From positions 1 to 43,252 of the forward strand of contig JASHNY010000038.1 of the NCBI GenBank assembly GCA_030041385.1: a stretch of 43,252 nt of DNA, read 5' to 3'. Positions 1 to 43,252 of this stretch are shown one piece after another. A program made the translations under genes and the position numbers. Each line of letters starts with the position of its first letter. Positions within the stretch are counted from its first letter, which is position 1. Under the pieces are notes generated by a model. That model saw only the letters and a program-made list of their open reading frames with translations. It had not been told where the DNA came from and searched no databases. The stretch is from Alphaproteobacteria bacterium. Its GTDB lineage: Bacteria; Pseudomonadota; Alphaproteobacteria; ATCC43930; CGMCC-115725.

Positions 1-604
1 TTGGGCGCAAACGACCGTCCCGGTGGAAGCGTCCGTACCATTCTGTTTGCCGAGCGACCATCCGGGCTGGCCAGAGCGGCACGAGATTGCCGTGGGTGCA
101 AGCGCCGCGCCGCGTTCCCGGCGCGATGTGGCACGGAGACGACCCCATGCGACCCTTGCAGCGGCGCTTTGCCGGCTACTCGGCGCGGTGCACGCGGCTG
201 CCGCTCGAGTACTTACTGAAAGACGTGGGGGGCGACGCGTGATCTGCTCGCATACGTCGCACGCCTCGCTTTATTGTTTTGACCGCGGCTCGCGCCCGTT
301 GGTTGGCAAACAGATTTCCACGCGGCGCGGCTGACCGTCTGCAACGCTCGGCATCTCCGAACGTTTCACGTTTTTCCCTTTCATAACAATGTACAACGCT
401 GCAACGCTCCAAATCGGCCCCGATGTTCGAGCGCACATGCGAGCGCGCGCCCATAAATGGGATCACCCGGTTACACCGTTGCAGACAACTTATCTCTATG
501 AAGCGGTAGCGAACAACCTAATACGCCTCAACACAGAAATCAGAAATTATCCATGTGTTCTCTGGTGTCGATGAGACATCATGGTACAGCCTGGGACAGG
601 AAAT
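1..604. other. Gene-poor, AT-richer region next to selC
   Basis: No gene is recognised here. One frame on the plus strand is open from the window edge to about 334, but its translation is Arg/Ala/Cys-rich and resembles no family I know. It could be the tail of a gene that starts outside the window or plain noncoding DNA. Base composition drops from about 240 onward: 361-420 has 28 G/C of 60 and 481-540 has 26 of 60, well below the rest of the window. An 11-bp direct repeat (CTGCAACGCTC) occurs at 339-349 and 399-409. The region abuts the 3' end of the tRNA-Sec gene, a common kind of integration target, but no integrase or duplicated tRNA end is visible. Confidence 0.5.
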
Positions 605-699
605 TGGCGGAAGAGGCAGGAGTCGAACCTACCGGAGACGCCGAGGCGCCTCCCAACGGGTTTGAAGCCCGCGCGCCCCACCGGGAGCGGTACTCTTCC
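605..699 (-). tRNA. selC: tRNA-Sec (anticodon TCA), selC
   Basis: Read on the minus strand, the 95-nt sequence folds as a selenocysteine tRNA. It has a GGAAGAG/CTCTTCC acceptor, a six-pair D stem, anticodon loop CTTCAAA with TCA, a long variable arm of about eight pairs (GGAGGCGC/GCGTCTCC), a TTCGACT T-loop, discriminator G and an encoded CCA. It matches the E. coli selC layout closely. It delivers selenocysteine at recoded UGA codons with SelA, SelB and SelD, none of which lie in this window. One oddity: position 8 (T) faces C, so the acceptor plus T branch counts as 7+5 pairs, not the usual bacterial 8+5. Identification is very secure. Confidence 0.97.
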
Positions 700-706
700 A
701 CCGGGC

Positions 707-735
707 AGGATCGCCGGGGTTCCGGATACGGTCAA
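707..735 (-). promoter_or_regulatory. Candidate sigma-70 promoter of selC
   Basis: On the minus strand a -35-like TTGACC (730-735) is followed after 17 nt by GATCCT (707-712) as a weak -10. The tRNA-Sec 5' end lies seven bases further on. The spacing suits a stable-RNA gene, but the -10 match is poor, so this is tentative. Confidence 0.4.
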
Positions 736-794
736 CCCACTGTGCGGCGGCGGCCGGCGCGGCCCCGCCCGGCGCAGCGGCGATCGCCGCCGGC

Positions 795-1952
795 TCAGGC
801 CAGCGCCGCGTAGACCGCCTGCTCGAACCCGTCGAGCAGCCGCAGCGCCGCCGGATCGGCAAACGGGATTAATTGCATCAGGATGACGCCGGCGATATTC
901 CGCGCCGGGTCGATCCAGAAATAGGTGTTGCCGAGCCCGGCCCAGGCCAGGCTGCCGGCGCTGCGCCCGCCCGCCACCGGCTCGGGCGAGATCATGAAGC
1001 CGAGCCCCCATTTCTTGACCATGCCCGGAAAGAATTCGGCGTCGTTGGAATAGGCCGGAACGGCGGTCTTGAGCAGGCGGACATCGAGTTCCCCCATCGC
1101 GTTGCGCGTCATCATCGCCGCCGTCTCTGGCTTCAGGATCGGGCGGCCCTGGTTGAGAAAGACGCGGGCGAAGGCGAGATAGTCCGCCGCGGTGCCGTAG
1201 AGCCCGCCGCCACCCATCTCGAACTCGGGCTCCTGCGGGATCTCGAACTCGATCGGCGCCAGCGTGCCATCTTCGCCGCGCGCATGCATGCCGGCGAGGC
1301 GGGTGCGGCGCTCCGGCGTGAGCCGGAACGCGGTATCCGTCATACCGATCGGCCCGAACAGATGTTCGGCAAAATATTCGCCGAGCCGGCGGCCGCTGAC
1401 CCGCTCGACCGCCTTGCCGACCCAATCGATGTTGATGCCGTAATCCCACCGGCTGCCCGGCTCGAACATCAGCGGCAGTTCCAGTGCCGCGTTGCGGCAG
1501 CTAATGATGCCCGGGATGTCCCGCTTCTCCATGTAGCGGACCATCTCCGGGTTCCAGATGTCGTAGACGAAGCCGGCGGTATGCGTCAGCAGATGGCGCA
1601 ACGTGATCGGCTGCCGGGCCGGACGAAGCATCGGCTCGCCGGCGCTATCGAAGCCCTCCAGCACCTGCGGCGCCGCAAGTTCCGGCAGGATGTCGGCGAT
1701 CGGCCGGTCGAGCGCCAGCCGGCCTTGTTCGACGAGCTGCATCGCCGCGGTCGAGGTGATCGCCTTGGTCATCGAGGCGATCCAGAACACCGTATCGGCG
1801 GTCATCGCCACGCCTTCCGGCAGGGCACGCCGGCCGAACGCGCCCGCGTAGATCGCGCCGTCGCGGTTTGTCGCCATCGCCACAACGCCCGGCACGTCGC
1901 CGCGCTCCGTTGCCGATTTGAGCACCCGATCGATATCCGCTGTCGCCGGCAT
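795..1952 (-). CDS. Serine hydrolase, beta-lactamase fold (class C-like esterase)
   Basis: This 385-residue protein belongs to the beta-lactamase/transpeptidase-like superfamily (family VIII esterases, EstB-like). The catalytic SMTK tetrad (S60-K63) supplies the acylating serine and general base. YGIN at 171-174 fits the second (YxN) motif, and a GGGG-L-Y-G-T stretch plus a WAGLGNTYFWIDP segment near the C-terminus fits the third region. No signal peptide is evident, so a cytoplasmic esterase is more likely than a true beta-lactamase. The ATG has a good ribosome site (GGGAGGAG) upstream. It lies downstream of a paralogous esterase on the same strand, separated by about 120 bp. The substrate is unknown. 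Confidence 0.9.
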   Translation of the reverse strand: MPATADIDRVLKSATERGDVPGVVAMATNRDGAIYAGAFGRRALPEGVAMTADTVFWIASMTKAITSTAAMQLVEQGRLALDRPIADILPELAAPQVLEGFDSAGEPMLRPARQPITLRHLLTHTAGFVYDIWNPEMVRYMEKRDIPGIISCRNAALELPLMFEPGSRWDYGINIDWVGKAVERVSGRRLGEYFAEHLFGPIGMTDTAFRLTPERRTRLAGMHARGEDGTLAPIEFEIPQEPEFEMGGGGLYGTAADYLAFARVFLNQGRPILKPETAAMMTRNAMGELDVRLLKTAVPAYSNDAEFFPGMVKKWGLGFMISPEPVAGGRSAGSLAWAGLGNTYFWIDPARNIAGVILMQLIPFADPAALRLLDGFEQAVYAALA

Positions 1953-2074
1953 GGCGCTCCTCCCTGGTTGTCGGCTCGCGGCCGAATTTCACCCACCCAT
2001 GCGCGCGGCCACGATGTGGGCTTTGGGTCGAAGCGACGTGGCCGGCGTAACGAACCGCGTCTCGAAGGCCGTGA

Positions 2075-3328
2075 TCAGGCGAACGACTCGGTCATCGCCG
2101 AATAGACCAGCGTGCGCAGATCCCGGCGCAAGGTCAGGCGCGCCTCGCTGCCGATGACCTGGGTCATGAACACGACCGTCAATTCTTCCTTGGGGTCGAT
2201 CCAGAAGGCGGTGGCGGCGGCGCCGCCCCAGAAATATTCGCCGACCGTGCCGGGCAGGCGGGTCTTGGCGACATCGACATTGACGCCGCAGCCGAGCGAG
2301 AAGCCGACGCCGGCATACCCGCTTTCGCTGAACATGCCGGGCAGCGCCATGTCGGCCACCTCCCTTCCGTCGGGCAGGTAGTTGAGGCTGAACAAGGCAA
2401 CCGTCTTGGGGCTGAGGATTTTCACGCCGTCGAGCGTGCCGCCGTTCAGCATCATGCGGCAGAAGCGCAGATAGTCGTGCGCCGTCGACACCAGCCCGCC
2501 GCCGCCCGATTCAAGCTCCGGCGGCTTGGCGTAGGTGCTTTCGCGGGCGTCATCCTGGAGCTTCAGCCCCCGCCCTCCGGCCTCCGGCTGATAGCAGCAG
2601 GCGAACCGATCGGTCTTGTCCTCCGGCACGGAGAATGCGGTGTCGCGCAAGCCGAGCGGCTCGAACAGCCGGGTGCGCAGGAACTCGCCGAAGCGCATGC
2701 CCGACAGCTTTTCGACGAGGTAGCCGAGCACGTCGATCGACACCGAATAATTCCACGCCGTTCCCGGCGAGAATTCGAGCGGGATTTGCGCCAGCTTGTC
2801 GACCATGCCCTGCAATCCCCCGGCGGCCTGGCGGTCGGTCACCTCGGCCCGGCGATAGGCGGCATCGACCGCGCTGCGCATCATGAAGCCATAGGTGAGG
2901 CCCGAGGTGTGGGTCGCCAGGTCGATGATTTTCATCGGCCGCATCACCGGGGTCGTCAGATAGCCGGGCGTCGCGTCGGCCAACAGCGACGGCATGCCGC
3001 TGGCATAAACGCCGAGCTTCGCCCAGGCCGGAATGTGGCTGTGAACGGCGTCGTCGAGGCCGACGAGCCCCTCTTCGACCAGCATCATCAACGCGACCGC
3101 CGTGATCGGCTTGCTCATCGAGTAGATGCGGAAGATCGCGTCTTCGCGCATCGGCTTGCCGCGCTCGATGTCGATGTGGCCGCACATGGCGGTATGGACC
3201 AGGTGGCCCTTGCGATAGATATAGGTCAGCATCCCGGGCAGATAGCCGCCCTCGACATAGCGGCGCTTCATCACCTCGTCGAGCCGCGCCAGGCGCGCCG
3301 ACGACAGGCCTACTGTTTCGGGCTTCAT
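2075..3328 (-). CDS. Serine hydrolase, beta-lactamase fold, second copy
   Basis: A 417-residue member of the same esterase superfamily as its downstream neighbour. The SMSK tetrad is at S70-K73, NYSVS provides the second motif, GGGGLVSTA follows, and a WGGAAATAFWIDP block near the C-terminus is typical of these enzymes. The start at MKPETVGLSS is chosen because AGGAGG sits just upstream and family similarity begins there; the frame is open further upstream but that stretch has no family character. No secretion signal is seen. It is divergent from the Cys-hydrolase operon that begins at 3592. Function is hydrolysis of an ester or amide of unknown identity. Confidence 0.9.
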   Translation of the reverse strand: MKPETVGLSSARLARLDEVMKRRYVEGGYLPGMLTYIYRKGHLVHTAMCGHIDIERGKPMREDAIFRIYSMSKPITAVALMMLVEEGLVGLDDAVHSHIPAWAKLGVYASGMPSLLADATPGYLTTPVMRPMKIIDLATHTSGLTYGFMMRSAVDAAYRRAEVTDRQAAGGLQGMVDKLAQIPLEFSPGTAWNYSVSIDVLGYLVEKLSGMRFGEFLRTRLFEPLGLRDTAFSVPEDKTDRFACCYQPEAGGRGLKLQDDARESTYAKPPELESGGGGLVSTAHDYLRFCRMMLNGGTLDGVKILSPKTVALFSLNYLPDGREVADMALPGMFSESGYAGVGFSLGCGVNVDVAKTRLPGTVGEYFWGGAAATAFWIDPKEELTVVFMTQVIGSEARLTLRRDLRTLVYSAMTESFA

Positions 3329-3591
3329 CAGCGTCCTCCTCGAGGCAGGCTGCCGTTGCCAGCATAGGGTGCCCGGCCGCCGATGGCGAGCGCGCCGGGC
3401 GGCATCTGCTGCGCTCTTGCGCGGCAAAACATTGCCGGCGAATAAGCCGGCCGAAAAGCTTGAAGCGGAGGGTGCGTCCGCGCGATAGAATCCGCCCCGG
3501 GGAACGTCGGCGCCGCGCGGAACCCCCGGCGGCGCGTGCGGCGGATCGAGATGCGCGCCTCGCGCCACGACACCGGAGAAGGAGGAAACCC

Positions 3592-4371
3592 ATGCCGTTC
3601 TACGAAAAAGGCGACGTTCGCATTCATTACGAAGAGGCCGGCTCGGGCTTTCCGCTCCTGGTCATTCCCGGCGGCGGGCTGAACTCGACGGTCGCGGGCC
3701 TGGCCAACCACCCGTTCAACCCGTTCGATGAGTTTAAGCGCGAATACCGCGTTATCGGCGCCGATTTGCGCAACGCCAATGGCGGACAATCCTCAGGGCC
3801 GCTCGCGATCGACCGGCCGTGGGATGCCTATACCGACGACCATCTCGGGCTGATGGACCATCTGGGCATCCGGGAATTCATGGTGCTGGGCTTCTGCATC
3901 GGCGGCCCGTTCATCTGGAACCTGCTGCGGCGCGCGCCCGGGCGCATCGTCGCCGCCGTGCTGGCGCAGCCGAGCGGGTTCCGCCCGGAGATTCCCGACC
4001 TCTTCTACCAGAACAACATCAAAGGCTGGGGCCCGGCGCTGTGCGAGCGGCGGCCCGACATCACGATGGAGATGGTCGGCGCCTTTCTCAGCAAGATGTA
4101 TCGCGCCAACCCCGATTTCGTCTTTACGGTGACGCGCGATTTCGTCCGCGCCTGCCAGACGCCGATCCTCGTCCTGCCCGACGACGTCCCGGCTCACCCC
4201 TATGCCGTGGCGATGGAAAGCGTGCATCTGGCGCCGAACGCGCAGGTGAGCCTCTATCCGTGGAAGGCCTCCGCGGAGCAGATCCCGCTGGCGGTGCGCC
4301 ACATCCGCACCTTCCTCAAGGCCAACCAACCCGCCGTCGCGGTGCATCAGGCCGCGGCTGCCGCCCAATAG
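3592..4371 (+). CDS. Alpha/beta hydrolase with Cys nucleophile elbow (paralogue 1)
   Basis: This is a 259-residue single-domain alpha/beta hydrolase. The oxyanion-side PGGG motif lies at 26-29 and the nucleophile elbow GFCIGG places Cys102 where most relatives have Ser. Dienelactone hydrolases use a similar GYCxGG elbow. The acid candidates are D197/D198 in LPDDVPAHPY. The loop that normally carries the catalytic His reads YPWKA, with no His; H202 in the AHPY segment is a possible substitute. The ATG follows a strong GGAGGA ribosome site. It heads a three-gene operon with a beta-propeller gene and a close paralogue. Fold is certain, catalytic chemistry and substrate are not. Confidence 0.88.
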   Translation: MPFYEKGDVRIHYEEAGSGFPLLVIPGGGLNSTVAGLANHPFNPFDEFKREYRVIGADLRNANGGQSSGPLAIDRPWDAYTDDHLGLMDHLGIREFMVLGFCIGGPFIWNLLRRAPGRIVAAVLAQPSGFRPEIPDLFYQNNIKGWGPALCERRPDITMEMVGAFLSKMYRANPDFVFTVTRDFVRACQTPILVLPDDVPAHPYAVAMESVHLAPNAQVSLYPWKASAEQIPLAVRHIRTFLKANQPAVAVHQAAAAAQ

Positions 4372-4408
4372 TGGGTTTCGCGCTCATTTTCCGAGGAGGA
4401 AAACGGCG

Positions 4409-5281
4409 ATGGCACAGATTGGCACGGGCAAATACACCTATGAACTGATCCCCGACTTCTTCAAACTGCCCGGCGGAGAACCGTTCGGGCTGATCAGCAG
4501 GGTCGCGGCCGACGCGCAGGACCGCATCTACGTGTTCCAGCGCAAGGACCCGCCGGTCGTGGTGTTCGATCGCGACGGCACCTATCTCGGCGCCTGGGGC
4601 AGCGGCGAGATCACCGACCCGCACGGGCTGAAGATCGTCGGCGACACGGTCTACACCACCGACCGCTCGGACTCGGTGGCGAAATCGTTCTCGCTCGACG
4701 GCAAGGTCAAACTGTCGCTGGGCACCCGCGGCCAGCATTCCGACACCGGCCGCGTCGAGAACTGGCTGGTCGAACGCGCGGCAGGGCCATTCAACCATCC
4801 GACCGAGATGATGGCCCACCCCAACGGCGACATCTATGTGACCGACGGGTACCGCAATGCCCGCGTGCACCGCTTCACCGGCGACGGAAGACTGGTCAAA
4901 TCGTGGGGCACGCCGGGCAAGGGCGAAGGCCAGTTCCACCTGCCGCACAGCATCGCCTTCGACCCCGACGGCAGGCTCTATGTCGCCGACCGGTCGAACA
5001 AGCGCATCCAGATCTTCTCGCCCGAGGGCGACTTCCTCGGCCAATGGACCGGGATGGGCGGGCCGAACGACATCACCCGCGGCCGGGACGGCAATTTCTA
5101 CATTGCCGAGCAGGAAGATGCCGGCAACCCCGCCTATGTCTGCATTCGCGACGGCGAGGGAACGGTGCTCGCCCGCATGGCGAGCCGCCATGTCCACGGT
5201 GTCGGCGTCGACTCGCGCGGCGACATCTACGCGGGATTGACCCAGGACCGCGGTGTGGACAAGTTCGTGCGGAAGGGTTGA
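4409..5281 (+). CDS. NHL-repeat six-bladed beta-propeller, PAL-like
   Basis: A 290-residue protein built of NHL-type repeats. The middle blades contain HPNGDIYVTDGYRNARVH and FDPDGRLYVADRSNKRIQIF, resembling the peptidyl-alpha-hydroxyglycine alpha-amidating lyase (PAL) domain and bacterial SMP-30/gluconolaconase-like propellers. No signal peptide or membrane segment is visible, so it is probably cytoplasmic. The ATG has GAGGAGGAAAA upstream. It lies between two paralogous Cys-type alpha/beta hydrolases with gaps of 37 and 58 bp, so the three are very likely co-transcribed and act on related substrates. Whether it is a lyase, a lactonase or a binding scaffold cannot be told from sequence. Confidence 0.85.
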   Translation: MAQIGTGKYTYELIPDFFKLPGGEPFGLISRVAADAQDRIYVFQRKDPPVVVFDRDGTYLGAWGSGEITDPHGLKIVGDTVYTTDRSDSVAKSFSLDGKVKLSLGTRGQHSDTGRVENWLVERAAGPFNHPTEMMAHPNGDIYVTDGYRNARVHRFTGDGRLVKSWGTPGKGEGQFHLPHSIAFDPDGRLYVADRSNKRIQIFSPEGDFLGQWTGMGGPNDITRGRDGNFYIAEQEDAGNPAYVCIRDGEGTVLARMASRHVHGVGVDSRGDIYAGLTQDRGVDKFVRKG

Positions 5282-5339
5282 GCCAGAGCGGATAGACGCA
5301 TACGGACCCCGGACATCCACCAGGCAAGGAGGAACAGCC

Positions 5340-6101
5340 ATGCCGTTCTACGAAAAAGGCAACGTTCGCATCCGCTACGAGGAGACCGGGTCCGGTTTCC
5401 CGCTGCTGGTCACCCCCGGCGGAGGCTTGAACTCCCAGGTCACCAACTGGCCGACCGCGGTGTTCAACGCGCCCGAGGAGTTCAAGAACGACTTCCGCTG
5501 CATCACGATGGACCAGCGCAATGCCAATGGCGGCGAGTCGACGGGCCCGATCCCGACCGGCGATCCGTGGGACGCCTTTGCCGACGACCAGCTGGGGCTG
5601 ATGGACCATCTTGGCATCGATAAGTTCTTCTACATGGGCTACTGCATCGGCGGCTGTTTTGCCGGCAAGCTGATGCAGCGGGCTCCCGGGCGCGTCGTCG
5701 CCGCCGTGTTCTGCCAGAGCGTCGGACACCGGCCGGAAGACCCGGATGTGATGTACCGGCACGGCCATGAAAACTGGGTCCCCGAGTTCCGTGCCCGGCG
5801 GCCCGACGTGACGATGGAAACGATCGAGAAATATTTTCACAATCTCTACCGCGTGAACCCCGATTTCCTGTACAGCGTGTCGCGCGACTTCATCCGCAAC
5901 TGCCGCACCCCGATGCTGGTATTGCCCGACGACACGCCCGCGCACCCCTACCAGACCTCGGTCGACGTCGCCTCGCTGGCGCCGAATGCCGAGGTGACGG
6001 TTTTCCCGTGGCGGGAGCCGCCCGAGTTGAAGGCGCGGACAATCAACCGGGTGCGCAACTTCCTCAAGGCGCATGTGCCGATGCGGGCCGCCGCACAGTA
6101 A
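5340..6101 (+). CDS. Alpha/beta hydrolase with Cys nucleophile elbow (paralogue 2)
   Basis: A 253-residue paralogue of the protein at 3592; the N-termini are nearly identical (MPFYEKG, then VRI, YEE and GSGFPLLV) and alignment runs without large gaps. The elbow is GYCIGG with Cys102, exactly the dienelactone hydrolase form. LPDDTPAHPY carries the acid candidates D197/D198 and H202, and the usual His loop reads FPWRE, again without His. That both copies share these changes argues they are functional traits, not damage. The ATG is preceded by AAGGAGGAA. It is the last gene of the operon; a stable hairpin follows 25 bp after the stop. Confidence 0.88.
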   Translation: MPFYEKGNVRIRYEETGSGFPLLVTPGGGLNSQVTNWPTAVFNAPEEFKNDFRCITMDQRNANGGESTGPIPTGDPWDAFADDQLGLMDHLGIDKFFYMGYCIGGCFAGKLMQRAPGRVVAAVFCQSVGHRPEDPDVMYRHGHENWVPEFRARRPDVTMETIEKYFHNLYRVNPDFLYSVSRDFIRNCRTPMLVLPDDTPAHPYQTSVDVASLAPNAEVTVFPWREPPELKARTINRVRNFLKAHVPMRAAAQ

Positions 6102-6126
6102 ACGGCGGCGTACACACGACAGGAAG

Positions 6127-6153
6127 CGGCGGCAGGCATCGGCTCTGCCGCCG
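6127..6153 (+). terminator. Hairpin after the hydrolase operon, candidate terminator
   Basis: A perfect 9-bp inverted repeat (CGGCGGCAG / CTGCCGCCG) with a 9-nt loop starts 25 bp after the stop of the preceding gene. No T-run follows, so it would be a weak factor-independent terminator, or an mRNA 3' stabiliser. Confidence 0.45.
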
Positions 6154-6158
6154 TGCTC

Positions 6159-6276
6159 CCTGCGCTGGCAGGAAAACGCGCAGGAGTAATAATAAATTTA
6201 CCGAGCCCGCACGGGCTTGAATAAAAACCCGCAAAAAATCGCAGCGAAAAACAATCCACAAGGCAAGTTTTTCGCT
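6159..6276 (+). other. Run of inverted repeats in AT-rich intergenic DNA
   Basis: Three further hairpins follow the candidate terminator. CCTGCGC/GCGCAGG (6159-6165 with 6178-6184) competes with a nested CCTGC/GCAGG. AGCCC/GGGCT lies at 6204-6217. A perfect 10-bp repeat AGCGAAAAAC/GTTTTTCGCT spans 6243-6252 and 6267-6276. The linkers are A/T-rich, unusual for this genome. No open frame with coding character is seen. It could be a structured leader or small RNA, or an operator region for the gene at 6318; nothing here matches an RNA family I recognise. Confidence 0.4.
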
Positions 6277-6317
6277 ATACCTGACCGCGGAACGATGATC
6301 ATTGAAACGTGTGGCGA

Positions 6318-6869
6318 ATGACTGGTCCCGAGCAGCCGAAGGTCCTCGTCATCGAGCATGATTGCGTCGACAGCAAGCGGATCGCGGCGATGCTGGAAGA
6401 GGCCGGGATTGCCGCCATCGCCGTGCCGGATTGGGCCGCCGCGCTGGCGGCGGCATCGCGCGGGCGATACGAGCTGGCGATCGCGGCGACATCACCGCCG
6501 GATGCACGCCGTCGGCCGGGGCTCGACCTGCTCTTGCTGAGCGAAGCCGGCATTGCCGAACCCGTTGCTGCGGCGCGCACGCCGTACCCGCGCGATCCGC
6601 GCCGCTTCCTCGGGCGGGTGCGCGAGCGCCTGCTGTGCGGGCGGCCCCGGCAGCCGGGCGACGAGGCGGCGGCGGAATTCGCGGTCGCCTCGGCCAAGCT
6701 GGCCTGCCTGCATCATCGCCGGCGCGCGGCGCATCATGCCGGTTCGCGACGGCTTGCCGAGGAATTGCGCCACGAAATCGCCGAAACCGCGCTCTGCCGC
6801 CGCGCCTTGCGGCGGGCGGCAGCGGAAGGCCTGTCCGCCAGCGCGGCTCGCAGCGTCGCGCGGCGCTGA
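6318..6869 (+). CDS. Degenerate receiver-domain protein (pseudo-response regulator)
   Basis: From the ATG at 6318 this encodes 183 residues; a GTG at 6309 in the same frame is an alternative start. The first 65 residues look like the N-terminal part of a CheY-type receiver. There is a beta strand KVLVIEHD with an acidic pocket remnant (E13, D15), an alpha helix DSKRIAAMLEEAG, and a YELAIAATSPP strand. The phospho-acceptor Asp expected in that strand is replaced by Ala (A57). The C-terminal 90 residues are Arg/Ala-rich, predicted helical, with no output domain I recognise. It ends 4 bp before the stop of a convergent small gene. It may be an unphosphorylated signalling protein; function unknown. 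Confidence 0.55.
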   Translation: MTGPEQPKVLVIEHDCVDSKRIAAMLEEAGIAAIAVPDWAAALAAASRGRYELAIAATSPPDARRRPGLDLLLLSEAGIAEPVAAARTPYPRDPRRFLGRVRERLLCGRPRQPGDEAAAEFAVASAKLACLHHRRRAAHHAGSRRLAEELRHEIAETALCRRALRRAAAEGLSASAARSVARR

Positions 6870-6873
6870 GCGT

Positions 6874-7107
6874 TCAGCCGCTGCCGCGAGCGCCCTCGGT
6901 GGGCTTTGCCGGCGGGCCTTTGCCGGCGCGCGCCAGCTTCAGCTCGATCATTGCCAGAACATTGGCGGCGCCGTGCCGCCGGCATAGCCTCGCCAGCCCG
7001 AGCGGATCGAGCGCTTCCGGCGAATAATTGATCGCCTCGCGCAATTTCTCGGGCAGTTGGTCGAAGACGGCCATCAATTCCCGCCGCAAGGCTGCTGCAT
7101 CGTCCAC
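6874..7107 (-). CDS. Small hypothetical protein (77 aa)
   Basis: The frame is open to an upstream ATG-like position, but a GTG at 7107 is preferred because AGGAGGG lies seven bases upstream of it. The resulting 77-residue product starts VDDAAALRREL and contains helical stretches such as LMAVFDQLPEKLREAINY and LARLCRRHGAANVLAMIELK, with a basic Gly/Pro-rich tail. There is no signal peptide or membrane segment. It is convergent with the pseudo-receiver gene. I do not recognise the family; the amphipathic periodicity and ribosome site make it likely to be real. Confidence 0.5.
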   Translation of the reverse strand: MDDAAALRRELMAVFDQLPEKLREAINYSPEALDPLGLARLCRRHGAANVLAMIELKLARAGKGPPAKPTEGARGSG

Positions 7108-7279
7108 GCGCCGCCCTCCTGTCCCGCCCGGCCGCGTCGCCACAGCATCGCCGCCGCCGCCCGCGGTGGCAAGGTGCGATGCCGGCGCGCCGAGGCCAGC
7201 GGTTTCGTGGCATCTGCCCTGCCGTTCACGCCGGGCCGCGACGGTTGCGCCCCTTGTGCCGCCGTTGGCAAGCCTCTAA

Positions 7280-7299
7280 AGATTTCGCGGACCGAATCT
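7280..7299 (+). promoter_or_regulatory. Imperfect inverted repeat upstream of the ABC operon
   Basis: AGATT (7280-7284) and AATCT (7295-7299) with inner CG pairs form an imperfect dyad 20 bp before the solute-binding protein start, just upstream of a GGGGGGAG ribosome site. It may be an operator. The remainder of the 7108-7319 gap shows no clear promoter or gene. Confidence 0.22.
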
Positions 7300-7319
7300 A
7301 AGCGGGGGGAGACACAACC

Positions 7320-8621
7320 ATGGGTCGCCTTGATCGGCGTCGTTTTTTGCAGCTTTCCGGTGGGGTGGCGGCGGTTATCGCGAGTGGCCGGGCGCCAGCC
7401 TATGCGCAGCAGACGACGCTGCACTGGGTACGCTGGTCGGATTTCGTGCCGGCGTCGGACACGCTGCTCAAAGGCAAGATTACCGAGGAATGCCAGAAGG
7501 CGCTCGGCATCAAATTGCAGCTCGAAACCATCAACGCCAACGACATTCAGGCGCGCGTCACCTCGGCGATCCAGTCCGGAAACGGGCCGGACATCATCTT
7601 CGCGCTCAACAACTGGCCGCAGCTTTACAGCACCAGCCTCGCCGACGTCAGCGACGTGGCCGAGGAGATCGGCCACGAACAGGGCGGCTATTACCCGATC
7701 TCGAAACAGGTCGCGACGGTCGGCAACAAGTGGATCGGGGTGCCGTGGGCGATCGGCGGCGGCCTCGTCGCCTATCGCAAATCGTGGTTCGACGAGATCG
7801 GCTACCACACTTTCCCCGACACCTGGGAGAAACTGCAGGACGCCGGCAAGAAGCTGAAGGCCAAGGGCACGCCGATCGGCCAGGCGCTGAGCCATTCGTT
7901 TGGCGACCCGCCGGGCTTCTGGTATCCGTGGCTGTGGTCGTGGGGCGGCAAGGAGGTCGACGCCGACGGCAAGACCGTCGCGCTCAACAGCAAGGCGACG
8001 CTGGAGTCGGTCGAGCGGGCCGTGCCGTTCTGGAATGAGGCGTGCGATCCGGGCGGTCTGGCCTGGGACGATTCGAGCAACAACCGCGCCTTTCTGGCGG
8101 GCACGATCTGCTGCACCAACAACGGCGCCTCGATCTATATCGAAGCCAAGCGCAAACCCGACACCTACCAGACCGAGAAGGGCACGCCGATGTACAAGGA
8201 CATCCGGCACGCCCCGCTGCCCAAGGGTCCGGGCGGGCAATACAACCTGCCCGGTCCGTTCACCGACATGGTCATGCAGTATTCAAAGAACCAGAAGGCG
8301 GCCAAGACGTTCCTCAAATGGGTCCACACGAAGCCGGTATTCGAGGAATGGTTCACCTCGCAGCAGGGCTACACCGACGGCGCCACCAGGTATTGGGAGA
8401 AGGACAAGGTGTGGAGCGCCGACCCGGTGCTGACGCCGTTCAAGAACCTGCCGCGCCAGGGCCGGCTAACCGGCTATGCGGGGCCGCCGGGCCGCGCCGC
8501 AGCGGAGGTCCAAACGAAGTACATCATCATCGACATGTACGCCAAGGCGGTCCAGGGCATGAAGGCCCAGGACGCCGTCAACTGGGCCACCGGCGAGCTG
8601 AAGTCGATTTATAGTGTGTAA
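7320..8621 (+). CDS. ABC transporter substrate-binding protein, family 1 (sugar type)
   Basis: A 433-residue periplasmic binding protein. The N-terminus has a twin-arginine signal (RRRFLQLSGG, residues 6-15), a hydrophobic stretch and a likely AYA cleavage site at 27-29, so it is exported folded by Tat. The mature part has the extracellular solute-binding family 1 layout (SAIQSGNGPDIIFALNN near 85-100; PWAIGGGLVAYRKSWFDEIG near 140-160). Related proteins bind sugars, polyols or glycerol-phosphates. It is the first gene of an operon with two MalF/MalG-type permeases and a MalK-type ATPase. The ATG is preceded by GGGGGGAG. The ligand cannot be told; the adjacent amidohydrolase hints at a nitrogenous compound. 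Confidence 0.93.
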   Translation: MGRLDRRRFLQLSGGVAAVIASGRAPAYAQQTTLHWVRWSDFVPASDTLLKGKITEECQKALGIKLQLETINANDIQARVTSAIQSGNGPDIIFALNNWPQLYSTSLADVSDVAEEIGHEQGGYYPISKQVATVGNKWIGVPWAIGGGLVAYRKSWFDEIGYHTFPDTWEKLQDAGKKLKAKGTPIGQALSHSFGDPPGFWYPWLWSWGGKEVDADGKTVALNSKATLESVERAVPFWNEACDPGGLAWDDSSNNRAFLAGTICCTNNGASIYIEAKRKPDTYQTEKGTPMYKDIRHAPLPKGPGGQYNLPGPFTDMVMQYSKNQKAAKTFLKWVHTKPVFEEWFTSQQGYTDGATRYWEKDKVWSADPVLTPFKNLPRQGRLTGYAGPPGRAAAEVQTKYIIIDMYAKAVQGMKAQDAVNWATGELKSIYSV

Positions 8622-8641
8622 GGCGGCGCAATTCGCCGCTT
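8621..8641 (+). other. mRNA hairpin directly after the binding-protein stop codon
   Basis: GCGGCG (8623-8628) and CGCCGC (8634-8639) form a 5-nt-loop hairpin, extendable by one wobble and one A-T pair, starting at the last base of the stop codon. Similar intercistronic hairpins protect binding-protein mRNA and raise its level over the permeases in other importer operons. Confidence 0.45.
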
Positions 8642-8709
8642 GCCGCCGCGTCCGCGGATCGTCGCGGGCGCGGCGCGCGCCGCATTGAACGGGTCCGGAG
8701 AGCGCCGCC

Positions 8710-9657
8710 ATGTCCCTCCTTTCCGCCGCCTCATCCCGGGCGTATGTCGTTCGTCGCCCGCGCGGGCCGATCGGCCGGATGCTCGAAGACGAGCGGTGGC
8801 TGGGGCTGGCGCTGCTGGCGCCGACCATCATCCTCCTCGGCCTGTTCGTCGCCTATCCCTTCGTCAAGGGCATCGAATTGGCGGTCACCAACACCACGGT
8901 GGGGCAGCCGGGGCATTTCGTCGGGTTGCAGAATTTCGTCGCGCTGTGGCACGACGACATCTTCCGCATGGCGGTGTGGAACACCTGCTTATACACGGTC
9001 GTCGCGACGACGACGAAACTGGCGCTGGGGCTGTGGCTGGCCTTGTTGCTGAACCGCAGCTTTCGCGGCAAGGCCTTCATGCGCGCCTTCATCCTGCTGC
9101 CGTTCATCATCCCGACGGTGCTGTCGACCTTTGCCTGGAAGTGGATGTTCGACCCGACCTTCAGCGTCATCAATTACGTTTTGCTGCATCTCCACCTGAT
9201 CACGGTCGCCGACCGGATCAACTGGCTTGGCGAGCCGGTGCTGGCGATGGTCTCGGTTATCATCGTCAATGTGTGGCGCGGCGTACCGTTCTTCGCGATC
9301 AGCCTGCTCGCGGGCTTGCAGACGATCAGCCCGGAATTGCACGAGGCGGCGGCGATCGATGGCGCGCGCGCCTGGGCGCGCTTCCGCCATGTCACCTGGC
9401 CGCTATTGCTGCCGGTAACGATGGTGATCATGCTGTTTTCGGTGATTCAGACCTTCGCCGATTTCCAGCTCGTCTATGTTCTGACCGGCGGCGGACCCGC
9501 CAACACAACCCAGCTTTTCGCCACCTACGCCTACCAGATCGGCATCGGCACCGGGTTGCTGAGCCAAGGCGCGGCGATCTCGCTGGCGATCTTTCCGATC
9601 CTGCTGCTCGTCGTGATCGTGCAGCTCGTCTATATCCGCCGGGTCGAGACGGTCTAG
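8710..9657 (+). CDS. ABC transporter permease, MalF/UgpA type
   Basis: A 315-residue inner-membrane permease of the binding-protein-dependent transport family with about six transmembrane helices, starting with LGLALLAPTIILLGLFVAYP near residue 32. The EAA loop that docks on the ATPase reads EAAAIDGARAWARFRHVTWP. It has the long N-terminal cytoplasmic segment usual for the MalF-side partner of small sugar importers. The ATG has a weak CCGGAGAG ribosome site. It pairs with the permease at 9819; the gap between them is 161 bp and holds a dispersed palindromic repeat, unusual inside such an operon. Confidence 0.93.
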   Translation: MSLLSAASSRAYVVRRPRGPIGRMLEDERWLGLALLAPTIILLGLFVAYPFVKGIELAVTNTTVGQPGHFVGLQNFVALWHDDIFRMAVWNTCLYTVVATTTKLALGLWLALLLNRSFRGKAFMRAFILLPFIIPTVLSTFAWKWMFDPTFSVINYVLLHLHLITVADRINWLGEPVLAMVSVIIVNVWRGVPFFAISLLAGLQTISPELHEAAAIDGARAWARFRHVTWPLLLPVTMVIMLFSVIQTFADFQLVYVLTGGGPANTTQLFATYAYQIGIGTGLLSQGAAISLAIFPILLLVVIVQLVYIRRVETV

Positions 9658-9687
9658 TGGTCCAATTCAGACGAATGAGTCCGCGAC

Positions 9688-9757
9688 CGTCATTCCGGGG
9701 CGGCGCACAGGGCCGAGCCCGGAACCCGTTTTCCAGCGGCCGGTTCCTCGCAATGAC
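9688..9757. repeat. Dispersed palindromic (REP-like) element, copy A
   Basis: It begins CGTCATTCCGGGGCGGCGCA and ends CGCAATGAC, giving GTCATT/AATGAC inverted ends. The first 20 or so bases match the copy at 26259 almost exactly. It lies between the two permease genes. Confidence 0.7.
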
Positions 9758-9818
9758 AATGCAAGCCGAGCGGTATCCGATTCACTGGGATGGGCCCGAA
9801 CCATGATGGCAACCAACG

Positions 9819-10670
9819 ATGATTGAGGGAGCCCGCTGGCGGCGCTGGAGCTTTTTCTACGTGCCGGTGACCGCGTTCGTGATCTTTCTGCTGTTCCCGT
9901 TCTACTGGATGCTGGTGACCGCGATCCGGCCGGATCGCGAATTGTACAAGCCGTGGAGCTCGCCGCTCTACCAGCCGTTCTGGACCCTGCACCCGACCTT
10001 TCAGCACGTCCACGACCTGTTAACGCAGACGCTGTTTTCGACGTGGATGCTGAACACGATGATCATCTCGATCGCGGCGACGCTGATCTCGCTGTTTTGC
10101 GGGCTGTTTGCCGGCTATGCGCTGTCGCGGCTGAAATTTCCGTTTGCCGGCAGCATCGGCACCGGCATCTTCATCACCTACCTGGTGCCGCAGACGCTCC
10201 TGTTCATTCCGCTTTCCGACATCATCCGCAATTTCCACCTCGGCGACACGCCGTGGGCGCTGATCCTGACCTATCCCACCTTTCTCGTGCCGTTCTGCAC
10301 CTGGCTGTTGATGGGATATTTCAAATCGATCCCCAAGGAGCTCGAGGAATGCGCCCGGATCGATGGGGCGACGCGATGGAAGGCGATGCTGTTCATCGTC
10401 TTTCCGGTCGCCCTGCCCGGCATCCTGTCGGCCGGGATCTTTGCCTTCACCCTGTCGTGGAACGAGTTCATCTATGCACTGGTGTTCCTGTCCTCGCCCA
10501 CCGAAAAGACCGTGTCGGTCGGGGTCACCTCTGACCTGGTCCGCGGCGACGTGTTTTATTGGGGCCAATTGATGGCGGGCGCGCTGCTCGGGTCGATCCC
10601 GGTCGCGTTCGTCTATTCGTTCTTCGTCGAGCATTACGTCTCGGGCATCACCGGGTCGGTGAAAGGATAG
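9819..10670 (+). CDS. ABC transporter permease, MalG/UgpE type
   Basis: A 283-residue permease with about six transmembrane helices, the first being FYVPVTAFVIFLLFPFYWML near residues 13-32. The EAA loop reads LEECARIDGATRWKAMLFIV, and the C-terminus (EHYVSGITGSVKG) is characteristic of MalG-side subunits. An in-frame stop at 9804-9806 makes the ATG at 9819 the first possible one. It has no clear ribosome site of its own, but a seven-codon frame (9803-9826) overlaps the start and could couple translation. It ends 4 bp before the ATPase gene. Confidence 0.93.
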   Translation: MIEGARWRRWSFFYVPVTAFVIFLLFPFYWMLVTAIRPDRELYKPWSSPLYQPFWTLHPTFQHVHDLLTQTLFSTWMLNTMIISIAATLISLFCGLFAGYALSRLKFPFAGSIGTGIFITYLVPQTLLFIPLSDIIRNFHLGDTPWALILTYPTFLVPFCTWLLMGYFKSIPKELEECARIDGATRWKAMLFIVFPVALPGILSAGIFAFTLSWNEFIYALVFLSSPTEKTVSVGVTSDLVRGDVFYWGQLMAGALLGSIPVAFVYSFFVEHYVSGITGSVKG

Positions 10671-10674
10671 GTCG

Positions 10675-11766
10675 ATGGCTCGAGTCGTCATTCGCAGCCT
10701 GAACAAGAAGTACGACGAGTTTCACGCCGTCAAGGACGTGAACCTCGACATTCGCGATCAGGAATTCGTCGTATTGGTCGGCCCCAGCGGCTGCGGCAAG
10801 ACCACCACATTGCGCATGGTCGCGGGCCTCGAAAGCATCACCTCGGGCCATATTCTGATCGACGACACGGTGGTCAACGAGTTGCCGCCGATGGATCGCG
10901 ACATCGCGATGGTGTTTCAGAATTATGCGCTCTACCCGCATATGAGCGTCTACGACAACATGGCGTTCGGCCTCAAGATGCGGAAGTTCGACCGCAGCCA
11001 GATCGGCACGCGGGTGCAGGAAGCGGCCGAGATCCTGGGCATTCAGGATTATCTGAAGCGCAAGCCGCGCCAGCTTTCCGGCGGGCAGCGCCAGCGCGTC
11101 GCGCTCGGCCGCGCGATCGTGCGGCATCCGCGCGTGTTCCTGTTCGATGAGCCGCTGTCCAACCTCGACGCGAAATTGCGCGTGCAGATGCGGGTCGAGC
11201 TCAAAAAACTGCACGTGCGGCTCGGCACCACGGCGATCTACGTGACCCACGACCAGGTCGAGGCGATGACGCTCGGCGACCGCGTCGTGGTGATGCGCGA
11301 CGGCTGGGTCCAGCAGGTCGGCGAACCGCTCGAACTCTACAATCAGCCGGCCAACCGGTTCGTCGCCGGGTTTCTCGGCTCGCCGGCGATGAATTTCACG
11401 ACGGTTCGGCTGAGCCGCGAGAATGGCGGGCTATGGGCGCTGGCCGACGGCATCCGGCTGAAATTGCCGCAGACCGCTGCCTCCCGGCTCGCGCCCTATG
11501 CCGACCGGGAGGTCTCGCTGGGCGTGCGGCCCGAGGATATGCGGGTCGCCGGCGCGGCCGACCCGGACGATTTGGCCATCGACGCGCTGGTCGAGGTGGT
11601 CGAGCGGCTCGGCTCGGAAATCCTGCTCGATGTGACGGTCGGCGGCACGACGATGGTGGCTGCGGTCGATCCGTCGGTGGTCGCCAACATGCACGACCGC
11701 TTGCGCCTCGCGCTCAACCCCGAGCGCCTGCATTTCTTCGACAGCGCCACCGAAGCGGCGATCTAG
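10675..11766 (+). CDS. ABC transporter ATPase, MalK/UgpC type
   Basis: A 363-residue ATPase that powers the importer encoded just upstream. Walker A is GPSGCGKT (36-43), the Q-loop lies in MVFQNYALYPHMSVYDN, the signature is LSGGQRQR (134-141), Walker B is VFLFDEP with the catalytic E159, and the switch His is in YVTHDQVEAMTLGD. Residues after about 240 form the TOBE/OB domain typical of carbohydrate-type importers. The start codon lies 4 bp after the permease stop, showing close coupling. The operon could end here or continue into the amidohydrolase 144 bp downstream. Confidence 0.95.
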   Translation: MARVVIRSLNKKYDEFHAVKDVNLDIRDQEFVVLVGPSGCGKTTTLRMVAGLESITSGHILIDDTVVNELPPMDRDIAMVFQNYALYPHMSVYDNMAFGLKMRKFDRSQIGTRVQEAAEILGIQDYLKRKPRQLSGGQRQRVALGRAIVRHPRVFLFDEPLSNLDAKLRVQMRVELKKLHVRLGTTAIYVTHDQVEAMTLGDRVVVMRDGWVQQVGEPLELYNQPANRFVAGFLGSPAMNFTTVRLSRENGGLWALADGIRLKLPQTAASRLAPYADREVSLGVRPEDMRVAGAADPDDLAIDALVEVVERLGSEILLDVTVGGTTMVAAVDPSVVANMHDRLRLALNPERLHFFDSATEAAI

Positions 11767-11910
11767 CGGCGGCCCGACCGGCCTCTTACGACGCCGCAGC
11801 TTCGCGCGCCAATTGCCGGCCACGCCATCGCGCACGTTGCGGATCGGCAAATTGACTGGCACGGTCGGCGCCGATACGCCACAGCGCGGATTCTGCCGAA
11901 AGCGCTGCCA

Positions 11911-13140
11911 ATGGACCTGATCGTCAAGAACGCGCGGCCGGTGCAGGATCTCGCCGGCGGCCTCGTGGATATCGGCGTCGCCGATGGATGCATCGTTGCG
12001 ATGGGGCCGCATCTCGCCGGCGCTGGCGAAACCTACGATGCCGGCGGACGGCTGGTCTGCGCCGGGCTGATCGAGACCCATATCCACCTCGACAAGTCGC
12101 GCATCATCGACCGCTGTCCCCCGCCCTCGACGCGTCGCATCAATCCGGTCGAATTGACCGCGCCGCTGAAGCGCGACTTCACCGTCGCCGATATCCACGA
12201 GCGCGCCGAGCAGACGCTGTGCGAATGCCTCGTCAACGGCACGACGCGGATGCGCACCCAGGTCGAGATCGACCCGGTCGTCGGCCTCTCGGGGTTCGAG
12301 GCGATCACCTCGCTGGCGGCCGACTACCGCTGGGCGATCGATGTCGAAACCTGCGTGTTTCCGCAGGAAGGACTGACCAACAATCCCGGCACCGAGGAAT
12401 TATTGGCCGCGGCGCTGAAGGCGGGCGCCCCGGTGCTCGGCGGCGCGCCGCGCTACGACAATGACCCGAATGGCCAGCTCGACAGGCTGTTTGCGCTCGC
12501 CCGCGAGTTCGATGTCGACCTCGATCTGCATCTCGATGTCGGCGACACCGCCGACACGATGCATATCGCGCACGTGCTGGCCTTGACCGAGCGCTACCGG
12601 CGCGGTGGCCGCGTCGTCGCCGGCCACATGGCGAAACTGTCGCTGCTGCCGCCGGGCGAGCTCGCCGCGATGGCGCGCCGCCTTGCCGATGCCGGGATCG
12701 CGGTCAGCGTGTTGCCGGCGACCGACCTCTATTTGATGGGGCGCGACCAGGATCATGCCGTGCGCCGCGGCGTCGCCGACGCCAATTTCCTCGCCGAGCA
12801 CGGCGTCACCTGCGCGCTATCGAGCAACAACGTGCTGAACCCGGCGACCCCTTACGGCGATTGCTCGCTGATCCGCATCGCCAACCTGCACGCCAATCTG
12901 CTTCAGGTCGCCGGGGCAGCGCGATTGCGCGAGTTGTTCCTGATGCTGAGCGAGCATTCGGCGCGGCTGCTGCGCCTTGCCGATTACGGCCTCGCGCCCG
13001 GCAACCCGGCCGATATCGTCGTCTTCGATGCGACGAGCGCCGAGCAGGCGGTAGCGGAAATCCGCTCGCCGCTCGCCGCATGGAAGCGCGGGCGCCGCAC
13101 CCTCACCCGCCGCCCGCCCGAACTGCACCGGCCGGGCTAA
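11911..13140 (+). CDS. CodA-like amidohydrolase with altered active site
   Basis: A 409-residue protein that aligns along its length with cytosine deaminase (CodA) in the amidohydrolase superfamily. The metal-binding ETHIHLDK motif gives H57 and H59; H207 (in LDLHLDV) and H239 (AGHM) match the other two His ligands. However, the CodA catalytic Glu in HCDE is replaced by Val (HLDV, V210), and the metal-ligand Asp of GHDD is replaced by Asn (SSNN, N306). A conserved VFPQEGL block is retained. Cytosine deamination is therefore unlikely; another hydrolysis or a non-catalytic role is possible. It follows the importer genes on the same strand, suggesting it acts on the imported compound. Confidence 0.82.
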   Translation: MDLIVKNARPVQDLAGGLVDIGVADGCIVAMGPHLAGAGETYDAGGRLVCAGLIETHIHLDKSRIIDRCPPPSTRRINPVELTAPLKRDFTVADIHERAEQTLCECLVNGTTRMRTQVEIDPVVGLSGFEAITSLAADYRWAIDVETCVFPQEGLTNNPGTEELLAAALKAGAPVLGGAPRYDNDPNGQLDRLFALAREFDVDLDLHLDVGDTADTMHIAHVLALTERYRRGGRVVAGHMAKLSLLPPGELAAMARRLADAGIAVSVLPATDLYLMGRDQDHAVRRGVADANFLAEHGVTCALSSNNVLNPATPYGDCSLIRIANLHANLLQVAGAARLRELFLMLSEHSARLLRLADYGLAPGNPADIVVFDATSAEQAVAEIRSPLAAWKRGRRTLTRRPPELHRPG

Positions 13141-13153
13141 GCCCCCACACCCC

Positions 13154-14140
13154 TCACATCATCCGCTCTTCTTCGCCGGCGAGATGCAGCGGCGTCTCGC
13201 CGACGAGGGCGCGGCGGCAATTGGCCACCGCCCGGCGCAGCGACACATCGCGCCACGCTCCGCCCCCGGCCGAGTTGTGCGGCGAGCCGATCACGTTCGG
13301 CAGGCTGAGAAAATCGTGCCCCATCGCGAACCGGTGATGCCGCACCGGCTCGATCCACCACGCATCGATGCCGGCAAAGAACCGCGGATGCCCGACGAGA
13401 TGGGCGTAAAGCGCCGCCTCGTCGATGATTTCGCCGCGCGCGACATTGACGAGGATGGCATCCTCCTTCATCAGCGCCAGTTCGCGCGCGCCGATCATGC
13501 CGAGCGTCTGCCGGGTCAACGCCACGCACACCACAAACAGATCGGCCGCGGCGAGCATGTCGTCGAGCCGGTCGGGCGTGCCGATCCAGTCGAGCTTTTC
13601 GTCGCTGCGGCCGCTGCGGTTGATCGCATGCACCGTCATGCCGAACGCGCGCACCAGCCGCGCCGTCGCGATTCCGACCCCGCCAAGCCCGAGAATGCCG
13701 CACACCCCGCCGCGCAGCATTTTGTTGGGGCTGCGCTGGTTGAACTCGCCGCGCTTCAGATTGTCATGCTCGACGAACAGGCGTTTTGCCGCCGCCAGGG
13801 CCATCGCAAGCACGTGCTCGGCCATCGGCTCGGCCGAGGCGCCGCTGTTGCCGGCCACCGGCAGGCCGGGCGGCAGGTCGAGGATCGGCACCCAATCGAT
13901 GCCGGCGGCGGTGAATTGCAGGAGCCGCGCACCACCGATCAGCTGGCGCTCGTCCGGGGCCAGCTCGGCCGCGATGTCGTTGGCGAGCACCACGCCGGCG
14001 CTGCTCAACACGCCAGCTCGCGCGTTCGCGGCGACCTCGCCCAGGTAGACGATGTCGGCAGCGCCGCCGAGTTCGTCGGCGATGATCGCGCGGCCGCGCG
14101 CGCCGACATTGAAGGTGACCACCAGCGGCCCGGATTCCAT
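13154..14140 (-). CDS. D-isomer-specific 2-hydroxyacid dehydrogenase
   Basis: A 328-residue NAD(P)-dependent oxidoreductase interconverting a 2-oxoacid and a D-2-hydroxyacid. The Rossmann motif is GLGGVGIATA (about 150-160). The catalytic Arg sits in LVNVARGEIID and the catalytic His in SPHNSAGG near 290. The start MESGPLVVTF is chosen over an upstream in-frame codon because GGAAGAG precedes it and family similarity begins there. It is convergent with the amidohydrolase (13-bp gap) and divergent from the MocR regulator, which may control it. The substrate is not predictable from sequence. Confidence 0.9.
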   Translation of the reverse strand: MESGPLVVTFNVGARGRAIIADELGGAADIVYLGEVAANARAGVLSSAGVVLANDIAAELAPDERQLIGGARLLQFTAAGIDWVPILDLPPGLPVAGNSGASAEPMAEHVLAMALAAAKRLFVEHDNLKRGEFNQRSPNKMLRGGVCGILGLGGVGIATARLVRAFGMTVHAINRSGRSDEKLDWIGTPDRLDDMLAAADLFVVCVALTRQTLGMIGARELALMKEDAILVNVARGEIIDEAALYAHLVGHPRFFAGIDAWWIEPVRHHRFAMGHDFLSLPNVIGSPHNSAGGGAWRDVSLRRAVANCRRALVGETPLHLAGEEERMM

Positions 14141-14230
14141 CTCGCTCTTCCCATGCGCCGTCTTGACGGCGACGATCCTAGCGTCTCGTCGATCGCCCAA
14201 GCAACGCCTTGGCCGGGCTTCAGCCGGCCA

Positions 14231-14259
14231 TCCGCGAGTTATTTCAACGAGTTCGCGGA
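14231..14259. promoter_or_regulatory. Inverted repeat in the dehydrogenase/MocR divergent region
   Basis: A perfect 7-bp repeat TCCGCGA (14231-14237) and TCGCGGA (14253-14259) surrounds an AT-rich centre that itself contains GTT-ATTTC-AAC. It lies between two divergent genes, one a MocR-type regulator, so it is a reasonable operator candidate. A second short palindrome, CCGGA/TCCGG, follows at 14262-14276 and resembles the core of the dispersed repeats. Confidence 0.4.
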
Positions 14260-14328
14260 CCCCGGAACAGGTCCGGAGGAGGCGAGACGGAGAAATCGGT
14301 TCTACCCTAAAGGATCGTGCATAAAATC

Positions 14329-15873
14329 ATGGCCATGACGCCACCGTCTTCCGCCGTTCCCGCCGGCGCCATGTTGTGGACGACGGGCCTCGACCGCGCC
14401 TCGCCCGTGCCCTTGTCGCGCCAGCTCGCGGCGGCATTGCGCCGGAGCATCGCCGAGGGCGGCGTCGGTGCCGGCGCGCGGTTGCCTTCGACCCGCGCGC
14501 TCGCGGCCGAGCTGGCGCTGGCGCGCAGCACCGTCGTCGGCGTGTTCGAGCAATTGGTTGCCGAAGGATACCTCGCCGCGCGCCCCGGCTCCGGTTATTA
14601 CGTCGTGACGCCGCTGGCGCAGCCGCGAGCCGCCGAGCCCGGCCGCACTGACGCACCGACGCCGGCGCCGCGGCGGATTTCGCGCGCAGGGAGGCTGCTC
14701 AACGACCTCGCCCCATCGCATCGTGCCGAGCCCCGCCCGTTCGAACTCGGCTTCGCCGAGATCGACGGCCGCTTCATCACCAATTGGAAGCGCCTTGCCG
14801 CGCGCGCCTTGTCGGGCCGCGCGCAGGGGCAATGGCATTACGGGGATCCGCACGGCGAGGCGCAATTGCGCCGGGCGATCGCCGATTATCTCGGTGCGGC
14901 GCGCGGGGTGCGCTGCCGGCCCGACCACATCGTATTGACCGCAGGAACCCAGCAGGGGCTCAGCCTGGCGGCACGCGTCCTGCTCGATCCCGGGGATGCC
15001 GCCTGGGTCGAAGACCCGTGCTACCGCGCCGCCTTCGACATTCTGACCGTCGCCGGGGCGCACGTCGTTCCGGTTCCGGTCGACCGGCACGGGCTGGCGA
15101 TCGCGGCGGCGCCGAGCGGTGCGAAACCGCCGCGACTCGTCTACACCACACCGTCGCGGCAATACCCCCTCGGCATGGCGATGCCGCTCGCGCGCCGCGT
15201 CGAGCTGCTCGACTGGGCCGAACGCGCCGGCGCCTGGATCGTCGAAGACGATTACGAGAGCGAGTTTCAGAGCCCCGGCCGGATGCTGCCGTCGTTGCAG
15301 GGGCTCGACCGGGCCGGCCGCGTCATCTATCTCGGCACGTTCAGCAAATTGCTGTTTCCGTCATTGCGGCTCGGCTATGCGGTATTGCCCGAGGACCTGG
15401 TCGCACCGTTCGCGGCGGCGCGCTATCTGACCGACCGGCAAAGCTCGGGCCCGGTCCAGACGATCCTCGCCGATTTCATCCTCGGCGGCCATTTCGCCCG
15501 GCACCTGAGGCGAATGCGGGCCCTCTACGCCGAGCGGCAGCAGTTTCTGACCGCGCTGATCGGCCGGCGCCTCGATGGCATCCTGACCGTTCGCCGGAGC
15601 GAGAGCGGCATGTACCTGACCGCCTGGCTGCCGCCCGATTGGTCCGACCGCGCCGCCGCGGCCATGCTGGCGGAAGCCGGAGTGCGGAGCGTGCCGTTGT
15701 CGTCGTTGACCTTGGCGACAAGCCGCCCGCCCGGCCTCGTGCTCGGCTATACCGGGCACAGCGAGGCAGCGATGGCGCGCGCGGTCGAGCGCATGGAGGA
15801 GGCATTCGGGCGGCAAACTGGTCTTCTCAAACTGTCGAAACCGGACCTTCTATCAAACCAGATGACCAACTAG
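14329..15873 (+). CDS. MocR/PdxR-type regulator (GntR HTH plus aminotransferase domain)
   Basis: About 514 residues. The N-terminus is a GntR winged helix (LPSTRALAAELALARSTVVG, then a GSGYYV wing); the rest is a class I aminotransferase-like domain. It keeps the PLP-binding Lys in LGTFSKLLFPSLRLGY (K340 from this start), the EDDYESEF segment and YTTPSRQYPLG. These regulators sense PLP or an amino compound and usually control adjacent genes. Start is uncertain: GTG 14317, ATG 14329 and ATG 14335 are in frame and none has a well-spaced ribosome site. It is followed after 32 bp by a PNPOx-like gene, a recurrent partnership for this family, and is divergent from the dehydrogenase. Confidence 0.93.
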   Translation: MAMTPPSSAVPAGAMLWTTGLDRASPVPLSRQLAAALRRSIAEGGVGAGARLPSTRALAAELALARSTVVGVFEQLVAEGYLAARPGSGYYVVTPLAQPRAAEPGRTDAPTPAPRRISRAGRLLNDLAPSHRAEPRPFELGFAEIDGRFITNWKRLAARALSGRAQGQWHYGDPHGEAQLRRAIADYLGAARGVRCRPDHIVLTAGTQQGLSLAARVLLDPGDAAWVEDPCYRAAFDILTVAGAHVVPVPVDRHGLAIAAAPSGAKPPRLVYTTPSRQYPLGMAMPLARRVELLDWAERAGAWIVEDDYESEFQSPGRMLPSLQGLDRAGRVIYLGTFSKLLFPSLRLGYAVLPEDLVAPFAAARYLTDRQSSGPVQTILADFILGGHFARHLRRMRALYAERQQFLTALIGRRLDGILTVRRSESGMYLTAWLPPDWSDRAAAAMLAEAGVRSVPLSSLTLATSRPPGLVLGYTGHSEAAMARAVERMEEAFGRQTGLLKLSKPDLLSNQMTN

Positions 15874-15905
15874 GCTGGGCGCATTCGTTGCCGAAAGCGC
15901 CCGCC

Positions 15906-16628
15906 ATGTCCGACACCGCACCGCCGCCCGGCTTCATCCCGACCCAGCGTACCAGGGTGCGCCGACATCCAGAGCGCGCGCATTACGACCGCGACACCGT
16001 GTTCGCGATCCTCGATGCGGCCTTGCTGTGCCATATCGGCTACGTGATCGACGGGCGGCCTTACGTGACGCCGACATTGTTCTGGCGCGAAGGCGAACGG
16101 CTCTACTGGCACGGCTCGTCGGCGAGCCGGATGCTGCGCAGCCAGGCCGCGGGGATTCCGGTGTGCGTGACGGTCAGTCATATCGACGGGCTGATCCTGG
16201 CGCGCTCCGCCTTTCGCCACTCGATGAACTACCGCGCGGTGATGGCCTTCGGCACCGCATCGATTGTCACCGATCCCAGGCACAAGGAGGCCGGGTTCAA
16301 CGCCTTCATCGAGCGGCTCTATCCCGGCCGCACCGGCCTCATGCGCGATATCCTGCCGCAGGAGTTGAAGGCGACCACGCTGATCAGCATGGAGATCGAA
16401 GAGGCCTCGGCCAAAATTCGCGCCGGCGGACCGCTCGACCTTGAAGCCGATTACGGCGCGGAATGCTGGGCCGGAATGATTCCGATCGCGCAGCGTCTCG
16501 GCGCGCCGATCCCCGACCCGATCGCGCCGCCGCGCACCGCGCCCGGCCCCGAGATCGGCCATTTCGCCGAGGGTGCGGCGCTCGACCAGGTGTTGCTGGC
16601 GGTGGCGCGGCGCGTCAGCCCTTCGTGA
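15906..16628 (+). CDS. Pyridoxamine 5'-phosphate oxidase family flavoprotein
   Basis: A 240-residue protein of the PNPOx-like split-barrel family (the Pyridox_ox_2 type). Typical segments are LCHIGYVIDGRPYVTPTLFW (about 38-57), YWHGSSASRMLR and VCVTVSHIDGLILARSAFRH, which in relatives form the flavin/heme/F420-binding barrel. Only the last 240 codons of a much longer open frame are used; the ATG at 15906 starts family similarity. It lies directly behind the MocR-type regulator and is probably its partner or target. Its 3' end overlaps the convergent acyl-CoA dehydrogenase gene by 14 bp. Confidence 0.88.
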   Translation: MSDTAPPPGFIPTQRTRVRRHPERAHYDRDTVFAILDAALLCHIGYVIDGRPYVTPTLFWREGERLYWHGSSASRMLRSQAAGIPVCVTVSHIDGLILARSAFRHSMNYRAVMAFGTASIVTDPRHKEAGFNAFIERLYPGRTGLMRDILPQELKATTLISMEIEEASAKIRAGGPLDLEADYGAECWAGMIPIAQRLGAPIPDPIAPPRTAPGPEIGHFAEGAALDQVLLAVARRVSPS

Positions 16629-17748
16629 GCTCGCGCGAGATGACGAGGCGCTGGATGTCGCTGGTGCCTTCGTAAATCTGGCACACCCGCACGTCGCGCC
16701 AGATGCGCTCGACCGGAAAATCGGCGAGATAGCCGTAGCCGCCGTGAATCTGGATCGCGGCGGAGCACACCCGCTCGGCCATTTCCGAGGCGAACAGTTT
16801 CGCCATCGCCGCCTCTTTGAGGCACGGTTCGCCGTCGTCGCGGCGCTCTGCGGCGTCGAGGATCAGCCCGCGCGCGGCATTGATCTCGGTTGCCATGTCG
16901 GCAAGGCGGAAGGCCACCGCCTGGTGCGCGGCAATCTTCTGCCCGAACGCCTCGCGCTGCTGCGCGTATTGCAGGGCGGCCTCGTAGGCGGCGCGGGCCA
17001 TGCCCAGCGATTGCGCGGCGATGCCGATGCGGCCGCCTTCGAGGTTGGGGAGCGCGATGCGATACCCCTCGCCTTCGGCCCCGAGCATCAAATCGGGGGT
17101 CAGTTCCATGTCTTCAAACACGATCTGCGCGGTGTCGGAGGCGCGCTGCCCCGATTTGTGCTCGACCCGGGCGACGCGCCAGCCCGGCGTGCCGGTCGGC
17201 ACGATGAAGGCGCTGATGCCCTTGCGCCCGGCCTTGGGGTCGGTCACGGCGAAGACGATCGCGACCTGCGCGGTCGAGCCCGAGGTGATGAACTGCTTGG
17301 TGCCGTTCACCACCCAGCGGTTGCCGTGGCGCTTGGCGCGCGTCTTGATCGCCGCTGCATCGGAGCCGGCCTGCGGCTCGCTGAGGCAGAACGCCGCCAG
17401 CATTTCGCCCGCCGCGATCGGCCGCAGAAATCGCTGCTTCTGTTCCTCCGAGCCGTAGCCCAGCACGACCGACGAGCTCAGCGAGTTGACGGCGACGATC
17501 GTCGAGGTCGCGCCGTCGCCGGCCGCGATCTCTTCGAGCGCCAGGGCGTAGCCGGTATACCCTGTGCCGGCACCGCCATACTGCTCGGGCACCAGCATAC
17601 CCATGAAACCGAGCCGGCCGAGCTCGGCCAGCGCCTCTTGCGGAAACCTGGCCTCGCGGTCCCATTCGGCCGCATGCGGCGCCAGCAGGGTTTGCGCCAC
17701 GTCGCGCGCCGCATCGCGCAAAAGCGCCTGTTCCTCGGTCAGCCTCAT
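16615..17748 (-). CDS. Acyl-CoA dehydrogenase
   Basis: A 377-residue FAD enzyme that oxidises an acyl-CoA to the enoyl-CoA and passes electrons to ETF. FAD-binding segments FCLSEPQAGSDAAAI and FITSGSTAQVAIV are present. The catalytic Glu is in the QIYEGTSDIQR motif (E360), the position used by short- and medium-chain enzymes. HGGYGYLADFPVERIWRD precedes it. It follows isovaleryl-CoA dehydrogenase on the same strand after a 77-bp gap, so a branched short-chain substrate (isobutyryl- or 2-methylbutyryl-CoA) is plausible but not proven. Butyryl-CoA remains an alternative. Confidence 0.94.
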   Translation of the reverse strand: MRLTEEQALLRDAARDVAQTLLAPHAAEWDREARFPQEALAELGRLGFMGMLVPEQYGGAGTGYTGYALALEEIAAGDGATSTIVAVNSLSSSVVLGYGSEEQKQRFLRPIAAGEMLAAFCLSEPQAGSDAAAIKTRAKRHGNRWVVNGTKQFITSGSTAQVAIVFAVTDPKAGRKGISAFIVPTGTPGWRVARVEHKSGQRASDTAQIVFEDMELTPDLMLGAEGEGYRIALPNLEGGRIGIAAQSLGMARAAYEAALQYAQQREAFGQKIAAHQAVAFRLADMATEINAARGLILDAAERRDDGEPCLKEAAMAKLFASEMAERVCSAAIQIHGGYGYLADFPVERIWRDVRVCQIYEGTSDIQRLVISRELTKG

Positions 17749-17825
17749 TCGATCACATCATGCCATCTCGTTGAACCGCCGCAGCTGCGCTGCGAGCGAG
17801 GTTGCCGACACCGATGCGGGCATGC

Positions 17826-18998
17826 TCACGCGCTCTCGCTGAAAATCTCGCGGCCGATCAGCATGCGACGGATTTCGCTGGTGCCGGCGCCGATTTCGTA
17901 GAGCTTGGCGTCGCGCAACAGGCGGCCGGTCGGGTAGTCGTTGATATAGCCGTTGCCGCCGAGAATCTGCACCGCGTCGAGGGCGATCCGGGTCGCGGCC
18001 TCGGCGGCGTAAAGGATCGCGCCCGCCGCATCCTTGCGCGCGGTCTCGCCGCGGTCGCACGCGCGGGCCACCGCATAGACATAGGCGCGGCAGGCGCTGA
18101 AGCTCGTGTACATGTCGGCGAGCTTCCCTTGGATCAATTCAAACTCGCCGATCGCCTGGCCGAACTGCCTGCGCTCGTGGATGTAGGGAACCACGGTGTC
18201 GAGCGCGGCCTGCATGATGCCGAGCGGCCCGGCGGCAAGCACGGCGCGCTCGTAATCGAGCCCGCTCATCAACACCCGCACGCCCTCATCGACCCGGCCC
18301 AATACGTTCTCCGCCGGCACCTCGCAATCCTCGAACACCAATTCCGAGGTCGGGCTGCCGCGCATGCCGAGCTTGTCGAGCTTTTGCGCCGGCCGGAACC
18401 CTCTCATGCCCTTCTCGATCAGGAACGCGGTGATGCCGCGCGCACCGGCATCGGGCTTAGTCTTGGCATAGACCACCAGCGTATCGGCGTAATGTCCGTT
18501 GGTTATCCATAATTTGCTGCCGTTGAGGATGAACCGGTCGCCCCTCCTGTCGGCCCGCAGCCGCATCGACACAACATCGGAGCCGGCGCCCGGCTCGCTC
18601 ATCGCCAAGGCGCCGACATGCTTGCCCGAAATCAGGTCGGGCAGGTATTTGCGCTTTTGCGCCTCGTTGCCGTTGCGGCGGATCTGGTTGACGCAGAGGT
18701 TGGAATGCGCGCCATAGGATAGGCCGACCGAGGCCGAGGCGCGGCTCACCTCTTCCATCGCGACGCAATGGGCGAGGTAGCCCATGCCGCTGCCGCCGTA
18801 TTCCTCCTCGACCGTGATGCCATGCAAGCCGAGCGCGCCCATCTCGGGCCACAACTCGACCGGAAAGCGGTCGTCGCGGTCGATCGCGGCGGCGAGCGGC
18901 GCGATTTTGTCGTCGGCGAAGTCGCGCACCGTGTTGCGCAACAGATCGATCTCGGGGCCGAGATCGTGGTCGAGCATCGACAGCCGGGAATTCTGCAT
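17826..18998 (-). CDS. ivd: Isovaleryl-CoA dehydrogenase
   Basis: A 390-residue acyl-CoA dehydrogenase matching the isovaleryl-CoA type of leucine breakdown (3-methylbutanoyl-CoA to 3-methylcrotonyl-CoA). The diagnostic feature is the catalytic Glu in [16 protein letters not shown] (E250), while the position used by other family members is Gly ([12 protein letters not shown]). [17 protein letters not shown] is typical of the group. The start MQNSRLSML is preferred: AAAGGGCGG is upstream and the length then fits the family; a longer frame exists. It is upstream of a second acyl-CoA dehydrogenase. The methylcrotonyl-CoA carboxylase expected next in the pathway is not in this window. Confidence 0.94.
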
Positions 18999-19044
18999 CC
19001 GCCCTTTATGCCACAGGCTCGCCCTGTAAGGGAGGGCTGCAGCC

Positions 19045-20196
19045 TCACGAACCCGGCGCGGCTCGCAGCGGCGGATCGAGCAGGAACAGCCGGCGCCAGT
19101 CGGAAACCCGCGCGAATTCGATGAAGCGGTAGCTGAGCGCGGCAATGGCCAGGGTGATTACCGCAAAAAGCGCAAGCGAGGCCGCAAAGGGTCCGAACCC
19201 CATGGCGCCGCGGCCGCGCATCATCAGATCAAGCAGCGGAAGGTGCCAGATGTAGAGGCTGTAGCACATCATGCCGAGCAGCTGTAGCGGACGCCAGCTC
19301 AGCCATGCCGCAATCCGCGTCGTCGGCGCCAACGCCGCCCATACCACCAGGAACAGGCCGGCATCGAGAACATCGTTGAGGACGGCGCGGCCGATCGGCG
19401 GCAGTCCGCCGCGCAACACCTGATCGAAGCCGCACCAGGCCGTGAACACGAGCGCAACCCCCGCCGCCATGCATAGCCCGGAACGGGACGGCAGGCGACC
19501 GCGGATATAGAGCCGCGCCAGCATCATGCCGATCACGAACTCGTCGATCCGGCACAGCAGCATGTCGCTGTTGAAGGTGGCGCCCTGCAGCGCCGGAAAG
19601 CGGCTGATGCCCCCGAGCCGGGCCGCCAGCGCGAACACCAGCGCAAACGCGAGAACGCGCGCCAGGCTGAACCGCGTCGCCGCCACCACGAAGAACGGAA
19701 ACACCGCGCTGAACGCGATCTCGACCCCGATCGACCACAAGGCGGTATTGAAGGATGGGGCGAAATCATGCGGGTTCAGCGTAAACGCGACGCTGAGGAC
19801 CGACAGCAATTCGGCGACCCCATGCCCGTCATGCCGCCCGGCGAGCGTCCACTCGACGATCGCTGCGGCGTAAAACAGCGGCATCAGGCGCAGAAACCGC
19901 CGCCGATAGAACGCCAGCCGATCGGCCACCGTCGCCATCGACCGCTCGCCCGCGGCATAGGGCAGAAACAGCACCAAGCCCGACAGGATGAAGAACAGGT
20001 TGACCCCGGTCCAGCCGTTGGTGACAACCGGCGACAGCCAGACCGGCACGGCGGTTGCGGGCCACATGCCGCAGACGACATGGAAATAGATGACGGCGAG
20101 AATGGCGATGCCGCGCAGCCCGTTGACCGGCGCCAGCCGCATCGCTGCGTGCGCTCCTGCCGGGGAGCCGAGAGATCGGCTGGTTCGGGCGCTCAT
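19045..20196 (-). CDS. Acyltransferase family 3 membrane protein (OafA/YrhL type)
   Basis: About 383 residues with around ten hydrophobic segments. The N-terminal region contains [20 protein letters not shown] with the conserved R and H of the acyltransferase-3 family, and [14 protein letters not shown] follows. Such proteins transfer acetyl or other acyl groups to cell-surface glycans. Start is uncertain: GTG 20223, ATG 20196 and ATG 20142 are in frame; the last has AGGAG 11 bases upstream but would leave almost no leader before the first helix. It ends 46 bp before the ivd start on the same strand. The acyl acceptor is unknown. Confidence 0.88.
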
Positions 20197-20281
20197 CGCC
20201 GGCGATGATGCCGGGCCGGGCACAACGAAGGGTTAACGCCGCTTATGCGGCGCGCCGGGCCTGCGGAGCGGATGGCAAAGC

Positions 20282-20368
20282 TGGTGCGGTCGAGAAGACT
20301 CGAACTTCCACGGAGTTTCCCCCACAGCGACCTCAACGCTGCGCGTCTACCAATTCCGCCACGACCGC
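20282..20368 (-). tRNA. tRNA-Leu (anticodon GAG)
   Basis: The 87-nt minus-strand sequence has acceptor GCGGTCG/CGACCGC, anticodon stem CAGCG/CGCTG with loop TTGAGGT (anticodon GAG), a long class II variable arm, TTCGAGT T-loop and an encoded CCA. It decodes CUC and CUU. It is divergent from lipB, whose start is about 50 bp away. Confidence 0.97.
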
Positions 20369-20417
20369 ACGCCGGGGAGTGGGGCGCGTCCTAGCAAATA
20401 CGGGGTATCATAGCAAG

Positions 20418-21086
20418 ATGAACGACGGATCTTGGCCCCGTGCAATCGAATGGCGCCACAGCGACGCGCTCGTCCCCTACGACGCGGCCGTAGCCGCAAT
20501 GGAGGCGCGGGCGGCGGCGATCCGTGACCAAGGCGCGCCGGAACTGGTGTGGCTGTTGGAGCACCCGCCGCTCTATACCGCCGGCACCAGCGCGGACGCG
20601 GCCGAGCTGCTCGACCCGCAGGCGCTGCCCGTGTTCAAAAGCGGCCGCGGCGGGCGGTTCACCTATCACGGGCCTGGCCAGCGCGTGGCCTATGTGCTGC
20701 TCGACCTCGACCGCCACGGGCATGACGTGCGCTGCCACGTGTGGCGGCTCGAAGAATGGATGATCCGCGCCTTGGCGCGGTTCAACGTGCGCGGCGAGCG
20801 GCGCGACGGGCGGATCGGCGTGTGGGTTGCCGGGCGCGATGGCGGCGAGGCCAAGATCGCTGCAATCGGGGTCAGGATACGGCGCTGGATCACCTATCAC
20901 GGCGTTGCCTTGAACGTGGACCCGGACCTTAGTCATTTTCGCGGCATCGTGCCCTGCGGCATCGCCGATTACGGCGTCACCTCGCTCGCCGCGCTCGGCA
21001 TCACCGCGACGATGGCAGAGGTCGACATCGCGCTCAGGGCGACCTTCGATGACGTGTTCGCGGCGGCGCCGGCGTGCAATTCCTGA
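20418..21086 (+). CDS. lipB: Octanoyltransferase LipB
   Basis: A 222-residue enzyme that moves octanoyl from acyl carrier protein to lipoyl domains, the first step of endogenous lipoate synthesis. The catalytic Cys180 is in [15 protein letters not shown], the conserved Lys146 in AKIAAIGV, and [17 protein letters not shown] matches the substrate-binding block. The start at [12 protein letters not shown] fits the family length; there is no clear ribosome site. TATCAT at 20406-20411 lies only six bases before the ATG, which suggests a leaderless transcript, but no -35 is evident. Lipoate is needed by the branched-chain and pyruvate dehydrogenase complexes that feed the nearby acyl-CoA genes. Confidence 0.95.
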
Positions 21087-21132
21087 GGCACCCGCCCATA
21101 TCTAAACGACTGCCGCACATCCAATTGACTCA

Positions 21133-22425
21133 ATGAGTACCTTGTTCGAAAGCCAGGCCCCGCACCCGCTCGCCGACCGGCTGCGGCCGCAGCGCCTCGC
21201 CGACATCGTCGGCCAGGACCACCTGATCGGCGCCGAGGGGCCGATCGGCCGCATGGTCGCGGAGCGGCGGCTGGCCTCAATGATCCTGTGGGGACCGCCG
21301 GGTTGCGGCAAGACGACGATTGCGCGGCTGTTGGCGCAGGGTACCGATCTCGCGTTCGAGCCGCTGTCGGCGGTGTTTTCCGGCGTCGCCGACCTCCGGA
21401 AGGTGTTCGATGCGGCGCGGAAGCGCCGCGCGATGGGCCACGGCACATTGCTGTTCGTCGACGAGATCCACCGCTTCAACCGCGCCCAGCAGGACGCCTT
21501 TCTGCCGGTCGTCGAAGACGGCACCGTGATCCTCGTCGGAGCGACGACGGAAAACCCGTCATTCGAATTGATCGGGGCGCTGCTGTCGCGTGCGCAGGTT
21601 TTCGTGCTGCGCCGGCTCGACGACGGCGACCTTGAAACATTGTTGCAGCGCGCCGAACGGGCTCTCGGCCATGGCCTGCCGCTTTCGGATGACGGCCGCG
21701 CCGCGCTGCGGACGATGGCCGATGGCGACGGGCGATTCCTGCTGAACCTGGTCGAGGAGATCGACCGGCTGCCCCAGTCGCCGCCGCTCGGCCCGCAGCA
21801 ATTGGCCGCGCTGGTGCAGAAGCGCGCACCGCTTTACGACAAGCAGCAGGAAGGTCACTACAACCTGATCAGCGCGCTGCATAAATCGGTGCGCGGCTCC
21901 GATACCGACGCGGCGCTCTATTGGCTGGCGCGCATGCTCGCCGGCGGCGAGGACCCGATCTACATCTTGCGGCGGATGACGCGCGCGGCGGTCGAGGATA
22001 TCGGTCTTGCCGACCCACCAGCGATAGCGCAGGCGCTGGCCGCGTGGGACGCCTACGACCGGCTCGGCTCGCCCGAAGGCGAACTGGCGATCGCCCAGCT
22101 CGTGATCTACCTCGCCACGGCGCCGAAATCCAACGCAGCCTACACCGCCTTCGGGGAAGCGATGCGGATGGCGCGCGAGACCGGCTCGCTGATGCCGCCC
22201 AGGCACGCCCTCAATGCGCCAACCCGGCTGATGCGCGACTTAGGCTATGGCCAAGGCTATGTCTACGATCACGCGACGGCAGAGGGATTTTCCGGACAAA
22301 ACTATTTTCCGGAAGGGGTTGAGCGTGAAAACTTCTATCGGCCCGGCGAGCGCGGCTTTGAGCGCGAGATCAGGAAGCGGCTCGATTATTGGGAAAAATT
22401 GCGCGAGCGGGCGGCCGCGAAATGA
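21133..22425 (+). CDS. rarA: Replication-associated recombination protein RarA
   Basis: A 430-residue AAA+ ATPase of the RarA/MgsA (WRNIP1) family acting at stalled replication forks. Walker A is WGPPGCGKTT (53-62), Walker B is LLFVDEIHRFN (106-116), sensor 1 is VGATTENPSFE. The C-terminal tetramerisation region contains YWLARMLAGGEDPIYILRRM and YGQGYVYDH. The start codon follows lipB by 46 bp. No strong ribosome site is visible. Length and all motifs match the family, so the call is secure. Confidence 0.96.
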   Translation: MSTLFESQAPHPLADRLRPQRLADIVGQDHLIGAEGPIGRMVAERRLASMILWGPPGCGKTTIARLLAQGTDLAFEPLSAVFSGVADLRKVFDAARKRRAMGHGTLLFVDEIHRFNRAQQDAFLPVVEDGTVILVGATTENPSFELIGALLSRAQVFVLRRLDDGDLETLLQRAERALGHGLPLSDDGRAALRTMADGDGRFLLNLVEEIDRLPQSPPLGPQQLAALVQKRAPLYDKQQEGHYNLISALHKSVRGSDTDAALYWLARMLAGGEDPIYILRRMTRAAVEDIGLADPPAIAQALAAWDAYDRLGSPEGELAIAQLVIYLATAPKSNAAYTAFGEAMRMARETGSLMPPRHALNAPTRLMRDLGYGQGYVYDHATAEGFSGQNYFPEGVERENFYRPGERGFEREIRKRLDYWEKLRERAAAK

Positions 22426-22443
22426 GTGCGGATCACCCTTGTT

Positions 22444-22481
22444 CGTCATGGCCGGCCCCGGATCTGCTCCGGGGGATGACG
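22444..22481. repeat. Dispersed palindromic (REP-like) element, copy C
   Basis: CGTCAT and ATGACG ends enclose a CCCCGGA-TCTGC-TCCGGGG hairpin. It occupies the rarA-rluC gap, with no T-run that would make it a terminator. Confidence 0.7.
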
Positions 22482-22506
22482 CCTTATCTTGCGGAGCCTC
22501 GCTCTC

Positions 22507-23484
22507 GTGAGCGGCACTGACACGATCACGGTCCGGCCGGAAGACGGCGAGTTGCGGCTCGACCGCTGGTTTCGCCGGCATTTCCCGCAGCTCGCCCACG
22601 GGCGGCTGGAAAAATTGCTGCGCACCGGCCAGGTCAGGGTCGATGGCCGGCGAGCGCGGGCCGGCGACCGCATCACGCCCGGCCAGACGATCCGGGTGCC
22701 GCCGCTCGGCGAGGCACCGCCGGCGCCGCAGCGGCCGCGCGTGACGGCGCATGACGAGGCGGCGCTGCGCGACGCGGTGATCTATCGCGACGACTGGGCC
22801 ATCGTGATCGACAAACCGCCCGGCCTTGCCGTACAGGGCGGTACCGGCACCGACCGCCATGTCGACCTGCTGCTCGACGGGCTGCGCTTCGACCGCGACG
22901 AGCGCCCCCGCCTCGTGCACCGGCTCGACAAGGACACCAGCGGCGTGCTGCTGCTGGCGCGCACGGCAGCAGCGGCGGCATTTTTCGCCCGTGCCTTTCG
23001 CGACAAGGCGACGCGCAAGGTTTATTGGGCGGCCGCAGTCGGCGTGCCGGAAATTCCGCAGGGCCGCATCGAACTGGCGCTGGCCAAAGTGCCGGGCCGC
23101 GGCGGCGAGCGCGTGCGCCCAGACGATGCCGGCAAGAACGCGGTCACCTATTACCGCGTCATCGACCAGGCCGGCGCGCGCGCGAGCTGGCTTGCCCTGT
23201 TGCCGTTGACCGGGCGCACGCACCAATTGCGCGCGCATTGCGCCGCGATCGGCACGCCGATCCTCGGCGACGGCAAGTACGGCGGCGCCGGCGCCCATCT
23301 CGGCGGCCATGTCGCGGCGCACCGGCTGCATCTGCACGCCCGATCGCTGGCGATTCCGCACCCCGCGGGCGGCACGCTGCGGATCGCCGCAAAATTGCCG
23401 CCGCACATGCAGCGGCTGTGGGAATTTCTCGGGTTTGCCGGCGAGGCCGACGACCCGTTCGCCGGATTGGAGGCCGAGGAATGA
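22507..23484 (+). CDS. 23S rRNA pseudouridine synthase, RluC/RluD type
   Basis: From the GTG at 22507 this is 325 residues: an N-terminal S4 RNA-binding domain (LRLDRWFRRHFPQLAHGRLE, about 16-36) followed by the RluA-family catalytic domain. The catalytic Asp141 is in LVHRLDKDTSGVLLLA, and LLPLTGRTHQLRAH is the second family motif. It isomerises uridines in large-subunit rRNA; RluC is favoured by architecture, but RluD cannot be excluded. GTG is chosen because GGAG lies 10 bases upstream; an in-frame TTG at 22489 is the alternative. The 3' end overlaps the next gene (ATGA). Confidence 0.92.
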   Translation: MSGTDTITVRPEDGELRLDRWFRRHFPQLAHGRLEKLLRTGQVRVDGRRARAGDRITPGQTIRVPPLGEAPPAPQRPRVTAHDEAALRDAVIYRDDWAIVIDKPPGLAVQGGTGTDRHVDLLLDGLRFDRDERPRLVHRLDKDTSGVLLLARTAAAAAFFARAFRDKATRKVYWAAAVGVPEIPQGRIELALAKVPGRGGERVRPDDAGKNAVTYYRVIDQAGARASWLALLPLTGRTHQLRAHCAAIGTPILGDGKYGGAGAHLGGHVAAHRLHLHARSLAIPHPAGGTLRIAAKLPPHMQRLWEFLGFAGEADDPFAGLEAEE

Positions 23485-24176
23485 GGCGGGTCTATCGCGA
23501 TGTCGCGGCCCGCTCGGTCGAGGGCGGGCACGTCGTCACGCTCGACGGCAAGATTGCGCACACGCCGGGGAAACGGCAGCTGCGGGTGCCGAGCGCGGCG
23601 TTGGCCGCGGCGATCGCCTCGGAGTGGGAGGCGCAGCGCCCCGACATCCGGCCGCATACGATGCCGCTGACCCGGCTTGCCGCGACGGCGATCGACCGCA
23701 CCGCCGAGCAGCGCGGCGCGATTGCCGCCGAGACGGCAAATTATGCCGGCACCGACCTGGTCTGTTATCGCGCCGAGCATCCGCCGGCCCTCGCCGCGCG
23801 CCAGCACGCGGTCTGGCAGCCGCTGATCGACTGGGCGGCGATGCGCTTCGATGCGCGGCTCGAAGCCACCACCGGGATCATCCCCAGGCCGCAGCCGGCG
23901 ACCGCCCTCGCGGCCTTTGCCGCAGCCGTCGCCGAGCATGACGATTTCGTCCTGACCGCCCTGCACACCGCGACCGCGGCCTGCGGCTCGCTGGTGATCG
24001 CGCTGGCCCTTTGCGAGGGGCGGCTCGATGCGAGCGAGGCCTTCGCCGCCTCGCAACTCGACGAAACCTTTCAGATCGAGGCCTGGGGCGAGGATTCCGA
24101 GGCCGCCAGGCGCCGCCGGGCCCTCGCCGCCGATATCGAGGCGACGGCGCGATTTGTCGAACTGCTCAAGGAATAG
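23481..24176 (+). CDS. ATP12-family F1-ATPase assembly chaperone
   Basis: A 231-residue ATP12-family protein, which in mitochondria and alphaproteobacteria helps assemble the F1 alpha subunit. The N-terminal RRVYRDVAARSV segment, HVVTLDGKIAHTPGKRQL and MPLTRLAATAIDR are typical, as is the C-terminal FQIEAWGEDSEAARRR. The ATG overlaps the stop of the pseudouridine synthase (ATGA), so translation is coupled. ATP12 next to an rluC-type gene is a recurring alphaproteobacterial arrangement, and its presence supports the assignment to that class. Confidence 0.92.
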   Translation: MRRVYRDVAARSVEGGHVVTLDGKIAHTPGKRQLRVPSAALAAAIASEWEAQRPDIRPHTMPLTRLAATAIDRTAEQRGAIAAETANYAGTDLVCYRAEHPPALAARQHAVWQPLIDWAAMRFDARLEATTGIIPRPQPATALAAFAAAVAEHDDFVLTALHTATAACGSLVIALALCEGRLDASEAFAASQLDETFQIEAWGEDSEAARRRRALAADIEATARFVELLKE

Positions 24177-24204
24177 CGCCGCCAAAACGAAGGACGCGGC
24201 TTGC

Positions 24205-24606
24205 CTAGCGCGGCTTCGCCTCTGCGCGATAGTCGCGGAACGCCTTCGAGGCGACCTGCAGCGATTCGCGGATGATCGGCACGCCGATATAGCCGGACAG
24301 GTGCAATAGCACCTCGGTCAATTCCTCCTCGCTCCAGCCCTGGCGCAGGGCAAAGCGGATGTGCAGGGCGAGCTCCGGTTCGCGCCCGGTGCACGCATCG
24401 GAAACCACGCAGATCAGCGCCCGCGTCTTGGTGTCGAGGCCGGGCCGGGTCCATAGCGCGCCGAACACGGTTTCGGTGGCGAGGTCGATGAATTTCTTCA
24501 TCACCGGGTCGCTGTAGATGCCCTTCGCCGCCGCCTCCACCGCGGCGTCGCCCATCAGCTGCCGGCGCATCGCCGCGCCTTTTTTGTAGAGTTCGCTCTC
24601 GGCCAT
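24205..24606 (-). CDS. Carboxymuconolactone decarboxylase family protein
   Basis: A 133-residue all-helical protein of the CMD/AhpD-like family, PcaC type. [20 protein letters not shown] followed by [18 protein letters not shown] is the signature region; the E...H pair of PcaC-like members is present and the AhpD CxxC redox motif is not. It could decarboxylate a lactone or have another role, since many members are uncharacterised. The start [10 protein letters not shown] has GAGAGGGGAA upstream; the frame is open further upstream without family character. It is convergent with the ATP12 gene and divergent from pccB. Confidence 0.88.
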
Positions 24607-24711
24607 GCCGTTCCCCTCTCGCCGGATGTGTCGCGCCATCTTGCCGCGCCGCCCGTCCGGCGGATAGTCGCAACTCTGGTCTTGCCGGCCGGTTTGGTGC
24701 TAACTCGCGGG

Positions 24712-26244
24712 ATGAACGACATTCTGCACCGGCTCGAGGAAAAGCGCGCGGCGGCCCGTGCCGGCGGCGGCAGGCGCCGCATCGAGGCCCAGCACAAACG
24801 CGGCAAGCTCACCGCGCGCGAGCGGCTCGAAATCCTGCTCGACCCCGGCTCTTTCGAAGAGTGGGACATGTTCGTCGAGCACCGCAGCCACGATTTCGGC
24901 ATCGACGAGCAGAAAATCCCGGGCGACGGCGTGGTCACCGGCTATGGCACGATCAACGGCCGCCTCGTTTTTGTCTTCAGCCAGGATTTCACCGTGTTCG
25001 GCGGCTCGTTGTCGGAGGCGCACGCCGAGAAAATCTGCAAGGTCATGGACCAGGCGATGAATGTCGGCGCGCCGGTGATCGGCCTCAACGATTCCGGCGG
25101 CGCCCGCATCCAGGAAGGCGTCGCCTCGCTTGCCGGCTATGCGGAGGTGTTCGAGCGCAACGTGCTCGCCTCGGGCGTGATCCCGCAGGTGTCGCTGATC
25201 ATGGGGCCGTGTGCGGGCGGCGCAGTGTATTCGCCGGCGATGACCGACTTCATCTTCATGGTCAAGGACAGCTCGTACATGTTCGTGACCGGCCCCGAGG
25301 TGGTCAAAACGGTCACCCATGAAACTGTGACCCAGGAGGAACTGGGCGGCGCCGTCACCCACACCACCCGCTCCGGCGTTGCCGACCTCGCTTTCGAGAA
25401 CGATGTCGAGGCCCTGCTCGAATTGCGGCGCTTCGTCGATTTCCTGCCCAGCTCAAACCGCGCTGCGGCGCCGCCGCAGCAATGCCGGGACCCCGCCGAT
25501 CGGGCCGAGCCGTCGCTCGACACGCTGATCCCGGCCAACCCCAACAAGCCCTACGACATGAAGGAATTGATCGAGAAGATCGTCGATTACGGCGATTTCT
25601 TCGAGATCCAGTCGAACTTTGCCCGCAACATCCTCGTCGGATTTGCGCGCATGGCGGGAACGACGATCGGCATCGTCGCCAACCAGCCGATGGTGCTGGC
25701 CGGCTGCCTCGACATCGACAGCGCGCGCAAGGCCGCCCGCTTCGTCCGGTTTTGCGATTGCTTCAACATCCCGATCGTGACCTTTGTCGATGTGCCGGGG
25801 TTCCTGCCGGGAACCGCGCAGGAATACGGGGGCATCATCAAGCACGGTGCCAAATTGCTGTTTGCCTTCGCCGAGGCGACGGTGCCCAAGGTGACGCTGA
25901 TCACCCGCAAGGCCTATGGCGGCGCCTATGACGTGATGAGCTCAAAGCACCTGCGCGGCGATGTCAACTATGCGTGGCCTTCGGCCGAGATCGCGGTAAT
26001 GGGGCCGAAGGGCGCAGTCGAGATCATCTTCCGCGCCGATCTTGGCGACGCCGCCGCGATCGAGGCGCGCACCGAGGAGTACCGGGAGAAATTCGCCAAC
26101 CCGTTCGTTGCCGCCAGCCGCGGCTTTATCGACGATGTGATCCAGCCGGCGACGACCCGGCAGCGGCTGTGCCGCGCGCTCGCCATGCTGCGCGACAAGC
26201 GGCTCGCCAACCCATGGAAAAAACACGATAACATCCCGCTGTGA
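24712..26244 (+). CDS. pccB: Propionyl-CoA carboxylase beta subunit (carboxyltransferase)
   Basis: A 510-residue carboxyltransferase subunit. It transfers CO2 from biotin to propionyl-CoA to give methylmalonyl-CoA. [40 protein letters not shown] and [15 protein letters not shown] are hallmarks of the propionyl-CoA type, as are the [11 protein letters not shown] and [12 protein letters not shown] oxyanion-hole segments. Length and these motifs separate it from methylcrotonyl-CoA carboxylase. [11 protein letters not shown] is chosen as start, where similarity begins. The alpha subunit follows after 128 bp; the gap contains a palindromic repeat. It serves valine, isoleucine and odd-chain fatty acid breakdown. 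Confidence 0.95.
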
Positions 26245-26258
26245 GCGCTATTCACTTT

Positions 26259-26361
26259 CGTCATTCCGGGGCGGCGCACAGCGGCGAACCCGGAATCGAT
26301 CCGCCAACCGCCCGTGTTCAAGGTTTCCGGGCCGGTCCCTTCGGGACATCCTGGAATGACG
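26259..26361. repeat. Dispersed palindromic (REP-like) element, copy B
   Basis: Perfect 9-bp inverted ends CGTCATTCC (26259-26267) and GGAATGACG (26353-26361). The left half is nearly identical to copy A at 9688. It lies between pccB and pccA, so it will be part of the transcript if the two are co-transcribed. Confidence 0.8.
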
Positions 26362-26372
26362 GCGGCTAGCAG

Positions 26373-28307
26373 ATGTTCAAGAAAATCCTGATCGCCAATC
26401 GCGGCGAGATCGCCTGCCGCGTGATGCGCACGGCGCGGCGGATGGGCATCGCCACCGTCGCGGTGTATTCCGAGGCCGACGCCGACGCGCTGCATGTGCG
26501 CGAGGCGGACGAGGCGGTCATGATCGGCCCGGCCGCTGCGACCGAATCCTATCTGCGAGCCGACCGCATCGTCGAGGCCTGCAAGGCGACCGGGGCCGAG
26601 GCGGTGCATCCGGGCTACGGCTTCCTCTCCGAGCGGCCGCAATTCGCCACCGCGCTCGCCGAATCCGGGATCGTCTTCATCGGGCCCGGCCCGGCGGCGA
26701 TCGCGGCGATGGGCGACAAGATCGAATCGAAGAAACTCGCGCACGCCGCCGGTGTGTCCACCGTGCCCGGCCATCTCGGCATCATCGCCGATGCCGACAA
26801 GGCGCGCGACATTGCCCGCCTGATCGGCTATCCGGTCATGATCAAGGCGTCGGCCGGCGGCGGCGGCAAAGGCATGCGCATCGCCCATGACGATGCCGAA
26901 TTGCGCGACGGGTTCCGCGCCGCCGCGGGCGAAGCGAAATCGAGCTTCGGCGACGACCGCATCTTTCTCGAAAAATACATCGAGCGGCCGCGCCACATCG
27001 AAATCCAGGTGCTGGGCGACACGCACGGCAACATCGTCCATCTCGGCGAACGCGAATGCTCGATCCAGCGGCGCCACCAAAAGGTCATCGAAGAGGCGCC
27101 GAGCCCGTTTCTCGACGAGGCAACCCGGGCAGCGATGGGGGCCGAAGCGGTGGCCTTAGCCAAGGCCGTAGACTACTGCTCGGCCGGCACCGTTGAATTC
27201 ATCGTCGATCGCAACAAAAACTTCTATTTCCTTGAGATGAATACACGACTTCAGGTCGAGCATCCGGTGACCGAGATGGTCGCCGGGCTCGACCTCGTCG
27301 AATGGATGATCCGCATCGCTGCCGGCGAGAAACTGGGGTTCGCCCAGGCCGATATTCGCCGGCGCGGCTGGGCGATCGAGGCGCGGGTTTACGCCGAAGA
27401 CCCCGAACGCGGCTTTCTGCCGGCGGTCGGCCGCCTCGTCCGCTACCGCCCGCCCGCGGGCGACGGCGTGCGCGTCGATAGCGGCGTCTATGAAGGGGCC
27501 GAGATCACGCTCTACTACGACCCGATGATCGCGAAACTGGCGGTCGGCGGCGGCGACCGGGGCATGGCGATCGACCGGCTGAAGGATGCGCTCGACGGGT
27601 TTTTCGTCTCCGGCCTGCGCCACAATATCGCTTTCCTGTCCGCGATCGCCGGCAGCGAGCGGTTTCGCGCCGGAGACTTGTCGACCGATTTCATCGCCGA
27701 AGAGTTTCCGGGCGGGTTCGCCCCGCCCGCTTCATTCACGGCAGCCGACCGCATTCTGCTGATCGCGGCGGCGATTGCCGATGCCGCGACCGGGACGGGC
27801 GCGGCGGACCGCGTGGTCTTGCTCGACGGCGCCCCGCACCGCGTGTCATGGCGCGAGGGCGCCTATACGATCGACGACGGCGGCGACGCCGTTTGCGCGG
27901 CGAGCGACTGGCGGCCTGGGCAGAACCTGCTGCGATTGCGGCTCGATGGCCGCACCGCCACGGTGCAGATCGAGGCCTTACCGGCGCGGACGTTTCGCCT
28001 GGCGCATGGCGGCGTCGTCCGCCGCGCCCAGGTGTTGTCGCCACGCGCCGCCGAATTATTGCTGGCAATGCCGGCGAAGAAGCCGGCGGACACGTCGCGG
28101 CTGGTATTGTCGCCGATGCCGGGATTGCTGACCTCGATCATCGTCGGCGAAGGCCAGGAGGTGAAAGCCGGCGAGCCGCTGGCAATTGTCGAGGCGATGA
28201 AGATGGAAAACGTCTTGCGCGCCGAGCGCGATGGGCGCGTCGCCAAGTTATGCGCCCACAATGGCGACAGCCTGACGGTCGACCAGGTCATCCTGGAATT
28301 CGAATGA
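26373..28307 (+). CDS. pccA: Propionyl-CoA carboxylase alpha subunit (biotin carboxylase/BCCP)
   Basis: A 644-residue biotin-dependent subunit. The biotin carboxylase domain begins [16 protein letters not shown], with the ATP-grasp glycine-rich loop [14 protein letters not shown] (about 152-165), RDCSIQRRH-like [17 protein letters not shown] and [16 protein letters not shown] linker BT region follows, and the C-terminal biotinyl domain carries EAMKMEN with the biotinylated Lys610. It forms propionyl-CoA carboxylase with the preceding gene product. The ATG lies close behind a dispersed repeat and no strong ribosome site is visible. Its stop overlaps the acylphosphatase start (ATGA). Confidence 0.95.
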
Positions 28308-28579
28308 GCACCGTTCGCCTGCGCATCACCGGGCGGGTGCAAGGCGTCGGCTATCGCGCCTGGGCGGTGCAGGAGGCGACCGCGCTCGGCCTTCGGGGCT
28401 GGGTGTGCAACCGCCGCGACGGCAGCGTCGAGGCGCTGGTGACCGGCGCTGAAGACGCGGTCGCCGCGATGGTGGCGACGTGCCGCAGGGGGCCTTACGC
28501 CGCCCGTGTCAGCGAGGTTTTGGCCGAGGATGCGCGCGACGACGGCAGCGCCGGGTTTACCGCCCGGCCGACGGTCTGA
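28304..28579 (+). CDS. acyP: Acylphosphatase
   Basis: A 91-residue enzyme that hydrolyses acyl phosphates. The [11 protein letters not shown] motif holds the catalytic Arg and [18 protein letters not shown] holds the catalytic Asn. The start overlaps the pccA stop (ATGA), so it is translationally coupled to the carboxylase genes. Its stop is only 3 bp from the convergent rplQ stop, with no terminator between. Confidence 0.94.
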
Positions 28580-28582
28580 GGG

Positions 28583-29002
28583 CTACGCCGCCTCGTCTTC
28601 TTCCTTCGATGCGACCGGCCCGGAATCCTGGCCCTTGGCCGAAACGTCCCGGTCGACCAATTCGATGACCGCCATCGCCTCATCGTCGCCATGGCGATAC
28701 CCGGCCTTGACGATGCGGGTATAGCCGCCGTGCCGGGCCGCATAGCGCTGCGCAAGCGTCGTCAGCAATTTGTCGGCAAGGCCGCGATCCTGCAACCTGG
28801 CGATGGCCTGACGCCGGGCGTGCAATCCGCCGCGCTTGCCGAGCGTGATCAGCCGCTCGACGATCGGGCGCAGGTCCTTCGCCTTGGGCAGGGTCGTCTT
28901 GATCTGCTCGTGCTTCAGCAGCGCGGCAGCGAGGTTCTCGAACATCGCCTGGCGATGGGCCGAATGGCGGCTGAAGCTCCGCCCGTTCATCCGATGGCGC
29001 AT
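28583..29002 (-). CDS. rplQ: 50S ribosomal protein L17
   Basis: A 139-residue L17, last gene of the alpha-operon part of the cluster. [20 protein letters not shown] and [20 protein letters not shown] are the conserved N-terminal block; the C-terminal tail is acidic (KEEDEAA). Start has GAGAG upstream. It is separated from rpoA by a 129-bp gap containing a palindromic repeat, unusual because these two genes normally sit close together. It converges on acyP. Confidence 0.97.
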
Positions 29003-29028
29003 CGTATTCTCTCACTGCTCCCTGAAAC

Positions 29029-29117
29029 CGTCATCACCGCGCTCGACCCCGGTGATCCCGACAGGGTTTCCCGGGGATGGCCGGTCCCCCGGACCAGATC
29101 CAGGGCCGGCCATGACG
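29029..29117. repeat. Dispersed palindromic (REP-like) element, copy D
   Basis: CGTCAT (29029-29034) and ATGACG (29112-29117) ends with several internal CCGG-containing arms, including GGCCGG/CCGGCC pairs. It fills most of the gap between rpoA and rplQ and would be transcribed within the operon. Confidence 0.7.
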
Positions 29118-29131
29118 AATAGAATAGGGCC

Positions 29132-30148
29132 TCAATACGGCTCGTCGATGCGCTTGGCCAGCTCCTCGATGTTCTCGGGCGGCCAGCTTGGGATCTCCAT
29201 CCCCAGGTGCAGCCCCATATTGGCCAAGACCTCCTTGATCTCATTCAAGGATTTCCGCCCGAAATTGGGGGTGCGGAGCATCTCCGCCTCGGTCTTCTGC
29301 ACCAGATCGCCGATATAGACGATGTTGTCGTTCTTCAGGCAGTTGGCTGACCGCACCGACAATTCGAGCTCATCGACCTTGCGCAGCAGGTTCTTGTTGA
29401 CCGGCGGCTCGCCCGAAATCTCCTTCTCGGCGGCCAGCCGCGGCTCCTCGAAATTGATGAAGAGCTGAAGCTGGTCCTGCAGAATCCGCGCGGCATAGGC
29501 CACCGCATCCTCGGGGGTCACCGCGCCATTGGTTTCGACCCGCATGACCAGCTTGTCATAGTCGGTCCGCTGCTGGACGCGCGTATTCTCGACGCGATAC
29601 GACACCTTGCGTACCGGGCTGAACAGCGCATCGACCGGGATCAGCCCGATCGGCGCGTCTTCGGGCCGGTTCTCGGTCGCCGGCACATAGCCCTTGCCGT
29701 TCTCGACCGTCAATTCCATCGAAATCCGCGCGCCGGTGTCGAGCGTGCAGATCAGCAGGTCGGGATTGAGAATCTCGATGTCGTGGCCGCTCTCGATCGC
29801 CCCGGCATATACCTCGCCCGGCCCGTTGGCCCGCAGCCGCATCCGCTTTGGCCCTTCGCCGTGCATCCGGAGCGCGATGCTTTTGACATTGAGCACCACG
29901 TCGGTCACGTCTTCGAGCACCCCGGGCAGCGACGAAAACTCGTGCAGGACGCCCTCGATCTGCATCGAGGTCACGGCAGCGCCCTGCAATGACGACAGCA
30001 ACACCCGCCGCAGCGCATTGCCGAGGGTAAGGCCGAAGCCGCGCTCGAGCGGCTCGGCGACCACCGTCGCCACGCGCGACGGGTCTTCGCCCGGCTCGAC
30101 CGCAAGCTGCTTCGGCTTGGTCAGATTCTGCCAGTTTCTCTGGATCAC
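29132..30148 (-). CDS. rpoA: RNA polymerase alpha subunit
   Basis: A 338-residue alpha subunit: N-terminal dimerisation domain ([20 protein letters not shown], about 38-57) and C-terminal domain ([32 protein letters not shown]) that contacts UP elements and activators. A GTG start at [15 protein letters not shown] is chosen because TGAGG lies upstream at good spacing and the product has the standard length; an ATG 12 codons upstream lacks family support. A 104-bp gap separates it from rpsK. Confidence 0.97.
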
Positions 30149-30252
30149 GACGACCTCAGTCGGTGAATGACACGGTTCTATCAAAGCAGGTACCGGCGCC
30201 GAGGCCTCCGGTCTTGGATCTCACGGTTCAGCGCCGCGCGGCGGTACGGTGC

Positions 30253-30648
30253 CTAGACCCGCCGGCGTTTCGGCGGCCGGCAGCCGTTATGCGGGATCGG
30301 CGTCACGTCGCGGATCGAGGTGATGGCAAAGCCCACCGCCTGCAACGCGCGCAAGGCCGATTCACGCCCCGAACCGGGCCCCTTGACCTCGATGTCGAGG
30401 GTGCGCATGCCGTGCTCCATGGCCTTGCGCCCGGCATCCTCGGCCGCCACCTGGGCGGCATAGGGGGTCGATTTGCGCGAGCCCTTGAAGCCCTGGCTGC
30501 CCGAAGACGACCACGCGATCGCGTTGCCCTGGGCATCGGTAATCGTGATCATCGTGTTGTTGAACGTGGCGTTGACGTGCGCCGTGCCGGAGGTGATGTT
30601 CTTGCGCTCGCGTCGACGCAGACGCGGCGCTGCCGCCGATTTCGCCAT
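30253..30648 (-). CDS. rpsK: 30S ribosomal protein S11
   Basis: A 131-residue S11 of the 30S platform. [20 protein letters not shown] and [20 protein letters not shown] are the conserved core and [18 protein letters not shown] is the invariant C-terminus. GGAAGAG precedes the ATG. It lies between rpsM and rpoA, the usual alphaproteobacterial order. Confidence 0.98.
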
Positions 30649-30693
30649 TTAGCTCTTCCGCAATTGCGCTGAGGAAACCAGAGAGCCCGCCCG

Positions 30694-31062
<369 letters not shown>

Positions 31063-31125
31063 GGCGGTCTCCTTGGCTGCAGGCAATGGAAGGCATGCGC
31101 AGCGTCGCCACTGCGCAATCGACCG

Positions 31126-31153
31126 ATTATACGGAGAGTTGACAAATCGTCAA
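31126..31153 (-). promoter_or_regulatory. Near-consensus sigma-70 promoter of rpsM-rpsK-rpoA-rplQ
   Basis: On the minus strand TTGACG (31148-31153) is followed by a 16-nt spacer and a perfect TATAAT (31126-31131), about 64 bp before the rpsM start and within the adk-rpsM gap. The -35 is part of a short dyad TTGAC-GATTT-GTCAA. It would give independent transcription of the four distal genes. Confidence 0.75.
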
Positions 31154-31171
31154 CCGGTGCTGAGGCCCCGA

Positions 31172-31825
31172 TCATTTTGCCGAGGCGACGATCGCCTCGA
31201 TCTGCCGCGCCACCTCGTCGATCTCGCCCATGCCGTCGACCGTTCGCAAAATGCCGCGGTCGCGATAATAGGGCAGGATCGGCGCGGTCTGGCGGCGATA
31301 GACCTCAAACCGTGCCTCGACCGCCTCCGGCCGGTCATCCGGCCGGTGGACGAATTCGCACCCGCCGCACAGGTCGCACACCCCTTCGGCCTGCGGCCGA
31401 TGGTAGCGCTCGTGATAGCTGGCGCCGCAATTCTTGCAGCTGAACCGGCCGGCCAGGCGATCGATCAGCGCCGCCTCGTCGACTTGCATCAAAATCACAT
31501 GGTCGAGGGTCTGGCGCCGCTCCGCCAGCATCTCGTCGAGCGCCTCGGCCTGCGGCACCGTGCGCGGAAACCCGTCGAGAATGAAACCGTTGCGGCAATC
31601 CGGCCGGGCAATCCGCTCGGCGATCATGTCGATGATGACCCCGTCGGGCACGAGCTGCCCCGAATCCATGATCGCCTTGACCTTAAGGCCAAGCTCGCTG
31701 CCGCGGGCCGTCGCCGCCCGCAGCATGTCGCCGGTGGCCAATTGCACCAGCCCGTGCGATTGCTCAAGACGCTTCGCCTGCGTCCCCTTGCCGGCGCCGG
31801 GCGGCCCCAACAGGATCAGGTTCAT
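31172..31825 (-). CDS. adk: Adenylate kinase
   Basis: A 217-residue adenylate kinase (ATP + AMP to 2 ADP). The P-loop is GPPGAGKGT (7-15), GFPRT lies near 85-89, and the long LID domain carries four cysteines (C130, C133, C150, C153) that would bind zinc, a form common in Gram-positives and some alphaproteobacteria. The start overlaps the secY stop (TGATG). It sits in the expected place between secY and rpsM. Confidence 0.97.
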   Translation of the reverse strand: MNLILLGPPGAGKGTQAKRLEQSHGLVQLATGDMLRAATARGSELGLKVKAIMDSGQLVPDGVIIDMIAERIARPDCRNGFILDGFPRTVPQAEALDEMLAERRQTLDHVILMQVDEAALIDRLAGRFSCKNCGASYHERYHRPQAEGVCDLCGGCEFVHRPDDRPEAVEARFEVYRRQTAPILPYYRDRGILRTVDGMGEIDEVARQIEAIVASAK

Positions 31826-33171
31826 CAGCGGCGGCCGCGCAGCCGCGCCTTCTTGATCAACCCCTCGTATTGATGGGCGAGAAGGTGCGAGTGGATCTGC
31901 GCCACCGTGTCCATGGTCACGCTGACCACGATCAGCAGGCTGGTGCCGCCGAAATAGAACGGCACCGAATATTGCGAGATCAGGATCTCGGGCAGAATGC
32001 ACACCGCCGCCAGATAGGCGGCGCCGACCACGGTCAGCCGCGTCAAGATGTAATCGAGGTGGTCGGCCGTGTTCTTCCCCGGCCGGATGCCCGGAATGAA
32101 CCCGCCATACTTGCGGAGGTTGTCGGCGGTCTCAGTCGGGTTGAATACGATCGCCGTGTAGAAGAACGTGAAGAAGATGATCAGCCCGACATAGAGCGCC
32201 ATGTAGAGCGGCCGGCCATGCGCGAGATAGGCGGTAATCGTGCCGATCCATCCCGTGTTGTCACCGCCGCTCGCCTGGAATGTCGCCACCGTCGCCGGCA
32301 ATAGCAGCAGCGAGGAGGCAAAGATTGGCGGGATCACGCCAGACGTATTGATCTTGAGCGGCAGGTGCGAGGAATCGCCGCCGAACATGCGGTTGCCGAC
32401 CTGGCGTTTCGGATACTGCACGAGGATGCGGCGCTGCGCCCGCTCTATGAACACGATAAAGGCGACGACGCCGACCGACATCCCGAGGAAGATGATGATG
32501 AAAGCGCTCGAGATCGCCCCGGTGCGGCCGAGTTCGAGGGTCGAAGCCAGCGCGTGCGGCAGGTTGGCGACGATCCCGGCCATGATGATCAGCGAGATCC
32601 CGTTACCGATCCCGCGGGCGGTGATCTGCTCGCCGACCCACATCAGAAACACCGTGCCGCCGGTCAGCGTAATCATCGTCACCAGGCGAAACATCAGCCC
32701 CGGGTCGATCACCGCGGACTGGCTTCCGGCACGCATGCCTTCGAGCCCGACCGCGATACCATAGGCCTGCACCGCCGCCAGCAGCACCGTGCCGTAGCGG
32801 GTGTATTGGTTGATCTTTTTGCGCCCGCTCTCGCCCTCCTTGTTCAGCGCTTCCAGCGTCGGCGACACCGCCGTCAAAAGCTGCATGATGATCGATGCCG
32901 AGATGTACGGCATGATGTTCAATGCAAAGATCGTCATGCGGCCGAGCGCGCCACCCGAAAACATGTCGAACATGCCGAGGATGCCCCCGGCATTGCGCGA
33001 AAAGATTTCGTGCAGAATCCCCGGGTCGATTCCGGGGATCGGGATGTAGGTGCCGAGTCGATACACCACCAGCGCGCCGAGCGTGAACCAGATCCGGTTC
33101 TTCAGCTCCGTCGCCTTCGAGAAGGCCGAGAAGTTGATGCTGTTGGCGAGCTGTTCGGCGACCGACGCCAT
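31825..33171 (-). CDS. secY: Protein translocase subunit SecY
   Basis: A 448-residue channel subunit of the Sec translocon with ten transmembrane helices. RLGTYIPIPGID near the N-terminus, the plug-region sequence and KYGGFIPGIRPGKNTADHLD near the C-terminus are family hallmarks. ATG 33171 is preferred over an in-frame TTG two codons upstream because TAGGGAAA is then well spaced. A 153-bp gap to rplO shows no clear gene; a TATTCT on the minus strand there is too weak to call a promoter. Confidence 0.97.
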   Translation of the reverse strand: MASVAEQLANSINFSAFSKATELKNRIWFTLGALVVYRLGTYIPIPGIDPGILHEIFSRNAGGILGMFDMFSGGALGRMTIFALNIMPYISASIIMQLLTAVSPTLEALNKEGESGRKKINQYTRYGTVLLAAVQAYGIAVGLEGMRAGSQSAVIDPGLMFRLVTMITLTGGTVFLMWVGEQITARGIGNGISLIIMAGIVANLPHALASTLELGRTGAISSAFIIIFLGMSVGVVAFIVFIERAQRRILVQYPKRQVGNRMFGGDSSHLPLKINTSGVIPPIFASSLLLLPATVATFQASGGDNTGWIGTITAYLAHGRPLYMALYVGLIIFFTFFYTAIVFNPTETADNLRKYGGFIPGIRPGKNTADHLDYILTRLTVVGAAYLAAVCILPEILISQYSVPFYFGGTSLLIVVSVTMDTVAQIHSHLLAHQYEGLIKKARLRGRR

Positions 33172-33324
33172 TGCCAATTTCCCTACCCGAAGCGGGCGCT
33201 GTCTACAGAATAGGCGCTCGCGCGCCGATACGAAAGTTCGCGAGGCCGTTTCGGTGGTCGCCGTCCCGGCGACACGGCGCCGGCATCGTGCCCGCGCCAG
33301 GCCGAGCCGAACGCGGCCGGCGAA

Positions 33325-33822
33325 TCAGCCGGCAGGTGCGTCAGCCGCCGGTTGCGCCGGCTGACCATTGACGATCACCTTGCCGCCGGCTTCCTCGACC
33401 GCTGCTATCGCCGCCCTCGAGGCCCCGGCCACCTCGATCGTGATCGCGGCCTTCAGCGTCCCCTTGGCGAGCAGGCGGACCCCGTCGCCGAGACGGCGCA
33501 ACACGCCGGCCGCAACCAGACCTTTGCCGTCCACCGTGCCGGCCCCGCTCAATTTCCCGGCATCGAGCGCCTGCTGCAGGCGGCCCAAATTCACGACCTT
33601 GAAGTCCTTGCGAAAGATCTTGTTGTTGAAGCCGCGCTTGGGAAGCCGCCGATGCAACGGCGTCTGCCCGCCCTCGAACCCGTTCAGCGCGACGCCGGTG
33701 CGCGCGGTCTGGCCCTTGCCGCCGCGCCCCGAGGTCTTGCCCTTGCCCGAGCCGATGCCGCGCCCCACCCGCTTCGCGCGGTAATGGGCGCCCCCATTGT
33801 CCCTGATCTCGTTGAGCTTCAT
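33325..33822 (-). CDS. rplO: 50S ribosomal protein L15
   Basis: A 165-residue L15. The Gly/Lys-rich [20 protein letters not shown] block and [17 protein letters not shown] are diagnostic. The C-terminal extension after about residue 150 ([13 protein letters not shown]) is Ala/Pro-rich and not conserved. It follows rpmD by 57 bp. Confidence 0.97.
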
Positions 33823-33879
33823 CGCGAAATCCTTAGAGCGCGGGAATCCCGCCCGCAGGCGGGCGAGACGGCCGCGGTC

Positions 33880-34068
33880 CTATTCCCCTTCGACCCGCAC
33901 CAGGTGCTGCACTTTGCGGATCATGCCGCGCACCGAGGGCGTGTCCTCCAGCGTGCGCTGCCGGTGCCGCTTGTTGAGCCCCAATCCCTTCAGCGTCGCC
34001 TCCTGATCGGCGCGGCGGCCGATCGGGCTGCCGGTCTGGGTGACCGTGACGGTCTTCCGCCCTTCCAT
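33880..34068 (-). CDS. rpmD: 50S ribosomal protein L30
   Basis: A 62-residue L30. [20 protein letters not shown] and [20 protein letters not shown] match the family. The ATG shares its A with the rpsE stop (TGATG), indicating translational coupling; an in-frame GTG one codon earlier is a less likely start. Confidence 0.95.
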
Positions 34069-34682
34069 CACGCCGTCTCCCGCGCCTCGGCATCGCGCCG
34101 GCCCAGAATCTCGCCGACCTTCTTGCCGCGGCGCGAGGCCACCGCGCGCGGGCTGGTGACGCGGCTGAGCGCGGCAAACGTCGCCTTGATCATGTTGTGC
34201 GGGTTCGAGCTGCCGACCGATTTCGCGACGACATCCTGCACGCCCAGCGCCTCGAAGATCGCGCGCATCGGCCCGCCGGCGATGATGCCGGTGCCGGGCT
34301 TGGCAGCGCGCACGACGACCTTGCCGGCGCCGTAGCTGTTGGCAATGTCATGATGCAGCGTGCGGCCTTCGCGGAGCGGCACCCGGATCATGCTGCGCCG
34401 GGCCTGTTCGGTCGCCTTGCGGATCGCTTCCGGCACCTCGCGCGCCTTGCCCGAGCCATAGCCGACCCGCCCCTTGCGGTCGCCGACGACGACGAGCGCG
34501 GCAAAGCCGAAACGGCGGCCGCCCTTGACCACCTTGGCGACGCGATTGATGCCGACCAGCTTTTCGGCAAACTCGTTTTCTTCGCGTTCGCGCGGCTGGC
34601 TGTCGCTTTCGCCGCGGCGGCGCCGCTCTCCCGGGCCGCGCCCTCCGCCGCCGGGACCGCGTGATTGAGTAGTGCGTGCCAT
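34068..34682 (-). CDS. rpsE: 30S ribosomal protein S5
   Basis: A 204-residue S5, important for decoding accuracy. The first 36 residues are a Gly/Arg-rich, low-complexity extension ([20 protein letters not shown]) longer than in E. coli; the canonical part starts at [40 protein letters not shown] is the conserved second-domain motif. GAAGGGG precedes the chosen ATG; the frame continues upstream without family similarity. Confidence 0.96.
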
Positions 34683-34692
34683 GCCGACCCCT

Positions 34693-35058
34693 TCAGAAAT
34701 CCAGGCCGCCCTCGCGGGCGCCGTCGGCCAGGGCCTTGACCCGGCCATGGAACACATAGGCCCCGCGATCGAAGACAACCCGCTCGATCCCGGCCGCCTT
34801 GGCGCGTTCGGCAATCAGTTTGCCGACGGCGGTGGCGGCGGCCTTGTCCGAGCCCGTCTTCAAGCCCGCCTTGAGGTCGCCGTCGAGCGTCGATGCCGCG
34901 GCGAGCGTGCGCCCCGCGCCGTCGTCGATGATCTGCGCGTAGATGTGCCGCGACGAGCGGAACACGCTGAGGCGCGGCCGCCCGTTCGCGACCTGGCGCA
35001 ATTTATAGCGCTGGCGCTGCCGGCGGCGGCGGAACAGTTCGTCTGCCTTGTTCGACAT
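34693..35058 (-). CDS. rplR: 50S ribosomal protein L18
   Basis: A 121-residue L18 that binds 5S r[23 protein letters not shown] and [20 protein letters not shown] are the diagnostic segments. It is 10 bp from rpsE and 4 bp from rplF. Confidence 0.97.
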
Positions 35059-35062
35059 GGCG

Positions 35063-35596
<534 letters not shown>

Positions 35597-35607
35597 CGCT
35601 TTCTTCC

Positions 35608-36006
35608 TCAGAACACCCGACACAGCACCTCGCCGCCGACCTTGGCGGCGCGGGCCTCGTTGTCCGACATCACCCCGCGCGGCGTCGACAGGATCGCTAT
35701 GCCGAGCCCGTTATAGACGCGGGGCAGGTCGGCAAGCTTCGAATAGATCCGCCGTCCCGGCTTCGATACCCGGGCAATCTCGCGGATCACCGGCTCGCCG
35801 TCGACGTATTTCAACTCGATCTTCAGCTCGGCGACGCCCGGGCGCACGTGCTCGCGGGTGAAGCCGCGAATATAGCCTTCGCGGCGCAATACCTCGAGCA
35901 CGTTGGCGCGCATCTTCGAGGCCGGTGCCGCGACGACGGCCTGGCGCGCGCGCTGGCCGTTGCGGATGCGGGTCAACATATCGCCGAGCGGATCGCTCAT
36001 CGACAT
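35608..36006 (-). CDS. rpsH: 30S ribosomal protein S8
   Basis: A 132-residue S8, a primary 16S rRNA binder. [18 protein letters not shown] and the C-terminal [20 protein letters not shown] are invariant blocks. AGGGAAG precedes the start; an in-frame ATG two codons later is also possible. Confidence 0.98.
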
Positions 36007-36017
36007 CGATTTCTTCC

Positions 36018-36323
36018 CTACCAGCTCGATTTGACCATGCCGGGAATCTGGCCGGCGGAGGCCAGTTCGCGTACCGCGATGCGCGACAATTTGAACTTGC
36101 GGTAATAGCCGCGCGGGCGCCCGGTCAAGGCGCAGCGGTTGCGCACCCGGGTCTCCGAGCTGTTGCGCGGCAATTGGGACAGCCGCAGCTGCGCATCGAA
36201 GCGGTCCTCCGGCGCCGCATCGCGATTGCGGGCGATCGCCTTGAGCCGCGCCCGCCGCGGCGCGAACTGCCTGGCCAGCTTGGCGCGGCGCGCGTTTTTT
36301 TCGATCGAGCTTTTCTTTGCCAT
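36018..36323 (-). CDS. rpsN: 30S ribosomal protein S14 (zinc-independent form)
   Basis: A 101-residue S14 of the long form lacking the CxxC zinc motifs. [20 protein letters not shown] and the [14 protein letters not shown] tail are typical. It lies between rplE and rpsH in the normal spc order. Confidence 0.97.
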
Positions 36324-36345
36324 GGGATTGCTTCTCCGCCGGCGG

Positions 36346-36885
36346 TCAGTTCATGAACGGCATGTCGAAGCCTTTCAGCAGCGCCTTGGCTTCGGCATCA
36401 GTATGCGCGGTCGTGACGATGACGATATCCATCCCGCGCACCGCATCGACCTTGTCGTAATCGATCTCGGGAAACACAAGCTGTTCCCTGAGCCCCAGCG
36501 CATAATTTCCGCGCCCGTCGAAGCTGCGCGCCGACACGCCGCGGAAATCGCGCACCCGCGGCAATGCCACGGTGATCAGCCGGTCGAGGAACTCGTACAT
36601 GCGGTCGCGCCGCAGCGTCACCTTGACCCCGATCGGCATGTTCTTGCGCAACTTGAAGGTGGCGATCGATTGCCGGGCGCGGATCACCACCGGGTGCTGG
36701 CCGGTAATCGCGGTCAGGTCGCCGGCAGCGGCATCGATCTTCTTGGCGTCCTGCACGGCCTCGCCGACGCCCATGTTGACGACGATTTTTTCCAGCCGCG
36801 GCACCTGCATCGCGTTGCCGTAGCCGAATTCCTGCATCAACGCCGGCCGCAGCTCGGCCGTGTAGCGCTCGTAAAGGCGGGTCAT
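36346..36885 (-). CDS. rplE: 50S ribosomal protein L5
   Basis: A 179-residue L5, which with L18 anchors 5S rRNA in the central protuberance. [20 protein letters not shown] and [20 protein letters not shown] are diagnostic. It lies 10 bp downstream of rplX. Confidence 0.98.
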
Positions 36886-36895
36886 CCCGGCGTCC

Positions 36896-37219
36896 TCACT
36901 TGTCGATCACCTCGCCCGAGCGGCGGGCGACGCGAACCTTTCTGCCGTCGTCGAGCACCTTGTACCCGATCCGCGTCGGCTTGCCCGAGCGCGGATCGAC
37001 ATGCGCCACGTTCGAGGCATGGATGGTCAGTTCCTTCTCGACGATGCCGCCCGGGTCGCCCATGCGCGGCTTGGTGTGCCGCTGCGCCATATGCACGCCC
37101 TGCACGATCACCCGCCGCTCCGCCGGAAAGACGCGCAGGACCTCGCCGGTGCGGCCTTTGTCGCGGCCGCTGATGACGATCACGTTGTCGCCTTTCTTGA
37201 TCTTCAGCTTGTTAGGCAT
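36896..37219 (-). CDS. rplX: 50S ribosomal protein L24
   Basis: A 107-residue L24 with a KOW motif ([20 protein letters not shown]). It begins large-subunit assembly. ATG 37219 is preferred to the in-frame ATG two codons earlier, since GGGG is then well spaced. The gap to rplN (63 bp) is one of the longer ones in the cluster. Confidence 0.96.
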
Positions 37220-37282
37220 CGTCATCCCCGGGACCGCTTCCGTCCCGGCCGCATGCCGGCGGGATGCGTTCCATCGTCACCA

Positions 37283-37651
37283 TCACAACACCTCCGGAGC
37301 GAGCGAGGCGATCTTCAAGAACCGGCGCGCCCGCAATTCGCGCGTGACCGGGCCGAACACGCGGGTCCCGATCGGTTCACCCTGGCGGGTGATCAGCACC
37401 GCGGCATTGCGGTCGAAGCGGATCGCGCTGCCGTCGGTGCGGCGGATTTCCTTGGCCGTGCGCACGATGACCGCGCGATGAACATCGCCTTTCTTGACGC
37501 GGCCGCGCGGGATCGCCTCCTTGACCGAGACGATGATCACGTCCCCCACCGTCGCGGTCTTGCGCTTGGAGCCGCCCAGCACCTTGATACATTGCACTCG
37601 CCGCGCGCCGGAATTGTCGGCGACGTCGAGGTTGGTCTGCATCTGGATCAT
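37283..37651 (-). CDS. rplN: 50S ribosomal protein L14
   Basis: A 122-residue L14 at the subunit interface. [20 protein letters not shown] and [20 protein letters not shown] are diagnostic. Its start overlaps the rpsQ stop by 4 bp. Confidence 0.98.
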
Positions 37652-37962
37652 GCGGCGTCCCCTGCCTCGGTCTCGGCCTCTGCGGCGGCGGCGCGCGCCC
37701 GGCGGCGGGCGAGGCCGGGCGCGACCCCGGTCGCCGCGCCCAGCACCACCCAGTGCTTGCGCTTGGACAGCGGCCGGCTTTCCTCGATCGTCACGGCCTC
37801 GCCGGTGTGAAAGCGGTTTTCTTCGTCATGCGCCGCATATTTCTTCGAGCGCGTGACATATTTCTTGTAGACGGGGTGCATCACGCGGCGATCCACCCGC
37901 ACGACGACCGTCTTGTCTTGGACATCGCTGACGACGATGCCCTGCAGAATGCGTTTGGGCAT
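37648..37962 (-). CDS. rpsQ: 30S ribosomal protein S17
   Basis: A 104-residue S17 binding 16S r[23 protein letters not shown] and the [20 protein letters not shown] block are conserved. The last 28 or so residues form an Ala/Arg/Glu-rich extension absent from E. coli S17. The stop overlaps the rplN start (ATGA). Confidence 0.96.
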
Positions 37963-37978
37963 GATTGCTCCCTCGGCC

Positions 37979-38197
37979 TCAGCCGGCCTTGCTGCCGGCG
38001 GGCGCCTGGCGGCGCCGCTCGCCGAGAACGGTCTTGATGCGTGCGATCTCGCGGCGGGCCTGCCGCATCCGCGCGGTGTTTTCCAGCTGGCCGCTGGCGC
38101 GCTGAAAGCGCAGGTTGAAGATTTCCTTGCCCAGCGTGTCGAGTTCGCCGGTCAATTCGTCGGTCGTGCGCGGCCGCAAATCCGAGGCCTTGGTCAT
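37979..38197 (-). CDS. rpmC: 50S ribosomal protein L29
   Basis: A 72-residue L29 near the peptide exit tunnel. [20 protein letters not shown] and [19 protein letters not shown] are the family core. The ATG overlaps the rplP stop (ATGA). Confidence 0.96.
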
Positions 38198-38616
38198 GCC
38201 GTCCCCTCGCCTTCGCGCATAACGAACCGCGTCGCGATCGGCAGTTTCGCCGCCGCCAGCGCAAACGCCTCGCGCGCCACATCGAGCGTCACGCCGTCGA
38301 GTTCGAACATGATCCGGCCGGGCTTTACCCGGCACACCCAGAACTCGGGCGAGCCCTTGCCGCTGCCCATGCGGACCTCGGCCGGCTTCGACGACACCGG
38401 CACATCCGGGAAAACCCGGATCCACACGCGCCCGACGCGGCGGATGTGGCGGGTGATCGCGCGGCGCGCGGCCTCGATCTGGCGTGCGGTAATCCGCCCG
38501 GGCTCGGCCGATTTCATGCCGTAGGCACCGAAATTGAGGCTGGTGCCGCCCTTCGCGAGGCCGTGCACCCGGCCCTTGTGGGCCTTGCGGTATTTGCTGC
38601 GTTTCGGAGCGAGCAT
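38194..38616 (-). CDS. rplP: 50S ribosomal protein L16
   Basis: A 140-residue L16. The N-terminus [19 protein letters not shown] and [20 protein letters not shown] are diagnostic. That ATG is chosen over upstream in-frame codons because TGAGGA lies just before it. It is 7 bp from the rpsC stop. Confidence 0.98.
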
Positions 38617-38623
38617 CGTATCC

Positions 38624-39352
38624 TCAGCCGAGCGACTCGCGCCGGCGGTCCCGATCACGATCGCGCTCGCGATCGTGGGCCGGCGGCTGGCCTTCGTTCA
38701 ATCGCTTGTCTTGCGCCATCGGGTCATGGGCAAGAATTTCGCCCTTGAACACCCACACCTTGACGCCACAGGTGCCATAGGTGGTCTTGGCCGTGCCATA
38801 GCCGAAATCGATATCGGCGCGCAGCGTGTGCAGCGGCACCCGGCCCTCGCGATACCACTCCATGCGTGCGATTTCGGCGCCGCCGAGCCGCCCCGAGCAG
38901 TTGATGCGGATGCCCTGGGCGCCGAACCGCATCGCCGACTGCACTGCCCGCTTCATCGCGCGACGAAAGGCGACCCGGCGCTCGAGCTGCTGGGCGATCC
39001 CGTCGGCGATCAGTTTGGCATCGATCTCGGGCTTGCGGATCTCGACGATGTTGAGGCTGACTTCGCTGTTGGTGACCTTGCCCAGATCGCTGCGCAATTT
39101 GTCGATGTCCGCGCCCTTCTTGCCGATGACGACGCCGGGGCGGGCCGAATGCAGCGTGATCCGGGTTCGCCGGGCGGCGCGCTCGATCAGGATCTTGGCA
39201 ACCGCGGCCTGGCTCAGGCGCTGATGCAGGAATTTGCGCAATTTGAGGTCGTCGTGCAGCAGGCTCCCGTATTCCTTGCGCGAGAACCAGCGCGAATCCC
39301 AGGTCCGGTTGATTCCCAGCCGGAGGCCGATCGGATTGACCTTTTGACCCAT
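38624..39352 (-). CDS. rpsC: 30S ribosomal protein S3
   Basis: A 242-residue S3 with a KH domain ([20 protein letters not shown]) at the mRNA entry channel. [20 protein letters not shown] is the universal N-terminus. The last 17 residues are an Asp/Arg repeat ([17 protein letters not shown]); the DNA for it includes a perfect palindrome at 38656-38677. Start and rplV stop overlap (TGATG). Confidence 0.97.
38656..38677. repeat. Palindrome inside the rpsC 3' end
   Basis: CACGATCGCG, two bases (CT), then CGCGATCGTG: ten perfect pairs. It encodes part of the Asp/Arg tail of S3, so it may merely reflect the GAC/CGC-type codon repeat, but it also folds in mRNA just before rplP. Confidence 0.6.
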
Positions 39353-39735
39353 CAGGCACTCTCCTCCGGACGCTCGCGCACGATCACGGTCAGGTGCGCG
39401 AAATGCTTCTCCACCCGGGCCGAGCGGCCGCGACCGCGGGTGTGAAAGCGCTTCATGACAAAGGCGCGGCCGACCGTAGCTTCCTTGACGTAAAGCCGGT
39501 CGACATCGAGCTGGTGGTTGTTTTCCGCGTTGGCGATCGCCGCCTGCAACACCTTCTTGACGTCGCGGGCGATGCGGCGGTGCGAGAAGCTGAGCTCGGC
39601 GACGGCCGCAGCGGCATTCTTGCCGCGGATCGACTGTGCGACCAGGTTCAATTTGCGCGGGCTGATCCGGAGCGCGCGCAGAAACGCCGACGCTTCGGTA
39701 TCGGCCAGGCGGCGCTCGATGTGGGGCTTGCTCAT
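39352..39735 (-). CDS. rplV: 50S ribosomal protein L22
   Basis: A 127-residue L22 lining the exit tunnel. [20 protein letters not shown] and the tip segment [20 protein letters not shown] are diagnostic. [10 protein letters not shown] is chosen as start; the frame continues upstream without similarity. Confidence 0.97.
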
Positions 39736-39736
39736 C

Positions 39737-40015
39737 TCAGCTTCTCTTCGCGCGCTTGTCGCCGGCATGCCCGTAGAAGGTGCGGGTCGGCGCGAACTCG
39801 CCGAATTTGTGGCCGATCATGTTCTCGGTCACCAGCACCGGGATGAATTTGTGGCCGTTGTAGACCCCGAAGGTGAGGCCGACGAATTGCGGAAAGATCG
39901 TCGAACGCCGCGACCAGGTGCGGATCACCTCGTTGCGTCCCGAGCCGCGCGCCTTCTCGGCCTTCTCTAAGAGATAGCCGTCGACGAACGGGCCTTTCCA
40001 TACCGAGCGCGCCAC
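39737..40015 (-). CDS. rpsS: 30S ribosomal protein S19
   Basis: A 92-residue S19 of the 30S head. [20 protein letters not shown] and [20 protein letters not shown] are diagnostic. The start codon is GTG, supported by GAGGAGG upstream. Its stop is 1 bp from the rplV start. Confidence 0.98.
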
Positions 40016-40030
40016 GCTCCGTCCTCCTCG

Positions 40031-40858
40031 CTAGCGGATCTGGCGGCGCCGGACAATCAGCCGGTCGGTCGCCTTGTTGTGCCGCGTCTTCTTGCCCTTG
40101 GTCGGCTTGCCCCACGGCGTCACCGGATGGCGGCCGCCGGAGGTGCGCCCTTCGCCGCCGCCATGCGGATGGTCGATCGGGTTCATCGCCACGCCGCGCA
40201 CCGAAGGCCGGCGGCCGAGCCAGCGGTTGCGGCCGGCCTTGCCGATCACGATGTTCTGGTGGTCCGGGTTGGAGACCGCGCCGATCGTTGCCCGGCATTC
40301 GGCGCGCACCATGCGCAATTCGCCAGATGACAGGCGCAGCAGCGCATAGCCCTGGTCGCGCCCGACCAGCTGCACATAGGTTCCGGCCGAGCGCGCGAGC
40401 TGGCCGCCCTTGCCTGGCTTCATCTCGACGTTGTGGACGATCGTGCCGAGCGGCATGTTCCTCAGCGGCATCGCGTTGCCGGGCTTCACATCGACCCGCT
40501 CGCCCGACACCACCGTATCGCCGGCGCGCAGCCGTTGCGGCGCCAGAATGTACGACAGCGTGCCGTCCGCATATTTGATCAGGGCGATGAAGGCGGTGCG
40601 GTTGGGGTCGTATTCGAGCCGTTCGACCGTGGCCGGCGACTCGTCGCGGGCGCGCTTGAAATCGACCGCGCGATAGCGCCGCTTGTGGCCGCCGCCGCTG
40701 CGCCGCATCGTGATGCGGCCGGTGTTGTTGCGCCCGCCCTTCTGCCGCAGGCCCTCGGTCAACGCCTTGACCGGCTTGCCCTTCCATAATTCGCTGCGAT
40801 CGACGATGACGAGCTGCCGCTGCGACGGCGTCGTCGGGTTGAAGGTTTTGAGCGCCAT
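40031..40858 (-). CDS. rplB: 50S ribosomal protein L2
   Basis: A 275-residue L2, needed for subunit joining and peptidyl transfer. [20 protein letters not shown], the [20 protein letters not shown] block and [20 protein letters not shown] (with the conserved His) identify it. It lies 15 bp upstream of rpsS. Confidence 0.98.
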
Positions 40859-40877
40859 CGCGTTGGAACCCCTCGCC

Positions 40878-41210
40878 TCAGATGCCGGTGGTCACGTCGA
40901 TGCGCGAGCCTTCGGCCAGCGTGACGATCGCTTTCTTGTAATCGGAGCGGCGGCCGATGCGGCCGCGAAAGCGTTTGGTCTTGCCCTGCACGCGGATCGT
41001 GTTGACCGCCGCGACCTTGACGTCGAACAGCCCCTCGACCGCGGCCTTGACCTGGCGCTTGGTCGCATCGAGCGCAACCCGGAAGATCACCTGGTTGTGC
41101 TCCGACACGTTGGTCGCCTTTTCGGTGATGACCGGCGTGCGGATCACCCGGTACATCTCCTCGCGCGACAATTGCGGCGCGACATGCGGAATGACGCGGA
41201 AGCGGCTCAT
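40878..41210 (-). CDS. rplW: 50S ribosomal protein L23
   Basis: A 110-residue L23, docking site for trigger factor and SRP at the tunnel exit. [20 protein letters not shown] and [20 protein letters not shown] are diagnostic. A short N-terminal extension (about 20 residues) precedes the canonical start. It overlaps rplD by 4 bp. Confidence 0.96.
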
Positions 41211-41827
41211 TTGAGGCGAGCCTCCAGCAATTCGGCCGCCGCACGGGTCAAGACCAACGTGTCGCGGCGCAGGATGTCGTAAACGTTGGCGCCCTGCTGC
41301 GGCAGCACGTCGACCTTGGGCAAGTTGCGAGCGGCGCGGGCGAACCCCTCGTCCACCGCCGCGCCGTCGATGATCAGCACCGAACCCCAGCCGAGCGCGT
41401 CAAACCGGGCACGCAAGGCCTTGGTCTTGGCCTCGGCAACCGTGGCGGCGTCGATGACGACGAGCTTGCCCTCGGCCTGCTTGGCCGACAGCGCCGTTTT
41501 GAGGCCGAGCCGCCGCACCTTTTTCTGCAGGCTGAACCCATGGCTGCGCACGACCGGCCCGAAGATGACCGCACCGCCGCGAAATTGCGGCGACCGCAGG
41601 CTGCCTTGCCGGGCACGCCCGGTGCCCTTCTGCTTGTAGGGCTTCTTGGTGGTACCGCTGATGTCGCTGATGCCCTTCGCCTTGTGCGTGCCGGCCCGGC
41701 GCTTGGCGAGCTGCCAGTTGACCACGCGGGCGAGGACGTCGCGGCGTACCGGCAGGCCGAACACCTCGTCGGCGAGTTCGATATCGCCGACCTCCTGGTT
41801 GTCGAGGTTGCGCATCGTCAGTTTCAT
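41207..41827 (-). CDS. rplD: 50S ribosomal protein L4
   Basis: A 206-residue L4. [20 protein letters not shown] and [20 protein letters not shown] mark the conserved tunnel loop. In enterobacteria L4 autoregulates the S10 operon; no equivalent leader is visible here. It overlaps rplC and rplW by 4 bp each. Confidence 0.97.
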
Positions 41828-42549
41828 GGCGCAGCACCTTCGCCAGTGTCGGCCTCGCCCGCAGCAGCGGGAGCGCTGCCGCGCAGCGCCGCCGGAAACG
41901 GGAGCCCGTCCGGCGCCTTGCGCTTGACCGCGTCCTTGACCAAGACCCAGCCGTTCTTGCTGCCAGGCACCGCGCCCCGGACCATCAAGACGCCGCGCTC
42001 GGCATCGGCGGCGACGACTTCGAGGTTGTGCGTGGTCACCCGCTCGTTCCCGAGATGGCCGGCCATCTTCTTGTTCTTGAAGGTCTTGCCGGGCGATTGC
42101 CGCTGCCCGGTCGAGCCGTGGCTGCGGTGCGAGATCGACACGCCGTGGGTCGCGCGCAGACCGCCGAAATTGTGCCGCTTCATCGCCCCGGCAAAGCCCT
42201 TGCCGATGCTGGTGCCGACGACATCGACATACTGGCCCGGCACGAAATGGGCCGCGGTAATCTCGGCGCCGACCTCGACGAGCGCATCCTCGGACACGCG
42301 GAACTCGGCAAGCCTGGCCTTAGGCTCGACCTTGGCCTTGGCGAAATGCCCTCGCTGCGGCTTAGTCACGTTCTTGACCTTGGCCGTGCCGACGCCGAGC
42401 TGCACCGCGGTGTAGCCGTCGCGGTCGAGCGTCCGCTGGGCGACAACCTGGCAATTGTCGATCTTCAGCACGGTCACCGGGATGTGGGTGCCCTCGCCGG
42501 TGAACACCCGGGTCATCCCGAGCTTTTGCGCGATCAGGCCGGTCCGCAT
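41824..42549 (-). CDS. rplC: 50S ribosomal protein L3
   Basis: A 241-residue L3. [20 protein letters not shown] and [20 protein letters not shown] are diagnostic. The last 30 or so residues are a non-conserved Ala/Gly/acidic tail ([18 protein letters not shown]). ATG 42549 is preferred to a GTG one codon earlier given the GGGGAGG spacing. A palindromic repeat lies between it and rpsJ. Confidence 0.97.
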
Positions 42550-42568
42550 CACCGGCCTCCCCGCTCGA

Positions 42569-42649
42569 CGTCATGCCCGGACTTGATCCGGGCATCCGCG
42601 CCGCGGCGACGGCCGTTGATGGCCGGGTCGAGCCCGGCCATGGCGGCGA
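42569..42649. repeat. Dispersed palindromic (REP-like) element, copy E
   Basis: It begins CGTCATGCCCGG and contains two perfect 7-bp hairpins: GCCCGGA-CTTGA-TCCGGGC and GGCCGGG-TCGAG-CCCGGCC. It occupies the rpsJ-rplC gap, inside the S10 operon, and so would be transcribed. Confidence 0.75.
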
Positions 42650-42673
42650 TGGGATGCACCTTCATCTGTCGTC

Positions 42674-42982
42674 CTACAGCTTGATCTCGACATCGACGCC
42701 GGCGGCCAGGTCGAGCTTCATCAGCGCGTCCACGGTCTGCGGGGTCGGATCGACGATGTCGAGCACCCGTTTGTGGGTGCGGATCTCGAATTGCTCGCGC
42801 GATTTCTTGTCGACATGCGGCGAGCGCAGCACCGTGTATTTCTCGATCTTGGTCGGCAGCGGGATCGGACCGCGGACCCGCGCACCCGTGCGCTTGGCCG
42901 TGTTGACGATCTCGCTGGTCGACTGGTCGAGCACGCGATGATCGTAGGCGCGCAGTCGAATTCGTATGTTCTGGCCTTCCAC
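42674..42982 (-). CDS. rpsJ: 30S ribosomal protein S10
   Basis: A 102-residue S10, also a transcription antitermination factor (NusE). [20 protein letters not shown] and [20 protein letters not shown] are diagnostic. The start is GTG with GAGGGA upstream. It lies 30 bp after tuf, and no separate promoter is visible in that gap. Confidence 0.98.
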
Positions 42983-43012
42983 GGCGTTGTCCCTCAGCCA
43001 AGCCTTGCTTGC

Positions 43013-43252
43013 TTACTTCAGAATTTTGGCGACGACGCCGGCGCCGACGGTGCGGCCGCCTTCGCGGATCGCAAAGCGCAGCCCTTCGTCCATCGCGATC
43101 GGCACCAGGAGTTCGACCTCCATCGTCACGTTGTCGCCCGGCATCACCATCTCGGTCCCCTCCGGCAGGTGCACCGTCCCGGTCACGTCGGTCGTGCGGA
43201 AATAGAATTGCGGCCGGTAATTGCCGAAAAACGGCGTGTGCCGCCCGCCCTC
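43013..43252 (-). CDS. tuf: Elongation factor Tu, C-terminal fragment (cut by window edge)
   Basis: The last 79 codons of EF-Tu plus a TAA stop; the rest lies beyond the window. [40 protein letters not shown] and [20 protein letters not shown] are the domain III C-terminus. EF-Tu delivers aminoacyl-tRNA to the ribosome. Position directly before rpsJ matches the usual str-S10 junction. Confidence 0.98.

Follow-up and report, generated by a model that had tools for sequence, protein, structure and literature searches.

Introduction

The alpha/beta hydrolase fold defines one of the large enzyme superfamilies. In the sections available, a 2024 survey describes the catalytic histidine, supplied by the loop between strand 8 and helix F, as totally conserved, and the acid as mobile, with a possible migration to strand 6 (PMC11878206). 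Several members of the fold come close to the two hydrolases described here, HydA and HydB. Dienelactone hydrolase (PF01738) shares with them the fold and a Cys nucleophile at the elbow, but it has a C-D-H triad with the His after strand 8, where the accessible part of the survey places it for the superfamily (PMC11878206), whereas HydA and HydB have no His at this site. The thioesterase domains of SulM and ObiF likewise use a Cys nucleophile and, according to the available excerpt, carry the Asp at a place unusual for their class, in the loop after strand 7; in contrast to HydA and HydB, SulM is described there as keeping its His after strand 8 (PMC11298585). Other Cys hydrolases of the fold, natural or engineered, are recorded in the accessible portions of two further papers (PMC9853848, PMC6642262).

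The Abhydrolase_1 enzymes Est1 (6eb3), CumD, BphD and enol-lactonase resemble HydA and HydB in fold and in family match, and PDB titles of such relatives name S103A and S112A mutants. All four use Ser as the nucleophile. Est1 and PhaZ retain the GH motif of strand 8, whereas the HydA/HydB family combines a Cys with a His on the acid loop.

For the third protein of the locus, the closest described system is the amidating lyase PAL, whose active site comprises three zinc-binding His together with a catalytic Tyr and Arg. As far as the available text goes, PAL is a six-bladed propeller holding its zinc on three His (PMC8358657).

Results

Layout of the locus and residues shared by HydA and HydB

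The window, i.e. the whole stretch of DNA that was analysed, comprises 43,252 nucleotides of an alphaproteobacterial contig (JASHNY010000038.1). The features considered here are listed below.

3592-4371, + strand: HydA, alpha/beta hydrolase with a Cys elbow, 259 aa
3895-3897, + strand: codon of HydA C102, the proposed nucleophile (GFCIGG)
4174-4203, + strand: HydA acid loop LPDDVPAHPY (D197, D198, H202)
4195-4197, + strand: codon of HydA H202, the proposed relocated base
4258-4266, + strand: HydA P223-W224-K225, in the loop that normally bears the catalytic His
4409-5281, + strand: PAL-like six-bladed NHL propeller, 290 aa
5340-6101, + strand: HydB, paralogue of HydA, 253 aa
5643-5645, + strand: codon of HydB C102
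5943-5945, + strand: codon of HydB H202
6006-6014, + strand: HydB P223-W224-R225

The genes are separated by 37 bases (HydA to propeller) and 58 bases (propeller to HydB), and each of the three is preceded by a purine-rich ribosome-binding site. HydA and HydB show 55% pairwise identity. The C102 of the GxCIGG elbow, the LPDD starting at 195, H202 and the PW starting at 223 have the same numbering in both proteins. Their acid loops (LPDDVPAHPY in HydA, LPDDTPAHPY in HydB) differ solely in the x residue, and residues 223-225 read PWK and PWR, respectively. H90 and H202 are the only His at common numbers, and the beta8-alphaF loop of HydA (about 220-229) contains no His. The first-pass annotation had ascribed to both hydrolases a GxCIGG elbow with C102, a His-less canonical loop and the segment LPDDxPAHPY, all of which were confirmed in the translations; the difference it had drawn from dienelactone hydrolase, a strand-8 His that is absent although the Cys is present, also holds for HydA and HydB.

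Both proteins match the Abhydrolase_1 profile (PF00561) with 42.4 bits (HydA) and 55 bits (HydB) at a cut-off of 25.8 and therefore belong to the superfamily. The dienelactone hydrolase profile (PF01738) gave 13.5 and 11.8 bits, respectively, below its cut-off of 21, and no NCBIfam model scored above its cut-off for either protein.

Conservation and distribution of the family

Relatives of HydA were collected by a scan of one genome per species, from which the best 80 of at least 497 confirmed loci were kept. The 86 proteins obtained from these loci form, with HydA and HydB, a set of 88. Of the two search patterns, the first included the C-I-G elbow and the second the DHL of H90, and neither contained H202 or W224. 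Within this set (best 80 of at least 497 loci), C102, H202, P203, P223 and W224 were each found in 88/88 proteins and H90 in 87/88, the conservation of C102 and H90 in the 86 locus proteins being partly by construction because the search patterns contained them. D197 is present in all 88 proteins and D198 in 87, with Glu in the remaining one, while position 225 is occupied by Lys (81), Arg (6) or Gln (1). The best 80 of at least 497 loci stem from Alpha-, Beta- and Gammaproteobacteria, Acidobacteria, Gemmatimonadetes and Chloroflexota; most are from metagenome assemblies, and the isolates include Reyranella massiliensis 521 and Bradyrhizobium erythrophlei GAS478.

The source genome encodes a third member of the family (G000:C97:1494-2219), which is 43% identical to HydA and carries the motifs GQCIGG, LAGNDEAHPYP and EWK. 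In a 12-row alignment spanning the subfamilies, whose C-type rows are 36-41% identical to HydA, C102, H202, P203 and W224 are invariant. A wider alignment comprised 125 rows, some of which represent one protein repeated from overlapping loci. Six of these rows lack site 202 (four cut-off fragments of family members and two ordinary Ser hydrolases); the same four residues are present in 119/119 rows covering the site, 102 of them with D197 (the acid loop of types A and B) and 17 of C type with G197 and D199. In a tree of 56 rows, a branch separates each of types A, B and C from the rest, and A and B group together with support of 100/100; the tree included 31 A rows sampled from 92, 8/8 B rows and 17/17 C rows, its long branches meet, and its root is a midpoint only.

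Among 142 genomes sampled over the class, seven contained a family match at 1e-25. Nine of the ten class-wide matches scored 279-384 bits, and the tenth, at 93 bits, stems from a fragment of a family member that spans 75 of 246 positions. The family is sharply set off from other hydrolases. At the level of the phylum, five of 299 sampled genomes had a match at 1e-40, and given these frequencies (7/142 and 5/299) its occurrence is sporadic. A plasmid collection contained no close relative; a C-type protein was found there on two Rhizobium indicum plasmid records. Judged from sequence, the residue set is a property of the whole family and is not private to the two copies, so that the earlier observation was right and reaches further than it had been stated.

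Predicted fold and the vacated histidine site

HydA was modelled by AF2 from the 88-row alignment (mean pLDDT 95.2, pTM 0.91). The model comprises strand 5 (96-101), the post-elbow helix (104-114), strand 7 (192-195), helix E (204-213), strand 8 (217-219) and helix F (230-245). C102 follows directly on strand 5 and thus takes up the nucleophile turn of the core fold. Among the 50 PDB matches listed, the best are ordinary hydrolases (Z about 20-24), headed by 6eb3 with a Z of 23.6 over 216 residues at an rmsd of 2.7.

In profile alignments to PhaZ (RDYVVP) and Est1 (DDMLIP), H202 aligns with the residue immediately preceding the acid-loop Pro. The canonical His aligns to position 226 (PhaZ) or 227 (Est1), two or three residues after W224; the two alignments thus differ by one residue on its position. 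In the 88 proteins (best 80 of at least 497 loci), position 226 is Glu (42), Asp (35), Ala (6), Gln (4) or Thr (1), and the residues listed for position 227 are Pro (56), Thr (18), Ser (5), Asn (5), Val (2) and Glu (1). Since both positions are variable and no His is among the residues listed, the canonical His site is not conserved. Within 219-233, just 10 rows of the wider alignment contain a His, and its place varies among them. The beta8-alphaF loop therefore bears no catalytic His in the HydA/HydB family, while membership in the fold stands.

As a control, 51 Abhydrolase_1 matches from the same genome yielded 30 loci, made up of HydB, three unreadable loci (one cut at its end, two in the wrong frame) and 26 others. 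All 26 readable non-family loci have a His at the canonical place, as read from profile-chosen frames in 25 cases and by eye in one (L196). By the measure of these alignments, the canonical triad is absent from the HydA/HydB family. The other common His, H90, ends the helix preceding strand 5 in the HydA model, and a His occupies the aligned place in chloroperoxidase F and arylesterase; because of this location and of these counterparts, H90 is unlikely to be the base.

The propeller

A single-sequence AF2 model of the propeller had a pLDDT of only 74.3 and a pTM of 0.79 and adopted an NHL-type fold. Residues 6-290 of the model superimpose on rat PAL (3fvz) with a Z of 30.7 over 268 residues at 25% identity; TRIM2 is tied with PAL at a Z of 31.1, and TRIM/NHL propellers lie at Z 30-31. 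The protein is a six-bladed propeller that matches PAL over its length, with TRIM/NHL tied on fold. The best profile stretch reaches 161 positions for PAL versus 55-105 for the chains of Thin, TRIM2, TRIM3 and TRIM71, although stretch length alone does not single out PAL because Brat (about 120) and the designed Pizza propellers (about 155) also give long stretches. As in PAL, the six NHL blades appear to carry the motifs PHG, DGYxNxR, PHS and DRxNxRIQ and a His motif in the last blade. R45, H72, Y148, H180, R195, R199 and H263 are invariant in 18/18 rows (the propeller and 17 relatives), and the PHG and DGYxNxR of a propeller paralogue align with the same motifs of PAL. The relation to amidating lyases that had been claimed for this protein is borne out as a resemblance to PAL, both in the structural match, tied as it is with TRIM2, and in PAL-type motifs kept in all 18 rows.

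The propeller probably catalyses a lyase reaction of PAL type within the small pathway of the hydrolases, although support for this role is weak. Four more propeller paralogues, about 40-43% identical, are encoded elsewhere in the source genome, so the class of propeller is not tied to the hydrolases.

Recurrence of the three-gene set

In 39 genomes of the taxonomic family to which the window belongs, close orthologues of HydB were found in 11 (one partial) and close orthologues of the propeller also in 11. Close orthologues of HydB and the propeller are confined to the same two of the 11 genera in that family, where close HydA orthologues are also located, and 11/11 genomes with a propeller orthologue also contain HydA or HydB. 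HydA and HydB are direct neighbours in five genomes besides that of the window (G001, G002, G003, G029 and G033) and are separated by about 1 kb in one more (G004). The propeller contigs of nine of the ten other genomes were read (G466 was left out). The propeller adjoins both hydrolases in G003 and HydB in G005, and lies 3.1 kb from HydA in G034; in the other six of the nine (G001, G002, G025, G029, G035 and G036), the propeller stretch is without a hydrolase, on contigs that are short (3.3 to 9 kb). Among the loci read, the propeller stands between the hydrolases only in the window, and the order of the genes is not conserved. Of the best 80 of at least 497 HydA loci, five contain HydB and three contain any propeller.

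These data bear on the possibility that the three genes form a dedicated system in which HydA and HydB pair as a heteromer around the propeller. The tight spacing of the genes, the occurrence of all three orthologues in the same two genera, to which those of HydB and the propeller are confined, and the presence of HydA or HydB in every genome with a propeller orthologue speak for such a system. Against it stand the variable gene order, the propeller stretches without a hydrolase (short contigs notwithstanding) and the rarity of HydB at HydA loci, and the co-occurrence itself is confounded by shared ancestry and incomplete assemblies. A dedicated system is unlikely on this balance, and the claims of a paired heteromer and of a system are weak. 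The first-pass annotation had derived its proposal of a system from the unusual residue set in both copies; the set is real, but its retention by both copies does not distinguish a pair, because the same residues are invariant in twinless relatives across several phyla. As to recurrence, the three genes co-occur at the level of genera, but their order varies and the arrangement of the window is unique among the loci read. We take the HydA-propeller-HydB grouping to be a loose, recent association.

A candidate relocated base

H202 is located on the acid loop, between strand 7 and helix E. According to the part of the source available, 40 alpha/beta hydrolase families were compared, and in 22 of them the residue at position acid+3 contacts the catalytic His ring (PMC7034887). 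With the C-type acid D199, H202 is exactly acid+3; in types A and B, it lies one or two residues beyond this position if D198 or D197 is the acid. The suggestion that H202 could act as base survives the analysis: with its invariance in 88/88 proteins (best 80 of at least 497 loci) and the loss of the canonical His, it appears to be the best candidate, and it is likely that this assignment is correct. We infer that C102 serves as nucleophile, that H202 lies within its reach as base and that the reaction is of the hydrolase class.

The reading we favour, and hold to be somewhat more probable than not, is that HydA and HydB represent a discrete bacterial alpha/beta hydrolase family with a moved catalytic base and a Cys-His-Asp machinery. 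The backbone of the oxyanion site at the elbow holds the carbonyl in enzymes of this fold. In the proposed mechanism, C102 would attack the carbonyl of an ester, thioester or lactone from the elbow, and H202 on the acid loop would replace the strand-8 His, first taking the proton of C102 and later activating water. H202 would be oriented by an acid on that loop (D198 or D197 in types A and B, D199 in type C), and W224 with K/R225 would fill and close the vacated His loop. HydB would be a lineage-specific duplicate of HydA, probably serving a related substrate.

We consider it evenly balanced whether migration of the catalytic His itself is seen here for the first time in an alpha/beta hydrolase family, with a Cys at the elbow, base and acid together on the strand-7 loop and a Trp-Lys/Arg structural element in the strand-8 loop. 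The same even chance is given to the associated view that the family is of sufficient age to have divided into two or more subfamilies and to be present in several phyla. In the literature searched, which was mostly open-access, no alpha/beta hydrolase with a moved His was found, and one may exist in print.

One alternative is a Cys enzyme without a His base: C102 would be a preformed thiolate or receive help from K/R225 or an acid, while the role of H202 would be limited to shaping the pocket or binding substrate. In dienelactone hydrolase at rest, the Cys is paired with a residue other than His, which counts for this alternative, as does residue 225, which stands one (PhaZ) or two (Est1) positions before the canonical His in the profile alignments and is basic in 87 of the 88 proteins (best 80 of at least 497 loci). 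However, H202 is kept more strictly than residue 225 in the same set (88/88 versus Lys 81 plus Arg 6) and is still invariant in the distant C type; we regard an enzyme without a His base as improbable.

Instead of hydrolysis, C102, H202 and the loop Asp could bind a metal or cofactor and support a lyase or isomerase reaction. All three residues are invariant or nearly so in the best 80 of at least 497 loci, and the acid of type C is one residue off that of types A and B. Such a function is very unlikely, given that, in a standard fold, the Cys occupies exactly the position of the nucleophile elbow and that the profile searches matched no metal-enzyme family. Several points also count against a moved base: the shift of the acid from 197/198 in types A and B to 199 in type C is odd for a tightly built triad, the two profile alignments place the canonical His one residue apart, the conservation of C102 in the 86 locus proteins owes something to the search pattern, no substrate, activity or fixed gene neighbourhood came to light, and the invariance of C102 and H202 could also serve a non-hydrolytic or metal-binding role. 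That the proteins are degenerate, non-catalytic hydrolases after loss of the His is highly improbable. The superfamily, in the survey text available, does include families that lack catalytic residues (PMC11878206), but strict conservation of the elbow Cys, the acid loop and H202 across subfamilies and phyla is not what such a loss predicts.

If the favoured reading of a moved base is true, the family would be a natural one with its base on another loop and would have reached the same triad geometry by a second route in evolution. It would also offer protein engineers a new Cys-based template, and serve as a warning that pipelines demanding a strand-8 His call such enzymes dead.

Gene neighbourhood of the hydrolases

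Clustering of the neighbours at the best 80 of at least 497 HydA loci (3.4 to 12.8 kb each) yielded no fixed partner. TctC-type binding proteins were present at 16/80 loci, flavin monooxygenases and AMP-dependent ligases at 11/80 each, SDR proteins at 10/80, nitronate monooxygenases at 8/80, and GMC oxidoreductases and acyl-CoA dehydrogenases at 7/80 each; because these counts are without a background rate, they are taken only as a catabolic flavour, directed at small organic compounds. A defence system was considered and rejected, as there was no PADLOC match. Another 21 loci, about 15 of C type and 6 of A type, had no constant partner and, at a threshold of 1e-12, no propeller. At 6 of these 21 loci a flavoprotein cluster recurs, its representative matching flavin monooxygenases. 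A monooxygenase-plus-esterase link of the Baeyer-Villiger kind is no more than a lead.

Genomic neighbourhood of HydA

Among the best 80 of at least 497 confirmed loci (one genome per species) for HydA, the Cys-elbow alpha/beta hydrolase gene, 11 have HydA and a flavin monooxygenase gene no more than about 6 kb apart (including L080, L085, L092, L097, L110 and L117), six of them in Bradyrhizobium, and a monooxygenase-esterase pairing is possible. Tandem duplications, consisting of two adjoining genes of the HydA-like A type, were found at L161 (G005:C108) and L162 (G004:C28). In the window, HydA is oriented divergently to a tandem pair of serine beta-lactamase-family genes (PF00144):

795-1952, minus strand, first gene of the pair
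2075-3331, minus strand, second gene of the pair

At both L056 and L066, the surroundings of HydA include a copy of the second gene with 73% identity, and at L119 HydA has a weaker copy nearby.

Additional features of the window

606-700, minus strand, selenocysteine tRNA (tca; ARAGORN)
7320-11766, plus strand, solute-binding protein gene (SBP_bac_8), followed by ORFs resembling two permeases and an ATPase (named by sequence reading)
11911-13140, amidohydrolase gene, next after these ORFs
20282-20368, minus strand, tRNA-Leu (gag), within the long ORF 20205-21086

The 7320-11766 stretch and the amidohydrolase gene likely constitute an uptake and degradation cluster. A selenocysteine system seems to be present, because the same genome contains both the tRNA (tca) and SelA (G000:C26:1037-2143; PF03841 match, 511 bits). 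Since ORF 20205-21086 encloses tRNA-Leu (gag) and its lipoyl ligase domain begins only from residue 92, its real start is probably later than called.
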